Positions 1-64,000 of a DNA stretch of 64,000 bases are shown here, piece by piece. How positions within the stretch are numbered: position 1 is the stretch's first letter; each line of letters opens with the position of its first letter. Source of the stretch: a virus; the IMG/VR virus record IMGVR_UViG_3300002143_000235, positions 186,001 through 250,000 of that record; one strand, 5' to 3'. The position numbers were made by a program, and so were the translations under genes. The notes beneath the pieces are model-generated. The model saw only the letters and a list, made by a program, of their open reading frames with translations, was not told where the DNA came from and ran no database searches.

Positions 1-349
1 AAAGTTGTGGAAGTGGATCTTGAATGTACATCAATGGACTTACACGCATCAAACAACCATTTCCAAATGAATCAACAACATCAAGACCATCACCAGTTAA
101 CCAAGCTTTGAATCCTTTTCCATAGTGATCACCATTGTACAGATTTCCCCATCTGTGATAATTTTCAGTAAAATCAAATCCAAGCATCATTGCTTCAGCT
201 GTTGCGAGTGTCATGATTGTGTCATCAGTGATAACTGAATTGGGATTATGTAAATTTACATTTGTATAATCACCTCTCATCGAAGGAAATTCAAATGGTT
301 GACCAACAAGATCTCCTAGAATTGCACCGTATAATTTATATTTTGTCAT
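1..349 (-). CDS. ADP-ribosylglycohydrolase (ARH/DraG-like), 3' part cut by window edge
   Basis: The first 116 residues can be read; the rest lies outside the window. ARH/DraG enzymes remove ADP-ribose from proteins or small molecules using two Mg2+ ions. Seen: an N-terminal GAILGDLVGQPFEF stretch (about residues 8-21), the metal-binding TDDTIMTLA motif (about 41-49) and GNGCLMRVSP (about 96-105), in the order and spacing of the family. The start ATG overlaps the stop of the next upstream gene (ATGA), so it is the distal gene of the operon running down from about 6.6 kb. Inference: it reverses ADP-ribosylation made by the host or by another phage enzyme. The C-terminal metal-binding aspartates cannot be checked here. 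Confidence 0.82.
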   Translation of the reverse strand, partial: MTKYKLYGAILGDLVGQPFEFPSMRGDYTNVNLHNPNSVITDDTIMTLATAEAMMLGFDFTENYHRWGNLYNGDHYGKGFKAWLTGDGLDVVDSFGNGCLMRVSPLMYIQDPLPQL

Positions 350-588
350 TTTGTGTTAGTAAATAATATGCTAAATATATTAATAGGAACAGTAATACAA
401 GCCCTGTCTGTATCAGGTGTATAAAAACAATCAATTTTCCTTCTCAATATAATGTCATCGTCAGTTAGTGTATGACCCAATTCAATTTTTTGAATTAATT
501 CAAGAAATTGAAAAACAGTTGTATCCTGTCTAGGAGAAATATATACTGAGATTGTTGATGCAGTTTTTGGTTTTAAAAGTGTTTTCAT
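346..588 (-). CDS. hypothetical protein, 80 aa
   Basis: Not recognised. It is a small soluble protein without membrane segments or a cysteine motif. It is held in place by 4-nt ATGA overlaps with both neighbours, so it is translated as part of the same coupled operon as the ADP-ribosylglycohydrolase. The overlap, not any homology, is the main argument that it is real. Confidence 0.6.
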   Translation of the reverse strand: MKTLLKPKTASTISVYISPRQDTTVFQFLELIQKIELGHTLTDDDIILRRKIDCFYTPDTDRACITVPINIFSILFTNTK

Positions 589-1232
589 ACTCCAAGTGCT
601 TTATCTTTATCATTTTCTGTAAATCCATCAAGTCCTGGTATTGAATCCATCTGTTTGATTTTAACTTGTTCCAGTTTAAAATCTTCCTGAATAGGATTAA
701 GATTGCGTCTGATTGGAAGATTTGTTTTTGCATCAATCCATTCACCGTGCTTCCCACTATTTATATCATAGTATTTAGAGTAAAAATCATCAACAGTTTG
801 CACAAGAACAAATGATCCTTGACCAACTACAAGTTCACATACATATCCATGAAGAATATAGGCAGATTGTGTAAACATTCCACCAAACTTCCACATATCT
901 TCTTCTGGAACATGCACATCATTAATCTGTGCAGCATCAAAGATAAGATATATTAATAGTTCAGGAGCATCATAGTGTCCCATTTTTGTACTACGATCTT
1001 TGTAAGCTTCTGAATCATACTTTGCTTTAACAGCTTTGACAAATGCATCAAATCCTATTGGATCATCTTTAAAACGATCTAATAGACGTTGTGCTTGATT
1101 TCCTTCCATATCTCGCTTATCATGGGCTTTCTTAAAGAATGCTTTTGCTTCAGCTAATTTTTCAGGATCTTCTAACTCTTTGATTACACGATCAAGTAGA
1201 CTTAATGTTTCTTTATTATTCTGATCTTTCAT
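585..1232 (-). CDS. hypothetical protein, 215 aa
   Basis: Not recognised. The N-terminal 60 residues are charged and look helical (LLDRVIKELEDPEKLAEAKAF), followed by a mixed alpha/beta region with several aromatic residues. A host-type -7 box (TATATTTG on the - strand, about 1239-1246) sits only about 7 nt before the ATG, so a transcript from it would have almost no leader. The stop overlaps the next ATG by 4 nt. Confidence 0.65.
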   Translation of the reverse strand: MKDQNNKETLSLLDRVIKELEDPEKLAEAKAFFKKAHDKRDMEGNQAQRLLDRFKDDPIGFDAFVKAVKAKYDSEAYKDRSTKMGHYDAPELLIYLIFDAAQINDVHVPEEDMWKFGGMFTQSAYILHGYVCELVVGQGSFVLVQTVDDFYSKYYDINSGKHGEWIDAKTNLPIRRNLNPIQEDFKLEQVKIKQMDSIPGLDGFTENDKDKALGV

Positions 1233-1253
1233 AAGTACAAATATAACAATAAA

Positions 1254-2030
1254 TTATTTAGAAAAATATTCATGAACAGCATAAACAATTGCAACAGTAT
1301 CACAATCGTAATGTCCTGAACAATTGATGCAATTGATCTCAACAACTTTGAATCCTTCATTTGTAATAGCAATGTCAATAACAAATGCATCAGCTGGTTG
1401 ATATGTATCAATCATTTCTTGGGCAAAGGTAAACAATTCTAGTTCAGCATGAATATTTGTTCGTTCAGTTATTACACGCATATTGATCATGTACTGTGAC
1501 GCAGAGATGATCTTTCCATCAACCACAAAGAAACGTACTTCACGGAAGATATCTTTACGGGAACAGATTTGAACAGGCGTATCAGCATTGAGCGCACCGG
1601 TATGCACATTATTCAATGCCCATTCAACATATTCATCCCATGATTCTTTTGTAAATACCTGACCTGTGAATGCTTTGTTGTCTTCACACGGTCTAGCAAA
1701 AAATAAGTATCCAGGTTCTTTGAATGTATCAGAAAATTTGATAATCTGAGAATCGTGGTTAAGCATATGTGTACCATAGTGTGGAGCATAGATGCGGTAA
1801 TCATGGTTGTCATTATGCATTGAACCAGGTGACCATCCGTATTTTTTCGCAATATGAGCCATTTTTACAGTTCCCCAACAAAATACATCCTTTGTGTCAA
1901 AAGACTCGTGTATGATGTCCTGTGTGAACGGTACGATATGCACAGACTGGTACGGATACTCTAATCCTTCGAATGCATCGATGATTGACTGATACTTTGC
2001 ATGAAAACCTTTTTCGATGAGATGGATCAT
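1254..2030 (-). CDS. ATP-grasp domain protein, 258 aa
   Basis: Probably an ATP-grasp ligase that joins a carboxylate to an amine or thiol through an acyl-phosphate. Seen: a substrate/ATP region with FFARPCEDNKAFTGQVF (about 130-146), a central RKDIFREVRFFVVDGKI strand-turn, and near the C-terminus VIDIAI followed by GFKVVEINCINCSG (about 217-240), which fits the ATP-grasp metal-binding E-x-N signature. The pattern is like the divergent ATP-grasp group (R2K/DUF4343-like) common in phages, for which protein or peptide modification has been proposed. The substrate is unknown. It lies in the same operon as the ADP-ribosylglycohydrolase and starts within an ATGA overlap with the tiny gene upstream. 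Confidence 0.7.
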   Translation of the reverse strand: MIHLIEKGFHAKYQSIIDAFEGLEYPYQSVHIVPFTQDIIHESFDTKDVFCWGTVKMAHIAKKYGWSPGSMHNDNHDYRIYAPHYGTHMLNHDSQIIKFSDTFKEPGYLFFARPCEDNKAFTGQVFTKESWDEYVEWALNNVHTGALNADTPVQICSRKDIFREVRFFVVDGKIISASQYMINMRVITERTNIHAELELFTFAQEMIDTYQPADAFVIDIAITNEGFKVVEINCINCSGHYDCDTVAIVYAVHEYFSK

Positions 2031-2179
2031 TTTGTTTTTTCTATGTTGTAATCATGATACTGATGTACAAACATACCAGTAAGATTTTTTACGTCAATAA
2101 ACACCTGATCTACAAGTGCTTTGCTTTTGGTTGTTTTATCCAACCGATTGGCAGATGTACATTCTGTTTTATAGTTCAT
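2027..2179 (-). CDS. small hypothetical protein, 50 aa
   Basis: A short ORF read directly from the sequence: 50 codons beginning MNYKTECTSANRLDKT. Its stop overlaps the ATG of the ATP-grasp gene (ATGA), which is how genuine genes are joined throughout this operon. No homology recognised. A weak -7-like box (TATATTTA) lies just before the ATG. Confidence 0.5.
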   Translation of the reverse strand: MNYKTECTSANRLDKTTKSKALVDQVFIDVKNLTGMFVHQYHDYNIEKTK

Positions 2180-2204
2180 ATCGTAAATATACTGATAAAT
2201 TGTG

Positions 2205-2408
2205 TTAAGTAGAAACTGTTCGTTGTAAAACGAATACGACTATAGCAATTGGTTGATCACTATCATATCTAGTTAATGACGCTGAGTGTAATGAATGTGA
2301 TACAACCGTCCATCCTTCACCATTAGCAAGCAGTGTATTAGTTTCAATTCTTACATCTCGAAGCTCACCAGCAATAACTTTTTGTTCGATATTATTAATT
2401 GTTTTCAT
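2205..2408 (-). CDS. small GW-motif protein, paralogue 1 of 3 (67 aa)
   Basis: Member of a local family of three tandem small proteins sharing a pattern of a polar helix, then a glycine/serine-glycine-tryptophan-threonine-valine/isoleucine turn followed by HS and a beta strand. Here it reads GEGWTVVSHSLHSAS. The layout (helix, GW turn, strands) resembles the small DUF1737/DUF4177-like proteins, but I cannot assign it. The start overlaps the stop of paralogue 2 (ATGA). Confidence 0.6.
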   Translation of the reverse strand: MKTINNIEQKVIAGELRDVRIETNTLLANGEGWTVVSHSLHSASLTRYDSDQPIAIVVFVLQRTVST

Positions 2409-2569
2409 TTTTCAAGTACAAAAGTTAAATAAACATTACTACTTGTTGCAGCAGATGACATGTGTGTTATTGTCCAACCACTTTTGATTAAATTATCTAC
2501 ATCATGTTCTGCAGTAGCAGCGCTTTTGTGAATAATTCTTTGCTTTTTTTTATTTAGATTTTTGCTCAT
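2405..2569 (-). CDS. small GW-motif protein, paralogue 2 of 3 (54 aa)
   Basis: Read directly from the - strand: 54 codons from ATG at 2567-2569 to TGA at 2405-2407. It starts MSKNLNKKKQR and contains IKSGWTITHMSSAATS, aligning with the GW turn of its two neighbours. It overlaps paralogue 1 by 4 nt and lies 3 nt after paralogue 3. Sequence similarity to both sides argues strongly that this very small ORF is real. Confidence 0.6.
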   Translation of the reverse strand: MSKNLNKKKQRIIHKSAATAEHDVDNLIKSGWTITHMSSAATSSNVYLTFVLEK

Positions 2570-2572
2570 CTG

Positions 2573-2764
2573 TTATGGTGTTTCTTTCTTTAGGTGAACG
2601 GATAGCACTTCTTTTTTATTACCATTGTTGTGACCATAACTGTAACCAGCTACACTATGTGATACAACCGTCCATCCTTCTGAAATAAGTTTCTGGACTT
2701 GTCTGGTAATTGATTCCATTTCACCACTTAAAAAATGTTGTTTGTTTTTTGTTACCTTACTCAT
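2573..2764 (-). CDS. small GW-motif protein, paralogue 3 of 3 (63 aa)
   Basis: Third copy of the family, starting MSKVTKNKQHF and carrying ISEGWTVVSHSVAGYS. ATG at 2762-2764 is chosen because it overlaps the TGA of the nucleotidyltransferase gene upstream; a TTG one codon earlier is less likely. Copies 1 and 3 share WTVVSHS, so duplication within the operon is the simple explanation. Function unknown. Confidence 0.6.
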   Translation of the reverse strand: MSKVTKNKQHFLSGEMESITRQVQKLISEGWTVVSHSVAGYSYGHNNGNKKEVLSVHLKKETP

Positions 2765-3495
2765 CAATTGAAAATTTTCATAATCCTGTTTAACAAACCA
2801 TCAGTTACTGCTACACCTTCATTTTTAAGAACTTGTGTAAGTTGACGTTTATAATCATTTTCATTGAGAGCTTTTGGACAGAGTTCTTTGAATTTAGAAG
2901 ATGATTGATTATACAATGAACGGTATTTTGTATCGATTGCATTCCACAAATCTTCTCGTTGCATTGTCTCAGACATTTTTTTCAAATCTTGTAACACATA
3001 GTTCATTGAACCATAATTACTAATCTTGCGGTCAGTTGCAATCTGAATACCAAAGTCTATAATACGAAGTGAATGAAATACAGATTTGATTGCAAGATGT
3101 AAATCGTAATCACCTGCGATGATAAGTTTCTTTTTACCTTTTACCCAACTATTTGATGCAATGGTTGAGATCGCTGTACGTAATTTCTGTGCATTGTATG
3201 TACTGTCTAGCGTATTATCAAGACAAGTTTTATCCAATCTCCATTCATCTTTAAAAATGTGTTTTGGTTCCAAGAATAAACACTCTAATGCCTGTATGTC
3301 ATGATTAATTACTGATGCAAGAAATTGAGTTCTTGTATAAACATGAATATTTATATCTTCAGCATCAAACCAGGTCTCTGCGATGATAATAAAGTCATGA
3401 TCAGATTCTGGTGTGTCCGTTCCGTAAACACGTGAACCAAGTCTAAAAATACTCATGACATTAATATCATCAATATATTTTTGAATAGCTTCCAT
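2764..3495 (-). CDS. Pol-beta superfamily nucleotidyltransferase, 243 aa
   Basis: Predicted to transfer a nucleotide (NMP) to a protein, RNA or small molecule. Seen: near the N-terminus GSRVYGTDTPESDHDF (about 19-34), the GS-x(n)-SDxD signature of the Pol-beta fold, and a likely third acidic residue on a following strand (NIHVYT). The C-terminal part is helical. Phage members of this family (for example T4 NrdC.11-like proteins) are common but mostly unstudied. It is coupled by one base to the genes on both sides in the operon with ATP-grasp and ARH enzymes. Target unknown. Confidence 0.75.
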   Translation of the reverse strand: MEAIQKYIDDINVMSIFRLGSRVYGTDTPESDHDFIIIAETWFDAEDINIHVYTRTQFLASVINHDIQALECLFLEPKHIFKDEWRLDKTCLDNTLDSTYNAQKLRTAISTIASNSWVKGKKKLIIAGDYDLHLAIKSVFHSLRIIDFGIQIATDRKISNYGSMNYVLQDLKKMSETMQREDLWNAIDTKYRSLYNQSSSKFKELCPKALNENDYKRQLTQVLKNEGVAVTDGLLNRIMKIFN

Positions 3496-3923
3496 TACGA
3501 TTTTTTAATAAGATCAAGCAAAACAAGCGTGTCTTGTTTTGCGTCTTCTTTGATGTCTACAATATGATCGACTGCTGGTAAATAACTTGGATCAATATCA
3601 GCATTTTTAACTTGTCGAGCATTGATAGATGAAGAACTACCAAATTCATAAACAGTGACGAAGCCGTCAGAATTTTGAAGAATTATTTCACGATGTGTAA
3701 TCTGTCCTAGCAAAAATCGACGTAATGTTGAAATATCAATTGGATAAATATAGTATGTATCTACACCATTATTTATATCAGCCCATTCTTCCATGTAAAA
3801 TTTAACAACATTTGGTTCTTTATCAGGATAAATGACATTTGAAAATAGGGTGGTTGTGGTCCAATCACCAGCTTCGACAAGATCTGATACGAACCAAAGA
3901 TTATTAATTTCTGTATTTTCCAT
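3495..3923 (-). CDS. hypothetical protein, 142 aa
   Basis: Not recognised. It is acidic, with the segment LWFVSDLVEAGDWTTTTLFSN and a beta-rich middle (YYIYPIDISTLRRFLLGQ). No signal peptide or membrane helix. The stop and the next gene's ATG share one base, and its own ATG shares one base with the stop of a tiny upstream ORF, so it is clearly within the coupled operon. Confidence 0.6.
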   Translation of the reverse strand: MENTEINNLWFVSDLVEAGDWTTTTLFSNVIYPDKEPNVVKFYMEEWADINNGVDTYYIYPIDISTLRRFLLGQITHREIILQNSDGFVTVYEFGSSSSINARQVKNADIDPSYLPAVDHIVDIKEDAKQDTLVLLDLIKKS

Positions 3924-4012
3924 TAATGTTTAATTAAATTTTGTAACCAGCCTATAAATCCTTTATGAATGATACCATTTCTAAAATCTTTGACCAAGTA
4001 CATGCATATCAT
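3923..4012 (-). CDS. tiny hypothetical protein, 29 aa
   Basis: A 29-codon ORF starting MICMYLVKDFRNG and ending with an amphipathic GFIGWLQNLIKH. It fills the only gap between two operon genes and ends in a TAATG overlap with the next gene. This is the sole support; it could also be a leader peptide or chance. Confidence 0.35.
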   Translation of the reverse strand: MICMYLVKDFRNGIIHKGFIGWLQNLIKH

Positions 4013-4031
4013 GTTTAACACAAAACATAAG

Positions 4032-4445
4032 TTATTTTTGAGTTTCGTAATAAGCACGGGTATGAGGATTCATTCCATTAAGTAATTTAGGATTGACATC
4101 ACCAATAACAGTTTTCAATTCTTCAAATGAATTTACATAACCATTAAATTGAACATCAAATGCATATGGTGTCCACACAAGAACTACGTGATAACGATTA
4201 CCTTTATAAGCTCGTTGTAATTTACGTACATAAAGTGTATACCTACCACTACTATAACCAGGTTGTGCTGATGCAAAAATTGCATAACGTTCATCAAATC
4301 CATAACGTTCATTGTATTTGAAACCAAGTTCATCAAGACCTTCAATCATTACTGATCCCACATTACGACTTTCTGGATTACGTGGAACATCAAGTGTTGC
4401 TCCAGATCGTAATACAATATTTGAATGTTTATCTAATTTAATCAT
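4032..4445 (-). CDS. hypothetical protein, 137 aa
   Basis: Not recognised. Glycine, tyrosine and arginine rich, with several predicted beta strands (RYTLYVRKLQRAYKGNRYHVVLVW). A host-type -7 box (CAAATATA on the + strand, 4465-4472) lies about 20 nt before the ATG, so this gene probably begins its own transcript that runs on into the nucleotidyltransferase/ATP-grasp/ARH operon. Confidence 0.6.
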   Translation of the reverse strand: MIKLDKHSNIVLRSGATLDVPRNPESRNVGSVMIEGLDELGFKYNERYGFDERYAIFASAQPGYSSGRYTLYVRKLQRAYKGNRYHVVLVWTPYAFDVQFNGYVNSFEELKTVIGDVNPKLLNGMNPHTRAYYETQK

Positions 4446-4464
4446 ATTGATAATTTGAATATGA

Positions 4465-4472
4465 CAAATATA
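4465..4472 (-). promoter_or_regulatory. Bacteroidota-type -7 box
   Basis: TATATTTG on the - strand, 19 nt upstream of the ATG at 4445, within a low-GC gap between two genes. It matches the TAnnTTTG -7 element of Bacteroidota primary sigma factor promoters. A -33 TTG is not obvious. Confidence 0.5.
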
Positions 4473-4514
4473 TGAATAAAAAATGATTTTTTATCTAATT
4501 GTTAATAATTTTTT

Positions 4515-6050
4515 TTAATAATGCTTTTTAACTTCTAAAAGAAATTCTATGTACTGTTGGCATACTTCTCTCATTGTTGTACCTGGTTCAAATCCAAACA
4601 TTGTATAAAATTCAGGCATAAGTGTTTCAGTATCGTAATGTTTCAACTGTATCTTCCACATTTCAATAGAAAAATCCATTGGATTTTTTATACTAGCTCT
4701 TGTTGTTGGACAAACAAATGGATAAATATATGGTACACGATGATTTTGACCCTTGTAACTTACAACAAGTCCTGAAGGATTATTATCTGTACCAAGTGCA
4801 AAGAAATCACGCGCATCTAATACCTCCATTGCACTATTTCCAGATGTGATAGATAATCGACCCAATACTTTTATAGCTGGATAACACGACATGAATAAGG
4901 ATTCAACCATATCCATTGTTCTGCCTGTAAAAATATCATCATCATATAGATAGACTTCATTAAATTCATTAGCTATCTTAATTGTTTGTTCATGTAGTGC
5001 TGGTGTGCCAGGTCTATTATTATAACCTAATTTACGCTGTCCAAATGCATCATATACACGAGATATAGAAATCTTATGCGGATGATCACAATATTCATCT
5101 AAAACAACACACTTATCTAAAATGTGTTCAAGTGGAACGTAATCATTTAGTTTATATGTATTTGCACTTTCATTTAACCAAACTGCTGAGAATGATTTAT
5201 TTAAAAGATTAATAACATCATTATCACGTTCAGTTATTCTATTTGCATGTTTATTAGTTAAACTAACACGTAATTGAACTTGATCAGCAAGTGTGTGTTT
5301 AAATCCATTCTTTCTAATTTCAGTAGATGAAATTATATTTTTTGTATCTTCAGCAACGTATACATTTTTAAGATTTTCGTATATACCAATACGATCACTA
5401 TATCCAGGTCTACCAGCAATAACCGTTCCATATTTATCATCACCTTTATAGTACATAAAAGCTTGCGCAAATCGTGCATTATCAGCACCCCAAACCATAA
5501 AGATTGTGATATCTTCAGGTTGTTGATACCATTTATTTATGTATTGTCGTAGTCTATATGCAACAGTTGTAAAATTAACTGCACCTGGTGCAAATACACC
5601 TTCCCATGGATCAATTGCAAGCCATTTATAATCACGAATAAGTGACGTAGCATATTGTATACGTTGACCAATAGGAATCCATTGATCACCAGTTTTTTGT
5701 TTGATGTATTCGTCATGTCCTGGTGACAAATATCCACCCAATACATGGTAACCACTCTCAGTCAATTTTTTCTTAGCTGATTCCATCATATCGATATGTC
5801 CTTGATGCATTGGACAATGTGCACCAGTCGACAAAAGAATACATCGTTTTTTTTTGATAGTATCTAATGTACCTTGTGCTTCGTTATGTGATAAGAATTG
5901 AATAGGTGTACATGGAATATCAGTATGAGCACGATAGTTGATATTCCATTGATTTGTGTCTTCAAAATAACCGGCACTATCTAAAAGTGTCTGATCTGGA
6001 AAATCCTTATAAAAAGGTTCCATTGCTAGTTTGTGTTGATTGAATTGCAT
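4515..6050 (-). CDS. NMNAT-like nucleotidyltransferase fused to phosphoribosyltransferase-like domain, 511 aa
   Basis: Two domains are visible. Residues about 66-255 form a HIGH-type nucleotidyltransferase: LLSTGAHCPMHQGHIDMM holds the H-x-GH motif (about 82-85), VWGADNARF fits the nucleotide-binding GxD loop (about 187-195), and IISSTEIRKNG (about 239-249) is the ISSTxIR motif of NMN/NaMN adenylyltransferases. Residues about 310-450 contain VYLYDDDIFTGRTMDM (about 366-381), matching the PRPP loop of type I phosphoribosyltransferases (hydrophobics, two acids, then TGxT). Inference: it makes an NAD-type dinucleotide and handles a ribose-phosphate substrate in one polypeptide. The gene overlaps by one base with the tRNA-binding protein gene upstream. 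The fusion is uncommon; the PRTase part could have lost activity or bind PRPP/nucleotide only for regulation. Confidence 0.75.
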   Translation of the reverse strand: MQFNQHKLAMEPFYKDFPDQTLLDSAGYFEDTNQWNINYRAHTDIPCTPIQFLSHNEAQGTLDTIKKKRCILLSTGAHCPMHQGHIDMMESAKKKLTESGYHVLGGYLSPGHDEYIKQKTGDQWIPIGQRIQYATSLIRDYKWLAIDPWEGVFAPGAVNFTTVAYRLRQYINKWYQQPEDITIFMVWGADNARFAQAFMYYKGDDKYGTVIAGRPGYSDRIGIYENLKNVYVAEDTKNIISSTEIRKNGFKHTLADQVQLRVSLTNKHANRITERDNDVINLLNKSFSAVWLNESANTYKLNDYVPLEHILDKCVVLDEYCDHPHKISISRVYDAFGQRKLGYNNRPGTPALHEQTIKIANEFNEVYLYDDDIFTGRTMDMVESLFMSCYPAIKVLGRLSITSGNSAMEVLDARDFFALGTDNNPSGLVVSYKGQNHRVPYIYPFVCPTTRASIKNPMDFSIEMWKIQLKHYDTETLMPEFYTMFGFEPGTTMREVCQQYIEFLLEVKKHY

Positions 6051-6574
6051 TATAGAACGATTGAATCCATTGGAATGTTAATAGGCATAAGAATAGGCTT
6101 TTCTACCCATTCATTTGTTGTTTCGTCAAGACGGAATGCACTTGAAGCCATGATCATAGCTTCAGAAAGAATACCGCGCATTTTAGCTGCAGGCATGTTC
6201 ATTACAAACATGAATGTCTTGTCAACAAAATCTTCTGGTTCAAAATCACTTCCAAGATTTGTAACAACGGTCTTCTTTCCAAGTGCTGTAGAAACATGCA
6301 TCTCGATTAATTTATCTGTATCTTTAACACGTGCTGCTGAGATAACTTTACCTGGACGAATATCAATACCCATTACAGTATTGAAGTCCACAGAAGCTTT
6401 TAAATCGCGTGGAGCAGGTTTTACTGATTTCTCGATAAATTCAAGTTCACTCAGACGGAACGTTCCCTGAGATGTTTTTACAAGTTGATCTTCAATTATT
6501 GGAGAAAAATAATCAATAAAATGTATGATTCCCTTATTGGTGAGGTCTCCCGCCACTAATTCTTTTGTATTCAT
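6050..6574 (-). CDS. tRNA-binding (EMAP/CsaA/Trbp111-type) OB-fold protein, 174 aa
   Basis: Residues about 64-155 match the tRNA-binding OB fold found at the C-terminus of bacterial MetRS and in CsaA/Trbp111: NTVMGIDIRPGKVISAARV, then DTDKLIEMHVSTALGKKTVV, ending with MRGILSEAMIMAS, which corresponds to the family's M/S-x-G-x-x-S-x-x-M-I-L-A tail. The N-terminal 60 residues are phage specific. It should bind structured tRNA elbows non-specifically. It is the first gene of the transcript that continues into the NMNAT/PRTase fusion, with a one-base overlap. A stand-alone copy in a phage is unusual; a role in tRNA protection or tRNA-linked chemistry is only a guess. Confidence 0.75.
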   Translation of the reverse strand: MNTKELVAGDLTNKGIIHFIDYFSPIIEDQLVKTSQGTFRLSELEFIEKSVKPAPRDLKASVDFNTVMGIDIRPGKVISAARVKDTDKLIEMHVSTALGKKTVVTNLGSDFEPEDFVDKTFMFVMNMPAAKMRGILSEAMIMASSAFRLDETTNEWVEKPILMPINIPMDSIVL

Positions 6575-6578
6575 AATA

Positions 6579-6586
6579 CAAATATA
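6579..6586 (-). promoter_or_regulatory. Bacteroidota-type -7 box with near-zero leader
   Basis: TATATTTG on the - strand ends 4 nt before the ATG at 6574. With the usual start about 7 nt downstream, transcription would begin at or beside the start codon, so the mRNA would be leaderless or the start would fall inside the codon context. Confidence 0.5.
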
Positions 6587-6593
6587 ATAAAAA

Positions 6594-6944
6594 TTATGAT
6601 TTGATTGAAATTATGTCAAGTTTGTACATGTTATGTACATTTGTACAAATACGTCCACATGTATCAAGATAAACATCAACAATAATTTGATCGTATTCAA
6701 TTGTATTATGTAATTGAACAAGTAATTGACCCGAGTTATTTTCTTTGGATTGTAGGTGACGAACTACATCAATATAACGAGGTGGTTTGTCTTCACTTTT
6801 AATGATGGCAATTATACCTTGTTTTAGTTCATTGATTCCAGCACTAGCTGTATGTTCATCAAAATGATTTTCAGCCATATGAATTAATTCACTCTGTTCA
6901 AACAATGAATCAATTGCAGTTAGTTGTTCTGTAGATATTGACAT
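6594..6944 (-). CDS. hypothetical protein, 116 aa
   Basis: Not recognised. Acidic, mostly helical N-terminus (EQLTAIDSLFEQSELIHMAE), beta-rich C-terminus ending in IISIKS. No membrane helix. Single gene between two promoter boxes. Confidence 0.55.
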   Translation of the reverse strand: MSISTEQLTAIDSLFEQSELIHMAENHFDEHTASAGINELKQGIIAIIKSEDKPPRYIDVVRHLQSKENNSGQLLVQLHNTIEYDQIIVDVYLDTCGRICTNVHNMYKLDIISIKS

Positions 6945-6971
6945 CTGTTTATAATTTATAATTAAATATTT

Positions 6972-7205
6972 TTACCAAGTGAAATGAATGAGTACTTTAT
7001 CTGTGTTTGGATTAACACCCTCATCTAAAAGGTATTGATTAATTGATGGATAACTTGAATCTTTTGAATTGCTTTCCACATCAAAATATGTTGCATGACC
7101 ATTATTACAATTTTCATCAATACCAAATTCATTTAGTTCTATTGCAACTTCACGAGGTAAATCAAAACTTTTATATTTTATAATGTAAACTTTTTCAAGT
7201 GCCAT
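6972..7205 (-). CDS. hypothetical protein, 77 aa
   Basis: Not recognised. Small acidic protein ending KVLIHFTW. A -7 box (TATATTTG, 7219-7226 on the - strand) lies 13 nt upstream of the start, giving a short leader. Supported by position, spacing and promoter. Confidence 0.55.
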   Translation of the reverse strand: MALEKVYIIKYKSFDLPREVAIELNEFGIDENCNNGHATYFDVESNSKDSSYPSINQYLLDEGVNPNTDKVLIHFTW

Positions 7206-7218
7206 AATTAATTTTTTA

Positions 7219-7226
7219 CAAATATA
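7219..7226 (-). promoter_or_regulatory. Bacteroidota-type -7 box
   Basis: TATATTTG on the - strand, 13 nt before the 77-aa gene. Same element and distance range as at other accessory genes in the window. Confidence 0.5.
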
Positions 7227-7241
7227 AGCAAAATATTTTAA

Positions 7242-7493
7242 TCAACAACGATATAAAATTTCACCATCTGGTTGATTAAAAGGTGGTTTCGTATAATGTT
7301 CAAGATCAGGTCCACTGTGAATATTGTTAAGATCTTCTTGGTGTTTTTCATCACCCATACTTGGATCTATTTCATGTTTGAAAACAAGTGCTAAGTGCTT
7401 TTTAATCATTTCTGTTTGATCTGGTCCAATATTTATTGGATTACTTATTTCAAAGTAGCCTTGAAGCCAATATGCGAAATCTCTTGAAGTCAT
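7242..7493 (-). CDS. hypothetical protein, 83 aa
   Basis: Begins MTSRDFAYWLQGYFEISNP and continues IGPDQTEMIKKHLALVFKH; this pattern is widespread in phages of many hosts (a small family with the FAYWLQGYFE start), but no function is known to me. It starts 38 nt after a rho-independent terminator, so it opens a new transcript. Confidence 0.65.
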   Translation of the reverse strand: MTSRDFAYWLQGYFEISNPINIGPDQTEMIKKHLALVFKHEIDPSMGDEKHQEDLNNIHSGPDLEHYTKPPFNQPDGEILYRC

Positions 7494-7530
7494 ATAGTTG
7501 TATTTTTTACAATTATACGTTTAAAAAATG

Positions 7531-7556
7531 AAAAAGCCTGATTACTCAGGCTTTTT
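7531..7556 (-). terminator. rho-independent terminator after the zinc-ribbon gene
   Basis: AAAAAGCCTGA / TCAGGCTTTTT form an 11-bp stem with a 4-nt loop, directly after the stop codon of the gene ending at 7558. The stem is GC-rich relative to its surroundings and is flanked by T-runs on the - strand. Confidence 0.8.
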
Positions 7557-7557
7557 C

Positions 7558-8589
7558 TTATATTTTAGTTCCACAGCTTGCACAGAAGTTGTCTGTTTTT
7601 TTTGCTTTCTTACCACATCCAGTGCAATGTCTTACCAAATCTTTGACTTCAATTGGTTTAGTCGACATCGGTAAAATCTTAAATTCAGATTTACTTTTCA
7701 TTAAAAATTCAAAATCAATCTGAACTTCAGTAAATTCAGTATCCGATTTTTCACCTTCTCCAACAATTCCTGTCTCAAATAATTTACATTCACTGTCTAT
7801 ACTTTTGAGAGATGTTTCATCACTTAAATTAGACATACTAAACATTGTAAGATCATCAGTAGTTACATCAGAGCTGTAGAAACAATTTACAGTTGATTGT
7901 CCAATAATATCATTTGCTGATTTGCTGCGTAGCACATCCCAAGTATTAGAATAGTCACCAGCAAATCTAAATCTCTGTTTAGGCGCTTCGTATTTTGGTT
8001 TGCTTTTCTTGTAGAATTCTACTTCGATAGAACCATTGTTCTTGATTGCTTCCATTACAATTTCACCTAAAGATTCATCAACTTCATAAGTAGTGAATAC
8101 AAATTTATTGTTGTTGTCAATGTAACGATCTAAATAAATACGTTGACCTGGATACAATACAAGATGGCTTTGAGAGATGTACTCACCATTGATTTTGAAT
8201 TTTGCACCGTATGTGTCAGTTGATGGATTAAAAAGTTCAATCTCAAATTCATCACCGTCATTCATATAAACAGTTGCATTTAAAATATTACAATCATTAT
8301 TAAATCCACCGCCACTATTGTAACGTTTTAATTTGTTCTTATTAACTGTAATATCAGCATAAGGGCGTTTAAATCTAAAATCGTAAGAAGATGTTGTACT
8401 AGTTGGTTGTTCAGGAACCGGAATAAAAATAGGTTGAATTACTGGAGCGTTGTAAGGTGGATAATCCCACCACTGATAATCACTAATCCATGGATTAGGT
8501 CTCCATGTCCAGTCTGTTTGCCAATACCCAGAAGTTGGATAATAGAAATTGTTGTAGCATGCCGCTACATAGTTTGTTTCGGCTTTCAT
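7558..8589 (-). CDS. hypothetical protein with C-terminal zinc ribbon, 343 aa
   Basis: The last 25 residues hold CTGCGKKAKKTDNFCASCG, a two-knuckle (CxxC...CxxC) zinc ribbon. The N-terminal 75 residues are rich in W, Y and P (low complexity, TDWTWRPNPWISDYQWWDYP), and the centre looks beta-rich (DGDEFEIELFNPSTDTYG; YPGQRIYLDRY). Placed between a terminator and the giant tail protein gene, with a late-type box (ATATATAC, 8685-8692) about 95 nt upstream. It may be a minor virion or assembly protein; no specific function can be assigned. Confidence 0.6.
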   Translation of the reverse strand: MKAETNYVAACYNNFYYPTSGYWQTDWTWRPNPWISDYQWWDYPPYNAPVIQPIFIPVPEQPTSTTSSYDFRFKRPYADITVNKNKLKRYNSGGGFNNDCNILNATVYMNDGDEFEIELFNPSTDTYGAKFKINGEYISQSHLVLYPGQRIYLDRYIDNNNKFVFTTYEVDESLGEIVMEAIKNNGSIEVEFYKKSKPKYEAPKQRFRFAGDYSNTWDVLRSKSANDIIGQSTVNCFYSSDVTTDDLTMFSMSNLSDETSLKSIDSECKLFETGIVGEGEKSDTEFTEVQIDFEFLMKSKSEFKILPMSTKPIEVKDLVRHCTGCGKKAKKTDNFCASCGTKI

Positions 8590-8684
8590 AATAATTTAAC
8601 ACTTTTGTTTTTAATTCTCGAATCATTCTCGGTCATTATAACCGATCTGTCGTCTTTCAACGCTGACCCAAAATAAGAATCATA

Positions 8685-8692
8685 GTATATAT
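8685..8692 (-). promoter_or_regulatory. possible late-type promoter box
   Basis: ATATATAC on the - strand in the 132-bp gap before the zinc-ribbon gene, one base off the ATATATAA motif seen at virion genes. The gap also holds a CGGT...ACCG inverted repeat at about 8630-8644. Weak call. Confidence 0.3.
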
Positions 8693-8721
8693 GTGAAATT
8701 AGTTTCTTTGTTTAAAAAATA

Positions 8722-11700
8722 TTAAAGTATTCCAAAAGTTCCTGATCTGAAGTGTCCATTGGTCCAGTGTCCAGCAGCAAAAGTTCCAGCTAAGAACACA
8801 CCATTCAACCAGATTCCTCCGTTCCAGTTACCATTAAATGTAGCTGCAAGTATTGGAGATCCTGATGGTGTATTTGTAGCAACATTTTCAACAACATACG
8901 ATGGCTCAATAAATAATGAAGTAATATCATCTAATACCATAGTAGTATTTGATGCAGATCCTGGTAGATAGTCTTTTGCGATGTATGCTGCTGTTGTTTC
9001 CATATCACATACATTTACAAATAATTCTTCAGCAAGTAAATTACCAGGAGCTGTAGGTGTTGCAATCATATAAAATTCATTAACATACAATGCTTGATTA
9101 TGCGCAATATTCGATTGATATTCAGCTAATCCTGTAAGCCCTAAAATAGAATCAAACTGTGTTGGATTAAGTGTTAGCTGTACTTGATTTGAAACTAATT
9201 GTGCAAGTGTAGCATTATATCCACCAAACCAAACCCCATTATTCCATGTTGCAGCATTAAAAATACCAGATACAAAACTTCCTGATGTAAATGTTCCAGA
9301 TGTAAATGTTCCAGAATAGAAAATAGAACTGTTGTGTGCATTATCACCTGTCATAAATTCACCGCCAATAAAACGACCCGTACGCCAGATAGCACGTGTT
9401 CTGTAACTTGGACCCTGTGTTGAACCAACACCAAAACGTGCTGGATTTCCAGGAGACAGTTCATCAAGAACACCATCTTTCCAAAGACCTGTTTCAAAAT
9501 CACCACCAGTGAATAACCCATCATCCCAAACGACATGTTTAATTATTCCACTATTAAATGTACCAATTTTCCAAGTACCATCAATAATAATACCATCGTT
9601 AAATGTTCCATCTATCCAAGTAATATAAGTAGCAATTCCACCATTCCAGGTACCATTTACCCAAGTACCATCATCCCATGTTGATAATAGGTGATTATTT
9701 TGATTATTGTACGTTATATAAATATTGTTGTCTTGAATACCATAAGCATTGTGTGTACCATTCATCCATGTACCGCTCATCCAGTGACCTTGAATCCAAA
9801 TACCGTCACACCATACGCCTTGTACCCAAGTACCTGTATACCATATTAAATCACCAGTTCCTGGTCCAAATTCTTGTGTACAACCCACAACAGCATTTTC
9901 AGTAATAACAGTATCAGCTAAAATCCACGCATATTGTCCTTGACCATTAATATTGTTAAGTATATTGAATTGTGTAAGACCATCAATAAAACGAATTGAA
10001 TAAATGTTATTTATACCTGGTTGAATTATTACAATTCCTTCTTCATTCTCGGCCATATCATATTTAGCATTGATAAGTTTGAATGGTTGTGTTGCATTAT
10101 CAACACCAAGTTTAGCGATACCTACAGGTCTAAGTGTTAAACGTGGATCTTTTTTACGTCTATATGTTTTCTGCTGAAATAATATTCCACCTTTTGGACT
10201 TGGAAGTGATACAAATGTGTCATCAATTAATCTCCAATAAGTATTTGGTTGTGGGTTTGGATATAGAATTAATGGATTTCCTGGTCCATCAAAAATATAA
10301 ACACCATTTTCATTATTTACTGTTTGATTATTTAAAATTATTACATCTCCAATATTAGGAGGAGTTCCATTAAGTGTTACTGGTGCACTTAAAATATTAA
10401 TATTAATTGACATAAAATATGATACATCAACAATTGGATCTTCATCAAAATTAAAATACCTGTCACGTTTAAAAAATTTTACACGCGGTTCACCAAATTC
10501 TTTAAACATTAAACCAGTAAATCTATTAAAAATACCATCTTTTTGATCTTCAGCGCGTGATAGCATATGTGCAAAATTAACTGTATCAATATTATATGGT
10601 GGATATGCTGTTGTTAATGGTGAATATGATTCATTTGGATATGCAATGTTTGCTTGTTCAATAATAGACGAAATATCAGATATAGATAAATCAAGTGTAA
10701 ATTTCATAAAAATTGTATTTGCAACTAATGGTACAAATGTCAATGTATAAACAGTTACTATCTCACCATCATCTTCAATCTTTTCAATAAATACATAAGC
10801 TGAAGATGGCGATAAAGGTGGTGAATGAAATGCAACATATGTGTCAGTTTTAAGTGAATCTAATACAGTTTCTCTGTGATTTTTACCAAATTTAATAATA
10901 CTACCAAATGTATTTAAACCAATTGTACCTTTAGGATTTGGTAAAATTACACACATATCATCATCTTCAACTGTATGTGATTGAAAAATCACACTACCTT
11001 CACGAGCATTGTAATCAGTAATATCAAGGTAATTAGTATGTTTACTAATATTGTATCCAGGTTCATATAAATTATATTGATTACCAGGAATATTTCTTTC
11101 ATGTAAAATATCAATAGTTCCAGAGCCGTAATTAATTGACGTAGTGTGATTTAAGTAAACATATTTTGACATACGTATACCATTAAGTTGCACTTCAGTT
11201 GTACCAGCATTTACATCAGATAAAAAATTAAAATTATACAATTTTCCAACCGGCGTTTGATTTAACATTTTTATGAATGATTTAATGGTTGGTCCAACAT
11301 TTAAACCATCAGTATTATCATAAAAATTAACAAGAGTCATAGTCATTTCCCAGACGTGATCTGATCCATAATCCATTGCAACCAACTCATTATACATATT
11401 TGTATCAAACATTGGAAAAACTGTAATATCTGCAACTATATTATTCATCACATAATCAGTAATGAGATGTAATTGATCGTACATATAAACAGCATCGCTA
11501 GTACCTTGTTGTTTGGTTATTTGAACACGTACAGCACTTCCTGTTGCGTTATATGAAACAGGAAATTTATATTGATTTGGTTCGTAAAGAAACTGTAGTT
11601 GTGTTGTATTATTAGGTTCATCTTGAGTCAGTAAAAACTGATTTATTTGATTTGAAAATACTGGACTAAGTGATTCATACAGATCCAAGTATACAGGTTG

Positions 11701-13038
11701 AAATGTTGCTACACCATCGGTAGATAATGGTGCACCAATAAATATTTCAAACAACATCTGTCCAAGTGCATTAATCGCACCATTCTGATCCATAGTAGCA
11801 AATTGAATTCCACCCACAATATCATTAAATAAAAATGTATTAGTCATATAATAACGACCTGGACCGTATGCTGATGTTGATATAAGACTTTTTGATTGTG
11901 TTGGATCCATAAACATTAATCTATATGGATCATCAAATTCATCAAAATTAAAACCTAGAGGATGTTCAATTGCAATATTTTGCGTTTGTTGACATCCACA
12001 ACACCCAGTTGGTATTACATCAGGATCAACTTTCCATGAAATATCATAATTGAACTCACATTTTACCAGATAAGCATCACCACGTGAATAAATAAGAGGT
12101 TCAATTCCATCATTTGTAGGAAATAATCCATACATTACAATATTAATATCACCAGTTGAACGTCTTAAATAGAAATCAACATTTTGATTTGTTTCACCTT
12201 GATAAACATATACAATTTGTTTGTCTGTTTTATATTTATCATTCATGAAATCACATAATACAAGAGTAATACCAGTGTATTTATACACACCGTGTTGTTC
12301 AAATTGTTTTACTTCTGTATAGGTACCACTATCACGATCAGCAACACTAATACATTGAAATGCATTTTCAACAATTAATTTGATGAATGTATTTACACCA
12401 TCATCTTCGTAAGATATTTCAAGTATTTTAGTTTCCGTTGTTTCATTAATTGAATCTAACATCACTAAAGTGTTGCCAATATTAAAATACTGTTCATCAC
12501 CAGATACGGCTTGAATAAATATAATATTGTTTGGAATATCACTAAGTAATAAATCAATATTATAAAAATTTAAAATATCTTGTTGTTGATTCTTGATTAA
12601 AATAAGTTCATCTGTATAAATTGGTACATTATCAATTATAAGATCTTCACCAACATTAAAATTTAATTTATAATCACGGCTACGACGTGTATATGTACCA
12701 AATACATTTTCATAAACAACAACATCTGAAGTAGCTGCTTTTACTTCTACTAGATTTGGAAACCAACCTTTTAAAGATGCACCACGTTTATTGTCAAAGT
12801 ATGCTTCAATACCATAACCTTTAGGATCAAGCGGTGCAGCACCACCAAGACCTAAATAAGCATCCTTATAAAGTCTGTACCATTCATAAATATCACGAAT
12901 ATTATGTACTGGTAAATAAACATATGAACGAAGATCTTTAACAACTGGTGTATTATCATTATTTTCTTCAAATATTGATTGTGATATAGTATTTGATGGT
13001 GTTATCCATTTACCGTTCTGCTTGACTAACTGTGTCAT
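8722..13038 (-). CDS. giant tail/virion protein with pentad G-x-[WF]-x-x repeats, 1438 aa
   Basis: The largest gene in the window. The first ~1050 residues are beta-rich, with frequent DxxT/NG turns typical of baseplate or fibre proteins and a Cys pair (TGCCGCQQT). From about residue 1075 to 1260, and again in the last ~35 residues, the chain follows a 5-residue rhythm with Gly followed two positions later by Trp or Phe (for example GTWVQGVWCDGIWIQGHW, GTFTSGTFTSGSFVSG). A pentad period suggests a right-handed beta-helix like pentapeptide-repeat proteins, with aromatic instead of Leu/Phe core. A late-type box lies 19 nt upstream. Function in adsorption or the baseplate is inferred from size, composition and promoter. 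Confidence 0.7.
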   Translation of the reverse strand: MTQLVKQNGKWITPSNTISQSIFEENNDNTPVVKDLRSYVYLPVHNIRDIYEWYRLYKDAYLGLGGAAPLDPKGYGIEAYFDNKRGASLKGWFPNLVEVKAATSDVVVYENVFGTYTRRSRDYKLNFNVGEDLIIDNVPIYTDELILIKNQQQDILNFYNIDLLLSDIPNNIIFIQAVSGDEQYFNIGNTLVMLDSINETTETKILEISYEDDGVNTFIKLIVENAFQCISVADRDSGTYTEVKQFEQHGVYKYTGITLVLCDFMNDKYKTDKQIVYVYQGETNQNVDFYLRRSTGDINIVMYGLFPTNDGIEPLIYSRGDAYLVKCEFNYDISWKVDPDVIPTGCCGCQQTQNIAIEHPLGFNFDEFDDPYRLMFMDPTQSKSLISTSAYGPGRYYMTNTFLFNDIVGGIQFATMDQNGAINALGQMLFEIFIGAPLSTDGVATFQPVYLDLYESLSPVFSNQINQFLLTQDEPNNTTQLQFLYEPNQYKFPVSYNATGSAVRVQITKQQGTSDAVYMYDQLHLITDYVMNNIVADITVFPMFDTNMYNELVAMDYGSDHVWEMTMTLVNFYDNTDGLNVGPTIKSFIKMLNQTPVGKLYNFNFLSDVNAGTTEVQLNGIRMSKYVYLNHTTSINYGSGTIDILHERNIPGNQYNLYEPGYNISKHTNYLDITDYNAREGSVIFQSHTVEDDDMCVILPNPKGTIGLNTFGSIIKFGKNHRETVLDSLKTDTYVAFHSPPLSPSSAYVFIEKIEDDGEIVTVYTLTFVPLVANTIFMKFTLDLSISDISSIIEQANIAYPNESYSPLTTAYPPYNIDTVNFAHMLSRAEDQKDGIFNRFTGLMFKEFGEPRVKFFKRDRYFNFDEDPIVDVSYFMSININILSAPVTLNGTPPNIGDVIILNNQTVNNENGVYIFDGPGNPLILYPNPQPNTYWRLIDDTFVSLPSPKGGILFQQKTYRRKKDPRLTLRPVGIAKLGVDNATQPFKLINAKYDMAENEEGIVIIQPGINNIYSIRFIDGLTQFNILNNINGQGQYAWILADTVITENAVVGCTQEFGPGTGDLIWYTGTWVQGVWCDGIWIQGHWMSGTWMNGTHNAYGIQDNNIYITYNNQNNHLLSTWDDGTWVNGTWNGGIATYITWIDGTFNDGIIIDGTWKIGTFNSGIIKHVVWDDGLFTGGDFETGLWKDGVLDELSPGNPARFGVGSTQGPSYRTRAIWRTGRFIGGEFMTGDNAHNSSIFYSGTFTSGTFTSGSFVSGIFNAATWNNGVWFGGYNATLAQLVSNQVQLTLNPTQFDSILGLTGLAEYQSNIAHNQALYVNEFYMIATPTAPGNLLAEELFVNVCDMETTAAYIAKDYLPGSASNTTMVLDDITSLFIEPSYVVENVATNTPSGSPILAATFNGNWNGGIWLNGVFLAGTFAAGHWTNGHFRSGTFGIL

Positions 13039-13041
13039 GTA

Positions 13042-13076
13042 GTAACCTTTATTTGTATTATATATGGTAAGGTTAC
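13042..13076 (-). promoter_or_regulatory. late-type promoter inside an inverted repeat
   Basis: ATATATAA (13058-13065, - strand) lies 19 nt before the ATG of the giant tail gene and is bracketed by GTAACCTT (13042-13049) and AAGGTTAC (13069-13076). The box matches those at other virion genes; the flanking 8-bp repeat could be an operator or the end of the upstream transcript. Confidence 0.5.
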
Positions 13077-13085
13077 AAGTCTACG

Positions 13086-13343
13086 TTACTTTTTAAGTTC
13101 TAATTTCCAAATAACTGCTTCAGTAAAATGAATGATACGATCATCAAGAATTTTGAATCCACCACGTTTTATTATATCTCGTACATCCTCTCTAAATACT
13201 TGTCTTCTTTCAAATGTACAATAGTGTTGAAAATCAATATTAAATATACATTTATTAGAAAATAGGAGATCGTATGCCAATTGTTCCATACTATCAAATC
13301 CCTGATCTTCTTTCACGGTCCAGACCATTGTTTCCATCACCAC
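13086..13343 (-). CDS. hypothetical protein, 85 aa
   Basis: Not recognised. Small mixed alpha/beta protein starting MVMETMVWTVKEDQGF. It is divergent from the PhoH gene, from which it is separated by about 95 bp. Start could also be the internal ATG of METMVW. Confidence 0.5.
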   Translation of the reverse strand: MVMETMVWTVKEDQGFDSMEQLAYDLLFSNKCIFNIDFQHYCTFERRQVFREDVRDIIKRGGFKILDDRIIHFTEAVIWKLELKK

Positions 13344-13408
13344 TTATATTTGCTTTACATGTTATATATTGTAAAGCTTGTATAATAAGAGATGTAGAAT
13401 AGAAGAAG

Positions 13409-13416
13409 ATATATAA
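13409..13416 (+). promoter_or_regulatory. late-type promoter box for phoH
   Basis: ATATATAA on the + strand, 23 nt before the PhoH start codon, in the divergent intergenic region. Same motif and spacing class as at the tail genes. Confidence 0.5.
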
Positions 13417-13439
13417 GATGTAAATCATACTGCAATTTT

Positions 13440-14228
13440 ATGACAGCCAAAAAGCGAGAAACTAAACGTATTCCAAAATATGAACAGGAAGAATTAGATG
13501 CTTATCACCAACGTGCAATGTCTATGCGCAGAGGTCCAAATGATTTTGTTAAGATTAAAGAGTTGGATTTCAAATTAACAACAAAACAAAAGGAGTTAAT
13601 TGAAATAATCAAACAGAACAAAATTGTCACTGTAACAGGACCTCCAGGAACAGCAAAAACAATGACAGCGTGTTATGCCGCAGTACAATTATTTCTTTCT
13701 GGTAGTGTATCCAAAATTATTATTTCTAAACCTACTGAAGTTTTATCTGGAACAAAAGATTTAGGCGCTTTACCTGGAACTTTAGAAGACAAGATTCAAG
13801 TCTATGCTGAATCATTTTTTGATGCATTTGAAGATATTCTTGAACCACAAGACTTCAAAGCATTATGGGATAGTGGTGCAATTGAATTTAAACCGGCACA
13901 ATTTTTAAGGGGACGTACATTAAAAAACTCGGTAATCATCATTGATGAGTATCAAAACTTTGACATCAAAGCACTCAAATCTATCGTGACGCGTCTTGGA
14001 CGAGGATCGACGATGGTATTCATGGGTGACACGAAACAGAATGACATCAACAAGAAATACGTCGCTATTGAGACATTTAACTCAATCTTAGAAGGTTTAA
14101 AGCACTGTGCTACGTTTGCCTTCACCCGAGAGGATATCGTGCGCGAGAAGCTGCTTATCGACATTATTGATCGATTCGAGTTATTTGAAGATAACAAACT
14201 TTTACCTGAAACACACAAGAATACATAA
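13440..14228 (+). CDS. phoH: PhoH-like ATPase, 262 aa
   Basis: P-loop ATPase related to the helicase core of superfamily 1. Seen: Walker A GPPGTAKT (about 67-74), ISKPTEVLSGTKDLGALPG and LEDKIQVYAESFFDAFEDIL, which are typical PhoH stretches, Walker B VIIIDEYQN (about 165-173) and FMGDTKQND after it. Length is normal for phage PhoH. The role in phages is unsettled (RNA metabolism, stress). It is an isolated + strand gene among - strand genes, ended by a perfect palindromic terminator facing the convergent neighbour. Confidence 0.88.
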   Translation: MTAKKRETKRIPKYEQEELDAYHQRAMSMRRGPNDFVKIKELDFKLTTKQKELIEIIKQNKIVTVTGPPGTAKTMTACYAAVQLFLSGSVSKIIISKPTEVLSGTKDLGALPGTLEDKIQVYAESFFDAFEDILEPQDFKALWDSGAIEFKPAQFLRGRTLKNSVIIIDEYQNFDIKALKSIVTRLGRGSTMVFMGDTKQNDINKKYVAIETFNSILEGLKHCATFAFTREDIVREKLLIDIIDRFELFEDNKLLPETHKNT

Positions 14229-14234
14229 ATAGGA

Positions 14235-14258
14235 AAGGACTCAATTGAGTCCTTTTTT
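14235..14258 (+). terminator. terminator between convergent genes
   Basis: AAGGACTCAATTGAGTCCTT is a perfect 20-nt palindrome (14235-14254) followed by a T-run on the + strand, just after the PhoH stop and at the end of the convergent gene. It probably serves the + strand transcript, possibly both. Confidence 0.8.
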
Positions 14259-15117
14259 ATATACCTTTGAATAACAACAGTGCATTTTCATACTCAAATG
14301 TCGATTGTAATTTATAATATGACTTAAAAGCAAAATAATACTCTGCTAAAATAGATGTTAAGTACAATAATGTTGTTTCAATATTTTTGTGATTATACTG
14401 GCGATAGTTTAAATATGACGGATGTACTTTATATGACAAATAAGCATATAAATTGTTTGTATGTAAATGTTTATTTAATAAGGTTTGCCAGTTAGTTGAA
14501 AAAATACAAACATCGTTTTCAATTGTGGGTTTAAAGTCCGTTTTTTTGATTTTACAATCAATTATTGTATGTTTATTTGTAATTTTTAAAAATGTTTGTG
14601 TCTTAAGTAAATCACTATAACACTTATCTAACTCTTTTTTTTGCTTTTGCTTTTCTAACAAAATTTCGTCTGAATCAGATTGTTTTATAGTTTCTTCTCG
14701 ATTTTTTAATCCTGCAATTTTATAAATTAAAAATTTGAATAAATTTTCATCAAAATTTACAGAAGAAAGATTTTTAAAAATCAAAAATCTTTCCAACAAT
14801 AAGCGTGTATTCGATTCTAAAATAATATTCGAAGGATTATGGAGAATTTGAATAGTATCTTCAATAATATCATGAATTTCATTAAACTGCCTGATTAAAA
14901 TCACATCCAATTCATTAGTAGCATTATCATCAAATTTTTTTTGAGATATAAATGCTGTTAAAATATTCTTAATATTTATTTTATCTTTAAATGGTCCATT
15001 ATATAAAAAATCTGTCAATGTGTTAACCGATTTTTGTTGTAGTAAAACATTTTTGTCAATTATTAATTTAGAATGACATATAAATGTTTTAAATTCTTCT
15101 AGTTCATTTTTTAACAT
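14257..15117 (-). CDS. hypothetical helical protein, 286 aa, cargo-like
   Basis: Not recognised. Lysine-, asparagine- and isoleucine-rich, with a strongly helical, coiled-coil-like middle (LLEKQKQKKELDKCYSDLLK). Toward the C-terminus there is LSYKVHPSYLNYRQYNHKNI followed by a long hydrophobic helix containing LAEYYFAFKSYY. Base composition is more AT-rich than the genes around it. It is flanked by a terminator and by two competing hairpins that end exactly at its start codon, so it looks like an independently controlled cargo (moron-type) gene. No toxin or defence motif could be confirmed. Confidence 0.6.
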   Translation of the reverse strand: MLKNELEEFKTFICHSKLIIDKNVLLQQKSVNTLTDFLYNGPFKDKINIKNILTAFISQKKFDDNATNELDVILIRQFNEIHDIIEDTIQILHNPSNIILESNTRLLLERFLIFKNLSSVNFDENLFKFLIYKIAGLKNREETIKQSDSDEILLEKQKQKKELDKCYSDLLKTQTFLKITNKHTIIDCKIKKTDFKPTIENDVCIFSTNWQTLLNKHLHTNNLYAYLSYKVHPSYLNYRQYNHKNIETTLLYLTSILAEYYFAFKSYYKLQSTFEYENALLLFKGI

Positions 15118-15170
15118 TTTGGTTTATAATTTTTATTATTATAAACCAAACTATTGGAAATGTTTGGTTT
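15118..15170 (-). promoter_or_regulatory. pair of mutually exclusive hairpins before the 286-aa gene
   Basis: Reading the - strand after the stop of the gene at 15169, AAACCAAAC (15162-15170) can pair with GTTTGGTTT (15143-15151). The second segment is also part of a 13-bp perfect stem formed by 15138-15150 and 15118-15130 with a 7-nt loop, which ends one base before the ATG at 15117. Only one of the two can form at a time. Confidence 0.6.
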
Positions 15171-15822
15171 ATGCTTTAGCAAACCACTTCAATCGCATAA
15201 ATTCATCAGCAACTTGTTGAGCAGTATTTTCATTTACAAATTGCATGAATTCCAATTCATCTTTGAAATTGTTCTTCAGTCTTGCAAGATCTTCTTTGAA
15301 TGTTCCCTTTGTAAGATCGTATGGAACAAGTGATGCAATTGTCACGCCAGTAAATTTGGATGTATTCTTTAAAAACTCCTGCATGATCGCTGTAGCTTCA
15401 TCACGAAGTGTTCTTGGATTCACACCAAGCTCTTCAGCAACTGTATCATAATTGAAACCGATCTGGTTCTTAGATACTTTATCAGTATGCTGAGTAACGT
15501 ATTCTACAAATGCCGCAAACTGATGTACCTTTTCAAGTGGCTTCGCTTGCTTATCTGAAGTCAAACGTTCAACAATCTTATTGGTAAGGAAACGATCCGA
15601 TTGAATAAGTATTTCAAAGATTTTATCTTCTTCAGTTTCAGAATCTAAATCTTCAACACCTTCAATCTTTAACAATTTTACGATATCTAGATGATTTGGT
15701 GTAACCAATACATCATGAATTTTATTTTTATGTCTTGCTTCAACATACAAACCATCACTCTTCATTTTTAATCTGAGCATGCTCAAGTTGAATCCTATAA
15801 TTGGGCTTGAAAAAATATGCAT
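15169..15822 (-). CDS. hypothetical protein with possible helix-turn-helix, 217 aa
   Basis: Not recognised as a whole. The segment NYDTVAEELGVNPRTLRDEA (about 127-146) has the spacing of a helix-turn-helix (A-E-x-L-G-V-x-P-R-T-L), as in winged-helix or sigma region 4 proteins. The C-terminal part is helical and charged. It has its own promoter with the conserved leader. A phage transcription factor is a reasonable guess; no sigma factor regions 2 or 3 were seen. Confidence 0.55.
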   Translation of the reverse strand: MHIFSSPIIGFNLSMLRLKMKSDGLYVEARHKNKIHDVLVTPNHLDIVKLLKIEGVEDLDSETEEDKIFEILIQSDRFLTNKIVERLTSDKQAKPLEKVHQFAAFVEYVTQHTDKVSKNQIGFNYDTVAEELGVNPRTLRDEATAIMQEFLKNTSKFTGVTIASLVPYDLTKGTFKEDLARLKNNFKDELEFMQFVNENTAQQVADEFMRLKWFAKA

Positions 15823-15828
15823 TTTTTA

Positions 15829-15855
15829 TTATTTTAATTGAACACAACAAATATA
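15829..15855 (-). promoter_or_regulatory. promoter with variant of the conserved leader
   Basis: On the - strand a TATATTTG box (15848-15855) is followed by a diverged version of the TATTGTTCAATTAATAA leader and then the ATG at 15822. Confidence 0.55.
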
Positions 15856-15865
15856 GTAAAAAATA

Positions 15866-16420
15866 TTAAACTTTAATAATATCAAATTTAGATACAAAAT
15901 CTGACAGGTATGCTGAATGATTAAGTTTATCATGTTCTTCACCGTATGTGAAGCGAATGCTCACATCACCATTCTCGCAAGTCATAAAATATGCAATAGT
16001 AGCTTCAAAAATAATTTTTTTAGACATAACATTTAATGGTAAAAGTGCATTTCCATATTTTTCAATAAGAACAACATCACCTTCTTTGTATGTAATACAT
16101 TTGATTTCAACTTCTTTAAGAAAACGCGCTTTAAATGGTTTTTCTTGTGGTACAGCTTTACCACCAATACATGTTTCGTAACTAAATGAAACAAATGTAC
16201 GAAAACCATGTTTAGGTAGCACACCTTTTACTGTACGGAATCGAGCACCACATTTGTCACATTTAATAGCAATACGATTTTTTGTTTTAACATCACGAAC
16301 CTCATCAGGAAGTGTTTGACCAAGACGTTTAATATTCTTGTGTTGACGATCATTAAGAGTCCAACCAGTAATGTTGAGATCAGAATTACGAATCGTATCT
16401 TTATCAGGAATTTGTGTCAT
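15866..16420 (-). CDS. hypothetical protein with CxxC motif, 184 aa
   Basis: Not recognised. Residues about 53-60 hold KCDKCGARFRT, a zinc-ribbon-like half site; a second cysteine (YETCIGGK) about 30 residues on may complete it. The centre contains a YKEGDVVLIEKYGNALLPL strand pair reminiscent of an SH3-like barrel. Two bases separate it from the next upstream gene. Confidence 0.55.
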   Translation of the reverse strand: MTQIPDKDTIRNSDLNITGWTLNDRQHKNIKRLGQTLPDEVRDVKTKNRIAIKCDKCGARFRTVKGVLPKHGFRTFVSFSYETCIGGKAVPQEKPFKARFLKEVEIKCITYKEGDVVLIEKYGNALLPLNVMSKKIIFEATIAYFMTCENGDVSIRFTYGEEHDKLNHSAYLSDFVSKFDIIKV

Positions 16421-16422
16421 TA

Positions 16423-16815
16423 TTAGAGTTTTTCAATTTCTTCTTTTACTTGTTTCCAAAAATCTATTTCATGATGTTGAAACAACATGTTTATAATCAG
16501 ATTACATGAAATCAAAGCATGTTGCTTGATTTGAGCTTCAAATAAATGACACATATCATCAGAGAATAAATCACAATGTAAATTGTAGATTTCAACAGCT
16601 TTTAATTTTGTATCAGATATTAATAGAGCTTTAATATCTTGTTCCGTTTCAATTAGTTTTCCGGATTTATCTTCAATCCAATACTCACCATCTTTGCACA
16701 TACCATTAATAATAAGAATATTATCTTTAGTATAATGACTTTCCTCGTCAATTCCAACATTGTCTTGAACTTCAAAACCAAGATCAATAAGTATTTGATG
16801 TAAATCGATTTCCAT
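16423..16815 (-). CDS. hypothetical protein, 130 aa
   Basis: Not recognised. Acidic protein starting MEIDLHQILIDLGFEVQDN; probably mostly helical at the C-terminus. Followed within 2 nt by the CxxC protein gene, so the two are co-transcribed. The region upstream (16816-16943) is a divergent promoter region with a degraded leader motif (ATTAATTAAACAATAC). Confidence 0.55.
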   Translation of the reverse strand: MEIDLHQILIDLGFEVQDNVGIDEESHYTKDNILIINGMCKDGEYWIEDKSGKLIETEQDIKALLISDTKLKAVEIYNLHCDLFSDDMCHLFEAQIKQHALISCNLIINMLFQHHEIDFWKQVKEEIEKL

Positions 16816-16932
16816 ATTTTATTAATTAAACAATACCAAGTAAGTGGTAAACGTTAGTGATACAAATATAGGTAAAATAATGATACAAAAAACATTTTGA
16901 TTATAAAAATGATTACAAAAATGTTTCTAAGC

Positions 16933-16940
16933 ATATATAA
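16933..16940 (+). promoter_or_regulatory. late-type promoter box three bases from the ATG
   Basis: ATATATAA followed by TGT and the start codon at 16944. The same arrangement (box, three bases, ATG) is seen at 45858 and, with TATAAATA, at 55472. Confidence 0.45.
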
Positions 16941-16943
16941 TGT

Positions 16944-17456
16944 ATGCAAAAACAATACCGTATCCTATCAATTAATGAATGGAGAGAAAGCTCAGCTTAT
17001 GTCTACCAACAATGGTTTGCAGACAAAGAACGCGAGATTAAAAAATTCTTTGAATCTGAATCCTATTCAGAGTTAGAATTTGATGATTTTGATTATGACT
17101 CAACTCTAATTATTGGTATTCAAACAGGTCTTCTTTATTTTCATGAGCGTGATGTTCAATACCGCGCAGAAGTTGTTGTTGATTCAGATATTGTTACTGA
17201 TGATATCATTGCTGAATTTGATATTTTATTATTTGCATATGATATGGATGGTAATCAATTAGGTGATGTACGTACAACTGTTCAAGTTGATGAATTTGGT
17301 GAAGATGCTTTTCTTACTTTAGTTTCAGAATTAAAAGAGAAGATTGATAGTGGTGATACAACATCAACTGCATCAACACCTGAACCAGCTCCAGTTGAAG
17401 AACAACCAATGATGGAAGAACCAACAACTGAAGAACCAGTACAACCAGAAGTTTAA
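16944..17456 (+). CDS. acidic protein with Pro/Glu-rich tail, 170 aa
   Basis: Not recognised. Very acidic (EFDDFDYDS, FGEDAF) with a globular first ~135 residues and a disordered C-terminal tail of repeated E, P, T and V (PVEEQPMMEEPTTEEPVQPEV is the kind of composition, spread over the last 30 residues). Paired with the next gene, 3 nt apart, as a + strand island under a late-type box. Possibly a small virion or chaperone protein. Confidence 0.6.
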   Translation: MQKQYRILSINEWRESSAYVYQQWFADKEREIKKFFESESYSELEFDDFDYDSTLIIGIQTGLLYFHERDVQYRAEVVVDSDIVTDDIIAEFDILLFAYDMDGNQLGDVRTTVQVDEFGEDAFLTLVSELKEKIDSGDTTSTASTPEPAPVEEQPMMEEPTTEEPVQPEV

Positions 17457-17459
17457 TTT

Positions 17460-17936
17460 ATGTTATTACAAGAAACATACATTGTTTGCAATCCGCAAAA
17501 TATAAATCTATTCAGAAAGATTCCACTTTTTAAATTAGATCTTGGTAAACAATTAATTGATAGTAGTGGTAAAGATAAAGTCTTTCAACCAGGTGATGTA
17601 CGTGTTCAGACACACCTCATCTTCTATAATGAACTTATCATGAAGTGTGGGACAATTGGAATTCTCAATATTTATAACAATAACACGGTTGATCGTAATA
17701 CGATAATGATTTGTAACGGTCAAGTAAGAATATCTTATACAATTGACAATAATATGTCAATGTATGATAATATGAATCTGATGCTGGATTTGTTTATGAA
17801 AGCAAATGATATGATACCAAAAGAGACACCAAAAGAAGAGGTAGTTGTTGAAGAGATTAAACACGTTCTTCCAACTAAACCACTATCTGAAATGTCAATG
17901 GAAGAACGTATTGCTTATGCACGATCAAGATCGTGA
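17460..17936 (+). CDS. hypothetical protein, 158 aa
   Basis: Not recognised. Beta-rich N-terminal ~115 residues (LIFYNELIMKCGTIGILNIY) and a tail with KETPKEEVVVEEIKHVLPTK, similar in style to the tail of the preceding protein. Ends in SMEERIAYARSRS. Its last 12 bases overlap the end of the convergent - strand gene. Confidence 0.55.
   Translation: MLLQETYIVCNPQNINLFRKIPLFKLDLGKQLIDSSGKDKVFQPGDVRVQTHLIFYNELIMKCGTIGILNIYNNNTVDRNTIMICNGQVRISYTIDNNMSMYDNMNLMLDLFMKANDMIPKETPKEEVVVEEIKHVLPTKPLSEMSMEERIAYARSRS
17920..17935. terminator. hairpin in overlapping convergent gene ends
   Basis: CACGATC AA GATCGTG gives a 7-bp stem inside the 12-bp overlap of two convergent coding regions, followed by a short T-run on the + strand. 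Could work in both directions; short loop and weak T-run make this moderate. Confidence 0.45.
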
Positions 17937-18332
17937 TTTTCGTATTTCGTAATCAGTTATTGTAAAACCAGGTTCAATACCCATATCAGTTTTACAGTTG
18001 TTGTGTAACTTTCGGTTCTCGGCTGTAACATTTTTATATGCTGTTGAGAACCAACCCATTACATATGTGTTATCTTTATCAGTAATTACAAAATTATTTA
18101 TATTCCAACCAACCAACTTATAAAATGTATCTACAGGTTTTGCAAAACGGGAAGAATTATCAATTTTATATAACATAATTCTATCACCTATTTCCCAATG
18201 TTTTGTTTTACGTATAAATCTTTTCTCACGTCGTTTTTTATACGTGCTAATCAGGTAGATGATGAATATAACTGCTAGAATTGAAAGATAGATGATGATT
18301 CCATTTAATGCTTGTACTTGTGTCTGATTCAT
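17925..18332 (-). CDS. hypothetical membrane protein, 135 aa
   Basis: One transmembrane helix near the N-terminus (GIIIYLSILAVIFIIYLIS, about 10-28) followed by a basic KKRREKR stop-transfer stretch, so most of the protein should be cytoplasmic. The soluble part is beta-rich (GWNINNFVITDKDNTYVMG). Start overlaps the neighbour's stop by 4 nt. Confidence 0.6.
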   Translation of the reverse strand: MNQTQVQALNGIIIYLSILAVIFIIYLISTYKKRREKRFIRKTKHWEIGDRIMLYKIDNSSRFAKPVDTFYKLVGWNINNFVITDKDNTYVMGWFSTAYKNVTAENRKLHNNCKTDMGIEPGFTITDYEIRKSRS

Positions 18333-18664
18333 TTTATGTTTTTTAATGCGTGTTCTATTGCTTCACCCAAACCACAACCACCATTATAATACGAGACATC
18401 AAAATGAAATACATTGTTGTTGTCGTTTGTCATTAAATAAGTTGCTTCTGGATCTAATTCTTTAAGATTGAAGATAGTAAAAAAGCAGTCACCGATGATG
18501 ACATACTCATTATATTCTTCTGTAAGGTATATCATTGGATCTTTAATGTCATCAACATTCTTACCAAGATTAATAAGTGCGCTAATTGCAAAATTGCGTG
18601 TGTGAACTTGATCGAGCTTGCCCACTAATCGCATTGAACCGGTATACCGTTGTGTCTTACTCAT
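18329..18664 (-). CDS. hypothetical protein, 111 aa
   Basis: Not recognised. Mixed alpha/beta protein starting MSKTQRYTGSMRLVGKLDQ and ending GEAIEHALKNIK. Linked by ATGA overlaps to both neighbours. Confidence 0.55.
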   Translation of the reverse strand: MSKTQRYTGSMRLVGKLDQVHTRNFAISALINLGKNVDDIKDPMIYLTEEYNEYVIIGDCFFTIFNLKELDPEATYLMTNDNNNVFHFDVSYYNGGCGLGEAIEHALKNIK

Positions 18665-18996
18665 TTCAATCCGTATAAAAAGTCTTCTGCTTCTTGCTCG
18701 GAGAACATCGCCCTGATATACGGTTCAATCTTCGCATAGAGTGCGTCACGTCGCTTGAAATGCTGTTTGTACGCGTCTGATGCATACATGAAACCAAGCA
18801 GAACTGTTACACTGTACTCCTCGATGTTTTCAGCGACTAAATCAAACATCTGATCTACGGCCTCGTAATCTTTGCATACACATAAACCTTCAATGAGTAA
18901 AAGCTGTTCCTCAAGAATCTTTGCTAATTGAACTTTCACGATTCCCTTCACCCTAAAAAGGAAGGCATTCATGATTTGCGTTTGTTCGTTTGTCAT
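18661..18996 (-). CDS. hypothetical helical protein, 111 aa
   Basis: Not recognised. Almost entirely helical in appearance, with an acidic C-terminus (EQEAEDFLYGLK). Less AT-rich at synonymous positions than its neighbours (for example CGCTTGAAATGC runs), which may point to a separate origin. ATGA overlap downstream. Confidence 0.55.
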   Translation of the reverse strand: MTNEQTQIMNAFLFRVKGIVKVQLAKILEEQLLLIEGLCVCKDYEAVDQMFDLVAENIEEYSVTVLLGFMYASDAYKQHFKRRDALYAKIEPYIRAMFSEQEAEDFLYGLK

Positions 18997-18999
18997 AAT

Positions 19000-19149
19000 T
19001 TATGAATCAAGCATTATTAATAACCAGAAAGCAAATAGTAGGTAAGAAGTATAGAAAAGTCCGGCATGATGCGCTAAGATGGCACACGTTAAAAGAAACG
19101 GTGCATCAAAGAACATAAATACAAGTAGTATGATAATGATTAGTCCCAT
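19000..19149 (-). CDS. small membrane protein, 49 aa
   Basis: Read directly from the - strand (ATG 19147-19149, TAA 19000-19002). Starts MGLIIIILLVFMFFDAP and ends with a second hydrophobic run (YLLFAFWLLIML), so two transmembrane helices are likely. It overlaps the stop of the gene upstream (TGATG). Phages often carry such small membrane proteins for exclusion or lysis, but no role can be given. Confidence 0.55.
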   Translation of the reverse strand: MGLIIIILLVFMFFDAPFLLTCAILAHHAGLFYTSYLLFAFWLLIMLDS

Positions 19150-19670
19150 CAGATTATTGCTTTGTTATAATCTAACAATTTGATCCAACCCCATTCAACA
19201 AGCGTTTTTACATCTGCATCCATATATGAAACAGCATATCCTTTTGAAATGAGGTATTGGTAAGATTGAAGTGATATGTGTGATCTGTTGTAATCCTCAA
19301 AATCATCAGTCTCGATGAATATTTGATCTTCTTCTAAATAGATATGATAAAGTTGATCAATAGTTTGAATAGAACGGAAATCTTTCTTTCTATTTCCAAC
19401 TTTAGTCCGTCCAGTTCCACGAATAATATTGGATATCTTACCAATGTTTTCAATTGATGCAATCATTTTTGCATCTTCATCAGTCAATAGATTTAATGGA
19501 CGTAATACAAGATGTCCTTCATCTAACATGTCAGGATAGTTAATTCCTAGATGATACGTATCAACAGCTTTCAAGCCACCTTCACCCTCGTATGATTCTT
19601 TTGTGTACAATGATTGACCAAAGTACATTACGAAAAACAAACGCTTATTTTCTAATGTGTTTTCAATCAT
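19149..19670 (-). CDS. hypothetical protein, 173 aa
   Basis: Not recognised. Beta-rich soluble protein starting MIENTLENKRLFFVMYFGQS. Contains two short basic regions (RTKVGNRKKDFR). Both ends overlap small membrane protein genes by 1-3 nt. Confidence 0.55.
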   Translation of the reverse strand: MIENTLENKRLFFVMYFGQSLYTKESYEGEGGLKAVDTYHLGINYPDMLDEGHLVLRPLNLLTDEDAKMIASIENIGKISNIIRGTGRTKVGNRKKDFRSIQTIDQLYHIYLEEDQIFIETDDFEDYNRSHISLQSYQYLISKGYAVSYMDADVKTLVEWGWIKLLDYNKAII

Positions 19671-19798
19671 TACGAAATGTATTTAATAAATGTTTTGATT
19701 AGGACAGCAAGGATGAACAATCCACTGATTGTATAAGCAGCAAGTGTAAAGTAACTCTCAACTTTTCCTTGCAATTCTTTTAGTTTTTCGTTTGTCAT
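19670..19798 (-). CDS. small membrane protein, 42 aa
   Basis: Read directly from the - strand. A short charged N-terminus (MTNEKLKELQGK) and one transmembrane helix (AAYTISGLFILAVLIK). The stop overlaps the next ATG (TAATG). Too short for homology by eye; coupling and composition support it. Confidence 0.5.
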   Translation of the reverse strand: MTNEKLKELQGKVESYFTLAAYTISGLFILAVLIKTFIKYIS

Positions 19799-19823
19799 AA
19801 CTGTAGAATTAATGGTAAATAAA

Positions 19824-19997
19824 TTAAGCAAAAGTTAATTTGTGCTTGTCTTTACGAGTGTAAGACTTTTTAGAACGTTGTACTCGGTGATGATTGATAC
19901 GCATACCTGTTGTGATTTCTTGCTCACGACGAATTGCACTTTCCATTTTTAATTGGTCTGCTACTGTAAGTGTACCGATATTGTATTTAGTTGCCAT
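19824..19997 (-). CDS. small basic protein, 57 aa
   Basis: Read directly from the - strand (ATG 19995-19997, TAA 19824-19826). Starts MATKYNIGTLTVADQLKME and ends in a strongly basic tail (RSKKSYTRKDKHK), so it may bind nucleic acid. It is preceded by a terminator and by a full copy of the conserved promoter-leader, marking it as a highly transcribed single unit. Confidence 0.6.
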   Translation of the reverse strand: MATKYNIGTLTVADQLKMESAIRREQEITTGMRINHHRVQRSKKSYTRKDKHKLTFA

Positions 19998-20005
19998 TGT
20001 TTCTT

Positions 20006-20033
20006 GTATTATTAATTGAACAATACAAATATA
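20006..20033 (-). promoter_or_regulatory. conserved promoter-leader element
   Basis: TATATTTG, then TATTGTTCAATTAATAA, then about 10 nt to the ATG at 19997. One of at least eight near-identical copies in the window. The leader contains ATTG-TT-CAAT, a small inverted repeat. Confidence 0.75.
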
Positions 20034-20035
20034 GA

Positions 20036-20065
20036 AAAAAAAGCGATACTAAGTACCGCTTTTTA
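20036..20065 (-). terminator. terminator joined to the downstream promoter
   Basis: AAAAAAGCG and CGCTTTTTT-type arms (20036-20044 and 20057-20065) with an inner TAC/GTA pairing. It follows the gene ending at 20117 and abuts the promoter-leader at 20006-20033. Confidence 0.65.
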
Positions 20066-20116
20066 AAAATATTTTTGAAATATGTTGTTTTTACTGTATC
20101 ACAATTTGTGTTGAGT

Positions 20117-20629
20117 TTACACAACTTCAATATCATAACCTCGGTAAACTAAGAAACTATACGATGTCTCACCTCTGAAAAGATCTTCTTCAATGCTTCG
20201 AATATTGCTAATGATTTTTTCATTCAGCTCAATAACTTCACCACTAGTTGTTATGTATTCAGTTACTACATCTTCATCATCGTCTTCATCACCATAAAGT
20301 ACATAATAAACTTGCTCAGGTTTTGTACTAAAATTTTCATAATCCATAATAAAACCCCAAGTGCCTTGGTTTGGTGATGTGTGGTTATCAAGGATGTCTT
20401 TAATAATAGTAAGAGCCTTAAAAGCATTTTCATCATCAATTCGGTAAACTGTGGTTTCGTTAGTATCGCCATTAGCATCACCAATCATATACTCAATAGT
20501 AATATTGATCGTATCACCTATCCCGTATTTGATGTATGCAATCTTTGTTGTGACAGCATCACGAAGCTTCAAAAGAAAATCTTTGTCTTCAGAGTCGTTG
20601 ATAAATTTTAAAATGTCTTTGTTATTCAT
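20117..20629 (-). CDS. hypothetical acidic protein, 170 aa
   Basis: Not recognised. Starts MNNKDILKFINDSEDKDFLL; contains an aspartate/glutamate run (YGDEDDDEDVVTEY, about 117-130) and a C-terminal beta region ending YRGYDIEVV. No membrane segment. First gene after a 47-bp gap and followed by a terminator. Confidence 0.55.
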   Translation of the reverse strand: MNNKDILKFINDSEDKDFLLKLRDAVTTKIAYIKYGIGDTINITIEYMIGDANGDTNETTVYRIDDENAFKALTIIKDILDNHTSPNQGTWGFIMDYENFSTKPEQVYYVLYGDEDDDEDVVTEYITTSGEVIELNEKIISNIRSIEEDLFRGETSYSFLVYRGYDIEVV

Positions 20630-20676
20630 AGAAATGTTTTAGCAAACATACCAACAATTAATACATTACAAAAATG

Positions 20677-21033
20677 TTATTTCCAATCTTTATAACCACA
20701 AATACAATTTGTATCTCCTTCATGACCATGATAATACTGTGGTGTACAATTTTCTTCCAGGTAAGCAGTCATGCGCTGATACATGTATGTTCGATCCTTT
20801 AGCCAACCAGCTGAATAAGATTCTACCTTCTTGCTACAAATATAACCATCATCTTCAGAAAATTCAGCAATACCAATTCCACTATACATAACGCAAGCAA
20901 CAATAGCATGGCAACTTGCTGATTCAATATGTACACGAACACCATTTACAGTAATGTCTCCTGATTGTGGAATCGGATCATTCTGATTATAGTTTTCTTG
21001 TAAGTATTCGAAAATTTGATTTATAATTTCCAT
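20677..21033 (-). CDS. hypothetical protein with C-terminal cysteines, 118 aa
   Basis: Not recognised. The C-terminal half has ENCTPQYYHGHEGDTNCICG, with His and Cys residues that could bind a metal. The N-terminal half reads like a helix then beta strands (DITVNGVRVHIESASCH). Three bases separate it from the gene upstream. Confidence 0.5.
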   Translation of the reverse strand: MEIINQIFEYLQENYNQNDPIPQSGDITVNGVRVHIESASCHAIVACVMYSGIGIAEFSEDDGYICSKKVESYSAGWLKDRTYMYQRMTAYLEENCTPQYYHGHEGDTNCICGYKDWK

Positions 21034-21036
21034 ATG

Positions 21037-21558
21037 TTAATCATTATCTGTCCAATTACGTGGTATTCCTTTTGATTCAAGATAACTAATAAAAGCAATC
21101 ATCTCAGCCTCATCTTTAAAATCACCTCCATCATTACCAATACGTGAATCAATAGGTGTTGTGAGAAATTGATAATCACCGTCTGTATAGTAAATCTTTA
21201 CAGCTTTCTGACCCATTGCATTGAAGTCATAAGGTTTCCAACCATTCACAAACAAGATATCTTTTTCTAATCGAATATGACTCATATTAGAATTATCATC
21301 GATAGATCTAACAATGATAAAACGTTCTGAAAAATCACCATAGTCATATTTTGTTTGACTAATTGAAAATGATCCTTTATTTAAACGTTGAAGAAAATCA
21401 ATACGTGTCGTACGTATTCCATCATTTCCTTTACCTGAATATCCAATTAGATTGAACTCAGCGTATTCTTCTTCTGTCATGAATGGAAGAGAATCACGTG
21501 TTTTTCCCATTCCTGTGTTGATAATATATTGTTCTACTTTCATAATTTTATTCTCCAA
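21037..21558 (-). CDS. hypothetical protein, 173 aa
   Basis: Not recognised. Beta-rich, glycine-containing soluble protein starting MENKIMKVEQYIINTGMGK. The start may instead be the internal ATG of MKVEQY. Overlaps the gene upstream by 11 nt. Confidence 0.5.
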   Translation of the reverse strand: MENKIMKVEQYIINTGMGKTRDSLPFMTEEEYAEFNLIGYSGKGNDGIRTTRIDFLQRLNKGSFSISQTKYDYGDFSERFIIVRSIDDNSNMSHIRLEKDILFVNGWKPYDFNAMGQKAVKIYYTDGDYQFLTTPIDSRIGNDGGDFKDEAEMIAFISYLESKGIPRNWTDND

Positions 21559-21919
21559 GTTTTGCTTTTAGTTCAGCTAATTTCTTAAGATCTGATTGAC
21601 GTTCACGTTCAATCTCAAGTTCTTTTATCATTGTTTGTTTTTCTTCTGTTTCAAGATAAGTTTTACAAATGAACTCATTCCAATCTTCGTCAGATAAATC
21701 TAATTTATCAGCCATGATTGCCAAAGATGTATAATCTGGACAATCATGGCTTGTACATTCACGCATTTTGAATACAACTATATCTTCTTCATATTCAAAA
21801 CTATCTACAATACCGTTGGTCCCATCAAAACTACCAAGTGCGTTAAAAAATTGCACAGCTCGAGCTTTGATAAATTCTTCAAAGATTACAATATGTGATA
21901 ATAATTCTGATGCTTTCAT
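21548..21919 (-). CDS. hypothetical protein with coiled-coil C-terminus, 123 aa
   Basis: Not recognised. Globular N-terminus with HDCPDYTS and a charged, heptad-like C-terminal helix (IKELEIERERQSDLKKLAEL) suggesting oligomerisation. Second gene of a transcript starting at the leader element at 22048-22074. Confidence 0.5.
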   Translation of the reverse strand: MKASELLSHIVIFEEFIKARAVQFFNALGSFDGTNGIVDSFEYEEDIVVFKMRECTSHDCPDYTSLAIMADKLDLSDEDWNEFICKTYLETEEKQTMIKELEIERERQSDLKKLAELKAKLGE

Positions 21920-21920
21920 A

Positions 21921-22040
21921 TTAATCAGCTAATACCCAATAGGGTTGGTTTGAATTTTCATCCACTTCATTTTGAAGCAATACATCTTGTTCTTTAGGTA
22001 AAATGAGAAAAGTCTGACGTCTTTTGTTATCTGTTAACAT
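21921..22040 (-). CDS. small hypothetical protein, 39 aa
   Basis: The start is set at ATG 22038-22040 (MLTDNKRRQTFLILPKEQD) because the promoter-leader lies just upstream; longer forms would run through the promoter and a terminator. It ends 1 nt before the next gene. Function unknown. Confidence 0.55.
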   Translation of the reverse strand: MLTDNKRRQTFLILPKEQDVLLQNEVDENSNQPYWVLAD

Positions 22041-22047
22041 AATCTTT

Positions 22048-22074
22048 TTATTAATTGAACAATACAAATATAAT
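22048..22074 (-). promoter_or_regulatory. conserved promoter-leader element
   Basis: Full copy of the TATATTTG box plus the TATTGTTCAATTAATAA leader on the - strand, 8 nt before the 39-aa gene. Abuts a terminator hairpin upstream. Confidence 0.75.
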
Positions 22075-22077
22075 AAA

Positions 22078-22104
22078 AAAAAGTGATACAATGTATCACT
22101 TTTT
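22078..22104 (-). terminator. terminator hairpin, copy A of a repeated sequence
   Basis: AAAAAGTGATACA and TGTATCACTTTTT form a perfect stem around one central base; the same AGTGATACA/TGTATCACT core recurs at 24782-24806. It lies right after the gene ending at 22108. Confidence 0.8.
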
Positions 22105-22107
22105 CTT

Positions 22108-22410
22108 TTAATCTTCAATATGTAAAGGCATAAGTTCATCCCATTCATACAATTCACCACGATCACCACCAATAAAAATTACACCCGGTTCACTATCATG
22201 TAAAAATACAGGAATGGTAAATTCATCACCTTCTTCATCCTCAACACGAATATGTCCATACTTATCTGGTTTGCTTTCAAGATGTGCAATGATATCCTCA
22301 TCAGTTACATCTTTTGGACCATAAATTGCTGCAATTTTAATTGCGCCATCTTCAACCGTGATCACACCATTTTTTACTTCAGTAAGAACACTTAAAACTT
22401 GATCGTACAT
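22108..22410 (-). CDS. hypothetical acidic protein, 100 aa
   Basis: Not recognised. Starts MYDQVLSVLTEVKNGVITVE (helical) and ends with a beta-rich acidic part (EPGVIFIGGDRGELYEWDEL). The N-terminal pattern of a short helix plus GxITxEDAxxxI is seen in small phage and SHOCT-like regions, but this is weak. Confidence 0.5.
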   Translation of the reverse strand: MYDQVLSVLTEVKNGVITVEDGAIKIAAIYGPKDVTDEDIIAHLESKPDKYGHIRVEDEEGDEFTIPVFLHDSEPGVIFIGGDRGELYEWDELMPLHIED

Positions 22411-22426
22411 TTTTATTTATGAATAA

Positions 22427-22936
22427 TTAATTTGCGTATTTCCAATCTTTTAATATTTCAGATATTTTATAATTACTATCAAGTACAACTTTCCCATGAC
22501 CTATTTCAGCATTTGTAGTTTTCAATACAAGAGTAAACATATCTTTTGGTATATCTATAGTAACATCAGGATTCCAAAAGAAAAACGCATTATTTGAATG
22601 ATCTGGATAAGATGTATCAAGCAATTCTTTTTTTATATCTGTAATTTTTTGGTAAATTATGTGTTCAATGATTGCATCATCCGTATCAATAATCGGAGAT
22701 TCACCAATAGCACCATGTTTGTATTTTAGTGTATAATGTTTACAATACGAATGCAATTCAAACGTACGCAAAACATTCTGATGTTCTAAATATTCTGACA
22801 TACCATACATCATTTCTTGAGATGCCACATTTTTTATATTTTCATGAAATTTACATATACTTTTGTGTACACATTTAAGACAGTCTTTTTTAAGTGTGAT
22901 TGTCTTTTCTTCATTGTTAAATATAATTGATTGCAT
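22427..22936 (-). CDS. hypothetical protein with Cys cluster, 169 aa
   Basis: Not recognised. CLKCVHKSIC (about 19-28) and a later CKHYTLKYKHG suggest a metal-binding site made of three or four cysteines and histidines. The remainder is mixed alpha/beta. Four bases from the membrane protein gene upstream. Confidence 0.5.
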   Translation of the reverse strand: MQSIIFNNEEKTITLKKDCLKCVHKSICKFHENIKNVASQEMMYGMSEYLEHQNVLRTFELHSYCKHYTLKYKHGAIGESPIIDTDDAIIEHIIYQKITDIKKELLDTSYPDHSNNAFFFWNPDVTIDIPKDMFTLVLKTTNAEIGHGKVVLDSNYKISEILKDWKYAN

Positions 22937-22940
22937 AATA

Positions 22941-23357
22941 TTAATGTTTTAAATGTTGGGGTGCAAATACCCAAATAATAAGAAGTATAACTAATGCAAT
23001 AGGTACCAAAATCATTGATATCAAATTCAAAACTGCAATAGGTATTAACCAACAAGATAATGATTTTGTTTCATGTAGTGTGATATGTTCACCCGGACGA
23101 AAACTGTAAAACATTTTACCTGTTACTTCATGTATTTCACGTCCAGTACTGTATTCAATTTCAAAATAGTAATCTGTACGTGTCCCATGTTTTACATTCT
23201 GTAACTCTGTAAAATCACTTGTAATTACACCAGTTCGTGAAGGTTGAATAACTTGAAATGGTTGGTTATTCGCACGATCGATAGGTAGATTAAAATATAC
23301 ATACTCACTGTATGCAGCTAGTCCGGCTAAGACAATCCAAAAGATCCACTTTTTCAT
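22941..23357 (-). CDS. membrane protein, DUF3592-like layout, 138 aa
   Basis: One transmembrane helix at the start (WIFWIVLAGLAAYSEYVYF), a beta-rich periplasmic or extracytoplasmic middle (YYFEIEYSTGREIHEVTG), then two hydrophobic helices near the C-terminus (LIPIAVLNLISMILVPIALV and following). The layout helix-beta domain-helix resembles DUF3592 proteins. Function unknown; an envelope role is likely. Confidence 0.5.
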   Translation of the reverse strand: MKKWIFWIVLAGLAAYSEYVYFNLPIDRANNQPFQVIQPSRTGVITSDFTELQNVKHGTRTDYYFEIEYSTGREIHEVTGKMFYSFRPGEHITLHETKSLSCWLIPIAVLNLISMILVPIALVILLIIWVFAPQHLKH

Positions 23358-23379
23358 TATTTATTTTTGTTGTTTATAA

Positions 23380-23796
23380 TTAAAGTGGTTTTGCAACAGT
23401 TCGCATACCAACATTTTTATTAATATTTTTTCGATAATCATCAAGAAATTTAAAACTTTCAGGTGAATGATCATAAAATTCATTTTTACCGATTTGACCA
23501 AATGGAAACTTTTGAATTTTATCGATATTTGAATTATCATTATAGATACTTACATAGAAATGCATATCAAAAATTCCAGTATTTAAAAAATCGATGAAGT
23601 GATTTGCCCATTCATCAATCTCATATTGTGATTGATACATGGGAACTCGTCGTAATTGGTTTTCATATACAAAGCATACAACTAATTGCTTTCCATATCG
23701 TTTTGTGTATTCAAACCAAATAAGTTTCTCATCAAAATTGATTACAGCTTGTTTAAAAGCTTTCTCAAAGCTTCTTTTTTGAACAAAATCTCCCAT
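23380..23796 (-). CDS. hypothetical protein, 138 aa
   Basis: Not recognised. Aromatic- and lysine-rich soluble protein starting MGDFVQKRSFEKAFKQAV. Separate from its neighbours by 8-22 nt. Confidence 0.5.
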   Translation of the reverse strand: MGDFVQKRSFEKAFKQAVINFDEKLIWFEYTKRYGKQLVVCFVYENQLRRVPMYQSQYEIDEWANHFIDFLNTGIFDMHFYVSIYNDNSNIDKIQKFPFGQIGKNEFYDHSPESFKFLDDYRKNINKNVGMRTVAKPL

Positions 23797-23804
23797 ATTA
23801 CAAA

Positions 23805-24092
23805 TTAAAGATCATCTCCTGCATTCATTTCAGCATTATCCATATCTGCACAGTCATAACCACGTGAGTATTCTTCTTCGCCAAATGCTTCAAACATATC
23901 CCAAAGACGATCTTTCTCACGTGATGTGATGTTCATACACTTAATGTAAAGGAACATTTCTTTCTGAGCCGGAGACATAGTAAAAGTAAATTGCTTATTA
24001 GATGCGTCAAGCATCGTTACTTGAAATGCTTTTCGACCTGGATAACCTACTGTTACTTCTTCGTCTACTGTTAAGATTAATGGTAATGACAT
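23805..24092 (-). CDS. hypothetical protein, 95 aa
   Basis: Not recognised. Beta-rich first half (LILTVDEEVTVGYPGRKAFQ), acidic helical second half with a Cys (GYDCADMDNAEMNAGDD). First gene after a conserved promoter-leader. Confidence 0.5.
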   Translation of the reverse strand: MSLPLILTVDEEVTVGYPGRKAFQVTMLDASNKQFTFTMSPAQKEMFLYIKCMNITSREKDRLWDMFEAFGEEEYSRGYDCADMDNAEMNAGDDL

Positions 24093-24101
24093 AACTTTAA
24101 T

Positions 24102-24125
24102 TATTAATTGAACAATACAAATATA
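24102..24125 (-). promoter_or_regulatory. conserved promoter-leader element
   Basis: TATATTTG followed by TATTGTTCAATTAATAA on the - strand; 9 nt remain before the ATG at 24092. Confidence 0.75.
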
Positions 24126-24151
24126 AGTAAAATACTGATACGTTATACCAC

Positions 24152-24376
24152 TTATTCAAAAAATAATTTTGTTGTACCAAAGAATAAATTTTGTGATTCT
24201 AAATAAGCAAGCAAGGTAATTACCGCAAACATGATGCTGAATCCGAAGGAAAAGCCAATCAATACCTTTTCAATTTTTGATTCAGTAGTTTTTAACTTGC
24301 TGATAAGTCCTACATAAGTAAGACGGATAACTGAGATTGCTGTCACAAATAATGCGAAGAATAATGTATATTTCAT
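24152..24376 (-). CDS. small membrane protein, 74 aa
   Basis: Two transmembrane helices: FFALFVTAISVIRLTYVG (about 6-23) and VLIGFSFGFSIMFAVITLLA (about 39-58) joined by a polar loop with KLKTTESKIEK. Role unknown. Confidence 0.55.
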   Translation of the reverse strand: MKYTLFFALFVTAISVIRLTYVGLISKLKTTESKIEKVLIGFSFGFSIMFAVITLLAYLESQNLFFGTTKLFFE

Positions 24377-24386
24377 ATGTTATTTT

Positions 24387-24746
24387 TTAAGATTCAACAC
24401 TATATTTACCGTCTTTAAATTTTATGGATAACGGTTTACCTGATGACATTTTTTCTACTGGAATTTCTGTTCGGATTACGTGTTCACCCAGTACATCAAT
24501 TTTAACTTTGATAGCAAGTTGTAATGAATCACGATTTACTGTATTTGTATTGAAATAATAAAGTCCATTTTCCATAAGTTGTTTTTGAATAACAACTTGA
24601 AGACGTTTAATTGTTTTCAATGTTTTGCGCAACATTCTACGTTGTTTTCGTCTGATTTGAATATTAAAATGTGGATCAGATAATTGCTTAACAGCGTGCA
24701 AACAATTTTGCATTCGTTTGATATTCTGCTCGAGTGTAATTTTCAT
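24387..24746 (-). CDS. hypothetical basic protein, 119 aa
   Basis: The start is set at ATG 24744-24746 (MKITLEQNIKRMQNCLHAVK), because longer forms run into the promoter-leader upstream. Basic helical N-terminal half (RRKQRRMLRKTLKTIKRLQ) then a beta C-terminus. Possibly nucleic-acid binding, but no family recognised. Confidence 0.55.
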   Translation of the reverse strand: MKITLEQNIKRMQNCLHAVKQLSDPHFNIQIRRKQRRMLRKTLKTIKRLQVVIQKQLMENGLYYFNTNTVNRDSLQLAIKVKIDVLGEHVIRTEIPVEKMSSGKPLSIKFKDGKYSVES

Positions 24747-24751
24747 TATTT

Positions 24752-24776
24752 TTATTAATTGAACAATACAAATATA
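24752..24776 (-). promoter_or_regulatory. conserved promoter-leader element
   Basis: Perfect copy of TATATTTG plus TATTGTTCAATTAATAA on the - strand, 5 nt before the chosen start at 24746 and directly downstream of a terminator. Confidence 0.75.
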
Positions 24777-24781
24777 ATAAA

Positions 24782-24806
24782 AAAAGTGATACAATGTATC
24801 ACTTTT
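24782..24806 (-). terminator. terminator hairpin, copy B of a repeated sequence
   Basis: AAAAGTGATACA and TGTATCACTTTT form a 12-bp stem around one base, adjoining the stop codon at 24807. Same core as at 22078-22104, so the terminator and promoter have been copied together. Confidence 0.8.
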
Positions 24807-25013
24807 CTAAAAATTAATCTCACTTAAAATTAATTTAGATTTACAATATTGACAAAAATGCTTTTTACCTTTAACATACCAACCATCTTTAATTGCTCGT
24901 ATAATTAATTCTTTCTTTGTTCCGTTTAGTTCTCGACTATCAACACCAAAACTATCATCACATCCTTCAAAATTACCATCACAAATCAAAAATGTTTCTA
25001 CAATATAACCCAT
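24807..25013 (-). CDS. small zinc-binding protein, 68 aa
   Basis: Cysteines at CDGNFEGC (about 11-18) and CQYCKSK (about 54-60) form a likely treble-clef or ribbon zinc site; the middle has AIKDGWYVKGKKHFCQYC, like small phage proteins with a GWxxxxxxxxCPxC end. Function unknown. The start overlaps a tiny gene upstream. Confidence 0.6.
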   Translation of the reverse strand: MGYIVETFLICDGNFEGCDDSFGVDSRELNGTKKELIIRAIKDGWYVKGKKHFCQYCKSKLILSEINF

Positions 25014-25093
25014 AAATTACAATTTAATACAACAATAGTTTGTTCTTTGTTTTCTAAAATATGTTTTCTTAATGCTTCTTTAGCTTTATTCAT
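24998..25093 (-). CDS. tiny hypothetical protein, 31 aa
   Basis: A 31-codon ORF (MNKAKEALRKHILENKEQ...) that overlaps the start of the zinc protein gene by 16 nt and sits 5 nt from a -7 box. It may be a real peptide or a translated leader that couples expression of the next gene. Confidence 0.4.
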   Translation of the reverse strand: MNKAKEALRKHILENKEQTIVVLNCNLWVIL

Positions 25094-25097
25094 GTAG

Positions 25098-25105
25098 CAA
25101 ATATA
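25098..25105 (-). promoter_or_regulatory. Bacteroidota-type -7 box, near-leaderless
   Basis: TATATTTG on the - strand, 4 nt before the ATG of the 31-aa ORF. Confidence 0.45.
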
Positions 25106-25116
25106 CAAAATTTTTC

Positions 25117-25485
25117 TTAATGTATGAAATATCTAAAATGATAAACTATGCAACCCAAATTAAATCCAGGAGTATTATCAGTTTCAATATGAATATAAAA
25201 ACGAATTTTACAAACATTATCATTAAGTATTTTTTTGAATATTGTTTTATAACAACGTTTGTATTCAAACATACCTTGAACGTAACTCTCATAAGATAAA
25301 CGTACAACCACTTCATTTTGATATGGTAATGATTTTGGATCTGATTTCACCAATGCAGTAATATCAAATTTTGCAAATAATTCAAGTAATGATTTTTCCA
25401 TTGCTCGTTCATACATTTCAAGTACCATTTGTGGTTCTTTTGATGGATAAAAAGAACGAAGTTTGGATTCAATATGATTATGCAT
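25117..25485 (-). CDS. hypothetical protein, 122 aa
   Basis: Not recognised. Helical, charged N-terminus (IESKLRSFYPSKEPQMVLEM) and a beta-rich C-terminus (CKIRFYIHIETDNTPGF). Ends just before the promoter box at 25098. Confidence 0.5.
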   Translation of the reverse strand: MHNHIESKLRSFYPSKEPQMVLEMYERAMEKSLLELFAKFDITALVKSDPKSLPYQNEVVVRLSYESYVQGMFEYKRCYKTIFKKILNDNVCKIRFYIHIETDNTPGFNLGCIVYHFRYFIH

Positions 25486-25494
25486 GAGACGAGG

Positions 25495-25737
25495 TTAGTA
25501 CTTTACAAAAAGAATATTACTTCCATGAATTGTTGCACTGATTTGATCAACATGATAACCTTTTACTTTAAATTTTTTTATAATTTTATTTGAAACATTA
25601 AAATTACAATAAACAATTACTTGTGATTTGGGTTTAGCAGGTTTCACTTGAATGATGTCCTGTACAATTGGTGTCTTTGCTGCAAGACATACAAATAATA
25701 CTATTCCTATAAAGGCTCCAATAATTGTGTTTTTCAT
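25495..25737 (-). CDS. small protein with N-terminal membrane anchor or signal, 80 aa
   Basis: Begins MKNTIIGAFIGIVLFVCLAAKTP, a signal-anchor type hydrophobic segment, followed by a ~55-residue beta-rich domain (PKSQVIVYCNFNVSNKII). Probably exported to the periplasm or membrane-bound; no cleavage site is clear. Confidence 0.5.
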   Translation of the reverse strand: MKNTIIGAFIGIVLFVCLAAKTPIVQDIIQVKPAKPKSQVIVYCNFNVSNKIIKKFKVKGYHVDQISATIHGSNILFVKY

Positions 25738-25742
25738 ATTGT

Positions 25743-25952
25743 TTATTTTTTTGTATGTGTTACATTAACACCTGTTACATTGTAAGATGGAGACATTCCA
25801 AAACGATCATCACTGGTATCTTGAAGCTTGTAATCTACCCGGATTTGTTCCACTGGTACACCAAGATCTTTTGCAATGATTTCTTTCATCTGATCAAGAG
25901 TAATTTTGTACTCTACTGTTGTTTGTGCGTTTTCGCCTTTGATAATTCCCAT
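25743..25952 (-). CDS. hypothetical protein, 69 aa
   Basis: Start set at ATG 25950-25952 (MGIIKGENAQTTVEYKITLD); an upstream ATG would overlap the previous gene by 100 nt. The chain has a helix DQMKEIIAKDLGVPVEQIRV and then a long loop with strands; the pattern looks like a small DNA- or protein-binding fold seen in other phages but is not assignable. Confidence 0.55.
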   Translation of the reverse strand: MGIIKGENAQTTVEYKITLDQMKEIIAKDLGVPVEQIRVDYKLQDTSDDRFGMSPSYNVTGVNVTHTKK

Positions 25953-25965
25953 GTTGTATATGTTT

Positions 25966-26481
25966 TTAGTAAAGATTTCCGTAAAGATTTTCTCTATTGA
26001 ACTTGATGATGTTATTTGTATCTGAAACGTATTCAGAACGCACCAAATCAACAATATTATCATCATTAATGTATTTGCCTATAGTTGAAGCAAAGAGTGT
26101 GTTAGACTGACTAATTTCACCCGAATTATACCGAACACCATAATGATACGCCTCATCTATTTCTGATATAATCATACCAGTATAGAATCCCTTTAAATTA
26201 TACTTATTAAAGAACACATCAGCGTTACACCATATTCCAACACATATTTTCTCACGAAGTAAGTAGACATGTTTAGAACCAATGATTACACCATGTTTCG
26301 GGGCAAACATACCTTGTTCATAACCGTGACCCATCATTATGATACGGTCGTGGTCTTTGATAGCATTAGTTAATGCACGTTTAGAAAACGCTGTGTTTAT
26401 AACTGTCCAATCACGATCTTCGTAAATCACTTTCAACATGTCTGTTGTTGGATCAGCTGGATGTATTACTAATGTTTTCAT
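25966..26481 (-). CDS. putative caspase/CHAT-like fold protein, 171 aa
   Basis: Belongs to a family widespread in phages whose members start with KTLVIHPADPTT. Two stretches fit the catalytic dyad of clan CD cysteine peptidases (caspases, CHAT): DHDRIIMMGHGYEQGMF with His52 at the end of a hydrophobic strand, and KICVGIWCNADVFF with Cys85 at the end of the next. Later SEIDEAYHYGV could form the C-terminal lid. Usual caspase domains are larger, so this would be a minimal form; it may also be a non-peptidase. Upstream and downstream genes are small hypotheticals. Confidence 0.55.
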   Translation of the reverse strand: MKTLVIHPADPTTDMLKVIYEDRDWTVINTAFSKRALTNAIKDHDRIIMMGHGYEQGMFAPKHGVIIGSKHVYLLREKICVGIWCNADVFFNKYNLKGFYTGMIISEIDEAYHYGVRYNSGEISQSNTLFASTIGKYINDDNIVDLVRSEYVSDTNNIIKFNRENLYGNLY

Positions 26482-26663
26482 TATAAAAAGAGTGTTATGA
26501 TCGCAACTATTAACAAAATAGCTGGAATGCCTTTAACACTAAACTTGTAACTTTTCACAGTTGGTTGCAACATTGCATAATGAAGTCCACGTAAAAATTG
26601 AATAAAAATTAATACGATGTAAATCCATGCAAGCACTTTACAAATAATCATTACTGTTTCCAT
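26481..26663 (-). CDS. small membrane protein, 60 aa
   Basis: Two hydrophobic helices: VMIICKVLAWIYIVLIFIQF (about 4-23) and a C-terminal ILLIVAIITLFL. Overlaps both neighbours by one base. Role unknown. Confidence 0.5.
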   Translation of the reverse strand: METVMIICKVLAWIYIVLIFIQFLRGLHYAMLQPTVKSYKFSVKGIPAILLIVAIITLFL

Positions 26664-27049
26664 TATTTTTTTCCGAAAATATATTCAATATTTGAAAAAT
26701 CATGCAAAAAATTTGTCATAGCTGCTTTATAAGCTTTCTCATCAAATACATAAACAGTTTCATCACCATGAGCATTCGCTAATACTGATTTCATGAATGC
26801 ACATTTTTCTGGTTCTTTTGGCATGGGGGGTTTTAAATCACTACGTGTGATGATCTCCAGTGTACTCTCAGAAATCATATAATACGGATCATAACCATTA
26901 ACATCCATTTTTGATTCAATGATTTCTTTACCATATTTTTCTTTACAGTAATCTACCAATACTTTACGTACTTTAGATATTGCAACTTGTTTGCAAGGAT
27001 CACCAAACTCACTACATTCTGGCGTGTATTCGTATAAGATGTAACTCAT
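26663..27049 (-). CDS. hypothetical protein, 128 aa
   Basis: Not recognised. Starts MSYILYEYTPECSEFGDPCK; two cysteines in the first 20 residues and one later. Mixed alpha/beta. First gene after a promoter-leader element. Confidence 0.5.
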   Translation of the reverse strand: MSYILYEYTPECSEFGDPCKQVAISKVRKVLVDYCKEKYGKEIIESKMDVNGYDPYYMISESTLEIITRSDLKPPMPKEPEKCAFMKSVLANAHGDETVYVFDEKAYKAAMTNFLHDFSNIEYIFGKK

Positions 27050-27058
27050 GTCTTTTAT

Positions 27059-27083
27059 TTATTAATTGAACATTACAAATATA
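27059..27083 (-). promoter_or_regulatory. conserved promoter-leader element (one mismatch)
   Basis: TATATTTG box then TAATGTTCAATTAATAA on the - strand, 10 nt before the ATG at 27049; one base differs from the consensus leader. Confidence 0.7.
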
Positions 27084-27097
27084 GGTAAAATATTGAT

Positions 27098-27343
27098 TCA
27101 AATTGCAACTTGACATTTGATATTCAATACTTTTTTCTTTTCCTTCACCCACAATTTAACCAATGTCTCAGCATAACGAACGGAAACCGTTGGAAATTGT
27201 GATCGAACAACCTGCATCGTACCGCCAACAACTATCTGATAACAGATCTCAGGATCTGCTTCAAGTGGAATGACTTCTGCTCCTGCACTTGTTGGTACAA
27301 TTGTCAAAACGCTGTCTAAGTATTCTAAAACTGGAATTTCCAT
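27098..27343 (-). CDS. hypothetical protein, 81 aa
   Basis: Not recognised. Beta-rich, hydrophobic small protein (SVLTIVPTSAGAEVIPLEAD) ending in KVLNIKCQVAI. Adjacent by 1 nt to the gene upstream. Confidence 0.5.
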   Translation of the reverse strand: MEIPVLEYLDSVLTIVPTSAGAEVIPLEADPEICYQIVVGGTMQVVRSQFPTVSVRYAETLVKLWVKEKKKVLNIKCQVAI

Positions 27344-27344
27344 A

Positions 27345-28076
27345 TTATTTTATTTTATTGAAATATTCTTTTGCTTCAATCTCAACATACTTAAGATCCA
27401 ATAAACGTATTGCTAAAACATCACCATATCTAGCAATACGTTCTGTTGTTTCACGTTTAGTTTCCTTACGTGAAAAGAACCAAAACCATTTAACTGAAAT
27501 GGTGTTGTCTTCAATACATGATGAAATTGTAGTACCCAACAACTTATTCATATGTTCAACAAGTGTTCCAAATGTAAACTTTCCAAGTAATACATATGCT
27601 GACATGTGTTGAATAGTTTGTAAGAACATTATTGGAATTTTGTATTTCATTCCATTACGTTCACACCACTCTTTCAATGTGATAACTTCTGTATCATCAG
27701 GAAGAGCTGTTGCAATAGACGTAAATCCATTGTACATAAGAAGAAAACGTTTATGAAATGGATTTACTAATGTTTGATTGTATTGTACATCTAACATTTT
27801 GATAATTTCATCAAACATTGGATGATCACGATAATCTTCTATATTCAATGCCCAATTAGATTGTGATAATGTTTCATTCATCCACATTTCACGAGAACCA
27901 TAACGATTTTTCAATACTTTACAAGCACGAGTCTTCTCATCAACAAAGCGAATATATGCTGCTTGCATGATTAGATTTCTATCACCAGCATAATGCGTAA
28001 TCATAACATCTGTAACTGATTTATATTGACGAGATGCTTGAAATGTTAAATCGCTATTTGTAAGTAATAATTCCAT
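27345..28076 (-). CDS. hypothetical protein, 243 aa
   Basis: The start is set at ATG 28074-28076 (MELLLTNSDLTFQASRQYKS) because a full promoter-leader sits directly upstream. Soluble, mixed alpha/beta, with a basic stretch (FFSRKETKRETTERIARYGD) near residue 205. No family recognised. Confidence 0.55.
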   Translation of the reverse strand: MELLLTNSDLTFQASRQYKSVTDVMITHYAGDRNLIMQAAYIRFVDEKTRACKVLKNRYGSREMWMNETLSQSNWALNIEDYRDHPMFDEIIKMLDVQYNQTLVNPFHKRFLLMYNGFTSIATALPDDTEVITLKEWCERNGMKYKIPIMFLQTIQHMSAYVLLGKFTFGTLVEHMNKLLGTTISSCIEDNTISVKWFWFFSRKETKRETTERIARYGDVLAIRLLDLKYVEIEAKEYFNKIK

Positions 28077-28081
28077 ATCAT

Positions 28082-28105
28082 TTATTAATTGAACGATACG
28101 AATAT
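28082..28105 (-). promoter_or_regulatory. conserved promoter-leader element (variant)
   Basis: TATATTCG then TATCGTTCAATTAATAA on the - strand: two differences from consensus, including one in the -7 box, possibly lowering strength. Confidence 0.65.
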
Positions 28106-28129
28106 AAGTAAAAGTTTTGATATAAAAAA

Positions 28130-28158
28130 ACATCTTAGTAAATAAATTACTAAGATGT
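28130..28158 (-). terminator. strong terminator ending the 360-nt untranslated region
   Basis: ACATCTTAGTAA (28130-28141) and TTACTAAGATGT (28147-28158) form a 12-bp perfect stem with a 5-nt loop, followed by a 7-nt T-run on the - strand. Confidence 0.85.
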
Positions 28159-28159
28159 C

Positions 28160-28519
28160 TCTATTTCTGCTAAAAAGTAGGTTTATCACGTAAACTCGTG
28201 GTTACATTCCTTAAGCACCATTATCAATTTGTTGTAGTTATCGATCGTAATGGATGGAAAAAAAAAATTAAAACTAAGCAGCCCGCAACAACCAGGTTTT
28301 TATTTTAGTTTTGAAGAAAAAATCGGGTTCAAACGTTTCTCAGAATTCAAATATATTGGTCAATGAATTTTGAGTATTTTAACTGAGGCGAATTTTGAAG
28401 TCGTGTGTCTTGAGTATTGATTTCTTTGTCAATATCAGTCTATACTGCTGCCTCCATCTAACCATAGAGTTAGTAAAATATGTTTGATTAATGGTACTCC
28501 GCTTGAGGTCCCGATTTAA
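28160..28519 (-). ncRNA. candidate noncoding RNA or structured 3' region
   Basis: About 360 bases without a convincing gene, the longest in the window, lying between the stop of the gene at 28520 and the strong terminator at 28130. It is richer in G and C than typical intergenic DNA here, with segments such as CCTGGTTGTTGCGGGCTGC and GGGACCTCAAGCGGAGTACC on the - strand. The longest ORFs are 28 codons (-) and 38 codons (+, 28250-28366). It does not look like a tRNA or tmRNA. A structured or regulatory RNA, processed from the upstream transcript, is the best reading, but no structure family was recognised. Confidence 0.4.
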
Positions 28520-28966
28520 TTAAATTGTAGTTGTAGCATTATGTTGGTCAAGAGCTTCTTGGATTGACTCCAATTCGTTCTCAAAATTTTTCAAACGCTC
28601 GTCTTGTTTTAATTTATTCATGCTTGTTATGTACATGACTTCAACAGTAACACTTCCATAACCTTCGCTTTTTCTGTGTTTACCTTCCAATACTGGAACT
28701 TTTTTCAATTTTGCAATTGTGTCCTTGATCTCAGACATTCTGAAGATCTTGTCATATACCGGTACATTTGCTGCATGGATCTTTGCTTTCAAATTGATAA
28801 GCTCATCTTTTGCTGCTAACCATAACTGGTACGTTTCTTCTGCATCGTAGTAAACTACTGCACCGCTTTCAACAGAGTTTTGTGATTGAAAACGCGCGAA
28901 CAACGTGTCCATCAATTTGATTAATCTGTTTTTTTCTTTAAGTGCCTTACTAATAGTCATGCTCAT
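28520..28966 (-). CDS. DIP1984-like (DUF6847-type) protein, 148 aa
   Basis: Resembles the DIP1984/septicolysin-like family: ISKALKEKNRLIKLMDTLFARF near the start, then SQNSVESGAVVYYDAEETYQL, then NLKAKIHAANVPV, and at the end a helix finishing in NATTTI where the family has N-W-x-T-x-L. Family members are helical proteins of unknown role, often phage or prophage linked. Codon usage is less AT-rich than its neighbours. It is followed by the long untranslated region. Confidence 0.5.
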   Translation of the reverse strand: MSMTISKALKEKNRLIKLMDTLFARFQSQNSVESGAVVYYDAEETYQLWLAAKDELINLKAKIHAANVPVYDKIFRMSEIKDTIAKLKKVPVLEGKHRKSEGYGSVTVEVMYITSMNKLKQDERLKNFENELESIQEALDQHNATTTI

Positions 28967-29033
28967 GTATTTTTTTTTTGATTATCTTAATAGAATGCAA
29001 TAATACATTTAAGATTTAATTTATAAAAATTAT

Positions 29034-29750
29034 TTATAGTAAATAATCATTTAAAATTAACCATTGTGTTAAATGATTTTTCCATATTACATAACCTGCA
29101 TAATTTATATGGATTCCATCCATTGATTTATCATTACGCTGATATGTAGTTCCTTTTTTATCAATAGCATCTGTAACAATTCCTGGGCGAATATCTAAAA
29201 ATGGTACTTGTTTTTGAATACAAATAGCTTTAAGACTATCGTTCATTATTCGAGATCTTAAAGCTAATACACCGTTGACGGGAAATCCACCATATGTAGC
29301 ATCATACCAATTAGTACTGGGAATAACAGACTGCATTAATAAATTAATTCCTCTAGCTTGTACTGAATCAATAATAGTACGATAATTAGCGCATGTTGTT
29401 GATAATGGTATATTTTGATGAGCATCATACATACCAATTTCAATACATAAAAGATCTGGATTCATATTTAACGCTTCATCTAATAAATTCCATTGCAAAA
29501 GATGTTGAGTTCCAATTGCATCAAATCCATAATTAACAATCGAATCTAATCCCATTAAAGTGTTCCAGTTTGTATCAGGACCCCAATAATGATTAATACG
29601 TCTTGTTTCACTATCACCAAGCATAACAATTTTAAGATTTGCTTCTGTACTTTTGTATAAAGGTAGATCGTGTTTAATTGGTTGAATATTTTGTTTTTGA
29701 CATGAAAATAAAGACATGATAACAAAAATAATTACTGTAATGTGTTTCAT
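29034..29750 (-). CDS. SGNH/GDSL-family hydrolase, predicted lipoprotein, 238 aa
   Basis: N-terminus MKHITVIIFVIMSLFSC is a lipoprotein signal peptide with lipobox LFSC (Cys17), so it should be anchored in the host envelope. The catalytic domain has MLGDSETRR (block I, Ser47), an EIGMYD segment in the place of block III, and DGIHINYAGY (block V) with the Asp-x-x-His pair. SGNH enzymes are esterases or acetyl hydrolases on sugars and lipids. A phage lipoprotein hydrolase could trim surface polysaccharide or block further adsorption; this is inference. Base composition is like its neighbours. Confidence 0.8.
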   Translation of the reverse strand: MKHITVIIFVIMSLFSCQKQNIQPIKHDLPLYKSTEANLKIVMLGDSETRRINHYWGPDTNWNTLMGLDSIVNYGFDAIGTQHLLQWNLLDEALNMNPDLLCIEIGMYDAHQNIPLSTTCANYRTIIDSVQARGINLLMQSVIPSTNWYDATYGGFPVNGVLALRSRIMNDSLKAICIQKQVPFLDIRPGIVTDAIDKKGTTYQRNDKSMDGIHINYAGYVIWKNHLTQWLILNDYLL

Positions 29751-29811
29751 TTGTTTGTTTTTAAAAATTTATATACTGCAAAAATAGGTATTATTTTTTA
29801 AACAATGAAAT

Positions 29812-30588
29812 TTATTCAACAATAAATTTCATTCCATGTTCAGTTGCAGCAGTTAATGCATCATTATAATTGTAAAATTGATGTGTAAATGTCATCTGTT
29901 TAATCCATGGTTGACCAGCACATAATTCTGGAATATTCGGCGTATAAACATCATATCCAAATGTACCACCAGAACGTTGTGTAACAAATACACGAATATG
30001 ATGCACATCCATCAACCATTTTTGTAAATCAGTTGGAGACATGTAATCATGCTGTAATAAGATGTACATTGCTTTCTCTGCCAATGCTCGATCAAGACCA
30101 GTCTGCGGATCTGTTTTGACGAAGTGTGACTGTTGTGTTTTGAGCATATCGTTATCATCGTCAATAATTACGTAATCTGTAACCTCTGGATGTGCTTCAA
30201 GCCATGCATGAATCTCACGACCACGTTCGTACTTTTCTTCCCATGAAAGATGTTCTATTTTCTTATAGATAGGCAAGCGATGAAGGATTGGAGTAACGTC
30301 AATAACCTCACCTGGAAGTTGACGTTCCTTCCACATTTTTTTCATTTCATCAAGACCATTCATACGCCATGTTGATGAGATGACAATTTTGGCTCCAGTC
30401 TGCTCAATGATGTACTCTAAGAATCGGACAGAAACTGGACAGAATTTGTGTCCGAACTTATCACGATACATCTCTTGATAAGAGATCTCAGAATCTTTAC
30501 AAAATTCTACAAATGCACAAATGAACTTCTCAACATTGAGTACTCCATCGATATCTAAAAATATAATCTTATTTCCAACCATGCTCAT
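29812..30588 (-). CDS. HAD-superfamily phosphatase, 258 aa
   Basis: HAD motif I is IIFLDIDGVLN (about 8-18; nucleophile and acid Asp), motif II lies in AKIVISSTWRM (about 79-89), and motif IV is YVIIDDDNDM (about 150-159). The C-terminal ~65 residues form a separate beta-rich domain (VFVTQRSGGTFGYDVY). Substrate likely a phosphorylated nucleotide or nucleic-acid end, as in other phage HAD enzymes. A second HAD gene lies at 35724. Confidence 0.8.
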   Translation of the reverse strand: MSMVGNKIIFLDIDGVLNVEKFICAFVEFCKDSEISYQEMYRDKFGHKFCPVSVRFLEYIIEQTGAKIVISSTWRMNGLDEMKKMWKERQLPGEVIDVTPILHRLPIYKKIEHLSWEEKYERGREIHAWLEAHPEVTDYVIIDDDNDMLKTQQSHFVKTDPQTGLDRALAEKAMYILLQHDYMSPTDLQKWLMDVHHIRVFVTQRSGGTFGYDVYTPNIPELCAGQPWIKQMTFTHQFYNYNDALTAATEHGMKFIVE

Positions 30589-30593
30589 TTAAT

Positions 30594-31082
30594 TTAATAA
30601 ATTCCAGTAGTGCAATATTTATTAAATTCCAACTGATTCATACTAATCATCTTTTCGTGAGTAAAAGGATCATATAATGCGTAATATGTATTTCCCTTAT
30701 AACTATTTATTTTGTAATAAAAAGTTGTTCCAATTGCTGCAAAGACTTTTCCTTCCCAGATAACATCTAACTTGATTGTTGTCTCCGGATTTATATGAAA
30801 TGTGGTAAGGAATTTCTTTTTTATGAAATATATAAATTTAACAATCCGTTGTTTGACTGGTAACATCTTTGTAGTCTTAGTTAAGTATAGTGGTAATTCA
30901 CTATTCATTAATCTAAGTAGGTTACCATCAGGAAAACGAAGATCGTATCCGTAACCATAAATTTCTTCAACTACACATTTTGTTCCTTTTGAATAAATTG
31001 GTGCATCACCAACAATCATATCACCAATAAGTTCTAACTCTTGGTTTACTTCATAGAGAAGTGTTGGAAAATGTATCATCAA
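30594..31082 (-). CDS. hypothetical protein, 162 aa
   Basis: Not recognised. Beta-rich; VVEEIYGYGYDLRFPDGNLL resembles a small SH3-like barrel, followed by a basic helix (RIVKFIYFIKKKFLTTF). Overlaps the upstream gene by 4 nt. Confidence 0.5.
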   Translation of the reverse strand: MMIHFPTLLYEVNQELELIGDMIVGDAPIYSKGTKCVVEEIYGYGYDLRFPDGNLLRLMNSELPLYLTKTTKMLPVKQRIVKFIYFIKKKFLTTFHINPETTIKLDVIWEGKVFAAIGTTFYYKINSYKGNTYYALYDPFTHEKMISMNQLEFNKYCTTGIY

Positions 31083-31717
31083 TTAAAGTATAATTGTAAA
31101 ACGTCAAGATCATATTGATTAACACCGCTTTCAATTGCTACTTTCATTGAACCGATACCAGCTGAAAATAATTCTCTAATAGGTGTTGTATCTGTACCTT
31201 CCATCTTCAGCATGATTACAACAGCACACGCAAATCCTTGAACCCATTCAGATGTTGTTTCTTCTGGTTCATACACGTCATTAATAAATGATTTTATATT
31301 GAAACATTTAAAATTTTCTGGATCATTAATTGTTTGAAATGATTTATAAGATTCATCAACTATAGGTGTTTCAAATGTATATTCAATATCATCAATTACA
31401 ATACATACACTTTCAAAAGTATAAAACATTGTTTTATTTTCTTTTTTTTCATAAACTTTATTTAAAAGTGATACTCCATCTTTTGAATAAATGTATAAAT
31501 ATTTATCAAGTCTATATGTTTTACTTTGTTCATCACTTTTTAATTTCGCAACACCAATAAATAAATCAAAATTGAATTCATCTGATGTAAATTCTATAAT
31601 TTTATCTTTTGAAGTTAAAATAACTTTTTGAATCACTTTATTGTAATATGCTCCATCAATAAATTCATCAGGTTGATAATTAGAACGACTAATAAAATTT
31701 GTTGGTAATGTTTCCAT
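31079..31717 (-). CDS. hypothetical protein, 212 aa
   Basis: Not recognised. Lysine-rich, mixed alpha/beta, with a hydrophobic helix near the end (GFACAVVIMLKMEG) and SAGIGSMKVAIESG. ATGA overlap with the next gene. Confidence 0.5.
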   Translation of the reverse strand: METLPTNFISRSNYQPDEFIDGAYYNKVIQKVILTSKDKIIEFTSDEFNFDLFIGVAKLKSDEQSKTYRLDKYLYIYSKDGVSLLNKVYEKKENKTMFYTFESVCIVIDDIEYTFETPIVDESYKSFQTINDPENFKCFNIKSFINDVYEPEETTSEWVQGFACAVVIMLKMEGTDTTPIRELFSAGIGSMKVAIESGVNQYDLDVLQLYFN

Positions 31718-31726
31718 ATTGTAAAT

Positions 31727-32038
31727 TTATTTAATACCATCTTCTGGTACAATTTTAAAATTGTGTGAATTCATTAAAACATTTATTAATTTAGAATGTA
31801 GTGCGTGAAATTTAGCATGTTTTTCACATTTTTTCTGCATTTCATCAATTCCTTCTCTAATTATATCATAATGCTTATTATAATCAGGTAAATGACCAAG
31901 TTTTAATGTAATACTATCGTTAAAAGTTATTGTGTTTTCTAAATTATATGCATAAATACCAATTTGATCACCACCAAAATATGATACTTTAATAATAAAT
32001 GACTGGTTATGTGATACTATTTTTTTAAATAATTTCAT
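31727..32038 (-). CDS. hypothetical protein, 103 aa
   Basis: Not recognised. Starts MKLFKKIVSHNQSFIIKVSY; beta strands then a helix (DEMQKKCEKHAKFHALHSKL). One base from the SLOG gene upstream, so co-transcribed with it. Confidence 0.5.
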   Translation of the reverse strand: MKLFKKIVSHNQSFIIKVSYFGGDQIGIYAYNLENTITFNDSITLKLGHLPDYNKHYDIIREGIDEMQKKCEKHAKFHALHSKLINVLMNSHNFKIVPEDGIK

Positions 32039-32039
32039 T

Positions 32040-32576
32040 TTAAAAAAGTGTTTGTTTTGTTACTATTTTTGTTATCTCTCTGAATGCCTTTTCCTTATTG
32101 AAGAGATTCACAATTGGAATATCATAATCCTTAGCAATACGCATTGCTTGACTTGTTCCACCAGATTCTTTTCCTTCAGGTGTCCAACAAATGATCAACT
32201 CAACCGGTGTATTTAAATTTTCACCTAATACCTGATAACTATTTCTAGCCATCAATTTCTTTGCTGCATCTGAAAGTCTATCCCAAGCTGGATGATACTT
32301 TTCAGCTAATTCAAACGCTTCTGGTGTGAGATTGTAAAGTGGTGATGTATTTCCATTGAAACCTTTCCAAGGAAGATAAATTTCATTTGGAAAATTGTTG
32401 TTCTCCATGTTGTTTAATTTCTCAAACAACGTATCAGCTCCTGGTGCACCACCAGATCGTAAAACAAATCCATTCTTGTACATATAACTAGTAACAAGAT
32501 AAATGTCATTGTATAACGAGTCAGGCCCTTGTTTTGTTGGGGCCTGACGTGAACCGATACCAGCATAGTATCGCAT
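32040..32576 (-). CDS. SLOG-type Rossmann protein (DprA/LOG-like), 178 aa
   Basis: Start set at ATG 32574-32576 (MRYYAGIGSRQAPTKQG), as it follows the previous stop by 4 nt. SLOG domain features: YAGIGSRQAP near the start, VLRSGGAPGADTLFE (about 41-55), and a late ELIICWTPEGKESGGTSQAM (about 135-155), where GGTSQAM fits the family's GGT-x-x-x nucleotide-binding turn. Such phage proteins form one branch of the SLOG superfamily, whose members bind or sense nucleotide-derived signals such as NAD or ADP-ribose products. Its ligand is unknown; the sirtuin gene is two genes upstream. Confidence 0.78.
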   Translation of the reverse strand: MRYYAGIGSRQAPTKQGPDSLYNDIYLVTSYMYKNGFVLRSGGAPGADTLFEKLNNMENNNFPNEIYLPWKGFNGNTSPLYNLTPEAFELAEKYHPAWDRLSDAAKKLMARNSYQVLGENLNTPVELIICWTPEGKESGGTSQAMRIAKDYDIPIVNLFNKEKAFREITKIVTKQTLF

Positions 32577-32580
32577 GTTT

Positions 32581-32892
32581 TTAGTTTCCGTAAACGGAAC
32601 CATCCGGTTGCGTAACACCGAAAGCTGATAAACTGTAAATTACAGTTGCGGTATTCAATGGATTATTTGTAATATTTACACTGAATTTTTTTTCACGAAC
32701 TTCAAAGTTTAATGCCAAAAAATTCAATGCTGATGACGGTCCCATTTCAACAAGTGTTTTATCATTAATTTGAAACTGTGGATCGTCCGCAAGAACAACT
32801 TCTTGTGTTATAGTACTGAATTCTGCTTGTGCTCCAGGTGCAGCTGGATAAGCTGGATTTGCTGTCACAAGTTGTAAAATAGCTGATGCCAT
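32581..32892 (-). CDS. hypothetical protein, 103 aa
   Basis: Not recognised. Alanine/proline-rich start (MASAILQLVTANPAYPAAPG), then a beta-sandwich-like body (VSINITNNP-type strands), ending TQPDGSVYGN. The composition is like a small virion decoration or head protein rather than an enzyme, but this is only an impression. Confidence 0.5.
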   Translation of the reverse strand: MASAILQLVTANPAYPAAPGAQAEFSTITQEVVLADDPQFQINDKTLVEMGPSSALNFLALNFEVREKKFSVNITNNPLNTATVIYSLSAFGVTQPDGSVYGN

Positions 32893-32912
32893 AATGTATA
32901 TTTGTTTAATTA

Positions 32913-33416
32913 TTACTTAATTGTGTTTACCATAAATGTTGAATAAAAAGTCTCAATATCTTTGATAGCTTTATTCAACAATTTTGGATTATCATATATT
33001 GTTGTGTACATGTTCATTGCATCTACTTTTTTTGTAACAATGAACATTCGTGAGAAGTAACCTGGTAATAAAAATCTGCTTTTACTAGGCAAGATATTCA
33101 TTACATCTTGTGTAGTGGATAGTGGAATTCCAACCACAACATCATCAAGAACATATGCAACAACTACTGGTCGTGATTTGAATCCAACAAATTCAATATA
33201 AACATCACCTTTTTTTAATTTAGATGGTTTACGTGTTTGAGTTCGATGTTGTTCAAACAATGTATTCATATAATGTTCGATATCACCTTTTCCAAGAAGT
33301 GATGGAGCATTAAGTGATTCATCCATTTCATTTAAGTACTCCAGCAATTGTTTTTTATTAAACGATGGTCTGGTGTCGGCTGACGCTTTTATTAATATGT
33401 CTGCTTTAGTTGCCAT
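32913..33416 (-). CDS. hypothetical protein, 167 aa
   Basis: Not recognised. Lysine-rich, with a helical N-terminus (FNKKQLLEYLNEMDESLN) and a central strand-turn region (KKGDVYIEFVGFKSRPVVVA). Start overlaps the sirtuin stop by 11 nt, so the two are co-expressed. Confidence 0.55.
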   Translation of the reverse strand: MATKADILIKASADTRPSFNKKQLLEYLNEMDESLNAPSLLGKGDIEHYMNTLFEQHRTQTRKPSKLKKGDVYIEFVGFKSRPVVVAYVLDDVVVGIPLSTTQDVMNILPSKSRFLLPGYFSRMFIVTKKVDAMNMYTTIYDNPKLLNKAIKDIETFYSTFMVNTIK

Positions 33417-34116
33417 TACTTATTTTTTTAAGGTACTCATCAAGTTTTTTAACACCATCAACAGCACTAGCAATGATTTTTGTAAATTCAAGTGTCACCG
33501 CAATAAATTTTGCACTTAGATCAATAATAAATTTCGGTACGTCAACTTCAGCTTCTTCCCATAATCCCGCGGCTGGGTAGACTTTGAGTGATGTTCCAAT
33601 GATAACAACGATGTCAGCAGTTTTCATTATAGCCGCAGCTTTTGGATAATTTGGTACATCTTCTCCAAACCATACAATGTTAGGACGAAGTCTGAATCCA
33701 TGTTCACACTTATCTTCAGCTGTTAATTCCCATTTATCAAGATCATGAATAGCTTTAGATTTTGCGGTGGCTTCACTTTTAGCTTGCATGATGTTTCCAT
33801 GAAGATGTAATACATTTGTAGATCCTGCACGTTCATGTAAATTATCAACATTTTGTGTAATAACTTGCACATCATATCGATCTTCAAGACTTGCTAAATA
33901 TCTGTGTGCATCATTTGGCTCTACTTCCATACATTGTTTACGACGTTCATTGTAGAAGCGTGTGACAAGATCTGGATTCTTATTCCAACCTTTCGGTGTT
34001 GCTACAGTTTGAATATCATGGTTTTCCCAGGTTCCGTTACTGTCACGGAATGTTGAGATACCAGATTCAGCTGATATTCCAGCACCTGTGAGTATTACTA
34101 TTCGTTTTTTCATCAA
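33406..34116 (-). CDS. cobB: sirtuin: NAD-dependent protein deacylase (CobB/class III type), 236 aa
   Basis: Removes acyl groups from lysines, using NAD+ and releasing nicotinamide and O-acyl-ADP-ribose. Seen: GAGISAESG (11-19), FRDSNGTW (23-30), QNVDNLHERAG (89-99), catalytic HLHG (His106), RPNIVWFGE (144-152) and GTSLKVYPAAGL (174-185). The Y-x-x-R motif (YNER, 55-58) that gives class III enzymes their preference for succinyl/malonyl lysine is present. The zinc module is reduced to one Cys (DKCEHG), as in many Bacteroidota homologues, which points to acquisition from the host. It overlaps both neighbours and is linked by theme to the NAD+ genes elsewhere. Confidence 0.9.
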   Translation of the reverse strand: MMKKRIVILTGAGISAESGISTFRDSNGTWENHDIQTVATPKGWNKNPDLVTRFYNERRKQCMEVEPNDAHRYLASLEDRYDVQVITQNVDNLHERAGSTNVLHLHGNIMQAKSEATAKSKAIHDLDKWELTAEDKCEHGFRLRPNIVWFGEDVPNYPKAAAIMKTADIVVIIGTSLKVYPAAGLWEEAEVDVPKFIIDLSAKFIAVTLEFTKIIASAVDGVKKLDEYLKKISNGN

Positions 34117-34682
34117 ATAAAAATATTTAGATGCGATAAAAATTTAGAACAATATTCATCAAATGTATATTGATAATGTTCAGTGAGATCTCTATAAATT
34201 ACATGTGTACATATTTCACAATCAACATCACATTCAGTTAAATCTACAGATAATTCAAATACTCTATTATTGGTTGCTCTAACAATATAATCAGGCATTT
34301 CATCATCATTAATGGAATAATTAAGATTTATGTAGTCACATAAATCTTCTTGTATATCGTCTTCAGTACCAGTAAATTTTAAAATAACTCCACCAGTATT
34401 AATACTATCATACATAAAACGTGATTTTAATGCTGGTGGTAAAATCATAGGTATTGATGTAGAAATATGTTTCAATTCTGATAACAAATCAACAAATACA
34501 TGATTGTCAGCTATATTATCACTTACACTTAAAAATGTAATAGTGTCCATTTCACAAAGCTTGATGCAACGTTCAAGATTCTTTTTGCTAAGAATCATAT
34601 CAGCAAATGGATTATGTTCATCAGTTAGAGAAATTTTTGAATTTTTCTCATCGATTATAAGATATGTTGATTGTATTTCCAT
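34113..34682 (-). CDS. hypothetical protein, 189 aa
   Basis: Start set at ATG 34680-34682 (MEIQSTYLIIDEKNSKISLT), 1 nt after the previous gene; a longer form would overlap that gene by 85 nt. Acidic, with an acid/Cys stretch (DLTECDVDCEICTHV) near the end that might bind metal. No family recognised. It overlaps the sirtuin start by 4 nt. Confidence 0.55.
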   Translation of the reverse strand: MEIQSTYLIIDEKNSKISLTDEHNPFADMILSKKNLERCIKLCEMDTITFLSVSDNIADNHVFVDLLSELKHISTSIPMILPPALKSRFMYDSINTGGVILKFTGTEDDIQEDLCDYINLNYSINDDEMPDYIVRATNNRVFELSVDLTECDVDCEICTHVIYRDLTEHYQYTFDEYCSKFLSHLNIFI

Positions 34683-34683
34683 A

Positions 34684-34926
34684 TTATTTATTAAAGTCAA
34701 TTGTTGACCATATTTTATGTAACCATGATTCAGTAGATGTTCCTGCTCGTCGACCAGAAAATTTATCATGCCAAACAGTACAGGAACCTGTCCATTTTTT
34801 AGAATACTGTGGAATTTTAAATAATCTACCTAACCAATTTGGTTGATTTACTAAACGAATATCAGCTTTTTTGTATACTGAATCAACAATTGTTAATGAT
34901 ACCTCACCGTGACGTTTATGAAACAT
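34684..34926 (-). CDS. hypothetical basic protein, 80 aa
   Basis: Not recognised. Tryptophan- and lysine-rich (QPNWLGRLFKIPQYSKKWTG), ending near WLHKIWSTIDFNK. Could bind nucleic acid or membranes. Overlaps the upstream gene by 11 nt. Confidence 0.5.
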   Translation of the reverse strand: MFHKRHGEVSLTIVDSVYKKADIRLVNQPNWLGRLFKIPQYSKKWTGSCTVWHDKFSGRRAGTSTESWLHKIWSTIDFNK

Positions 34927-35098
34927 GTACTCCAGGTTTTTTTAATTTATTAATAGCTTCTTTTTCTAAACGATGAATAAATGAAAAATCATCAAATGTT
35001 TCACCAACAAGTTCAAACATATATCGATGTTGACGATGTATTTTACGCACTTGTCGTTCGTATGCCATATTTTGAAAAAATAAAATCAATTGCTTCAT
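34916..35098 (-). CDS. hypothetical basic helical protein, 60 aa
   Basis: Not recognised. Histidine/arginine-rich helix (MAYERQVRKIHRQHRYMFEL), which may itself be the true start (internal ATG). Followed by the gene at 34684 in overlap. Confidence 0.45.
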   Translation of the reverse strand: MKQLILFFQNMAYERQVRKIHRQHRYMFELVGETFDDFSFIHRLEKEAINKLKKPGVHVS

Positions 35099-35110
35099 AT
35101 AATAAATAAA

Positions 35111-35404
35111 TTAGAGTACTTCTGTTACACGACCGTAAACTGCTTTGGTCCAGCCATTTGTTCCACCTTTATTGTTACCAATAAGCAACCCTTTCTGATC
35201 GTCCTTTGCTTTCACAAGATGTGTGTAAAAATTACCTTTCACCTTGCAGTAGACGATATCACCGACTTTACATTTGTCCCATGTAATTGGTTCAAGTTTG
35301 TGATCCTGACCTGATTTGATCAGTGGATTCATACTGTTACCTTTCTCCGATGTGACGAATGATTCACCAGCTTGAAGACGTTCAAGTTTGTAGTTCTTGA
35401 TCAT
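35111..35404 (-). CDS. S24/S26-like peptidase-fold protein, 97 aa
   Basis: A short protein with the LexA/signal-peptidase-type fold signature: GNSMNPLIKSG (about 22-32) contains the Ser-Met pair of S24/S26 enzymes, followed by KVGDIVYCKVKGNFYTHLV and then LLIGNNKGGTNGW. There is no DNA-binding domain. Proteins of this form are common in phages; whether they cut anything is unknown and the catalytic Lys is uncertain here. Overlaps the gene upstream by 4 nt. Confidence 0.65.
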   Translation of the reverse strand: MIKNYKLERLQAGESFVTSEKGNSMNPLIKSGQDHKLEPITWDKCKVGDIVYCKVKGNFYTHLVKAKDDQKGLLIGNNKGGTNGWTKAVYGRVTEVL

Positions 35405-35721
35405 GGAGCAATTCCTTCATCATAACCATACTCTTCACCATCTTCATCAAAACGATACTCTTCAACCCATTTATTATAAGCTTCTGATTCACCAACATTA
35501 AAACGATACTCTTCGTTTCCGTTGTCCCACTTTGCTAATTTAATTTCAACTGACGCACCATTTAAAATTCGTGTAACCTGATCTAATACCCAGGTTTTGT
35601 GATGATCTCCGTCAATTGGACCGTACTTAAAAATATACAATAACGCCCATTGGTCTGCTGTATAATCAGCATATGGCGTTTGATTTTGTGGAACTATTGT
35701 CGCACCAAGATATTCTGCCAT
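35401..35721 (-). CDS. hypothetical acidic protein, 106 aa
   Basis: Not recognised. Contains YTADQWALLYIFKYGPIDGD (a helix-turn pattern) and an acidic tail (YRFDEDGEEYGYDEG). The combination IDGxHHKTWVLDQVTRIL recurs in phage proteins of unknown role. Confidence 0.55.
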   Translation of the reverse strand: MAEYLGATIVPQNQTPYADYTADQWALLYIFKYGPIDGDHHKTWVLDQVTRILNGASVEIKLAKWDNGNEEYRFNVGESEAYNKWVEEYRFDEDGEEYGYDEGIAP

Positions 35722-35723
35722 AA

Positions 35724-36239
35724 TTAATCGATTGTATGATTGTTTTCAACTTGAATAACATCGAATACAATTCCCATTGCTTCGATTTGTGGACGAACTG
35801 CCTCAGCAGTTACAATTTCTTTTAAACGGTCGTCAAAGAACTTGATATGCTCGATTTCGATTCCTTCAGCTTTGTACTCAGCAATTAATTCAAGAATGCG
35901 TTCACCTTTTGTTGCATTTGTCTTTGTGAAGATCTTCTTAACACTCAAACCGTTTGCTGAAAGGATATCTTTGATACGATCGGTGAATCGTGGAAGACGA
36001 GATGTCAGAATGTATTGTTCGAATCCTTGATCATCTAATTTCACAAATTCTTCGTGACGATCGGCAAATGTTTTTGTATCAAATGCATCTGGACACATCG
36101 ATTCCATACGTCCCCACCAGCCTTGAAATGGCCACGGTTTGTTGTGATGTTTTTCCCACAATGTCTTATCTCGTTCTGGTAAAGCTGTGTCCACAAGACA
36201 TCCGTCGAAGTCGAATAGGGAAATTTTTACTTTTTTCAT
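35724..36239 (-). CDS. HAD-superfamily phosphatase, 171 aa
   Basis: HAD motif I ISLFDFDGCLVDT (about 6-18), motif II in YILTSRLPRF (about 75-84), motif III Lys in the NATKGERIL region (about 108-116) and motif IV IKFFDDRLKE (about 133-142). Likely acts on nucleotides or nucleic-acid phosphate ends. A -7 box is found 5 nt upstream of its ATG, so it is probably translated from a near-leaderless mRNA. Confidence 0.8.
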   Translation of the reverse strand: MKKVKISLFDFDGCLVDTALPERDKTLWEKHHNKPWPFQGWWGRMESMCPDAFDTKTFADRHEEFVKLDDQGFEQYILTSRLPRFTDRIKDILSANGLSVKKIFTKTNATKGERILELIAEYKAEGIEIEHIKFFDDRLKEIVTAEAVRPQIEAMGIVFDVIQVENNHTID

Positions 36240-36243
36240 GAAA

Positions 36244-36251
36244 CAAATATA
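36244..36251 (-). promoter_or_regulatory. Bacteroidota-type -7 box, near-leaderless
   Basis: TATATTTG on the - strand, 4 nt before the ATG of the HAD gene at 36239. Confidence 0.5.
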
Positions 36252-36270
36252 CTAAAAAAATTGATACAAA

Positions 36271-36648
36271 TCACTCTTCTTCTTCATTTTCTTTAAACCA
36301 AGTAATGATTATGTTGTAATAATGAGGTGTAGCAGTAAGAAACTCAGCCCACAACATAACATCCTTTTCATACAATTCAATATTGAATGGTTCAATATCA
36401 ACACCATAATCATTCTCGATTTTAGAAGAATGAACTTGATAAAGTAATGCTTGATCTAAACATGTTTGACCAGCTGTAAGCAGTTCAACAATTTTATTAC
36501 CACGTTCATGATAACCTTTACCAATTAACCAGAAAGCCCATGATCCATCTATAACATGATCATGCATGAAGTAATCAGTGAATGATTCACCAGCCTCTGC
36601 TTCCCAATTGAAAATCTTGTCAAATAATTCTTTAGTCTTGTCTTTCAT
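36271..36648 (-). CDS. hypothetical protein, 125 aa
   Basis: Not recognised. Helical, acidic and aromatic (TKELFDKIFNWEAEAGESFT), ending in WFKENEEEE. One base from the paralogue pair upstream. Confidence 0.5.
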   Translation of the reverse strand: MKDKTKELFDKIFNWEAEAGESFTDYFMHDHVIDGSWAFWLIGKGYHERGNKIVELLTAGQTCLDQALLYQVHSSKIENDYGVDIEPFNIELYEKDVMLWAEFLTATPHYYNIIITWFKENEEEE

Positions 36649-36649
36649 A

Positions 36650-37024
36650 TTACAACTGCTCCCAATTACGTTCTATAACATTTACAATTTCGTCAAATGA
36701 TTGACCGTCATCATTTAGTATAGATAATAAAGTTTTACCATATGATATATCAACTACAGCTCCTTCAGTTGAGTTCATACCAGACCATTTTACAACCCGA
36801 TCTGATAATACTTTTGTTTTATCGCTTTTTCCATCAGGAAAAGCATAAGCATTAGAAAGATTAGTTTCTGATGAAAATCCTTTCTTTTTTTGATTCTTTG
36901 CGTATACATCACATAGAACGCCTAAACAACAATATCCATCATCAGTTTTTAGATGATTTTTCGATTGTTTGTACTTACCAGAGTTAAGTGCCTCAACCCA
37001 CAGATTTTTTACGTGCTCTTTCAT
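36650..37024 (-). CDS. CCLGVLC-family phage protein, copy 1 (124 aa)
   Basis: Belongs to a common phage/prophage family with the pattern W-x-x-A-L-x-S-G-x-Y-x-Q then YCCLGVLCD (here about 31-39). The function is unknown to me. It is a close paralogue of the next upstream gene (same start KxxVKNL, same CCLGVLC block, same end EQL), 2 nt away: a tandem duplication. Confidence 0.7.
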   Translation of the reverse strand: MKEHVKNLWVEALNSGKYKQSKNHLKTDDGYCCLGVLCDVYAKNQKKKGFSSETNLSNAYAFPDGKSDKTKVLSDRVVKWSGMNSTEGAVVDISYGKTLLSILNDDGQSFDEIVNVIERNWEQL

Positions 37025-37026
37025 AA

Positions 37027-37422
37027 TTACAACTGCTCCCAGTATTTTTCGATAGTCTTAGCAATCTGCTTGAATGACTTACCGTGATTATCGTTCAAAT
37101 CCGTAAGTTCCTTTTCATTACCTTTTTTAGTAACGAATGATCCAGTATCAGAATTCATTCCAGCCCATCGTTGAACTTGTGTCGGTAGTGTTCCATCTTG
37201 ATAACGTGGTGTTTTATTCCAATTTTTCTGATTAGAATCTTTTATAACAAATTCACCATTTTCATTTTGTTGAAAACCTTTTTTCTTTTGTGTCTTTATA
37301 TAAAGTTCACAAAGAACCCCTAGACAACAATGTCCATCGTTAGTTTTCAATTTACCTGTTGTCTGTGTATATTCTCCAGATCGTAAAGCCGCGACTAATA
37401 AATTTTTTACATTTTCTTTCAT
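37027..37422 (-). CDS. CCLGVLC-family phage protein, copy 2 (131 aa)
   Basis: Same family as the adjacent downstream gene. Starts MKENVKNLLVAALRSGEYTQ and has HCCLGVLCELY (about 31-41). It is 7 residues longer, through a QNENGEFVIKDSNQ insertion. The two cysteine pairs could be metal ligands or structural. Overlaps the gene upstream by 4 nt. Confidence 0.7.
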   Translation of the reverse strand: MKENVKNLLVAALRSGEYTQTTGKLKTNDGHCCLGVLCELYIKTQKKKGFQQNENGEFVIKDSNQKNWNKTPRYQDGTLPTQVQRWAGMNSDTGSFVTKKGNEKELTDLNDNHGKSFKQIAKTIEKYWEQL

Positions 37423-37925
37423 ACCTTATTATTATTTTCTTTACTTTGTTTAACTTTTTCTAAAATGCTATTCATTGAATAACTTACTTTCTTTCTGATT
37501 GCGTTTTTCTTACGCAAAAATTCAATATTTTGTGTGTTCTCAAACAACCACATAAGGTGTTCATGAATATCTGCGGTGATACGTTCGTCGTAGCCGTGAA
37601 CAGTATTTACAATCTGAATATTTCCGTCTTCAAGTACGATGTAGAAATGAGAATCGGAAACTATATCTTCCAAGTAAAGAATTACTTCACCACTTTTTTT
37701 ATCAAAATCTAATTCGACATTTTTATTATGAAGAACGTATTTGAAGATTTCAATACATGTACGTTGAATCTCAGTCGCATCTTTAGGAACTTCTTTATAA
37801 TTTCCATAATTACGGTAACGATAGTAAAGTTTTTGACGTTGTAAAGTTCGTTTTAAAAAATTAGTAATATGTGTTTTAATAAACGATGGTTGTTTATGTG
37901 TTGTATTTTGATTATCTGTTGTCAT
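37419..37925 (-). CDS. hypothetical protein, 168 aa
   Basis: Start set at ATG 37923-37925 (MTTDNQNTTHKQPSFIKTHI), because longer forms include the -7 region. Basic N-terminal part (NFLKRTLQRQKLYYRYRNYG), mixed middle and a basic coil tail (KKVSYSMNSILEKVKQSKE). No family recognised. Confidence 0.5.
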   Translation of the reverse strand: MTTDNQNTTHKQPSFIKTHITNFLKRTLQRQKLYYRYRNYGNYKEVPKDATEIQRTCIEIFKYVLHNKNVELDFDKKSGEVILYLEDIVSDSHFYIVLEDGNIQIVNTVHGYDERITADIHEHLMWLFENTQNIEFLRKKNAIRKKVSYSMNSILEKVKQSKENNNKV

Positions 37926-37964
37926 AAAGTAAATATACAAAATTATAAAATTAAACCGAAATAA

Positions 37965-38087
37965 TTAAAGTTTTGTTCCGCATTGATGACAATACTTTTT
38001 ACCTTTTAAATCATACGGCGCATGTTCACATGGAATTGGAGTTCGGTCTTTTAAACCTGTTTGTTTGGGATTTGGATTTGATTTCAT
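37965..38087 (-). CDS. small zinc-ribbon-like protein, 40 aa
   Basis: Read directly from the - strand (ATG 38085-38087, TAA 37965-37967). Starts MKSNPNPKQTGLKDRTPIPC and contains CEH... then KYCHQCGTKL, a rubredoxin-like knuckle pair (C-x-H, C-x-x-C). Its small size makes a structural or adaptor role likely. Three bases from the HD gene upstream. Confidence 0.55.
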   Translation of the reverse strand: MKSNPNPKQTGLKDRTPIPCEHAPYDLKGKKYCHQCGTKL

Positions 38088-38090
38088 AGT

Positions 38091-38723
38091 TTAAATGTTA
38101 ACACTAAGACTTACTTCAAGAATACGAAACTCATCCATCATTCTTGCCCAGTTACATGTCTTAAATTGATTTGCACTAGGTGTAAGAAAAATAGTAGATT
38201 CTAAAAAGTGTCTTTGATTGTGAATAAATTTACGAATGTCTGTGCCTGATTCCATAGCAAGACCTAGTGTTGTTTGATTAATCCAATTATATTCAAACTG
38301 TTGCATCATATCAGCATCACGCATGATTTTTTGTTGATGTGTAATATTTGAATTTGCTTGAACGTATGGAAATTGTGTAGCACGTATATTGTCACGAATA
38401 CTACAAATTTCTTCTGTAGTCATTGTATAAGGTAACCAAGCATGAAACTTCTCAAATGCATCAAGTGCATTTATAATATTTTCATTATCAGTTAATTTAC
38501 CACCACTATGATTTACATCATGAAAAAGCGCTGCAATATGTAAAGGCATTCGTTTATCAAAATAAATTCCTTCCTCATGTGCTAAATAATCAACATATTT
38601 AAGTACTGTTAAAAGATGATTAAGATTATGATATGGAAGATAATTTGATGTACTATTGTCAACAATATATGCAAATGCTTTCTGTAGTAGTTCACTGCGT
38701 TGAATGATGTGTATTCCTTCCAT
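38091..38723 (-). CDS. HD-domain phosphohydrolase, 210 aa
   Basis: HD-superfamily metal-dependent hydrolase. Seen: YHNLNHLLTVLKYVDYLA (first His), LHIAALFHDVNHSGGK (about 62-77) with the HD pair, and IMRDADMMQQF (about 129-139) with the last Asp. These enzymes remove phosphates from nucleotides or signalling molecules. The active site is complete, so activity is likely; the substrate is unknown. Followed by the small zinc protein. Confidence 0.8.
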   Translation of the reverse strand: MEGIHIIQRSELLQKAFAYIVDNSTSNYLPYHNLNHLLTVLKYVDYLAHEEGIYFDKRMPLHIAALFHDVNHSGGKLTDNENIINALDAFEKFHAWLPYTMTTEEICSIRDNIRATQFPYVQANSNITHQQKIMRDADMMQQFEYNWINQTTLGLAMESGTDIRKFIHNQRHFLESTIFLTPSANQFKTCNWARMMDEFRILEVSLSVNI

Positions 38724-38725
38724 TA

Positions 38726-39055
38726 TTAATCAAAATTTACACGTGCTTCAATATAATCAGCAAGCATGTTATTAACACGTTTTAATGTTGTAACTAATTC
38801 GGAAAGAACCAATTTAGCCATTTCTATGTCGTCAGCAAAGTCGTCAATGAATTCAATAACACAACCAATTACTAATGTCATATTAGAAAGATCTAGTAAT
38901 ATACGTTTACTTTCAGCAAATGGTCCATTCCATCCACTGTGATTTTGTCGAATTTCGAGATATGCATCATCCCAATCACGATAAGCGATCAATTCATATC
39001 TTAACCATGAGTCGTTTCCTTCACGCTCTGTACTCCACTGATTTAATATTGTCAT
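38726..39055 (-). CDS. hypothetical protein, 109 aa
   Basis: Not recognised. Beta-rich start (WLRYELIAYRDWDDAYLEIR) followed by two helices with acidic faces (VIEFIDDFADDIEMAKLVL). Two bases from the HD gene. Confidence 0.5.
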   Translation of the reverse strand: MTILNQWSTEREGNDSWLRYELIAYRDWDDAYLEIRQNHSGWNGPFAESKRILLDLSNMTLVIGCVIEFIDDFADDIEMAKLVLSELVTTLKRVNNMLADYIEARVNFD

Positions 39056-39185
39056 ATTGAATTATTTTAGTTTCTTGTTTTTGATAATTTTCTTTTTAAA
39101 GAAATTGATAAATGTTTGTTTGAGCCAACGTTTTAAAAATGATATTAAAGAGTATTGATATGTAAATCATCTTGTATGTTTTAAA

Positions 39186-39542
39186 TTACCATTGTGGTTG
39201 TTCAGGTAATTTGTACCCTAATTCTTGTAATTTTAAATATCCAAAGAAATGATTTTTATTGTAATTCGAATTATCTCCATCATATCCAATTTCTGCAAAC
39301 CAAACAGACTCGTGTTTAAATACAAGTTGGCATTTTGATATAGTTGTGTAATAACCATCAGTCACTGTATCACGACTAACCATTTCAATTTCAATAAATG
39401 CACTACCAAATTTTCTAAAAGATTCATAAAAATCAAGTCCAAAAATTCCTTTTCTTGCAATAATTGTATTTTCAGTTAAAATATGTATTCTGTCTATTAC
39501 TGAAATTACATCTTCATCTGTTATATCAATCAGTTTTTTCAT
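39186..39542 (-). CDS. hypothetical protein, 118 aa
   Basis: Start set at ATG 39540-39542 (MKKLIDITDEDVISVIDRIH), 16 nt inside the gene upstream; a longer form would overlap it by 89 nt. Mixed alpha/beta. The 130-bp stretch downstream (39056-39185) holds no gene I can support. Confidence 0.5.
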   Translation of the reverse strand: MKKLIDITDEDVISVIDRIHILTENTIIARKGIFGLDFYESFRKFGSAFIEIEMVSRDTVTDGYYTTISKCQLVFKHESVWFAEIGYDGDNSNYNKNHFFGYLKLQELGYKLPEQPQW

Positions 39543-39804
39543 AAGTAATTTCTTTAGGTATGTATTTTTCTTGAAATGGTTTAATCCAATATTTTTGTGT
39601 ATATGCTTCAGCACGTCTCCAAAACCATGATGTTACTGGTGCTACTTCCATACCTGCTTTATCATCTGGCAAAACATAGCTTGGATTAAATATCCAAAAA
39701 ATTGGAAGACTGATAAAACAACCAACCATTCCAATCATTGCTGATACAAAAGCTGGTATTATCAGTACGTATTTTGCTGTTCTAAATTTTAATGTCTGTT
39801 TCAT
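39526..39804 (-). CDS. membrane protein, 92 aa
   Basis: One hydrophobic segment, probably two short passes (VLIIPAFVSAMIGMVGCFIS then LPIFWIFNPSYV), followed by a charged domain with WFWRRAEAYTQKYW. Role unknown. Confidence 0.5.
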   Translation of the reverse strand: MKQTLKFRTAKYVLIIPAFVSAMIGMVGCFISLPIFWIFNPSYVLPDDKAGMEVAPVTSWFWRRAEAYTQKYWIKPFQEKYIPKEITYEKTD

Positions 39805-39813
39805 ATTGACTGA

Positions 39814-40293
39814 TTATAATGCATATTGAACGCTATTCATACAACATTTTTTATACTTGATACCACTTCCACAACGACATGTTTCATTTCTTTGTATTCC
39901 TTTAAACTCTATACGAATTTTTCGAATTTCTTCATTACGTATTAGTTTAGCAAGCTCACGTTCTTCCTTCTCGTATTTTTCAATAGTTAAAAGACCCGCA
40001 TCTGATTCATGAACATCGAAACCCATTCGACTTTCATTACGAAACAATTCTTGCATAATACTACCAGTTCTATAAGTATCAAACATATTAGCAAATTGCT
40101 GAGAACGTTTTTGTTTAAAACGTACACGTTGTGTTTCAACTTTTTCTGAATCAATCTCACCGATTTTTACTGTCTCATACTTCTTGTCACAGTTTGTACA
40201 AGTGAGATCTTTAGAATTGAAATCATCTCTGATGAAAAGTGTGAAGTCTTCGCAGTCCTTACAGTAGTGTCTGTATCTGTATTGCGTTGGCAT
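39814..40293 (-). CDS. zinc-ribbon plus SEC-C motif protein, 159 aa
   Basis: N-terminal CKDC...CTNCDKKY (about 10-40) is a four-cysteine ribbon; the C-terminus TCRCGSGIKYKKCC (about 139-152) is a textbook SEC-C zinc motif as in SecA tails and many accessory proteins. The middle is a charged helix. Probably a nucleic-acid or protein adaptor; no enzymatic domain. Confidence 0.75.
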   Translation of the reverse strand: MPTQYRYRHYCKDCEDFTLFIRDDFNSKDLTCTNCDKKYETVKIGEIDSEKVETQRVRFKQKRSQQFANMFDTYRTGSIMQELFRNESRMGFDVHESDAGLLTIEKYEKEERELAKLIRNEEIRKIRIEFKGIQRNETCRCGSGIKYKKCCMNSVQYAL

Positions 40294-40712
40294 TATTTTG
40301 TTTTTCTAATTTGTACAACACCACCATTTTTAAATATTAAATCAATTGATTTAATATCGCCTTTATCGCTGGTTGTACAATCAAATTTTACAACCTCTGA
40401 ATAATACAAGCTACCAATCATAACAGGAGCATCATTTAACCCAGGAATAATTGCTTTAATAATAGCATCTCGTTGATCATACGTTAAATTTAATTCTTCT
40501 TTTTTATCACAAATTAAACGTTGAAACAATTCAGCCATTTTTGTTGTACCATTCCACTGTGTATCAGTTTCAAATACAATCCATGATCTAGATTTATAAA
40601 CTAATTTACAATTTCCTTCCATACTACCTTCGGCGTAAAGTCCATTTGAATTTACTCGGACGGATTCACCATTGAAATATGTCGAAAAAATTAAATCTAA
40701 TGCTTTATTCAT
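40293..40712 (-). CDS. hypothetical protein, 139 aa
   Basis: Not recognised. Beta-rich (RSWIVFETDTQWNGTTKMAE), ends with SIDLIFKNGGVVQIRKTK. First gene after a promoter with a variant leader. One base overlap with the SEC-C gene. Confidence 0.5.
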   Translation of the reverse strand: MNKALDLIFSTYFNGESVRVNSNGLYAEGSMEGNCKLVYKSRSWIVFETDTQWNGTTKMAELFQRLICDKKEELNLTYDQRDAIIKAIIPGLNDAPVMIGSLYYSEVVKFDCTTSDKGDIKSIDLIFKNGGVVQIRKTK

Positions 40713-40724
40713 AATTTTACAATT

Positions 40725-40748
40725 TTAATTGAACAGCTACGAATATAA
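40725..40748 (-). promoter_or_regulatory. promoter-leader element (degraded)
   Basis: TATATTCG then TAGCTGTTCAATTAAAAT on the - strand, 12 nt before the ATG at 40712. It keeps GTTCAATTAA but differs elsewhere. Confidence 0.55.
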
Positions 40749-40753
40749 AAGAA

Positions 40754-40776
40754 AAAACCGACATAACTGCCGGTTT
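40754..40776 (-). terminator. terminator after the 63-aa gene
   Basis: AAACCG and CGGTTT arms extended by CA/TG around a TAAC loop, directly after the gene ending at 40787 and abutting the next promoter. Confidence 0.7.
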
Positions 40777-40786
40777 CATGTAAATT

Positions 40787-40978
40787 TTATTTATTGTATC
40801 CTAAAATTTCATCTAATGTTTCTTTTCCTATAACCCACTCACAATACTGTTCATGTGTAAATCCAAGGTATTCATGTAAGTTACCAAGATCTTCTGGACT
40901 ATCATGCCAAGTTTCAATGTGTTCATCGATATCCTCCTCAGCAGCGAGGGCTAATGTGTATTGCTGTACAAAGTTCAT
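40787..40978 (-). CDS. hypothetical acidic protein, 63 aa
   Basis: Not recognised. Contains LGFTHEQYCEWVIGKETLDE, a pattern common in small phage proteins. Single gene ended by a terminator. Confidence 0.55.
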   Translation of the reverse strand: MNFVQQYTLALAAEEDIDEHIETWHDSPEDLGNLHEYLGFTHEQYCEWVIGKETLDEILGYNK

Positions 40979-41019
40979 GCAACTTATACGATGTTTTTAT
41001 TAATTTGTTTAATACCAAC

Positions 41020-41739
41020 TTACTTGATTTGAATTATGAAGTCAATCATACCATTCGTTCCAGGACGTACAGTTAATCGAACAAGATTCCACCACTTCTG
41101 CGTCTTTACCCAGTCTTTCATGACATTTAATAGTCTTTCAGGTTCTCCACCTTGGATAGTTCCATTATGCCACACACCAAGATTGAATGTTGTGATAATG
41201 ACTTGTTTGTTGATAAGCATCGGATCTGTGATTTGACAATAACCAGGGTTAAATGAAGATGCATCTTGTTTAATACGATAAAGCACTAAATGCTCACGTG
41301 GATTGAAATCATCCAACTCATCCTTGATGTACTTCATAAGTGTTGAAGCAGGAACTTCTGTGGAAACTGTGTAAGGAAACTCGCCAACTTTGAACATTTT
41401 CTTACCGTTCGTGATACCGTAACTCATCTCCCATTTGTTCTCGAGCCAGTCAAGTTTTATGTAAAGAGAAACAGTACCATTTTCAACAATATTTTTATTG
41501 TAATGGTGTAAAAGCAACTTCATACTTGAGTAGCGTTCAATAATACCTTTCCCATTTTTTAATTTGTCTGAGTGAACTGGACAAACCCAAACTTTATACG
41601 CATCATTGCGTGTTGCAAGACCAATATCATCAAGTGCCCATTCAGAGAACTCTGCACATATTTTTAAGAATGTTTCAAAACTCTCTTTACCCAAGAGTGG
41701 AAAATTTTCATCTGAAGGTTGTAACCACGGTGCTAGCAT
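41020..41739 (-). CDS. hypothetical protein, 239 aa
   Basis: Not recognised. Large mixed alpha/beta protein with many aromatic residues (WLENKWEMSYGITNGKKMF) and less AT-rich codons than the small genes nearby. A box ATATATAG (41744-41751) lies 4 nt before its ATG, so it may belong to the virion-gene class. Confidence 0.5.
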   Translation of the reverse strand: MLAPWLQPSDENFPLLGKESFETFLKICAEFSEWALDDIGLATRNDAYKVWVCPVHSDKLKNGKGIIERYSSMKLLLHHYNKNIVENGTVSLYIKLDWLENKWEMSYGITNGKKMFKVGEFPYTVSTEVPASTLMKYIKDELDDFNPREHLVLYRIKQDASSFNPGYCQITDPMLINKQVIITTFNLGVWHNGTIQGGEPERLLNVMKDWVKTQKWWNLVRLTVRPGTNGMIDFIIQIK

Positions 41740-41751
41740 ATTCTATATATC

Positions 41752-41777
41752 AAAAATCCTCCAATAGTAGGTTTTTT
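41752..41777 (-). terminator. weak terminator-like hairpin
   Basis: AAAAATCCT and AGGTTTTTT arms with one mismatch around an 8-nt loop, at the end of the gene stopping at 41776. Confidence 0.45.
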
Positions 41778-42090
41778 AAATAGACTCACAATATACATTA
41801 TTCAATAATGGTACAATGTGCTTAATAAAGTAATCACATATATTGTCACATCCATTTACATATTTATTTGTATCAATCCAATATTGTTGTACAATTTTAT
41901 AAACATCATATGTAAATGTTTCGTTGTTTTGTTTACTATGATAATGACTTGAGCCCCATTCTCCAGTACTTGAAGTATGTGGCATAAATTTTAATTCATT
42001 ACAGTGCTCAAATTGTTCTATTCGTAATTCATAACTACTACTATATGTATGATCACCAGGTTTTGAATTATGTTCAAAGTAATAATACAT
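41776..42090 (-). CDS. hypothetical protein, 104 aa
   Basis: Not recognised. Histidine- and tyrosine-rich (YYYFEHNSKPGDHTYSSSYE), with cysteines near the end (YVNGCDNICDYF). Two bases from the next gene upstream. Confidence 0.45.
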   Translation of the reverse strand: MYYYFEHNSKPGDHTYSSSYELRIEQFEHCNELKFMPHTSSTGEWGSSHYHSKQNNETFTYDVYKIVQQYWIDTNKYVNGCDNICDYFIKHIVPLLNNVYCESI

Positions 42091-42092
42091 TA

Positions 42093-42437
42093 TTAATAGT
42101 TTTTGTGTGGATTAGTAGCAGTAAGTTCGTCATGTTGAAAAAGATATTGATGAACTTTATCTTCCCAAAACCAATGGCAACTTACTCCACCTGTTTCAAT
42201 GTTTGTGCTATACTCTTTATAATATTCACTAACAGTCATAGCTGGTGATCCAGATTTTAGATATACTATAGTACCTATAGCAAATTTTTCAATTGTATTT
42301 TCCATATTTGTTGTTATTAATTTTTCATTTTTATTATAGAATGCATCCATCTCTTCATGATTTTTAAAGAGTTGATAACCTTCTTGTCCACCATCAATCA
42401 GTATCATATCAAAATTTCTTACCGTTTGGTTTGACAC
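42093..42437 (-). CDS. DUF2158 (YodC-like) domain protein, 114 aa
   Basis: The C-terminal half reads FAIGTIVYLKSGSPAMTVSE and then VSCHWFWEDK, matching DUF2158 (G-x-x-V-x-L-K-S-G-x-P-x-M-T-V ... C-x-W-F). These small beta domains are of unknown function. A second copy lies at 42773. It overlaps the MazG-like gene by 29 nt. Confidence 0.65.
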   Translation of the reverse strand: MSNQTVRNFDMILIDGGQEGYQLFKNHEEMDAFYNKNEKLITTNMENTIEKFAIGTIVYLKSGSPAMTVSEYYKEYSTNIETGGVSCHWFWEDKVHQYLFQHDELTATNPHKNY

Positions 42438-42825
42438 GATTCTCGACTTTATGATCCGTACGAATTTTGTTGTATTCTAATTTATCAACAATTGCTCCAC
42501 CAAGATCTAATTTGAGTGCACCAGATAAATCCATTAATCGAATAAAGACATCAGCAAGTTCTGCTTCAATCATTGGTCGATGTGTTAATTTGTCATCCAT
42601 CTTATCACTTCGATAACCATCAAGAGCTTCACTGACTTCACTCATAATAAGTGAAAGTTTAGTAGCTATCACATACGGTGTATATGACTTATGTAATAAT
42701 GATTCATTAGTTTCTGGATTTGTCCACCAACCAGCTTTTGCATGTTGATCGTGTAGCTGTTGTGCTAATTCGTTAATCTGTATCTGAAGGTCTTGCATTT
42801 CTTTCATAATGTATTTCGTTTTCAC
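42409..42825 (-). CDS. MazG-like nucleotide pyrophosphohydrolase, 138 aa
   Basis: All-alpha NTP-PPase fold: LSLIMSEVSEALDGYR (about 56-71) carries the E-x-x-E-x-x-E-type metal site, followed by MIEAELADVFIRLMDLSGAL (about 84-103) with E-x-x-D. Expected to cleave (d)NTPs to the monophosphate. It is next to the dNMP-kinase-like gene, a sensible pair for shaping the nucleotide pool. The start may be the internal MKEMQDL at 42807. Confidence 0.75.
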   Translation of the reverse strand: MKTKYIMKEMQDLQIQINELAQQLHDQHAKAGWWTNPETNESLLHKSYTPYVIATKLSLIMSEVSEALDGYRSDKMDDKLTHRPMIEAELADVFIRLMDLSGALKLDLGGAIVDKLEYNKIRTDHKVENRVKPNGKKF

Positions 42826-43051
42826 TAACTTCTATTAATGCTTCTGGTGTAATATCGATCCATCTAGGTTGATCACCTACAAACCACATACACATCATTT
42901 TCTTATCGCGCATATGATCCGCTGTCATTACAGGAGATCCGCTCTTTAACTTAACCAGCATTCCTGGTTTTATATTTACAGTTGTAATCAAATGCGACAT
43001 ATCTTTTATTGGAGGTGGTGGAATTGTGCGGGATGATGAAATCAGTGCCAT
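42773..43051 (-). CDS. DUF2158 (YodC-like) domain protein, second copy, 92 aa
   Basis: Residues about 29-60 read MLVKLKSGSPVMTADHMR followed by MMCMWFVGDQPRW, the DUF2158 pattern. N-terminal IPPPPIKD linker. Overlaps both the dNMP-kinase-like and MazG genes, so all three are translated together. Confidence 0.65.
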   Translation of the reverse strand: MALISSSRTIPPPPIKDMSHLITTVNIKPGMLVKLKSGSPVMTADHMRDKKMMCMWFVGDQPRWIDITPEALIEVSENEIHYERNARPSDTD

Positions 43052-43611
43052 CGCTGATCAATTTGTTGATAAATCTCATCAATTTTTTGCATGAACTCTG
43101 CATAGGTTCCAACATTATCAATGACATAATCGAATTCGTAATCGTCAAGATCTGTTTCAGAAATGTGTGTTAAATCACGGTCACTCTTCTCTGCAACTGG
43201 ATTGTTTGGTCGATTCACACGAATGATTACAGCACCAACTTTTTTAAGTTCTTCTGCTTCATTTTTGAAACGACAATCTGAAATCACATAAGTACCGCCT
43301 TCTTTAATGTCAGCAAAAAGCGATTTGATCCAGATGTCATCACGGAAGTGTTTGCGTAAAACATCTGTACCGAGTTGTTGACATAACTCACCAATAGTAA
43401 GATCAAATTCCGGAATAAATATATTCTTACCTTCTTGAGTAAGTGTCAACTCGTAATCAACTCCAGCAAGAAGTGCTACTAAACGTTTTAATTTTTCAGC
43501 AAAGAATTTTTCTTGAATGTCTGGATACATACGTTTTAGATATGATGTAAGTGTATTTTTTCCACTTCCAATTTTACCCGAGACTGCTATAATTTTAGTT
43601 TTATTCAACAT
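43042..43611 (-). CDS. deoxynucleoside monophosphate kinase-like P-loop protein, 189 aa
   Basis: P-loop GKIGSGKNTL (about 12-21) at the N-terminus, LAGVDYEL and GELCQQLGTDVLRKHFRDDIW in the substrate-lid region, Walker B-like VISDCRFKNEAEELKKVGA (about 111-129), and VNRPNN for the base. This is the pattern of T4 gp1-like dNMP kinases, which raise dNMPs to dNDPs for replication. Length fits. It starts its own unit after the tail spike gene. Confidence 0.8.
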   Translation of the reverse strand: MLNKTKIIAVSGKIGSGKNTLTSYLKRMYPDIQEKFFAEKLKRLVALLAGVDYELTLTQEGKNIFIPEFDLTIGELCQQLGTDVLRKHFRDDIWIKSLFADIKEGGTYVISDCRFKNEAEELKKVGAVIIRVNRPNNPVAEKSDRDLTHISETDLDDYEFDYVIDNVGTYAEFMQKIDEIYQQIDQRWH

Positions 43612-43654
43612 GATTTTTATATTGTTATGTTGAATAAAAGTTTAATACACTGTA

Positions 43655-45061
43655 TTAATTTATAAGTTTAAATTGTGTATCAAATTCAAAACCCATACCA
43701 GCAGCTGTAATTAAATTTGTAGATGTAGCGTCTACCATATCGACATTACATATACAATTTACTAATACCACATCCCATGATGTATTACCATTAGTAAATG
43801 ATCCAGTACCTACTGTTTTATAAGCATATGTATTAATAGCATACAATTCAGCACTATCGTCAGAGCAATTAAAAATATTATTTGTTGATGATTCAGATAC
43901 GATTGTAACATTTTGACATTGAAGTGAAACACTTGACGCAGCTGTCATAGCAAATACATGTTGAGCTGTATTTGTAGTTTGTAAAATATTACTATTACGA
44001 ATTTTAATCTTGCCTATATTTGTAATATCAAAAACTTTATATGTAGTAGATATGTCACCTTCAAAAATTAATGTAGTATTAGCATCACCTGCTGCAAAAA
44101 AAACTGCAATACTATCTAAAGCATTAATATTTCCATTAAGTGTTATTTTAGATCCAACAGCTGAACCAATTACACAAACACCATACATAGATGGATAACT
44201 TGGAATATAATTTACCCAATTTGTATTAATTTCAATATCTGCATTTGAACATGAACGTATATATACACAATTTTTAAAATCTGCAACATTTGCACCACCA
44301 TTTTCAAGTCTTGTTTCAGGGATATATGCTCGAAATTTTCCAGAATAACTACTACGAATATCAAAAAATGTATAAAAACTCGTGCCATAATCGCGCAATT
44401 TCATTGTTACATTAGACTTTCCACGAAAAGAATTTCCATATCCAGTTGCTACTCCAGTTGCTCTAATATAATTAGCTTCTATATTTAAAAAAGATTCAGT
44501 AGGTGGTGACGCTATTACGAATGCATCACTAACATCACCATAATCAAATTGTAAACTAATAGTGCTATTTCCAGTAGTAAATAGTGCTCTAGATCCTTTA
44601 AAAATACAATTACCGTATACATTTACATTTACTGTTGCTCCATTATCACGTAATTCACCATAATACAGTGTATTTGTATCCCAATACATATCAATACCAT
44701 CAGCCAAACCAATGATACTACTGTATACGCCGGATCTAATCCAAATAATTGCACGATTTGAAGAATTGAATCCAGCTGTAACTGCAGCAGAAATTGCTGT
44801 GGTGATGCTAGTATAAGGTTTGTTTAAATTTCCTATTGCACCAGTTCCGTCATCACCATGAATTGCATCTACAAAATACACATTACCATAAAGAACGTCT
44901 CCACCACTTGGTGTTGGTAAATTTGTAATAAAATCTAAAAATGATATACCACGTGTTACAAAACGATCAGTTCCTGAATTATAATAGGCAATAGGTAATA
45001 CTGTACCATTATTAAGTGTAGATACTCTTCCAAGTTCTTCTATCTTTTTTTTACCTGTCAT
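43655..45061 (-). CDS. beta-helix tail spike/fibre protein, 468 aa
   Basis: From residue about 57 the sequence GNVYFVDAIHGDDGTGAIGN, then KPYTSITTAISAAV is the standard start of pectate-lyase-like right-handed beta-helix spikes. The rest has short N/G-punctuated strands (GNCIFKGSRALFTTGNSTIS; NSNILQTTNTAQHVF). No enzymatic residues could be identified. Probably binds or cleaves surface polysaccharide. Promoter is the virion-type box 22 nt upstream. Confidence 0.8.
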   Translation of the reverse strand: MTGKKKIEELGRVSTLNNGTVLPIAYYNSGTDRFVTRGISFLDFITNLPTPSGGDVLYGNVYFVDAIHGDDGTGAIGNLNKPYTSITTAISAAVTAGFNSSNRAIIWIRSGVYSSIIGLADGIDMYWDTNTLYYGELRDNGATVNVNVYGNCIFKGSRALFTTGNSTISLQFDYGDVSDAFVIASPPTESFLNIEANYIRATGVATGYGNSFRGKSNVTMKLRDYGTSFYTFFDIRSSYSGKFRAYIPETRLENGGANVADFKNCVYIRSCSNADIEINTNWVNYIPSYPSMYGVCVIGSAVGSKITLNGNINALDSIAVFFAAGDANTTLIFEGDISTTYKVFDITNIGKIKIRNSNILQTTNTAQHVFAMTAASSVSLQCQNVTIVSESSTNNIFNCSDDSAELYAINTYAYKTVGTGSFTNGNTSWDVVLVNCICNVDMVDATSTNLITAAGMGFEFDTQFKLIN

Positions 45062-45083
45062 AATTGCAACCCTGTGTGTTACA

Positions 45084-45091
45084 TTATATAT
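45084..45091 (-). promoter_or_regulatory. late-type promoter box for the tail spike
   Basis: ATATATAA on the - strand, 22 nt before the ATG at 45061 and touching the stop codon of the next gene. Confidence 0.5.
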
Positions 45092-45858
45092 TAAATGTAA
45101 ACAATATCGTTGCCATTATCATCCTGAAAATCATTATCATCAGTTGTAATAATGTTTGTCTTAAGATCTTGTTGTAACTGCGTTATCGGTTTCCTGTATT
45201 GCCCACGAATAGTATAATAGACACAATTAGTTACAAATTCATTTGTCATGATAAATGGTCTGTGCTCGAGGATTGCATAGATATACACAATTCCGCGTTC
45301 TTTTGCCCATCTAATGACTTCCATCAAAGTTGTCTTGTCATTGTACTTAAATGCTTCTTTTGGTGCGACTGGTGCGTTAATATGTGGGTGATTCACAGGA
45401 TTTGTAAATTGATCAACTTGTTTTGGTTGTTCTTTAATATTCAATAACTCAAACTGTAAATCTTTTTTTACATTCAACTTATTTACCATGTCAAAATCAA
45501 TAGTTGGTAATTTAGCAAATGCTTGAGCATCTTTTGTATAATCAATAGCTTTATTCAAATTAGTGTATCTTTTTACACTATCTGTAAAACTTCCAATTTC
45601 AATTGTCTTAATGTACTCACGTTTTGTTGGATCTAAGTAAACTGTATCATTTATTTTTCGCATAATAATAAAACCATCAAAAACACTATCATCAATTTGT
45701 GTAATAATACGTGAAGGATCATAAGTTGATACTTGTTGAATTGGTGTAGATTCAGGAAAAAGTGTGTTAAACCATGCACGATTTCCATCTAATTTTAAAA
45801 TGTCACCATTTGCAACAAGTGTGTCAAGATCTGTCGTATACGGTTTTATCAACTTCAT
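45091..45858 (-). CDS. hypothetical virion-associated protein, 255 aa
   Basis: Not recognised. Soluble, with YDPSRIITQIDDSVFDGFII and a C-terminal LQQDLKTNIITTDDNDFQDD. Located between the spike gene and another small gene, and has its own late-type box, so a tail-related or assembly role is likely. Confidence 0.5.
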   Translation of the reverse strand: MKLIKPYTTDLDTLVANGDILKLDGNRAWFNTLFPESTPIQQVSTYDPSRIITQIDDSVFDGFIIMRKINDTVYLDPTKREYIKTIEIGSFTDSVKRYTNLNKAIDYTKDAQAFAKLPTIDFDMVNKLNVKKDLQFELLNIKEQPKQVDQFTNPVNHPHINAPVAPKEAFKYNDKTTLMEVIRWAKERGIVYIYAILEHRPFIMTNEFVTNCVYYTIRGQYRKPITQLQQDLKTNIITTDDNDFQDDNGNDIVYI

Positions 45859-45861
45859 ACG

Positions 45862-45869
45862 TTATATAT
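45862..45869 (-). promoter_or_regulatory. late-type promoter box three bases from the ATG
   Basis: ATATATAA then CGT and the ATG at 45858 on the - strand, the same layout as at 16933-16944. Confidence 0.45.
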
Positions 45870-46174
45870 CAAGACTTGATCATTTCATCGTTGTCAAATC
45901 CGTAACTTTTCTTTGACGCTCTCTTCTTTGTTGGTTTTACAGGCTCTGGATCGAGTACCTGGATCTCTACAACTGATTCAACAAGTTGTGATTTACTAAA
46001 AATCATAAATGATGAATCAGATGTTGGAAATTTCAACAAATTTAGACCATCTGTACCTTCCTCAGATAATTTAAGGACTAATTGTGTCTCTGTTGCACCG
46101 TCTACCATTTCCATCGGTAATGACGTAAATATTCTAGACTTGTGGTATACTGTTATAATTGCGTAACTATTCAT
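45869..46174 (-). CDS. hypothetical protein, 101 aa
   Basis: Not recognised. Beta-rich small protein (SYAIITVYHKSRIFTSLPME) with a basic tail (KPTKKRASKKSYGF). A TATAAATG box lies 3-4 nt before the ATG. Possibly a minor virion protein. Confidence 0.5.
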   Translation of the reverse strand: MNSYAIITVYHKSRIFTSLPMEMVDGATETQLVLKLSEEGTDGLNLLKFPTSDSSFMIFSKSQLVESVVEIQVLDPEPVKPTKKRASKKSYGFDNDEMIKS

Positions 46175-46185
46175 ATCATTTATAC

Positions 46186-46217
46186 AAAAAGAGGGACAAA
46201 ATGTTTTGTCCCTCTTT
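46186..46217 (-). terminator. strong terminator after the NAMPT gene
   Basis: AAAGAGGGACAAAA (46188-46201) and TTTTGTCCCTCTTT (46204-46217) make a 14-bp perfect stem (about 12 pairs with a small loop), followed by T residues on the - strand. Separates NAMPT from the virion genes. Confidence 0.85.
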
Positions 46218-46240
46218 CAATTTCAATATGTACTTGATTT

Positions 46241-47668
46241 TTAAGCTGTCATAGCAGCTTTTACATCTTCGTAAGTCGTTATTGTTCGAATTACACCATT
46301 AAAAAATCGACTCTTTAACAAATCTTCTTTTTCTACGGTATGTAACTCATTCAAATCTTTTTCAGAAAGTGTAACAATCTGATCATTGATCCGAAGTGTA
46401 TGTAAAATTCCTTTCTTAGATGCTTTACCTTTTGAAGTAATAGGATCTTTGTATACATCTATTTGTTTACCATCAACAATTGCAAAACTAGCCTTAATTG
46501 CAAACTTTAATGTATCACGGTTAAAAGATTGAAGAATACCACCACCAGATCCAAAGATAAAGTTATCAAGTGACCAACCAGCAGCTGTCAATTGTTCAAG
46601 AATTGTTTCCATTGATTTTACAGAAATTCCATCACCTTGAAGCAATTTAAGTTTTGGATTAATTGTTTTAAATCCTTTTTCATTAATAATAAATCCAAAT
46701 TTTTCAGCAAGAATCTCAAGACACATAAGAAGTACAGTTACTGGATCTCCTGAATCAGGACGAATAACAAATGTTCCAGGTCTTTCAAGAATCATTTCAC
46801 GAATGTCTTTCTCATCACTTAAAAAATGACAAACGTTTGCAATGTCATACGTATCTGATACCAATGATAGTGGTACGTTTTCGTAAATGGTTCCTTTTCC
46901 GTGTTTCTTGATAATTTGACGGTATGTTTCAATCTCATTGTCACGACCACGAACAGTCATAACCATGTGCTCAGATGCAGGTACTGAGAATCCACACATT
47001 GGTGCACCATAGTAATTCTGAAGCATTCTAATTCCAGCAATTGTATCAGATCCAGAAAATGAAAGAAGATGTGCAGCTCCTCCCAACCATGCTTGCTCCT
47101 CAGAAGCAACACCTCGGTAACCGAAGTCATGAAGCATGAAGTCTGTGTTTGCTGTGTCTCCAGAAATATCGTAATACTTGTTCAAAATACGTTTACCATA
47201 CATTGAATTTGTTGCAATTGTAATTGGATACCAAAGTTTCATCAAAAGTGTTTCAACCCAGTTAACTAACCAAACACATTTTTCATCAGTTGATCTAATT
47301 TTGAAAAGCATGTTCTTTGTTGGAATGACCATACCTTCATCAACTGAAAGAATCTCAATTGGAAGGAACCCGTTGTAACGTTCTAAAATGTAACGCCATC
47401 CTGCTTCGTTGAATACATTTTCTATACCGAAGTGTTCATTGTAGAATGCAACAGCTTCTTGAATCTTTTCTTCAGTTACTTGTTGACCAACAAGATACGA
47501 TTCCATGTAATATTGTAGTCCGAAGAATACAGTCTCAGAAAATTCTCCACCGCGTGATTCGCAGTAAGATTCCATATATGTGAGACCTTCAGGCAACATT
47601 GCGTGATGTGATGCCTTGTAGCTGTCCGTAGCCAGCATAATGTTCCAAAAACTTTGAAAGTGTTTCAT
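46241..47668 (-). CDS. nadV: nicotinamide phosphoribosyltransferase (NAMPT/NadV), 475 aa
   Basis: Joins nicotinamide to PRPP to make NMN, the first step of NAD+ salvage. Family landmarks: MLATDSYKASHHAMLPEG (11-28), MLHDFGYRGVAS (about 178-189) with the substrate-binding Asp, VPASEHMVM (about 229-237) with the catalytic His, FVIRPDSGDPV (300-310), LLQGDGIS (342-349) and FGSGGGILQ (372-380). Length is normal for the family. Phage NAMPT together with an NMN adenylyltransferase forms the pathway known as NARP2, shown to restore NAD+ after depletion by NADase defences. It sits alone between a terminator and small genes. Confidence 0.95.
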   Translation of the reverse strand: MKHFQSFWNIMLATDSYKASHHAMLPEGLTYMESYCESRGGEFSETVFFGLQYYMESYLVGQQVTEEKIQEAVAFYNEHFGIENVFNEAGWRYILERYNGFLPIEILSVDEGMVIPTKNMLFKIRSTDEKCVWLVNWVETLLMKLWYPITIATNSMYGKRILNKYYDISGDTANTDFMLHDFGYRGVASEEQAWLGGAAHLLSFSGSDTIAGIRMLQNYYGAPMCGFSVPASEHMVMTVRGRDNEIETYRQIIKKHGKGTIYENVPLSLVSDTYDIANVCHFLSDEKDIREMILERPGTFVIRPDSGDPVTVLLMCLEILAEKFGFIINEKGFKTINPKLKLLQGDGISVKSMETILEQLTAAGWSLDNFIFGSGGGILQSFNRDTLKFAIKASFAIVDGKQIDVYKDPITSKGKASKKGILHTLRINDQIVTLSEKDLNELHTVEKEDLLKSRFFNGVIRTITTYEDVKAAMTA

Positions 47669-47675
47669 TGGTTAT

Positions 47676-48194
47676 TTATTTGAAATCTATATTTGAGAAG
47701 AGTACGTAATTTGATGGTTCAGTTTCTCCGACATAGAAAAATTCTTGAATAAGAATATTTGAAGCTGTTTTAGCTTTTTCATTCAATAATTCAATGTGTT
47801 TTTCGATATGCGACTGGAACCCTGTTCTGATTTGAGTTTCAACCATTTCATCAACATTAATACCAAAAGTTATAAGACCATCACGATTTTTTTCAACTGA
47901 TTCGCTGTTTACTGATATTTGTGCTAAAAATGTCGGTGTATGTGATTTCGTAACAAAGGAATAAGAATACTTATAGAATTCTGATTTCAGTAATGCTTTA
48001 AGCACTACAGGTAAAATATTGACATTAGTAATACCGTATGTCAGATCCTCAGCCATCCGATGTGAACTTATTTCAGCTACGGAACAAAGGAAAAGGCGTT
48101 GATCATCTCCTATTGATTCTTGATCAAGTCGATCAATAATTGGACCCCATTTAGCTATTACTATAGCTGGATCAAGTAAAATTATGTTTTCCAT
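47676..48194 (-). CDS. hypothetical protein, 172 aa
   Basis: Not recognised. Mixed alpha/beta; starts MENIILLDPAIVIAKWGPII. Seven bases from NAMPT, so probably co-transcribed with it. One-base overlap with the gene upstream. Confidence 0.5.
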   Translation of the reverse strand: MENIILLDPAIVIAKWGPIIDRLDQESIGDDQRLFLCSVAEISSHRMAEDLTYGITNVNILPVVLKALLKSEFYKYSYSFVTKSHTPTFLAQISVNSESVEKNRDGLITFGINVDEMVETQIRTGFQSHIEKHIELLNEKAKTASNILIQEFFYVGETEPSNYVLFSNIDFK

Positions 48195-48676
48195 TATTTA
48201 TCACTGTTAATTTTAAGAATATTATTTACTTTTGAATACTGATAGATAAGTCCATTACCGTATTTATCTGATTGTTCTTCGTCAGTTGTATACTCGGTTA
48301 TATCAATACCAAGAACAGTATCAAATAAATTTTTAAATTTATCCTTTACATCATCATTTTCAAAAATGATTGTCAAAGTTGATCTGTTACATGTTTGTTT
48401 AAAATGTTTATACACTTCATCTTTAAAATGTTTATACACTTCATCTGTACAACCTTCAGAACAGATATCATTATTAAGCATTTCATCTATGCTTCCATTT
48501 ATAGTTGAAATAGTGTCTGTAACACGTTCCGCTTTATACTCATTTAATAGATACTTAAATGTATTCACATTAAATGTATAAATTTTTTCGTTTGAAATAA
48601 ATGGAAAATCAACTTCTGGTAATCCTTCTTCATAATATCGATCTAAAAGATCTTCATGTTTTATAATATCTTTCAT
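48194..48676 (-). CDS. hypothetical protein with 8-residue internal duplication, 160 aa
   Basis: Not recognised. Acidic helical protein. The segment DEVYKHFK occurs twice in a row (about 79-94) through a 24-bp tandem duplication. A -7 box lies 5 nt before the ATG (48682-48689). Confidence 0.5.
   Translation of the reverse strand: MKDIIKHEDLLDRYYEEGLPEVDFPFISNEKIYTFNVNTFKYLLNEYKAERVTDTISTINGSIDEMLNNDICSEGCTDEVYKHFKDEVYKHFKQTCNRSTLTIIFENDDVKDKFKNLFDTVLGIDITEYTTDEEQSDKYGNGLIYQYSKVNNILKINSDK
48399..48446. repeat. 24-bp tandem duplication
   Basis: Two adjacent copies of a 24-bp unit containing AATGTTTATACACTTCATC inside the 160-aa gene, in frame (8 codons). The copies look identical, so the event is recent or maintained. 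Confidence 0.8.
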
Positions 48677-48681
48677 TACAA

Positions 48682-48689
48682 CAAATATA
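48682..48689 (-). promoter_or_regulatory. Bacteroidota-type -7 box, near-leaderless
   Basis: TATATTTG on the - strand, 5 nt before the ATG at 48676. Confidence 0.5.
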
Positions 48690-48705
48690 CTAATTGTTAT
48701 TGAAT

Positions 48706-48738
48706 AAAAAAACGGAACCTATAAATGATTCCGTTTTT
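48706..48738 (-). terminator. terminator after the 146-aa gene
   Basis: AAAAACGGAA and TTCCGTTTTT arms around a ~12-nt loop, followed by a T-run on the - strand. Confidence 0.7.
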
Positions 48739-48754
48739 CTTAAATTTATTTTTA

Positions 48755-49195
48755 TTATGCGCTAAGACGTGCTGCAATAGCCGCAAGTTCCATCTCTTCA
48801 CGTTTTTCTTTGCTGACCATTCTGTCAAGAGCATCTTCATCTTTTTTCAAAGATGCTAATTTTTCTTTGATAGTAATGTTTCCTGCAATATTCTTAAAGT
48901 CATTAATCCATTGATCAAATGTAAACCCACCAAAACGGAATTCACTTTTTAAGCCAAGAATTTCTGTTGCTTCTTCAAATGATTTACGTTCCGTAATAAG
49001 TGATGCCGTAAGGTTAAGCACTGTGTCTGTTGACATGATTGTACGAATATTAGATACTTTACCATCAATTGTAAAGACGCAGTTTGTCTCCCATGTTGGT
49101 TTCTGTAACTTCTCAATCTCAGCTTTTTTCTTTTGAACGATTGTGATAAGATCTTGTACAATCTCATCTTTAGTCTTTGTTTTTTCCTTAGCCAT
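48755..49195 (-). CDS. hypothetical coiled-coil protein, 146 aa
   Basis: Start set at ATG 49193-49195 (MAKEKTKTKDEIVQDLITIV); longer forms overlap the gene upstream. Charged helices at both ends with a beta middle (TNCVFTIDGKVSNIRTIM). Ends in alanine-rich LAAIAARLSA. No family recognised. Confidence 0.5.
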   Translation of the reverse strand: MAKEKTKTKDEIVQDLITIVQKKKAEIEKLQKPTWETNCVFTIDGKVSNIRTIMSTDTVLNLTASLITERKSFEEATEILGLKSEFRFGGFTFDQWINDFKNIAGNITIKEKLASLKKDEDALDRMVSKEKREEMELAAIAARLSA

Positions 49196-49223
49196 AGCTA
49201 TATTTGTTTTGTTTATTATACGC

Positions 49224-50510
49224 TTAAATTCGAATTTTGTTTGCCACCTTACCATTTTCTAACGTAAAGTGTATCATACAATTAGTAGCATTCAACTCGT
49301 TAAATTTGTCCATATTAAAATGACCCACTGCTTCAGGTTTCGCACGGTAAGATGAACTCTTTTTTTCCATTCTAAATGTAGAACCGTAGATCACTTTATA
49401 GAACAATTCATTTAAATTATACTCTGGAGATGAATTGTCTATTTTAATGACATGACCATCAACAATCGTATAGGCATTTTGCAAATAGGCTGTGAATTTA
49501 TTTAGAAGAGTATAACGAGGATCTGGTTGTACGGTGTTTTGTCCATATGAATACACATAGTTATCTTTTACCTCTTGATACGCATACCATCTATAATAAA
49601 TACCATCAATCAACGTGATCATTTCATAATCTTCACGTTGCCAGTGATTCGCTTCAGTTTTCAATTTACATACATGAGGTTCTGCTACAATTCCAGTTGT
49701 AGGACATCCAAAATCTGATTCTTTGTAAGCAACCAAAATATCAGCAAAACGTTCATCGATGTCTGGTCCTAAACACTGTGCAACTTTTGTAAATCCTGAT
49801 TCAGCTATAAACGGATTTCCCCATGACTCATTTAATTTTAATTCATCATTCGGATTTACAAAAATATGCATTTGTTTTCCGTTTGTATGATACGTGTTCC
49901 ACTGTTTACGCATACGTCCGTAGTCATCTTCAATCTTTTCAGATTTCCATGTCCAATTGTAATACATATGCCGTCCAAGGTACATCAATACTGAATCATC
50001 CTTCATCTTATAAAGACGACCAGGAACCATTGTATCCTTTGTAACCTTCATTGTCTGAAGACCAGTAAAGGCTGTGGATTTTTTATACTCCTCTGAATCA
50101 ACTGGAAGCAATACCAATTCTGGTCCGTCCCAAGCGTAGACAAATTTACCTTCAAGTCCTTTACCTTTTGTTGATGTACACTCTTGAAGAATGTAAAGCA
50201 AGTTCTCAATAGTAATTTCAAATTCAAAATTACGTGGATCAAATACACGAACTTTCTCACGACGCTGATTCCAATTCCATGAACTGTATCGAACCCCACC
50301 AACATTTCTATTAATGATGAAACCATCAGTTGGAACATTTTCAAACTCATCAGTCGGAATGTCTTTACTGCACCAACCAAGCCATGATGTCTCTTTACGA
50401 AGTTTTCCTTTCGGATCGTAATAGATCACATAAGCAAGTTTTTGTGTGTATGTATCTTGACGATTTTGATAACCGACTTTAAGTTTTCCGGGAATGATAA
50501 GTTTTTCCAT
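49224..50510 (-). CDS. hypothetical protein, paralogue of the 370-aa gene, 428 aa
   Basis: The first ~140 residues align closely with the gene at 51110: IPGKLKVGYQNRQDTYTQKL then VIYYDPKGKLRKETSWLGW, then FENVPTDGFIINRN and GKGLEGKFVYAWDGPELVLL. The C-terminal parts differ. It is beta-rich, with no signal peptide. Function unknown. Confidence 0.6.
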   Translation of the reverse strand: MEKLIIPGKLKVGYQNRQDTYTQKLAYVIYYDPKGKLRKETSWLGWCSKDIPTDEFENVPTDGFIINRNVGGVRYSSWNWNQRREKVRVFDPRNFEFEITIENLLYILQECTSTKGKGLEGKFVYAWDGPELVLLPVDSEEYKKSTAFTGLQTMKVTKDTMVPGRLYKMKDDSVLMYLGRHMYYNWTWKSEKIEDDYGRMRKQWNTYHTNGKQMHIFVNPNDELKLNESWGNPFIAESGFTKVAQCLGPDIDERFADILVAYKESDFGCPTTGIVAEPHVCKLKTEANHWQREDYEMITLIDGIYYRWYAYQEVKDNYVYSYGQNTVQPDPRYTLLNKFTAYLQNAYTIVDGHVIKIDNSSPEYNLNELFYKVIYGSTFRMEKKSSSYRAKPEAVGHFNMDKFNELNATNCMIHFTLENGKVANKIRI

Positions 50511-50545
50511 GATGCAATTTTACAAATAAAAAATGAAATAAAAAA

Positions 50546-51082
50546 TTAATCATCAATTTCTTCAAAAGGTTTAAATTCAGAAATCTTTTTTTGTGAAACT
50601 GTAAAGGTACTTCCTGGATTCATTTCACTTAATTCTTGACTGCCAGTTTTTTCAAAATGAATATCACCATTTCTAATTTGTGTGTATTGTAAAATAGATT
50701 GTGGATCATAACCACAACTTTCGATTGCTTCACCAGGTATAATTTCCCATAATTCATCCCACATATCATTGACATCTTGAGTCTCAACCGTTTTTTCAAG
50801 TAATTTGAATTGTTCTGGTGTAATAGAATATGAACCACTATAATAGTATTCAATAGCCTCACTTAAATGACCATCAAAATGACTATAATATGATAACTTA
50901 TAATCTACGACATAGATTAATTTATCAGTGATGAATTTTTTATTTTTTAGTGTGTAACCAAGTGATTTTGCATTTAAAACAATTGTATCTTGCTCGCTTT
51001 TAATAGCTTTGATCTTTTGATTTAATTCACTTATATCGTTTTGATATAGATCAAATTGATCTTGTAATTGTGTTATTTCCAT
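50546..51082 (-). CDS. hypothetical coiled-coil protein, 178 aa
   Basis: N-terminal coiled coil (DQFDLYQNDISELNQKIKAI), then a globular region with tyrosines (YYSHFDGHLSEAIEYYYSG). It lies between the two paralogous genes. No family recognised. Confidence 0.5.
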   Translation of the reverse strand: MEITQLQDQFDLYQNDISELNQKIKAIKSEQDTIVLNAKSLGYTLKNKKFITDKLIYVVDYKLSYYSHFDGHLSEAIEYYYSGSYSITPEQFKLLEKTVETQDVNDMWDELWEIIPGEAIESCGYDPQSILQYTQIRNGDIHFEKTGSQELSEMNPGSTFTVSQKKISEFKPFEEIDD

Positions 51083-51109
51083 GTTTTAAAAATTTAATAT
51101 TTAATTAAA

Positions 51110-52222
51110 TTATTTTATTAATGCTATGTTATCAAGATCTTTTTTAGTTTTGATATAATAACTTTTAGTTTTAATTTTATTAAAGTCGTATTTCTTTTTA
51201 TCAATAACAATATTAAATGTACCTAAATGTGCTTTCATTTTGTTATTTCTCAATAGTTCCTTTAAAATTTCTTTTTCAACTTTTGATAATGATTTAAATT
51301 GACCATCAATTTTTGATGCTGATGTAATTTCAATATACCTTGAACCGTATGAATAATATTCAAACATGATATCATTGTTAATACCTTCATACATTCCTTT
51401 CTTAACAAACCAAACCTTATTTGAATTGCGTTCACTATTTGAACACGTATAAAGATGATCAACTATTTTATAATCTGGATTTTCTACAATAGCTGAATGA
51501 ATGCTTTCAGTGTATTTAACAGCAATATCAGCGTAATCATCTGATATAATATCACTAATACAAGATCCGACATCAGCAATTCCATTTTTGCTTTCAAACT
51601 TTTTATCTACAGTATTATAAAAGACATCTTTTACTGACATATCAATATCACCATAATTAATATTTGTAAAAGAAATACGGCCCATATAAATAAGTGGATT
51701 TGCATTCTTATCTTTTTTATATGTGTACATACCACCAACAACCATTGTCTTGCGATCAATTTTAACAGATTGTTTTGTTGTAAACTCAACAGATTTTTTA
51801 TAATCTTCTGACGTTACAGATAATAAAACAAGATCTGCTCCATTCCAACCATACACAAATTCACCCTCCAAACCTTTTCCTGGTGTACATCCAACATGAG
51901 AAAGAATAAAGAGAAGATTTGGAATACTGATTTCAAATTCAAAACCTCTAGGATCCCACACACGTACGAATTCAGCACGTGCATTCCAGTAGTAATAATC
52001 ACGTGTTCCTCCACCATTACGATTTAAAATGAATCCTGAGGTAGGAACATTTTGAAACTCATCATCACCAAGATCTTTGTTTCTCCATCCTTGCCAAGAC
52101 GGCTCTTTACGTAATTTTCCTTTTTCATCATAGTATATGACATAAGCCAATTTATCTGTATAGGTATCGGATCGTTTCTGATATCCTACTTTCAATGTTG
52201 TTGGTATAAATAATACATTCAT
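51110..52222 (-). CDS. hypothetical protein, paralogue of the 428-aa gene, 370 aa
   Basis: N-terminal half like the gene at 49224 (LKVGYQKRSDTYTDKLAYVI; FQNVPTSGFILNRN; GKGLEGEFVYGWNGADLVLL). The C-terminal half is lysine-rich and diverged. The next gene upstream (frame-disrupted, 52436-52722) begins with a related motif. Function unknown. Confidence 0.6.
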   Translation of the reverse strand: MNVLFIPTTLKVGYQKRSDTYTDKLAYVIYYDEKGKLRKEPSWQGWRNKDLGDDEFQNVPTSGFILNRNGGGTRDYYYWNARAEFVRVWDPRGFEFEISIPNLLFILSHVGCTPGKGLEGEFVYGWNGADLVLLSVTSEDYKKSVEFTTKQSVKIDRKTMVVGGMYTYKKDKNANPLIYMGRISFTNINYGDIDMSVKDVFYNTVDKKFESKNGIADVGSCISDIISDDYADIAVKYTESIHSAIVENPDYKIVDHLYTCSNSERNSNKVWFVKKGMYEGINNDIMFEYYSYGSRYIEITSASKIDGQFKSLSKVEKEILKELLRNNKMKAHLGTFNIVIDKKKYDFNKIKTKSYYIKTKKDLDNIALIK

Positions 52223-52224
52223 AA

Positions 52225-52436
52225 TTATCCTCTTATTAAATTTTTTGTATTTCGTGGTTCATATCGCATAATTGCAAACGGTCCCTCACAAACATCACGA
52301 CCAAACTGAACAAATTTATAGCCATAATTTTCTTCTTCTAATTATTCAATTAGTGAGATACACTTTTGAAAATCATTGTAATCAGAATCGTAATGTACTT
52401 TGGCTTAGTCTGTTTCGGACGAATTGGTTGTGACAT
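52225..52436 (-). pseudogene. frame-disrupted small gene
   Basis: Starts MSQPIRPKQTK in one frame, then protein-like sequence continues in another frame (AKVHYDSDYNDFQKCISLIE), is interrupted by a TAA, and goes on in frame (LEEENYGYKFVQFGRDVCEG) to a stop at 52225. At least one indel and one nonsense change. Overlaps the start of the 370-aa gene region by spacing of a few bases. Either decay or sequence error. Confidence 0.6.
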
Positions 52437-52722
52437 TAGATCTCATTGTATTTGTTGACAATAAGATCTTTGTAGTGCATGCGAACTGGATTACCGTAAG
52501 TTACAGGTACAACAGTTTCTCTTCCATCTTTCAGTACAAATACAATTTCCTGCTCAATACCCTCAACCAAAATCTGTGCCTTCGTAGTTTTTGTTTTGTG
52601 TGCCTGACTACCCCAATCCTGATGCTGTTCAAGTGTATCAATATTCTTAAACGATCTGTAAATGTGTCACGACGTACATCAAAGCCACATATAACTTTTT
52701 CTGGAATGATAAATGAACTCAT
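52436..52722 (-). pseudogene. frame-disrupted gene related to the paralogue pair
   Basis: First 24 codons MSSFIIPEKVICGFDVRRDT... resemble the IP-x-K-x-x-x-G-x-x-x-R-x-DT-[YF]-T start of the genes at 49224 and 51110. After FTDR the frame shifts by one base at about 52650 and reads FKNIDTLEQHQDWGSQAHKT onward, ending HYKDLIVNKYNEI at 52436 (TAATG overlap with the next disrupted gene). Restored length about 94 aa. No slippery heptamer fits, so an indel rather than programmed frameshifting is likely. Confidence 0.6.
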
Positions 52723-52741
52723 TTTTTAAAATTTTGTATAA

Positions 52742-54133
52742 TTAGATATAATAATTTTTTAGTCTGCTCAAGTAATCTTCATCATGTTGAAGTTGTGTTA
52801 AACCTTCTTTAGATTGAATTGCTTCACGAATTACCGTAGATGACACATGACGATTATATGTAATATCTAAACACTTAACATTTGCTAACAAAAGATTAAT
52901 ATGAAAAATATTACCAGGACGATCAAAATATATAAATGATGTTTTTCTCCATTTCACATTAAATAATGTAGCCTGGTTGTATGTAGCATGTTCATCTACA
53001 TGTTCATCATTTAAGAATCGATTGATTGTATCACCACCCATCATGTAACGAAGTATGTGTTGATCTGTAAAATCTGAATTCTCTGTAAATGATTTGTAAG
53101 ATGAACTGTAATAACCATCAGAGTCAATAATTACATCATAACCATAAGAATGAATCAACATAATGCGTTTGAGCATATTGTCAACAGCAATGTCTCTATT
53201 CTTTCCTGTATCTCTATTTGATAACGAGATTGCAAGTACAACTTTAGTTTCAGGAAATTCTTCTTCAATTTTGTAGATCATTTCCAAGTGTCCTGGATGA
53301 ATTGGATTAAAACTTCCTTTAAAAACTGTAATGTCTTTGTTCGAACGAATCAGATCATTCAATCGTGTCAATTTTGCATTGGTAGCAAATACAACACTTG
53401 ACGCTAATAATGAATCAGATTGACTTCGTTGCATCATTGTTGCAAGTGTTTTTCTAGCTAATTGATCTTTTACATCTACACGCACATCATCGATGAAGCG
53501 ATTAGTAAATTTCTTATGGTCTCCACGTGTTGCAATGATCTCCAATCCAATACCAGCAATAATTTCCAACTGGTGTCTACGAACTACATAAACTGGAATA
53601 GTATAGTGAAAGTAATACAATTGGTCATTAATAATGTCATAGTAACCAAACCATCCATGACTACAAACATCTTTTGTATTCGCTATTTGAATACTGTTGA
53701 CAAGAATGTAATCAACTGGTAATGTACCAGACTTACGGATTTCTTCAATTTGATCCAAGATATCAATCTCTTTAGAACGAAGCTCAACAGTTTTTTCATA
53801 ATCAGATGCTTTGACAGCATTCAACTTTTCAGTACGAATACTATTCAAAGCACTATTAATTTCTTGACTATTTGGAAGTAATTCATTGAAATGATAATTC
53901 AACATGTTCTGACAAACCTCTGGTGATACTGCACGTACATCCTTATGTTTGTACTTTGCTTGAGCGTATTCCCAACTATTTGGTGATTCTGAATAGTAGA
54001 CAAGTTTTGATGCCGTATTTGGAAACTGACAAAGTGTATTGTAGACTGGTGAACCACCACCAACTTCAATGATGATACCATAAGATCCGTTAGATCGTAT
54101 TTCGTTGATTATTTTTTCGTGAATGTCATTCAT
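52742..54133 (-). CDS. CinA-like / UVR-like / NMNAT-like three-part protein, 463 aa
   Basis: C-terminal part (about 265-445): TVFKGSFNPIHPGHLEMIYK with the GSFNPxHxGH motif (273-282), MGGDTINRF (about 365-373) and HVSSTVIREAI (429-439), the hallmark ISSTxxR-type end of NMN/NaMN adenylyltransferases. N-terminal part (about 15-65): IIIEVGGGSPVYNTLCQFP followed by the Y-x-E-x-P-x-S strand, resembling the C-terminal CinA/PncC (NMN deamidase) fold. Between them, LNAVKASDYEKTVELRSKEI (about 104-123) looks like a UVR helical hairpin. With NAMPT it would complete NAD+ salvage. The CinA part may lack activity. Confidence 0.78.
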   Translation of the reverse strand: MNDIHEKIINEIRSNGSYGIIIEVGGGSPVYNTLCQFPNTASKLVYYSESPNSWEYAQAKYKHKDVRAVSPEVCQNMLNYHFNELLPNSQEINSALNSIRTEKLNAVKASDYEKTVELRSKEIDILDQIEEIRKSGTLPVDYILVNSIQIANTKDVCSHGWFGYYDIINDQLYYFHYTIPVYVVRRHQLEIIAGIGLEIIATRGDHKKFTNRFIDDVRVDVKDQLARKTLATMMQRSQSDSLLASSVVFATNAKLTRLNDLIRSNKDITVFKGSFNPIHPGHLEMIYKIEEEFPETKVVLAISLSNRDTGKNRDIAVDNMLKRIMLIHSYGYDVIIDSDGYYSSSYKSFTENSDFTDQHILRYMMGGDTINRFLNDEHVDEHATYNQATLFNVKWRKTSFIYFDRPGNIFHINLLLANVKCLDITYNRHVSSTVIREAIQSKEGLTQLQHDEDYLSRLKNYYI

Positions 54134-54147
54134 ATATTGTAATAGTA

Positions 54148-54636
54148 TTATGCTTCTAAAAATTCTTCTACAGTACTTTTTTCTAATGCTGTAAATGTAC
54201 CATCTATAATTATTACAGTAGTAGTTAATGCATCATCTGGTTCATTCTCGTCAGCATCTTCTTCACATTGGTAACGAAGATAATCATTAATATTGACATC
54301 TGAAAGTAAAAGTGAATTTTCTAACATTTTGAATGGTTTTGTATTTTGTACATAACGTACATCAACATTGATTGTACCAACAAAATTTTCAAGAATTATA
54401 ACGTCTGTACCACCAGCACTATCTTCATACATCGTGTCACGAACTTCTTGATAATCAGATTCAGTATAAACATGACAAAATCCATCGATGTCCATAATTC
54501 CTTTAAATTCACCATTGTGAAAAATATCAACTGTATCGTAATCATCAGTTGTTGAAAATGATTCTGGTTGATCTTCAAATGTAATACCAAAAATGTATAG
54601 TCTTTGTGGTTCTGTTATGTTTTTTATTTCAATCAT
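54148..54636 (-). CDS. hypothetical acidic protein, 162 aa
   Basis: Not recognised. Strongly acidic beta-rich protein (DDYDTVDIFHNGEFKGIMDI; CEEDADENEPDDALTT). 14 nt before the NMNAT fusion and probably co-transcribed with it. Confidence 0.5.
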   Translation of the reverse strand: MIEIKNITEPQRLYIFGITFEDQPESFSTTDDYDTVDIFHNGEFKGIMDIDGFCHVYTESDYQEVRDTMYEDSAGGTDVIILENFVGTINVDVRYVQNTKPFKMLENSLLLSDVNINDYLRYQCEEDADENEPDDALTTTVIIIDGTFTALEKSTVEEFLEA

Positions 54637-54651
54637 TTTGGTGTTTTAAAA

Positions 54652-54972
54652 TTATTTTGTAGTGTTACGATTTAGTTTACGTTTACGCATTAGGTAAAGC
54701 ATTGCAGCTTCTTTTATCTCATCTGTAAAAATAAGTTTAACAAAAATAAAATATGTAAACATACTTAAAAGACCTAATAGAAAAACACCAATTGCTGAAA
54801 ATCCTGTTGCAATTAACATAATCATCAAAGTATTTTCGTAGTGTGAACCGTCCGCTGTGTGTTGAAGACCGTGTTCTACAAATCCCTTCTCAAAGACAAG
54901 ACATGTGACCCAATAGGATGCGAGCAAGTAAAAAGTAATGATCGCGTATTTTGTGTACTTAACGTTTTTCAT
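54652..54972 (-). CDS. membrane protein, 106 aa
   Basis: Helix 1: YAIITFYLLASYWVTCLVF (about 8-26); helix 2: LMIMLIATGFSAIGVFLLGL (about 49-68), running into further hydrophobic residues; basic tail LMRKRKLNRNTTK. Role unknown. Confidence 0.55.
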   Translation of the reverse strand: MKNVKYTKYAIITFYLLASYWVTCLVFEKGFVEHGLQHTADGSHYENTLMIMLIATGFSAIGVFLLGLLSMFTYFIFVKLIFTDEIKEAAMLYLMRKRKLNRNTTK

Positions 54973-54973
54973 A

Positions 54974-55294
54974 TTAATTAATTTTTGTTAAAACTACAGT
55001 GTAAGAACCGACTTTTTTCTTTTGTTTGGCACGTTTGATAAGATCATCAACAGCAATAGCTTCACCATTTTTATCTCGACCCAAACCGTCTTTCGGACCA
55101 CACACACCCCAATATAAACTATACAAATCTTGTCTTGTTTTTTTATCATAAACCATTAATGTTGTTACACATATATCATCATTGTTAAAATGTTCCTTAA
55201 CAGCTAACGCTAGAGGACAGTTACCATTATCGGTAAATTGTGTAGCATTTTTAAAATGTTTTGATTTGATTACAATTTCAATAGTATTTTCCAT
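54974..55294 (-). CDS. hypothetical protein, 106 aa
   Basis: Start set at ATG 55292-55294 (MENTIEIVIKSKHFKNATQF) because the -7 box lies directly upstream. Contains NCPLALAVKEHFNNDDICVT and DDLIKRAKQKKKVGSYTVVL. It resembles small phage proteins starting with a C-P-L-A-x-A-x-K helix, but no role is known. Confidence 0.55.
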   Translation of the reverse strand: MENTIEIVIKSKHFKNATQFTDNGNCPLALAVKEHFNNDDICVTTLMVYDKKTRQDLYSLYWGVCGPKDGLGRDKNGEAIAVDDLIKRAKQKKKVGSYTVVLTKIN

Positions 55295-55298
55295 AATA

Positions 55299-55306
55299 CA
55301 AATATA
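55299..55306 (-). promoter_or_regulatory. Bacteroidota-type -7 box, near-leaderless
   Basis: TATATTTG on the - strand, 4 nt before the ATG at 55294, in the divergent region facing the DNA polymerase fragment. The rest of the gap (to 55461) is AT-rich with a short CA/TA-repeat stretch. Confidence 0.5.
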
Positions 55307-55461
55307 CAAAATTATTTTTAATGGTAAAATTATTTACACACATACACACATATACACTATGTGCTTATAATACATATGTGGCACAAAAATGTGCAGTTTT
55401 TTCTTCAGCCTACTGTATAAAACATCTTAACAATGTAATAAACTTTTAAGTTTTGAAATGA

Positions 55462-55469
55462 TATAAATA
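55462..55469 (+). promoter_or_regulatory. T4-late-like box TATAAATA
   Basis: TATAAATA, two bases before the ATG of the DNA polymerase fragment. Identical to the T4 late -10 element; the other virion-gene boxes here read ATATATAA. Confidence 0.4.
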
Positions 55470-55471
55470 GT

Positions 55472-56872
55472 ATGAACAATCATTTCGACAACTTGGTATT
55501 GGATCGTAGTAAGGATGGATTGACCCCAAACGAGGTTGATTATCTTGACACACTTTCAGATGAAGAAATCCAGGCACTGATCGGTGAATGCAACCGAAAC
55601 TACAACTATTATAATGCTGTTCAAACAGGATTAAAACTTATCTTGAACTCTATTTATGGAGCTTTTGGTAATGAATTCTTTGTTTGTTCAACCGTTGACA
55701 TTGCTGGTGGAATTACAGCAATGTGTCGTGATACCATTCGATTTATGGATACACTCAATGAATCTTATTGGTATGATTATTGGCATGAAGATCAGAATCT
55801 TCATGCACATTTAGGAATTAAAGATGTGAATCCAATTGACAATCGTTGGAAATCACGACCTACAGTCAACCAACCATTTGTTGATATTGAAGAACATGAA
55901 ATTAAAGAGTTGTTGAATGGACAAGACATCAACGAACTAGTTATTGAAGGTCTCTTCCAACGAAGAGTATCTGTTTCAAATTATGTGGATACCGATTCAT
56001 TATTTGTTTGTTTTGAACCAGCAATGCAAAGTTGTAACTGGGAAGGAAGCCCACAAGAATTTATTGAGAAAGTTGCTAAGTATAGACTTGAACCATTATT
56101 CAAGAAAAAACTTCAAGGATATGCAAGAAAATACAATGTTGATAATATACAGGATTTTGAACTTGAAAATATTAATGAATCAGTTTTATTTGTTGGTAAA
56201 AAAATGTACATCAAGCATACAATATGGGAAGATGAATCACAATATGAAAGATTGAAAAATATTGTACCTAAAGGTGTAGCATTGATCAAGAAAGGTACAC
56301 CTAAGTTTGCACGTGATAAGATCATGGATATTATCTTGTATATCTTTGATCATGCTGATTCATACAACATTAAAGATATGCTTAAGTTTGTGCGTGATCT
56401 TCGTAAAGAATTTGAGTTAACTAATATCGATGACATTTGTCCAAGTGCTAATATTAAAGATATTTGGACTCAAGGAAAAATAATGGTTCTTGATAAGAAA
56501 ACTGGTGAAAATATTATGATTGATGGACCAGGTGTTGTATCAGATAAAGAAGAATTGATATTCGCTAAAGGTACATACTGGACAAGAAAAGCTGCAGGAC
56601 TTTATAATCACCTCTTGCACAAGCATCCAGATCTTCAAAATCTTTATCCATTTATAACTGATGGAACAAAAGTAAAAATTTATCCTACATCACATGAGTT
56701 GAATAATAAATTTTGTTACCAATTAGGATTGTATCCAAATGAATTTGCACCACCTGTTGATTATGCAGAGCTTTTTGAAAAAACTGTTACAGATCAGGTG
56801 AATGTATATGTGAAAGCTCTTGGACTTCCAGAACTTAATAAAAGGCTTGCCGTAATTGTTTCATTATTTTAA
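55472..56872 (+). CDS. family B DNA polymerase, C-terminal (palm/thumb) part only, 466 aa
   Basis: Contains motif B GLKLILNSIYGAFGNEF (K55, N59, Y62-G63), motif C YVDTDSLFV (DTDS 173-176) and KKMYIKH (about 246-252, the K-K-x-Y block), then thumb sequence and a C-terminal RLAVIVSLF like the sliding-clamp peptide of T4 gp43. The exonuclease domain and motif A are missing; nothing on the + strand upstream encodes them, so this is the second half of a split polymerase. About 50 extra residues lie between motifs B and C relative to T4 gp43. The first 45 residues (LTPNEVDYLDTLSDEEIQAL) resemble a linker before the fingers helix. The N-terminal half must be elsewhere in the genome. Confidence 0.85.
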   Translation: MNNHFDNLVLDRSKDGLTPNEVDYLDTLSDEEIQALIGECNRNYNYYNAVQTGLKLILNSIYGAFGNEFFVCSTVDIAGGITAMCRDTIRFMDTLNESYWYDYWHEDQNLHAHLGIKDVNPIDNRWKSRPTVNQPFVDIEEHEIKELLNGQDINELVIEGLFQRRVSVSNYVDTDSLFVCFEPAMQSCNWEGSPQEFIEKVAKYRLEPLFKKKLQGYARKYNVDNIQDFELENINESVLFVGKKMYIKHTIWEDESQYERLKNIVPKGVALIKKGTPKFARDKIMDIILYIFDHADSYNIKDMLKFVRDLRKEFELTNIDDICPSANIKDIWTQGKIMVLDKKTGENIMIDGPGVVSDKEELIFAKGTYWTRKAAGLYNHLLHKHPDLQNLYPFITDGTKVKIYPTSHELNNKFCYQLGLYPNEFAPPVDYAELFEKTVTDQVNVYVKALGLPELNKRLAVIVSLF

Positions 56873-56919
56873 CATTTAATCAAAAAACATTCTTCTGTAG
56901 TCAAGCTATAAGGAGTATA

Positions 56920-56927
56920 ATATATAA
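56920..56927 (+). promoter_or_regulatory. late-type promoter box
   Basis: ATATATAA on the + strand, 21 nt before the AAA+ ATPase gene. Confidence 0.5.
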
Positions 56928-56948
56928 CCCAAACTCACACGAGAATAT

Positions 56949-58118
56949 ATGCTACAAGTAAATTTTGACCCGACATTTGACGACCAGATAATGAAGCACG
57001 TCTTTGCTACATTTCCCTTCTGGTCACAGGTCAGTCTGATCAAATCAGTGAATGAGGTTATCCTTGTGGAACACCTCGTCGATCACTTCGGTGAGATCAA
57101 ACAAGTCGTGACAGCAGACGATTATACAATGCTTTACGATGAGGCTACAAAGGCCAAAAAAATGGGAGTTTACAACGGTCAGACAGTTCTGATTTTTGAA
57201 AATGCCGTTGTTCAGTTCTCAAAAGATTTAGGTAAGGTCAACGATGACGAGGAAGTGCTCGACGGGTTTATGGATGAGGAGGAACTCATTGAATTCCTTG
57301 AATATGAAGAAGCTACTGAGACAGTCACTGATCCATCGAATGTCGCTAATATCTATATCTACTACAAATCAGAACTCAGCACAGATCAGAAGGTCCGTGC
57401 ACTGATGGAAGAGCTTGGTAAGCACATCGTTCAAGAAAATAATAGTATTTTTTATACGATTGGTGCAACACAATTTGGATTTGGTCTTACAGAGCATAAA
57501 GTTATGTCTGTTAACAATGATATTGCTGAACATTATGGTGAATCTTTTGTTCCTAAGTTAGAAGAGATCATGACAAATTTAACAACTAAAAGTCACGGTT
57601 TAATTTTATTACATGGAGATCCAGGAACTGGTAAGACAAATCTTATTCGTTACATCATTTCACAGATGCACACAAAGAAAAAAGTTATTTATGTTCCAGC
57701 TTACATGGTTGAACAATTTGCAAATCCTGAATTCATTACATTTTTACAAAAACACAAGAACTCTATACTTATTTTAGAGGACGCTGAATTTGCATTACAG
57801 AAACGTTCTAGTGAGTTTGGTGCTCAAGCTGTATCAAATCTACTCAATATAACATCGGGTCTCTTAAATGACGCGATTGGTATCCAAGTGATTGCTACAT
57901 TTAATATGGACAAAAAGAAACTTGATGAAGCACTTTTACGTCCAGGTCGTTTGTTGAATGAACACAAATTTGAGAAGCTTTCAATAACTGATGCAAAGAA
58001 ACTTGCTGAACACATTGGAAAAAGTGAATTAATAATTACACAACCAATGACTGTTGCCGAAATTTATGAAGGAAAGATACAACAAGTTAAAAAGAAAGTA
58101 TTTAAAGGTATAGCATAA
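56949..58118 (+). CDS. AAA+ ATPase, 389 aa
   Basis: Classic AAA+ core in the C-terminal half: Walker A HGDPGTGKT (about 222-230), Walker B SILILEDAEF (about 273-282), sensor 1 VIATFNMD (about 314-321) and arginine finger LLRPGRL (about 329-335). The N-terminal ~200 residues are a phage-specific, very acidic region (EEVLDGFMDEEELIEFLEYE). Phage AAA+ proteins of this kind may remodel virion or replication complexes. It sits between the polymerase fragment and the structural protein; the next gene overlaps its last base. Confidence 0.85.
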   Translation: MLQVNFDPTFDDQIMKHVFATFPFWSQVSLIKSVNEVILVEHLVDHFGEIKQVVTADDYTMLYDEATKAKKMGVYNGQTVLIFENAVVQFSKDLGKVNDDEEVLDGFMDEEELIEFLEYEEATETVTDPSNVANIYIYYKSELSTDQKVRALMEELGKHIVQENNSIFYTIGATQFGFGLTEHKVMSVNNDIAEHYGESFVPKLEEIMTNLTTKSHGLILLHGDPGTGKTNLIRYIISQMHTKKKVIYVPAYMVEQFANPEFITFLQKHKNSILILEDAEFALQKRSSEFGAQAVSNLLNITSGLLNDAIGIQVIATFNMDKKKLDEALLRPGRLLNEHKFEKLSITDAKKLAEHIGKSELIITQPMTVAEIYEGKIQQVKKKVFKGIA

Positions 58119-58462
58119 TGAGCAGTATAAAGCCATTACATGAAGTCCTTAATATGACACAAGATGCAGTCGGTCAACTCGCACATTCAGAGTTGACTGA
58201 GCTTGCTTTTGCACTGATCACAGAAGTACATTTTGCAAGAAATGCACACACGCATGAAAAGAAACTTATTGAGCAGCAACTTCAAGTTATGAACACAATT
58301 ATTAATTCACAACGAACAGAATTACAGAAAGTAAATATACAAATTGATACACTCAACAAGAATATGCAAAATAGTATCAAAAAAATGTATACAAAACTTA
58401 CATGGAAAGAACGATTTACTGGTCGTATTGATGTAGATAATGCCCGGGAAGAAGGTCATTAA
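58118..58462 (+). CDS. hypothetical coiled-coil protein, 114 aa
   Basis: N-terminal helix-rich region (HEVLNMTQDAVGQLAHSELT), then a long coiled coil (EKKLIEQQLQVMNTIINSQR; NIQIDTLNKNMQNSIKKMY). It shares one base with the AAA+ gene. Perhaps a chaperone or scaffold partner of the next protein. Confidence 0.6.
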   Translation: MSSIKPLHEVLNMTQDAVGQLAHSELTELAFALITEVHFARNAHTHEKKLIEQQLQVMNTIINSQRTELQKVNIQIDTLNKNMQNSIKKMYTKLTWKERFTGRIDVDNAREEGH

Positions 58463-58463
58463 G

Positions 58464-58471
58464 ATATATAA
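58464..58471 (+). promoter_or_regulatory. late-type promoter box for the 1267-aa protein
   Basis: ATATATAA on the + strand, 29 nt upstream of the start codon, just after the previous stop. Confidence 0.5.
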
Positions 58472-58500
58472 TCTCAGAAAGCAGAAGGCAAACGCACTAA

Positions 58501-61500
58501 ATGGCAAACAAGAAATACAACTCTATTAACGATCAAGCAGCTTCGGCTATGCGTATGAATCAAAACTCACTTGAGTTATTGACTAAGATAGATCAAGCAA
58601 TGTCAAGCTCTGAATCGTATTTAACTGTTAATACAACAGATGCGAGCGGTAATACAGTAACAAGTCAAATTCCAACTCTTGGTTTCCTTCAACAGAAACT
58701 CGATCAGCTCATGAAGTATGTTCAAAAGCTTTCTGGTATCGATGGAAATCCTGCTGCACTTCAGTTGACAAATAATACATTTAAACGTATAATTACAGCT
58801 GATTTAAATAATGAACCAAAAGCTATTGGACAAGTCAATAAAGTTTCTACGTTTAAAACTGATCCCAATTGGATTTTTGATTCATTTTTAAATCCAAAAA
58901 TCAGTGTTGAACTCGATCTTACAGGAAAAATTGCCGATTCTACACGTACAATTCAATCAAAGCGATTTATTGTTGAATTCGATAAAATTGTAACATTAAA
59001 TGTTGATGGCACAGAAGAAGTACAATTAACTACAGATGGTGCATTAAGATTACAAGAATTCAATACAAATTATAAAGGTAACTCAAACATATCTATTGCT
59101 GAATTTGCACAATGGCTTGATAGTCCAGGTGTTGTAAATAGAACTGATGATACACTTATTGATCAAGATTTTTTTCGTATTGAACCAAATTTATTACAAT
59201 TCAAAGGTGATTTTTCCGTCATGTCTATGGACATTGATACAGTGAATAAGAAAGCATGGTACATATTGGATACATTTACATATTATGATGTATCTGATTT
59301 ATCAAATACACCAAAACCAATTGATCTTAAAATTGGTGACTTAATTACAGTTTCTCCAAATGAAGAAGGTGTGAAAAGTGTTACTATTTATAAAGTTGTA
59401 GAAATTTCAACTATTACATCTGAATACCGTGTTCGTTTTGAACGTGTCTTTGGTGAAGAACCTATTCCAATTAAATTAGATGCTATTAGATTTTACTCTG
59501 ACCGTATCGCTAAACGAGCTGTAAGAATCTCAGTAGGTTTTGATGAATACTGTGTACTTTTTGTAAAACAAGTTGATGATCTTTCAAATATTATTGGACT
59601 TGATTATTCACCAGGTGTTGGATTTTACACAAGTGAACTTCGTTTAGATAATGATGCAGGAGAACTTTTTTCAGATTACTATGTAAGAAAGGTATATGAT
59701 TATGGTGTTGCATTAGAAGATCTTGTTGAAAAGAAAACACCAAATGCTTACGGTATTAAACCAAATCCTGTTGTATTAGCTTCTGAAAATTTTAAAGTCG
59801 TTCAAATTAACCAGCATTTAACACAAACTGTTGAAGCTGAAAAGATCCGTGATCTTCACAATCAGAAAAATAATATTGCTTCACAAGCTGTTCAATTACA
59901 AACAGCAATTGAAGGTTTGAATCGTCAAATTCAAACCACGAAGTTTGATTCAGAGGCTGATAGAAAAGCTGCAAGTGATCGATTGATTGCTCAGTCAAGC
60001 AAGTTGAATAACATAACTGAAACAAAAAATAAACTTGTAGCAGAAATTTTAGCAAACAAAAAGAATCTCAACAAGATTAAACCAATCTATGCTGTTCGTG
60101 GATTCTTCCCAATGCCAATTGCAGCAGCTTCAACAAAAACAAAACCACAAGAAGCGGTTCAATTTGAAATCTGGACAAGACGTTTGTCTAAGTCTGGTGA
60201 TGAGAACCCTATTTTAACAATTACTGATATCAATAATGATGCTGCTAAAAATAGCTCACCATTAAATACAAATATTTTATCAAACCTTAGTAAACCTAAA
60301 AAAGTAAATGGTGCATTTTCTAACTGGGAAAAATACCGCACTGATGCACGTAAGCGACAAAAGGATCCAATTACTGGTGAGTGGTTGTGGGAGATTATTG
60401 ATGTTGCAGATGCATCTACACCAAATATTAATCAGATTGATATATCTATTAATCCTGGTGAAAAAATTGAAATCAAAGTAATCACACTTTCTGAAGTTGG
60501 TTGGCCAGAAGCACCATTGGAATCAGATTTTTCAAACATATTAGAAATTGCATTTCCTGATGATCTTGATTCTGTATTGAATGAAGACGACTTCATTCTT
60601 AAAGAAGCACAGATTGATGATCTGAAAGTTTCTATGGATCGTGATCTTGAAGCTCGTGGACTTAATATTCACCTTAACTCTGCTATTCGTGACAGTGATG
60701 TTTATTATGCACACAAGGCTGAAACAATCACATCAGGATTTACAACACCTGAAGGTAAAATTATTTCACTTTATGAACAGCTACGATTAATGATGTCTAA
60801 AATCACATCACTTGAAGAAGCTGTCAACAAAGCTAAAGGTATTCTTGAAGTTTATTTAGTAAATAGTGGTAATAAAACAAAAGTTTTCAAAGGTAATAAT
60901 TTAACATTCAACTTGAATCTTGAAGATTTCATGACAAAGACAAAGATTGGTCTTGTATCAAGTCCAGTTGATTCTTCATCACGTACATATGAAAATGAAC
61001 TTATTCGTATTGATAACTACTCAATCATGATTAAAAATGGTGCTGAATCAGCTAATCTTGGTATCCTTGCTTTTAGTGGTTATGGACAACCTAATGGATT
61101 AAGCCCTTCAACATATGCTTATGATGGAACAGGACCATTTGCTGGTCGTGCTATTCAAGGAACATTTATTGCGCCTGATGGTAAATTCCTTACAAATAAT
61201 ACAACAACAAATTCTGCACTTGCTATTACAGCAGCACCACAGTTTGCTACACAGAAGAACAATCAGTTCTTATGGTTACAATTGAAAGATGTTGCTGGTA
61301 ATCAAATTTATGGTGCTGCAACATCTCAAACAACAAATGCATTCTTTCCAACGTCTTACGTGAATGGTGCTTCGGCTGTACATGATCTTGTGAAGGATCT
61401 TACAAAAAATGTTGGTTTATTAGCTGGTCCTGGTCAATCTTATGTTGCTACTGGTATTAATAGTATTACTGATCCAACAAACTGGACAGTATATGAAGAT

Positions 61501-62304
61501 CCAACATCTGTTGCTGCAATTCGTGGTGGTATGGGTACAACTATTCACCCAGTTATTTCTGGTCTTGATGTCATTACTGATACATCGGCACAGTTGACTC
61601 GTTACATCAAACCAGGTGATACTGAAGCATTGACTATCCCACTTCAAATATTTGCAAAAGCTTTTACAGGAAGTGCATGTGGTGAATACCCATTATCAAC
61701 TGGTATCTTTGATGATTCAGCTGAATTACCTACAGGCGATATGCCGGTTTTAACAGGTAACATTGCTAAAAGTCCTACAGGTAATCAATTACGAATAGAG
61801 GTGAATACTGCTGGTACATCTTCTATTCCTTTATTTAAAGTAGGTGATCGTGTTATAATTAATGGTTTTCAGCATGCTGATACAATAAATGCGAACCTTA
61901 AAATATATAATGTAACAGCTGTTGGTGCAACATATATTCAAATCAATTATTCATTACCAGCTGGTTCTACAATAGGTATATCTTATGCAGCTGATGGTGG
62001 TGTACTTGCGGTAATTCAATTACATAAGCGTTACATTAATAGTGGTCTTCTATATAACTATAATGTATTAGGTAATATTTCAGGTTTTGCTAAATATGTA
62101 AGTAATTATGTTGAAGTTAATAGTGGCACATCACCAACTCCAACGGTTCATACTAAAAAGCTGAATTTTTATTTACAAGATGAGAATAGTCCACAACCGT
62201 TCACATTTCAGTTAACATTTAATATTACACAATTTAAACCATTAGTTATTTCTCAAAGTCAAAGTAACACTATAATACAAGGTCTTTCTTTAGGTGGATT
62301 CTAA
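58501..62304 (+). CDS. large virion (tail/baseplate) protein, 1267 aa
   Basis: Very large, low-cysteine protein typical of phage structural genes. The N-terminal ~80 residues are helical (NDQAASAMRMNQNSLELLTK), then beta-rich domains; a coiled coil lies at about 440-520 (LQTAIEGLNRQIQTTKFDSE), followed by fibronectin-III-like strands (VQFEIWTRRLSKSGDENPIL; KIEIKVITLSEVGWPEAPLE) to about 700, a helical link, and a long beta region rich in S, T, N and G to the end. No enzymatic motif. Baseplate or tail-associated location is inferred from the size, domain style and neighbours. Confidence 0.75.
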   Translation: MANKKYNSINDQAASAMRMNQNSLELLTKIDQAMSSSESYLTVNTTDASGNTVTSQIPTLGFLQQKLDQLMKYVQKLSGIDGNPAALQLTNNTFKRIITADLNNEPKAIGQVNKVSTFKTDPNWIFDSFLNPKISVELDLTGKIADSTRTIQSKRFIVEFDKIVTLNVDGTEEVQLTTDGALRLQEFNTNYKGNSNISIAEFAQWLDSPGVVNRTDDTLIDQDFFRIEPNLLQFKGDFSVMSMDIDTVNKKAWYILDTFTYYDVSDLSNTPKPIDLKIGDLITVSPNEEGVKSVTIYKVVEISTITSEYRVRFERVFGEEPIPIKLDAIRFYSDRIAKRAVRISVGFDEYCVLFVKQVDDLSNIIGLDYSPGVGFYTSELRLDNDAGELFSDYYVRKVYDYGVALEDLVEKKTPNAYGIKPNPVVLASENFKVVQINQHLTQTVEAEKIRDLHNQKNNIASQAVQLQTAIEGLNRQIQTTKFDSEADRKAASDRLIAQSSKLNNITETKNKLVAEILANKKNLNKIKPIYAVRGFFPMPIAAASTKTKPQEAVQFEIWTRRLSKSGDENPILTITDINNDAAKNSSPLNTNILSNLSKPKKVNGAFSNWEKYRTDARKRQKDPITGEWLWEIIDVADASTPNINQIDISINPGEKIEIKVITLSEVGWPEAPLESDFSNILEIAFPDDLDSVLNEDDFILKEAQIDDLKVSMDRDLEARGLNIHLNSAIRDSDVYYAHKAETITSGFTTPEGKIISLYEQLRLMMSKITSLEEAVNKAKGILEVYLVNSGNKTKVFKGNNLTFNLNLEDFMTKTKIGLVSSPVDSSSRTYENELIRIDNYSIMIKNGAESANLGILAFSGYGQPNGLSPSTYAYDGTGPFAGRAIQGTFIAPDGKFLTNNTTTNSALAITAAPQFATQKNNQFLWLQLKDVAGNQIYGAATSQTTNAFFPTSYVNGASAVHDLVKDLTKNVGLLAGPGQSYVATGINSITDPTNWTVYEDPTSVAAIRGGMGTTIHPVISGLDVITDTSAQLTRYIKPGDTEALTIPLQIFAKAFTGSACGEYPLSTGIFDDSAELPTGDMPVLTGNIAKSPTGNQLRIEVNTAGTSSIPLFKVGDRVIINGFQHADTINANLKIYNVTAVGATYIQINYSLPAGSTIGISYAADGGVLAVIQLHKRYINSGLLYNYNVLGNISGFAKYVSNYVEVNSGTSPTPTVHTKKLNFYLQDENSPQPFTFQLTFNITQFKPLVISQSQSNTIIQGLSLGGF

Positions 62305-62331
62305 TATTTAAGTAAAAAATTGCTAAAATTG

Positions 62332-62375
62332 AGAACTTTTTTCCATTTTTATTTTTATATGTGGAAAAAAGTTCT
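62332..62375. promoter_or_regulatory. 14-bp perfect inverted repeat overlapping a promoter
   Basis: AGAACTTTTTTCCA (62332-62345) and TGGAAAAAAGTTCT (62362-62375) separated by 16 nt. It lies after the 1267-aa gene and its right arm ends in the first base of the next -7 box, so it may act as an operator for the T9SS-protein promoter, as a terminator for the structural gene, or both. Confidence 0.6.
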
Positions 62376-62400
62376 ATCTTTGTATTGTTCAATTAATAAT
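62375..62400 (+). promoter_or_regulatory. conserved promoter-leader element
   Basis: TATCTTTG (62375-62382) followed by TATTGTTCAATTAATAA on the + strand, 13 nt before the ATG of the T9SS-sorted protein. First of two + strand copies. Confidence 0.75.
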
Positions 62401-62413
62401 TAATACAGAAAAT

Positions 62414-63070
62414 ATGAAAGCAATTATCGCAACACTTATTCTTACTTTGATTTCAACATTTACATCAGCACAGACCTTTGAAGCGACATTTGTTGACGGA
62501 ACAGAGTATTCAAATTCATCTAATATAATTGATGTGTATGATTCATACACAGGATTAGATACATTTTTTGTATACTCTCATTCAACTTATCAGTTTTTTT
62601 ATGAAGAAACATCACTTGGAACATCATTGTATACAATATCTGGTAGTTCAGTATTTTCATATGATGATACGAATACTACTGATTTTATTACTACAATTGA
62701 AATTGACTTTTCATTAGTGCCCGTTGATTCTTCTTATATTTTAGATTTTCAATTTCCAGGTAACGGAAATTTACGATGTGTTATCAAAGTTATTGATGAT
62801 ACAAACCTTGGAATCAACGAGACTTTTAAAGAAGATGTTCAGTTAAGTGTATTTCCTAATCCAGTTGTTGATTACGTGACTGTACGATTCAATACTGAGA
62901 ACAATGATGTTCCGGTTTATGTTTACACACTTGGTGGTCAATTAGTTTATACAGACAATGCTTCTCGTTATACTGGAGCAAATGTTGTGACTGTTGACTT
63001 TAGCTCTTTCAATACAGGTATCTATCTTGTTAAAGTTGGTGGATCTACTTTCAAAGTGATCAAGAACTAA
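62414..63070 (+). CDS. secreted protein with type IX secretion C-terminal sorting domain, 218 aa
   Basis: Starts with a Sec signal peptide (MKAIIATLILTLISTFTSAQ, cleavage likely after AQ). The last ~75 residues are a textbook type A T9SS sorting domain: VFPNPVVDYVTVRF (146-159), VYTLGGQLVYT (170-180), then VDFSSFNTGIYLVKV (194-208) and KVIKN at the very end. The ~120-residue cargo part is beta-rich and serine/threonine rich, without a recognised domain. T9SS exists only in Bacteroidota, so the protein should be carried by the host machine across the outer membrane and attached to the surface or released. A phage encoding such a substrate is unusual. It has its own promoter-leader and terminator. 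Confidence 0.85.
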   Translation: MKAIIATLILTLISTFTSAQTFEATFVDGTEYSNSSNIIDVYDSYTGLDTFFVYSHSTYQFFYEETSLGTSLYTISGSSVFSYDDTNTTDFITTIEIDFSLVPVDSSYILDFQFPGNGNLRCVIKVIDDTNLGINETFKEDVQLSVFPNPVVDYVTVRFNTENNDVPVYVYTLGGQLVYTDNASRYTGANVVTVDFSSFNTGIYLVKVGGSTFKVIKN

Positions 63071-63089
63071 GATACAACAAAAGGCTTTT

Positions 63090-63118
63090 AAAAACTGAGT
63101 AATTTACTCAGTTTTTTT
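63090..63118 (+). terminator. terminator after the T9SS-sorted protein
   Basis: AAAAACTGAGTAA (63090-63102) and TTACTCAGTTTTT (63104-63116) form a perfect stem around one base, followed by more T residues. Confidence 0.85.
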
Positions 63119-63152
63119 TACTTCAAAAGTTAAACGTATGAATATTTTTACG

Positions 63153-63178
63153 TATATTTGTATTGTTCAATTAATAAT
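63153..63178 (+). promoter_or_regulatory. conserved promoter-leader element
   Basis: TATATTTG (63153-63160) followed by TATTGTTCAATTAATAA on the + strand, then 9 nt to the next ATG. Identical to the best - strand copies. Confidence 0.75.
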
Positions 63179-63186
63179 TAGAGACT

Positions 63187-63471
63187 ATGAAAAGCTGGAC
63201 CGTAACAGAATGTACGATTGGTGAGCTATTAGCTTGGTATACTGGAAATAACATTGAAGATCGTGAATTGATAACCGATTCATTTTTAAATCAATTTGAT
63301 GAAGAGCTTACTCAAGAACAAATGGGTTACTTATATGAAGATTTAGATAAAACAATCAAGATCACTACCAAAAATTTAGACAATGTGTATTTTAACACAT
63401 TTCAAATTCCAGGGCTTTATTGTTCATTTGATAGTATCTCAAAACCTGGTGTTGACCCTAACGAAGATTAA
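63187..63471 (+). CDS. hypothetical acidic protein, 94 aa
   Basis: Not recognised. Starts MKSWTVTECTIGELLAWYTG; acidic and mostly helical, ending PGVDPNED. First gene of a unit with the next CDS, one base apart. Confidence 0.55.
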   Translation: MKSWTVTECTIGELLAWYTGNNIEDRELITDSFLNQFDEELTQEQMGYLYEDLDKTIKITTKNLDNVYFNTFQIPGLYCSFDSISKPGVDPNED

Positions 63472-63472
63472 G

Positions 63473-63925
63473 ATGGAAGTACTACTTAAGAAACTCGATT
63501 ATGAGAAGATCGAAATCAATTGGAACGAGAATCCTATTAAGATGGATTTGTTCTTGTCTTTTATTACAGTACCTGTAGAACGTAGCAGAGATCATTTAGG
63601 ATCTAGCAACGGGTGGACAAAGCTTTTCAATAAAGAGCACAAATTAATTATTTGTGGTGGTTGTATGCAAGGTGGAGAGTACATTGACCATCTAGAGTAT
63701 GGAGAGAAATTGCACAACCGATTCAACAATTGGGTGAATCCGTTCTTCTTGTTTCCAATTATGACACAAGAAGGTAAAGATTTTTTCTTGGACTATTACA
63801 AGAAAGAAATTACAGAAGTGATTCAGAAACAGAAGAATGTTGTTACCTATGCTAAAGCAAAGTTGAAAGCTGAGAAAGACGCACTTATTGAATTACAGGC
63901 GGCATTTGTTGAACTCAAAAAATAA
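63473..63925 (+). CDS. hypothetical protein, 150 aa
   Basis: Start set at ATG 63473 (MEVLLKKLDYEKIEINWNEN), one base after the previous stop; a longer form would overlap that gene heavily. Globular N-terminus with KLIICGGCMQGGEYIDHLEY and a long charged helix at the end (VTYAKAKLKAEKDALIELQA). No family recognised. Confidence 0.55.
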   Translation: MEVLLKKLDYEKIEINWNENPIKMDLFLSFITVPVERSRDHLGSSNGWTKLFNKEHKLIICGGCMQGGEYIDHLEYGEKLHNRFNNWVNPFFLFPIMTQEGKDFFLDYYKKEITEVIQKQKNVVTYAKAKLKAEKDALIELQAAFVELKK

Positions 63926-63933
63926 TTTTAAAT

Positions 63934-64000
63934 ATGAAAATTAAGAATACTTACATCGTTTTTTATAGTTCTGGATACGGATTAGTAAAATTGTATGAAT
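63934..64000 (+). CDS. hypothetical protein, cut by window edge (first 22 codons)
   Basis: ATG at 63934, 8 nt after the previous stop, open to the end of the window (MKIKNTYIVFYSSGYGLVKL). Too little to assign. Confidence 0.45.
   Translation, partial: MKIKNTYIVFYSSGYGLVKLYE

Follow-up and report, generated by a model that had tools for sequence, protein, structure and literature searches.

A phage protein combining a CinA/PncC-like domain with an NMNAT-like adenylyltransferase domain, and its relatives in bacteria and other phages

Rebuilding of NAD+ by phages is an active topic in counter-defence. Passages of two surveys of phage NAD+ synthesis (PMC9503650, PMC7824862) describe nicotinamide phosphoribosyltransferase (Nampt, NadV) together with either NadM, a nucleotidyltransferase (NTase) joined to a Nudix domain, or NadR, an NTase joined to a kinase; a CinA-like partner is not mentioned in these passages. 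In the CinA/PncC family of NMN deamidases, the S31A and K63A variants of AtCinA are inactive, Lys63 is needed in both published PncC mechanisms, and the phosphate of NMN is held by R145, Y58, and S48 (PMC5384747). Other lineages are known to have non-functional CinA domains that carry a replacement of S31 or K63 (PMC3855486). A literature search for a CinA-NMNAT fusion found no description of such a protein.

The window analyzed here (64,000 nucleotides, bases 186001 to 250000 of a 313,708-bp [313.7-kb] virus record) encodes a protein that combines the two folds (Table 1). Its frame is continuous and its two-domain layout is common to its relatives, and an artefact of gene fusion or reading frame was rejected on these grounds. 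The fusion is real, and structure models bear out the assignment of its N-terminal part to the CinA/PncC fold. The domain order proposed in the earlier note, a CinA-like part followed by a UVR-like hairpin and an NMNAT-like domain, is correct.

Table 1. Fusion gene, its parts, and the Nampt gene in the window
Feature	Coordinates	Strand	Evidence
CinA-like + NMNAT-like fusion protein (P0001), 463 aa	52742..54133	-	Uninterrupted frame; Pfam, fold, relatives
CinA/PncC-like domain part 1, residues 1-88	53870..54133	-	VIA match to 2a9s; V24 and A57 positions
Helical-hairpin insert (UVR-like shape), residues 89-135	53729..53869	-	AF2 helices; missing from nine aligned relatives
CinA/PncC-like domain part 2, residues 136-207, HGW motif and R185	53513..53728	-	Alignments, VIA match
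Interdomain linker, residues 208-264	53342..53512	-	Lies between two structural matches
NadD/NMNAT-like adenylyltransferase domain, residues 265-463	52745..53341	-	PF01467, TIGR00482 (below cut-off), VIA
GSFNPIHPGH active-site motif, residues 273-282	53288..53317	-	Invariant positions in alignments A1 and A5
SSTVIR motif, residues 431-436	52826..52843	-	S431 and S432 invariant in A1
Nampt (nicotinamide phosphoribosyltransferase), probable partner in the pathway	46241..47668	-	NAMPT_N 118.7 bits, NAPRTase 153 bits

A Pfam search of the fusion protein reported CTP_transf_like alone (residues 270-437), and PF02464 had no match in this protein or anywhere in its genome. PF02464 matched one close phage relative at 7.2e-5 (G003, in the frame of L132), and its cut-off was exceeded by another relative, G016. 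A profile of the cellular relatives matched residues 1-260 of the fusion protein with an E value of 4e-5 (Z = 1), the best of 200 shuffled sequences reaching 0.006. With hhalign, the phage clade matched the cellular CinA-like domain at 97.8% (E 9e-13, 150 columns) and the cellular domain matched PncC at 95.7% (E 1e-8). Compared directly, the profiles of the phage clade and of PncC gave 6.4%, which is not significant, so the link between them passes via the cellular family and the fold. The earlier note had made its reading hinge on a structural match of the N terminus to CinA/PncC, and such a match was found: an AF2 model built on a phage-only alignment (A5, ten phage proteins; mean pLDDT 74) aligned by VIA-align over residues 1-205 to 2a9s_B, the NMN deamidase of A. 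tumefaciens, with Z 15.0 and an rmsd of 2.6 over 147 residues. The predicted CinA/PncC fold spans residues 1-207. An earlier AF2 model, based on the alignment with cellular proteins (A1), had given Z 10.5 to CinA crystal structures and 12.5 for the NTase domain; its middle part was poor because A1 sets the hairpin wrongly against the TASLAT residues of the cellular proteins, which A5 corrects.

Direct searches with the fusion protein found no relative in viral contigs or phages, and their sole plasmid match was a ClpC, over the hairpin only. A genome scan with the pattern PGASxTxxExxxPY, a motif of CinA-like proteins fused to nucleotidyltransferases, matched at least 118 cellular loci. At least 71 full-length cellular proteins of ∼355 to 470 residues, a length that fits two domains, are among the matches listed, where the remaining cellular loci represent stand-alone CinA-like proteins, truncated copies, and outliers. 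All 34 cellular proteins in alignment A1 carry both domains. Cellular N-terminal domains matched the Pfam CinA model at E < 1 in 30 of 30 cases tested (best 7.5e-7), and the top PDB match of the cellular N-terminal profile was CinA (E 0.04). The phage relatives were retrieved with an alignment of the fusion protein and the cellular proteins. The closest one found, L185, is 38% identical over residues 9-452; identities to the fusion protein in the phage clade (ten proteins) are 22-43%. The clade forms one supported group (100/99) on a long branch, to be read with the caution that long branches call for. At least 21 further viral records have the fusion architecture, and a 360-aa phage protein in BFVD, whose sole annotation is cytidyltransferase-like, gives a full-length match. 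The CinA-like plus NMNAT architecture is widespread in bacteria and is also found in other phages, which the earlier note had not seen; nor had it seen the association with Nampt in phages.

Several viral loci show variations on this layout. In L154, a CinA-like protein of 181 aa (7412-7954) and an NMNAT-like protein of 190 aa (7968-8537) are encoded by adjacent separate genes with Nampt downstream; this pair is a natural split form of the fusion. In L131 (∼8800-9200), the fusion frame is open for 279 aa and the remainder of the NMNAT domain is read in another frame, owing to a sequencing error or a frameshift. L136 (∼7300-7800) encodes, immediately upstream of its fusion gene, a Nudix-like protein (GGFIDPELDG...REASEEL) that recalls the Nudix partners of the NadM type. 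Other matches were rejected. The mega-phage matches L007 to L009 seemed to be relatives; L007 is a stand-alone CoaD, judging from its RGLRNG motif. Three matches from the first viral retrieval (L140, L141, and L157) were read as HD plus CoaD-like proteins and removed from the family. The record that contains the window encodes a similar 358-aa protein (∼275482-276558, plus strand; L010:871-1947), whose N-terminal half is HD-like and whose C-terminal half resembles phosphopantetheine adenylyltransferase (CoaD; RGLRNG motif), beside a DHFR-like gene.

Active-site residues were mapped through a joint alignment that included five PncC/CinA proteins, E. coli PncC among them. The nucleophile S31 of AtCinA corresponds to V24 in the fusion protein, the general base K63 to A57, and the oxyanion residue G106 to Asn. 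At the phosphate site, R145 and S48 are kept as R185 and S42, and Tyr58 is replaced by N52. None of the 137 aligned members (115 cellular, 22 viral) has Lys at the K63 position, and the R145 position is occupied by Arg in 112 of 112 members from cells and 20 of 22 from phages. S48 is kept in 21 and Y58 in 19 of the 22 members of the phage set, which was retrieved mostly through the NTase motif; conservation of these two residues in the cellular set is partly imposed by the search pattern. Because K63 is never Lys while R145 is kept, the CinA domain is read as deamidase-dead and possibly ligand-binding: judging from these residues, it is unlikely to be a working NMN deamidase, and sensing or binding of NMN is possible because R185 and S42 are kept. 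The switch between amidated and deamidated routes through NMN deamidation, as suggested in the earlier note, is not supported; its observation was right and its proposed mechanism is probably wrong.

An active N-terminal NMN deamidase would feed NaMN to a NadD-type domain, and the resulting NaAD would then be amidated by NadE of the host or the phage. Such an arrangement would agree with the CinA/PncC fold, with the NadD models scoring best, with the T or S found at the S31 position of most cellular members, and with the presence of NAD synthetase (NadE) in 4 of 23 records, that of the closest relative (G020) among them; in these records a NaMN route may be open. It is nevertheless very improbable, given that the required Lys63 is missing from all 137 family members aligned (K63A being inactive; PMC5384747), that S31 and G106 are replaced as well, that deamidation of the NMN made by a neighboring Nampt would be wasteful, and that in several cellular genomes the family's CinA-like gene is accompanied by a genuine, separate CinA/PncC. 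No NAD synthetase was found in the record of the window, so a deamidated route there would depend on that of the host.

The phage clade has a residue set of its own: E23, R67, S70, Q149, H159-G-W161, and H176 are invariant or nearly so in the ten phage proteins, their low identity to P0001 notwithstanding. E23 lies at the position of the PncC active-site residue E30, and S158/H159 lie at and beside that of G120. With these residues, the domain might have been rebuilt into a different pyridine- or purine-nucleotide enzyme. This appears unlikely, since the set comes from ten sequences only, the polar residues in it may be kept for binding or for contacts within a dimer, and no known enzyme was found to have the same set.

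The insert that splits the CinA-like domain is predicted to form two helices (residues 89-108 and 112-135; mean pLDDT ∼80-84 in AF2), and it agrees in shape and size with the UVR motif, a helical hairpin of ∼35-45 residues. It scored below the cut-off of PF02151 (UVR; E 0.041, 14.1 bits against 21.5) and matched ClpC proteins with E values of 0.025 to 0.055 (0.8 for the plasmid ClpC). Of the UVR-like hairpin described in the earlier note, the shape is retained in the AF2 model, and the UVR identity is weak by sequence. The insert is missing from all nine phage relatives aligned in A5 and from the cellular CinA-like plus NTase fusions. Another sequence with an identical Nampt (L002) ends short of the fusion gene; the hairpin, known from one sequence, appears to be private to this phage. 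A role for it is offered by a tentative and rather doubtful reading, in which the family consists of pseudo-deamidases whose CinA domain, keeping the NMN-phosphate pocket, senses NMN or NaMN (or acts on it through a rebuilt activity) and controls the fused adenylyltransferase, in which phages have combined this module with Nampt into a third kind of unit for rebuilding NAD+, and in which the hairpin would be a protein-docking element of the UVR/ClpC type.

The C-terminal domain exceeded the cut-off of PF01467 (CTP_transf_like; E 1.2e-8, 35.7 bits against 21). TIGR00482, the NadD equivalog, gave E 6e-7 and 29.7 bits, below its cut-off of 112.45; none of the specific NadD/NMNAT models of NCBIfam reached cut-off, and its nucleotidyltransferase models agree with an NTase. 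Residues 265-463 aligned by VIA-align to the NadD structures 2h29/5vir with Z 13.8, and NadD/NMNAT structures took the top NTase ranks in the fold comparison, with PPAT lower. The HxGH and SSTxxR motifs are intact, and G273, F275, P277, H279, and H282 are invariant in A1 and A5. The NMNAT-like catalytic domain recognized earlier at the C terminus is thus upheld by both the Pfam score and the best-matching folds. That the best NCBIfam model, below its cut-off, is the NaMN-specific NadD counts against a firm preference for NMN over NaMN. Neither a Nudix nor a P-loop kinase domain was found in the fusion protein, where Pfam saw PF01467 only and the partner is CinA-like.

The Nampt encoded in the window is of the PRPP type, with a GSGGG..NRD clamp of the Nampt type and without the Namat motif that marks NARP1. 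With such a clamp, the enzyme should yield NMN, a product that requires an NMNAT. It lies 5 kb downstream of the fusion gene, on the same strand, with six genes between, among them two phrog_2475 paralogues (49224-50510 and 51110-52222, minus strand; E ∼1e-68 each). In L185, the fusion gene is followed after 458 bp by the orthologous Nampt (62.6% identical). Nampt is found within ∼2.2 kb at 13 of 22 viral fusion loci versus 1 of 36 control loci (Fisher 1.8e-6), the controls being other viral CTP_transf loci obtained in those retrievals. In L132, L135, L152, and L187, the two genes overlap slightly or lie 3-11 bp apart. Whole records encode Nampt in 17 of 23 cases, the six without it being records of 17-102 kb. 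No Nampt was seen near the cellular fusion genes, in loci of up to 8 kb each. Linkage specifically with Nampt, together with the ranking of NMNAT/NadD structures above PPAT, makes it distinctly improbable that the substrate adenylylated by the domain is neither NMN nor NaMN and that the linkage reflects general clustering of nucleotide metabolism, even though the HIGH-type NTase superfamily is broad, specific NMNAT models stayed below cut-off, and the phage has another NMNAT-like protein.

That second protein (4515-6050, minus strand) has GAHCPMHQGH, GADN.., and SSTEIR motifs, and its C-terminal half contains a PRPP-binding-like stretch, VYLYDDDIFTGRT; CTP_transf_like is the only Pfam entry over cut-off. 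From its sequence, it is possibly an NTase-phosphoribosyltransferase fusion. Other products of the window include a Sir2-family protein (33406-34116, minus strand; 149.8 bits), encoded by the same phage as the NAD+ salvage genes, and a DprA-like protein (32040-32618, minus strand; phrog_768). A separate ORF (55472-56872, plus strand) encodes the C-terminal portion of a DNA polymerase of family B, with its nearest matches (32-39% identity) in metagenomic phages of 634-735 kb.

The fusion protein probably represents the NMNAT arm of an NARP2-type phage salvage pathway, with the CinA domain deamidase-dead and likely serving as a regulatory module for dimerization and ligand binding. Nampt would convert nicotinamide and PRPP to NMN, which the C-terminal domain would adenylylate to NAD+; the rebuilt NAD+ might help the phage when that of the host is consumed or depleted by defence. 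The CinA-fold domain, which keeps part of the nucleotide-phosphate pocket, would probably dimerize and bind the substrate or the product. Against this salvage reading stand the 5 kb and six genes between the fusion gene and Nampt in the window, the second NMNAT-like protein, which could be the true partner of Nampt, the NaMN-type NadD as best NCBIfam model, and the NAD synthetase found in 4 of 23 records, that of G020 included.

The closest known counterparts of the phage protein are the cellular CinA-like plus cytidylyltransferase-like fusions of Planctomycetes, Gammaproteobacteria (SAR86), and Chloroflexi (L013 to L130), which have the same domains in the same order and a similar length. Like the phage protein, they have lost the PncC Lys and carry the HxGH and SSTxxR motifs, but they share only 15-22% identity with it, mostly have T/S at the S31 position, and differ in their clade-specific residues. 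Annotation by domain names misses the fusion architecture because Pfam rarely detects its CinA part. The NMN deamidase PncC/CinA (2a9s, E. coli PncC) shares with the phage protein the fold over residues 1-207 and the phosphate-binding Arg and Ser; in contrast, the phage domain has lost the nucleophile Ser and the base Lys, falls below Pfam detection, is fused to an NTase, and carries the hairpin insert. NadD/NMNAT enzymes have the NTase fold and motifs in common with it, whereas the phage protein reaches the cut-off of no equivalog model and has an extra N-terminal CinA-like domain. How a deamidase fold that keeps its phosphate site and lacks the catalytic lysine affects the attached NAD-making enzyme is the question that this arrangement poses. 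NARP1 (Adps and Namat; PMC12774641) likewise rebuilds NAD+ in phages with an enzyme of the Nampt family, but the Nampt of the window is without the Namat clamp motif, and its NMN route needs an NMNAT. NARP2-type salvage (NadV with NadM or NadR), as described in passages of the surveys PMC9503650 and PMC7824862, similarly joins Nampt and an NMN adenylyltransferase in large phages. The NTase of the phage fusion is attached to a CinA-like domain rather than to the Nudix domain of NadM or the P-loop kinase of NadR, and on the best reading the fusion adds a third NMNAT architecture to these two in phages.

What the first reader, a model, noticed from the sequence alone, without database searches (positions are those of the whole stretch)
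55472..56872. Split family B DNA polymerase: only the C-terminal half is here
The gene begins just before motif B and lacks the exonuclease domain and motif A; the upstream DNA is a divergent promoter region. Split gp43A/gp43B polymerases are known in some T4-like phages (for example Aeromonas phages), so the other half should be elsewhere. A ~50-aa insertion between motifs B and C is also unusual.
Basis: partly seen in the sequence, partly recalled or inferred. Interest (0 to 1): 0.7.

Follow-up and report, generated by a model that had tools for sequence, protein, structure and literature searches.

The report
DNA polymerase in two distant genes
This giant phage encodes its main DNA-copying enzyme as two separate half-proteins whose genes lie about 151,000 bases apart, cut at the tip of the enzyme's 'fingers'; the split is real, shared by many related huge phages, and resembles the split polymerase already known from some Aeromonas phages.

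Summary
ORF 55472-56872 (+) is the C-terminal part of a T4-like family B DNA polymerase: it starts just before motif B and lacks the exonuclease and motif A. The predicted partner exists in the same 313,708-base virus record: a 495-aa ORF at G000:C1 89002-90489 (+), outside the window and 150,982 bases away, with Exo I-III and motif A. On the intact T4-like profile phrog_262 the halves cover positions 100-509 and 497-839, so nothing between them is missing. The break lies at the tip of the fingers, near RB69 gp43 residue 511. Catalytic residues are shared between the two proteins, so neither should polymerise alone. No second family A, B or C polymerase, intron or intein was found in the record, which may be incomplete. 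Relatives show the same split (PAU, pT24, MA9V-1, Lak, many IMG/VR phages), with halves mostly 0.8-5 kb apart, but about 90-280 kb apart in the huge-phage clade of this virus. Aeromonas gp43A/gp43B is an independent split at the same place (AU test p < 1e-5). Some relatives split the C-half again with a split intein. Verdict: new variant of a known kind; reassembly is inferred, not shown.

The parts
55472..56872 (+). C-terminal half of a T4-like family B DNA polymerase (gp43B-like): P-side fingers helix, rest of palm, thumb; 466 aa. Its partner, the N-terminal half, is outside the window at G000:C1 89002-90489 (+) (L001:478-1965).
   Evidence: Pfam PF00136 and phrog_1918 matches; partner found
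55634..55672 (+). Motif B K55-N67 (KLILNSIYGAFGN); K55 corresponds to RB69 K560
   Evidence: alignment A1 invariant columns; sequence match to RB69/T4 gp43
55841..55960 (+). ~40-aa insertion (residues ~124-163) between motifs B and C relative to the nearest relatives
55982..55999 (+). Motif C Y171-S176 (YVDTDS), catalytic D173 and D175; uninterrupted here, but the split-intein site in LR756500, Lak, L014 and L018
56198..56209 (+). KKMY motif (K243-Y246), conserved K243 and K244
   Evidence: alignment A1
56474..56533 (+). ~20-aa insertion in the thumb-side region (residues 335-354)
55310..55471 (.). Divergent intergenic region upstream of the C-half; no polymerase coding sequence, intron or intein trace

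Best explanation
The window gene is one of two genes that together encode a single T4-like family B replicative polymerase. The N-half (495 aa, 151 kb away) carries the N-terminal domain, the 3'-5' exonuclease, the first part of the palm with catalytic D397 (motif A), and one fingers helix with R466 and K470. The C-half (466 aa) carries the other fingers helix with K55, the rest of the palm with D173 and D175, and the thumb. The chain break falls in the exposed turn at the tip of the fingers hairpin. The two proteins most likely associate without splicing, through the antiparallel fingers helices and the palm, into a heterodimer that works like gp43. Shown: both genes, their complementarity, the break position, conservation of all catalytic residues, and the same split in many relatives. 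Inferred: association and activity of the complex.
For: The N-half is in the same record. The two together cover phrog_262 at 100-509 and 497-839 with no gap. The N-half model (pLDDT 80) aligns over its full length to RB69 gp43 residues 4-511, Z 30, and ends in a single helix 454-494; C-half residues 25-31 align to T4/RB69 527-536. Catalytic and dNTP-binding residues are invariant in both family alignments (A1: K55, D173, D175, K244; A2: D98, E100, D196, D303, D397, R466, K470). The same split at the same site occurs in PAU, pT24, MA9V-1 and dozens of IMG/VR phages. Both halves group with the same huge phages. Precedent: the halves of Aeromonas phage 25 gp43 co-purify and have polymerase activity (Petrov 2010, as reported in PMC2988022).
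Against: No biochemistry was possible. The C-half model was poor (pLDDT 47), so the interface was not modelled. The record is 313.7 kb while nearest relatives are 634-735 kb, so an undetected second polymerase is possible.
Confidence: 0.9

Rival explanations
1. The C-half is a degenerate leftover or duplicate, and an intact polymerase elsewhere does the work.
For: The record is a linear, possibly partial 313.7-kb contig, and relatives are twice as large.
Against: All catalytic motifs are intact and the ORF is uninterrupted. The matching N-half ends where this one begins. No other family A, B or C polymerase was found in the record. The split is conserved in many relatives.
Confidence: 0.04
2. 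The halves are joined after transcription or translation, by trans-splicing introns or a split intein, into one full-length chain.
For: Related huge phages carry a split intein in the C-half at motif C; the MIJ3 PolB has a split intein (PMC6892783).
Against: The N-half ends in a plain fingers helix with no IntN, and the next ORF starts 1 bp after its stop. The C-half begins with no IntC motif. No Intein_splicing match in the record and no group I or II intron match near either half. Both ends align as ordinary polymerase sequence in relatives.
Confidence: 0.03
3. Assembly error or misjoined contig created the apparent split.
For: The source appears to be a metagenomic virus record.
Against: A second record (L009) carries an identical, closed N-half. 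The same break occurs in isolate phages PAU, pT24 and MA9V-1 and in several other huge-phage records.
Confidence: 0.01
4. The halves have separate jobs, e.g. the N-half as a free-standing exonuclease and the C-half as a DNA-binding or regulatory protein.
For: Long separation allows independent expression.
Against: Polymerase active-site residues on both halves stay invariant across relatives, which is not expected if polymerisation were lost.
Confidence: 0.02

Closest known systems
Split gp43A/gp43B of T4-related Aeromonas phages (phage 25, 44RR, Aes007; Petrov, Ratnayaka and Karam 2010)
   Same: T4-like family B polymerase cut at the same place, the fingertip between motif A and motif B (Aes007 gp43A 498 aa, gp43B 391 aa).
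   Different: There the halves are adjacent, separated in Aes007 by a putative homing endonuclease gene. Here they are 151 kb apart with no endonuclease. The tree places Aes007 with T4-like phages, and a common origin of the split is rejected (p 7e-6 and 3.5e-6).
Split polymerases of Bacteroidota-associated jumbo phages and relatives (PAU gp105/gp110, pT24 gp165/gp168, MA9V-1 135/138, IMG/VR relatives L019-L088); families phrog_2062 and phrog_1918
   Same: Homologous halves, same break; a single origin is not rejected.
   Different: Halves lie 0.8-5 kb apart on one strand, in the IMG/VR relatives examined with ribonucleotide reductase and/or clamp-like genes between.
Huge-phage clade LR745206, LR756501-LR756504 (634-735 kb)
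   Same: Nearest relatives of both halves; halves unlinked by about 100 kb or more.
   Different: Opposite strands there, same strand here; LR756501 C-half is enlarged to 566 aa.
Three-piece polymerase with split intein (LR756500, Lak-B5/C1, L014, L018; compare MIJ3)
   Same: LR756500, Lak, L014 and L018 have the same N-half/C-half break.
   Different: Their C-half is further divided at motif C by a split intein; the window C-half is not. MIJ3 was taken from the paper only.

Membership tests
T4-like family B DNA polymerase (gp43; phrog_262) | All of the exonuclease, palm, fingers and thumb coding sequence present | tested here: met
   N-half covers phrog_262 100-509, C-half 497-839 of 856
T4-like family B DNA polymerase (gp43; phrog_262) | Exo I/II/III acidic residues and motifs A, B, C | tested here: met
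   D98/E100, D196, D303, D397 in the N-half; K55, D173, D175 in the C-half; invariant in A1 and A2
T4-like family B DNA polymerase (gp43; phrog_262) | gp43 fold | tested here: inconclusive
   N-half met (Z 30 to RB69 gp43); C-half model too poor to judge (pLDDT 47)
T4-like family B DNA polymerase (gp43; phrog_262) | Single polypeptide | tested here: not met
   Two ORFs 150,982 bases apart
Split two-subunit polymerase (gp43A/gp43B type) | Two complementary ORFs, break between motif A and motif B | tested here: met
Split two-subunit polymerase (gp43A/gp43B type) | Halves adjacent, with intercistronic insertion or homing endonuclease | tested here: not met
   151 kb apart; no endonuclease identified next to either half
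Split two-subunit polymerase (gp43A/gp43B type) | Halves associate and are active | not testable with these tools
   needs co-expression and assay
Split-intein (fractured) polymerase | IntN at the end of one half, IntC at the start of the other | tested here: not met
   No Intein_splicing match in the record; both ends read as polymerase sequence

The most novel reading that the evidence does not exclude
In this clade of huge phages the replicative polymerase is a fixed, obligate two-subunit enzyme whose halves come from unlinked genes under separate control, so that holoenzyme assembly, or the ratio of free exonuclease half to complete polymerase, is itself regulated during infection.
Probability: 0.15. 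Interest if true: 0.65.

Novelty: new variant of a known kind. Interest (0 to 1): 0.42.

Why it matters
Split family B polymerases have been described where the halves are neighbours. Here, and in relatives with the largest known phage genomes, the halves have moved to unlinked loci and persist. The same fingertip site was cut independently in Aeromonas phages and in this lineage, which suggests it is a natural breakpoint that the enzyme tolerates. Annotation by gene name alone would wrongly score such phages as carrying a truncated polymerase, or two polymerases. The natural split pairs are also a ready test of how a polymerase assembles across its own active site.

Tried and rejected
C-half relatives in viral contigs by direct pattern search: no matches; they were reached through the N-half instead. 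Group I/II intron, intein and homing-endonuclease remnants around either half: none found (only sub-threshold Rfam noise). Other replicative polymerases in the record: PF00476 and PF07733 gave no match, PF03104 rang only at the N-half. One shared split origin with Aeromonas phages: rejected. C-half structure prediction from 16 sequences: unusable (pLDDT 47), so no interface analysis. Promoter-like sites around the C-half: number not clearly beyond shuffles (15 against 10.6, sd 3.4), so not used.

Full report
Observation. The window is bases 186001-250000 of a 313,708-base virus record. ORF 55472-56872 (+, 466 aa) matches Pfam DNA_pol_B from position 136 on, the C-half family phrog_1918 over nearly its whole length (E 3e-48) and the intact T4-like family phrog_262 in its C-terminal part. 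Motif B starts at residue 55 and motif C at residue 171. Only five codons lie between the upstream in-frame stop and the ATG (open frame 471 aa), and the upstream region is a divergent intergenic stretch.

The other half. A family search of the same record gave DNA_pol_B matches at only two loci: this ORF and G000:C1 90025-90270. The latter lies in a 495-aa ORF, G000:C1 89002-90489 (L001:478-1965), which matches the N-half family phrog_2062 (E 7e-73) and is the only DNA_pol_B_exo1 match in the record. With phrog_262 the N-half covers 100-509 and the C-half 497-839. The genes are on the same strand, 150,982 bases apart.

Where the break is. The N-half model (pLDDT 80) aligns over its whole length to RB69 gp43 residues 4-511 (Z about 30, rmsd 4-5 A) and ends in one helix, 454-494. 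Residues 25-31 of the C-half align to T4/RB69 527-536. The break is thus at the tip of the fingers hairpin. From the alignments, the residues corresponding to RB69 D411, R482 and K486 are in the N-half (D397, R466, K470) and those corresponding to K560, D621 and D623 are in the C-half (K55, D173, D175). The roles of these RB69 residues are from general knowledge of family B polymerases. Both metal-binding and dNTP-binding sites therefore draw on both chains, and neither half should polymerise alone.

Relatives. The nearest relatives of both halves are uncultured phages of 634-735 kb (N-half 40-45%, C-half 32-39% identity). In these records the halves lie far apart and on opposite strands: LR745206 N 232.8k (+), C 130.6k (-); LR756502 N 253.9k (+), C 120.5k (-); LR756504 N 255.9k (+), C 538.0k (-); LR756501 N 90.3k (-), C 709.5k (+). 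IMG/VR relatives L014 and L018 also have them about 90-100 kb apart. In more distant relatives (L019-L088) the halves, where both are in reach, are 0.8-5 kb apart on one strand. Where examined, the genes between are NrdB, NrdA and a clamp-like protein, with a RecA-like gene downstream of the C-half in L019; L019 has only the clamp-like gene between. The clamp assignment rests on similarity to a G000 ORF that weakly matches phrog_223. PAU, pT24 and MA9V-1 have separate halves 1.2-2.4 kb apart. Flavobacterium phage MaF61 has one intact 994-aa polymerase. Lak-B5 has the pieces within about 12 kb, while Lak-C1 has them about 227 kb apart in record coordinates.

Origins. Trees of each half place the window virus with the same huge phages. 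All split rows except Aeromonas Aes007 forming one clade is not rejected (p 0.25 for N, 0.08 for C), whereas adding Aes007 is rejected (p 7e-6 and 3.5e-6). The Aeromonas split is therefore independent yet at the same site. MaF61 is a long branch, so one split plus a later re-fusion cannot be told from an early intact branch.

No splicing. The N-half stop is followed 1 bp later by the next ORF. No intron family matched near either half, and no Intein_splicing domain was found in the record. In contrast, LR756500, Lak-B5, Lak-C1 and the contigs of L014 and L018 have the C-half in two genes, the first ending after motif C in an N-intein and the second starting with a C-intein (Pfam support). In the contig of L018 an ORF between them matches only phrog_22677, of unknown function.

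Mechanism and confidence. The best explanation is a two-subunit gp43-like polymerase assembled without covalent joining. Presence, complementarity, break position and conservation are shown. Association and activity are inferred from the Aeromonas phage 25 precedent, whose halves co-purify and are active (Petrov 2010, cited in PMC2988022). The C-half could not be modelled well.

Novelty. Half-families already exist in PHROGs, and deposited annotations of pT24 and MA9V-1 (and a note in PAU) already name both halves as DNA polymerase. The split itself is known. In seven searches of open-access papers I found no description of halves separated by tens to hundreds of kilobases, but most subscription journals were not searchable. 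I file it as a new variant of a known kind.

Noticed in passing
L104, L101 (LR756500); L105, L103 (Lak-B5); L106, L102 (Lak-C1); L112, L109; L111, L110: In these huge phages the polymerase C-half is itself two genes with a split intein at motif C (IntN after ...DTDS, IntC ending ...ANDILVHN|S), giving a three-gene polymerase; ORFs of unknown family lie between.
   Followed up: partly
window 46241-47668 (-), 52742-54133 (-), 4515-6050 (-): NAMPT/NAPRTase-like gene plus two cytidylyltransferase-like genes: a probable phage NAD salvage set.
   Followed up: no
L091:3827-5527 (LR756501): C-half enlarged to 566 aa, with an extra N-terminal stretch, a 160-residue motif B-C spacing and an acidic C-terminal tail.
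   Followed up: no
L118:1456-2217 (G000:C1 ~125.8 kb, -): Sliding-clamp-like protein (phrog_223, E 4e-4), unlinked to both polymerase halves; in relatives such as L019 the clamp-like gene sits between the halves.
   Followed up: partly
L100:10971-12722 (G000:C1 92970-94721, -): T4 Gp23-like major capsid protein about 2.5 kb from the N-half.
   Followed up: no
L100:9016-9450: 144-aa ORF near the N-half with a weak match, below the curated cut-off, to Tad5, a Thoeris inhibitor.
   Followed up: no
window 55381-55394: Short hairpin with a T run in the divergent region 78 bases before the C-half start; not beyond chance in the scan.
   Followed up: no
L074:7751-9666: A gene between the polymerase halves seems to carry an intein, next to an HNH-like ORF (read by eye only).
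   Followed up: no

Follow-up and report, generated by a model that had tools for sequence, protein, structure and literature searches.

Export labels for the host type IX secretion system on a small protein encoded by a probable Bacteroidota jumbo phage

Why would a phage encode a small protein that appears to be addressed to the secretion machinery of its host? The question arises from an open reading frame at 62414-63070 (+) of the window analyzed here, a 64,000-nucleotide stretch that spans positions 186001-250000 of a 313,708-base IMG/VR virus record. In many Bacteroidota the cell surface, with gliding adhesins that are thought to be phage receptors, is built by the type IX secretion system (T9SS), and a phage able to send proteins of its own through this system would have control over the exterior of the cell that it infects. 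A preliminary description of this DNA, which placed the frame at exactly these coordinates, proposed that the 218-aa product has a signal peptide, a complete type A T9SS C-terminal sorting domain (CTD), and no known cargo domain, and that it is encoded by the phage as an autonomous transcription unit. For the exported protein it suggested roles in marking the infected cell, blocking superinfection, or surface modification, none of which the cargo sequence points to.

The description of the product holds up in each of its parts. Both visual inspection and a hydropathy script mark the N-terminus, MKAIIATLILTLISTFTSA|QTF, as a classic signal peptide (residues 1-19, 62414..62470, +), with a predicted cut at SA|Q (TSA|Q) that leaves the Bacteroidota-type Gln at position +1; according to a passage of PMC10653852, this Q-rule, a Gln after the signal peptide cut, is expected in Bacteroidota. 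Residues 146-218 (62849..63067, +) form a predicted type A CTD. The TIGR04183 search that had been proposed as a check gave a full-length match to these residues (profile positions 1-72 of 72, 36.4 bits, E 3.9e-9) against a curated cut-off of 23 bits, and PF18962 matches residues 146-215 with 44.2 bits (E 2.4e-11) against a cut-off of 27 bits. All of the motifs previously listed are found, namely FPNP (147-150), GGQLVY, GIYLVKV, and the C-terminal KVIKN, and the Lys near the C-terminus, K217, is invariant across the four phage proteins compared. TIGR04131 is absent from the results of the general NCBIfam scan of this protein, and type B CTDs (CHU_C/gliding type, PF13585) are absent from the phage genome. 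Between the two export labels lies a cargo region with a linker (residues 20-145, 62471..62848, +) that is acidic (pI 4.05 for residues 20-131) and Ser/Thr-rich, with Ser, Thr, Asp, and Phe all abundant. As had been noted, the cargo belongs to no known family: it has no match in Pfam, NCBIfam, PHROGs, or PADLOC, and none to a superinfection-exclusion family in the same four collections. The whole protein has no close relatives in the viral or species-genome collections, the latter comprising 84,980 species genomes searched at a sensitivity suited to close relatives.

An AF2 model of the protein, built from a two-sequence alignment, is too poor for fold assignment (mean pLDDT 37.7); within the CTD it contains six predicted strands at a pLDDT of about 50-60, the type A CTD being a 7-strand beta-sandwich. 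A Foldseek search with the model gave no match at E<=0.001, and we claim no fold. A profile of the 218-aa protein and three phage counterparts matches CTDs in the PDB, 8GLK with E 1.7e-6 and 8GLJ with E 1.7e-4, both of which were solved inside the F. johnsoniae translocon (PMC10994853). That work describes CTD motifs that specify the fold, a single near-C-terminal Lys that is almost invariant, and type A substrates that are carried out by PorV and then released or linked to LPS (PMC10994853). Because the profile matches translocon-bound CTDs and the conserved Lys is kept, export via the host T9SS is the natural reading of the sequence, and we consider the 218-aa protein very probably a T9SS substrate. 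With type A cargo as represented by TIGR04183, PF18962, and the F. johnsoniae structures 8GLK and 8GLJ, it has in common the signal peptide, the complete CTD, the C-terminal Lys, and the Q-rule start; it differs in being phage-encoded, in lying behind a phage-wide leader, and in having cargo of no known family.

The surroundings of the gene bear on whose gene it is. Elsewhere in the 313.7-kb record there is a terminase (E 3.3e-29) as well as baseplate genes. The GC content of the gene is 31.7%, compared with 32.0% for the genome, and its codon use is ordinary for the phage (rank 63 of 244). Upstream, a promoter -7 box, TATCTTTG, of the Bacteroidota TAnnTTTG type is joined to the phage-wide leader GTATTGTTCAATTAATAATTA (62375..62402, +). 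This upstream sequence, TATCTTTGTATTGTTCAATTAATAATTA, is a member of a 17-copy family: the pattern TA..TT[TC]GTA.TGTTCAATTAAT occurs at 17 sites in the phage, on both strands and mostly just 5' of ORFs, with the copies inside the window at 20033, 22072, 24125, 24776, 27083 (-), 62375, and 63153 (+), and the next gene (63187) is likewise preceded by the leader. Only the longer leader is taken as evidence, because the enrichment of TAnnTTTG upstream of ORFs is weak (62 ORFs versus 52 in an antisense control). Downstream, a 12-bp stem with a T-run (63090..63116, +; z -4.2) is the predicted intrinsic terminator. Given its own copy of the phage-wide leader, its ordinary GC and codon use, and the terminator after it, the gene is, as far as sequence features can tell, a moron, an autonomous unit of transcription flanked by a structural-type gene and by a further gene driven by the leader. 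The promoter-leader and terminator of the preliminary description were thus recovered, and its Bacteroidota host logic agrees with the type of the -7 box and the Q+1 residue; from these two features and the kin of the phage (PMC7162821) we infer a Bacteroidota host and, likewise, a host T9SS.

Directly 5' of the -7 box is a 15-bp near-perfect hairpin, GAACTTTTTTCCA...TGGAAAAAAGTTC (62332..62375, unstranded; -18.7 kcal/mol, z -6.5), which is possibly an attenuator or operator. In lacking a T-run it differs from the hairpins of terminator type that accompany other leader copies; about half of these copies have a strong hairpin immediately upstream, for example GTGATAC-GTATCAC with a T-run. Hairpin, promoter, and leader make up a compact module, TA[TC][AC]TT[TC]GTAnTGTTCAATTAAT.

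The gene on the 5' side encodes a 1267-aa structural-type protein (58501..62304, +; phrog_29329, E 1.3e-80) that serves as a synteny anchor. A 58% identical relative of this neighbor is found in IMGVR_UViG_3300037606_000137 (L017), where the same order of polB, AAA ATPase, small ORF, and a 1263-aa gene is seen and where, directly 3' of the 1263-aa gene, there is a 209-aa protein with a signal peptide (FG|QQ) and PF18962. The CTDs of the 218-aa and 209-aa proteins are 40% identical over 90 residues, while their cargo regions cannot be aligned by BLAST. Three indications, namely a leader used throughout the phage, unremarkable GC and codon use, and a syntenic gene in another phage, mark the gene as native to the phage, in keeping with its original description as phage-encoded. 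With polB and the AAA ATPase as queries, the only further relatives of the locus were that same contig and a 70-kb fragment without PF18962. Just 3' of the syntenic CTD gene, at L017:12731-14308, lie paralogous proteins made of 'KLSESFISEHKDKVSWYDIS' repeats. The next relatives of the 1267-aa neighbor are in environmental phages of 634-735 kb (33-36% identity, and 34-36% for the largest huge phages) and then in a 462-kb phage (27%), followed by more distant ones, at 23-28%, in Lak, PAU, Tenacibaculum, Chryseobacterium, and Flavobacterium phages.

PF18962 matches occur in each of the five huge environmental phages (462-735 kb) that encode the neighboring structural gene, above the cut-off in four and below it in LR756500; the eight smaller or Lak relatives searched (PAU, PTm5, pT24, MaF61, MA9V-2, and three Lak phages) gave none. 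Judged by size and source, the LR records appear to be the huge phages of PMC7162821, in which the predicted hosts of five genomes of >634 kb are Bacteroidetes. Several of the phage CTD proteins are very small, at 186-218 aa. Small proteins with a signal peptide and CTD, of 186 and 199 aa, are encoded by two of the huge phages, next to tail-fibre-like ORFs and a DnaJ-like gene, and two 136-aa ORFs, in LR756501 and LR745206, contain little beyond these two labels. Other proteins tagged for secretion in related huge phages are a subtilase, a Fib_succ_major protein, and one with a beta-propeller; at L044:1495-3189 (-), a subtilase (PF00082) with a signal peptide and a type A CTD is encoded on a phage contig that has a 35% relative of the 1267-aa neighbor. 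Type B CTDs are above the cut-off in LR756502 and LR745206, two of the five huge phages, and in the subtilase contig. When these type B CTDs were used as queries, relatives were found to be encoded by 450 IMG/VR stretches, on contigs of up to 436 kb (L055-L134), not all of which need be viral since IMG/VR contigs can include host sequence. All 14 of the large type B contigs checked pass PF13585, and most give a terminase-like match in a loose test that is also positive in most bacterial controls. T9SS cargo looks common among Bacteroidota virus contigs. PorP/SprF accessory genes (PF11751) gave no match, and the controls were equally without one, so that this negative carries no information.

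The explanation that we favor is a moron whose product is exported by the host T9SS and then acts outside the infected cell, and we give this explanation, taken whole, an even chance of being correct. In this view a jumbo phage of Bacteroidota carries an accessory gene with its own transcription, whose product would enter the periplasm by Sec, with the signal peptide removed at SA|Q. The CTD would fold into a beta-sandwich and be recognized by the host PorV/SprA translocon, and the product would be released or become attached on the outside of the infected cell; that the T9SS exports the product and that the CTD is removed are steps that we infer. Outside the cell, the fast-diverging acidic cargo would mask or change receptors against competing phages or otherwise alter the surface. 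Surface masking or change, including phage exclusion, seems the most likely role because the delivery labels are kept while the cargo changes fast. The cell surface is also a plausible battleground, because phage resistance in flavobacteria accompanies the loss of gliding, with the receptors thought to be part of the gliding machinery (PMC7345892). Our estimate for a surface function of this class, be it receptor masking or change, exclusion of competing phages, or another surface alteration, comes close to an even chance, and the class may have functions besides exclusion, because the putatively secreted proteins of related phages include a subtilase and a Fib_succ_major protein.

The 218-aa protein could instead be a secreted public good. 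It would then act on the environment as an adhesin or binding domain that aids host nutrition, aggregation, or phage spread in biofilms during a long infection, a reading in line with the subtilase, beta-propeller, and Fib_succ_major proteins that related huge phages tag and with the glycosidases tagged by Cryophage (PMC7468147); we think it rather unlikely for a 218-aa protein that has no catalytic or binding family. It is also conceivable, if improbable, that the cargo needs no activity and that the CTD carrier is a decoy, occupying PorV/SprA and lowering the display of host adhesins or receptors so that exclusion follows. The small size of several phage CTD proteins (186-218 aa, and 136 aa for the two in LR756501 and LR745206), the retention of the CTD while cargo diverges, and the very large contact surface between CTD and translocon (PMC10994853) would suit a decoy. 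Normal substrates, however, are pulled out and released, and jamming would require high expression or a release defect; moreover, the joining of CTDs to real enzymes (subtilase) in other phages of the group argues for delivery. A broader conjecture, which we regard as a long shot, is that the largest known Bacteroidota phages have a lineage-wide T9SS-addressed arsenal whose smallest members are decoys that, by occupying the translocon, rid the cell of receptors displayed through the T9SS and so close it to competitors.

The lack of a recognizable cargo domain would also fit a relic, in which the signal peptide and CTD are leftovers of a host gene once captured and the product is without a present role, but the signal peptide, CTD, and position are all kept in a phage whose neighboring protein has diverged to 58% identity, and the gene has a dedicated promoter and terminator, which together make a relic very doubtful. 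T9SS CTDs come from bacteria and abound among Bacteroidota, as would be expected if a bacterial T9SS gene had been joined to a phage contig during assembly. The chance of such an artefact is nonetheless close to negligible: the leader before the gene is phage-wide, GC and codon use are normal, the syntenic counterpart in a second phage contig contradicts it, and the 84,980 species genomes hold no relative at the close-relative sensitivity of the search. Host contamination was rejected on the leader, the codon use, and the synteny.

Phage-encoded T9SS cargo is already known (PMC7468147, PMC6949934). It was reported for Cryophage by Bellas et al. 2020 (PMC7468147), which likewise encodes type A CTD proteins with variable cargo, and here, as there, the CTD gene sits in a genuine phage genome, marked in the present record by a terminase, baseplate genes, and a phage-wide leader. 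The Cryophage cargo consists of known domains (endoglucanase, GH39, PA14), whereas the present protein is small, belongs to no assigned family, and is encoded by a jumbo phage, and its counterparts are found in huge phages. In 2019, ORFs with T9SS sorting domains were described near crAss-BACON ORFs (PMC6949934); these too encode CTD proteins on contigs of Bacteroidota phages, where they lie upstream of the section with the head genes, but the phage lineages and the cargo (BACON) differ from ours. P. gingivalis phages encode Q-rule exported proteins, which are alike in this form of export, and the passage of PMC10653852 that describes them is silent on a T9SS CTD. In the literature searched, mostly without subscription papers and preprints, we found neither the recurrence of type A and type B CTDs in huge phages nor a comparable syntenic small cargo gene. 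With our results, T9SS cargo of phages moves away from the single "unique occurrence" on record and toward a recurring trait of huge phages (PF18962 in 5/5, type B as well in 2/5), and the T9SS labeling shared by the huge relatives means that such phages probably coat or modify the outside of the cells they infect.

A further candidate, P0001 (327 aa, L003:16532-17515), lies 17 kb past the window end and has a predicted signal peptide cut at AA|Q. Its C-terminal region appears to resemble T9SS substrates, and residues 204-323 share 40% identity with part of LR745206; having no Pfam or NCBIfam match, it was rejected as a recognized CTD protein and is kept as a candidate only. The ORF before it contains an internal signal peptide of the Q-rule type, and the two adjacent ORFs with such signals, of which P0001 is the second, occupy L003:15726-17515 (window +79.7 to +81.5 kb). 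Inside the window, at 29034-29750 (-), a GDSL lipase (PF13472) carries a lipoprotein-like signal.
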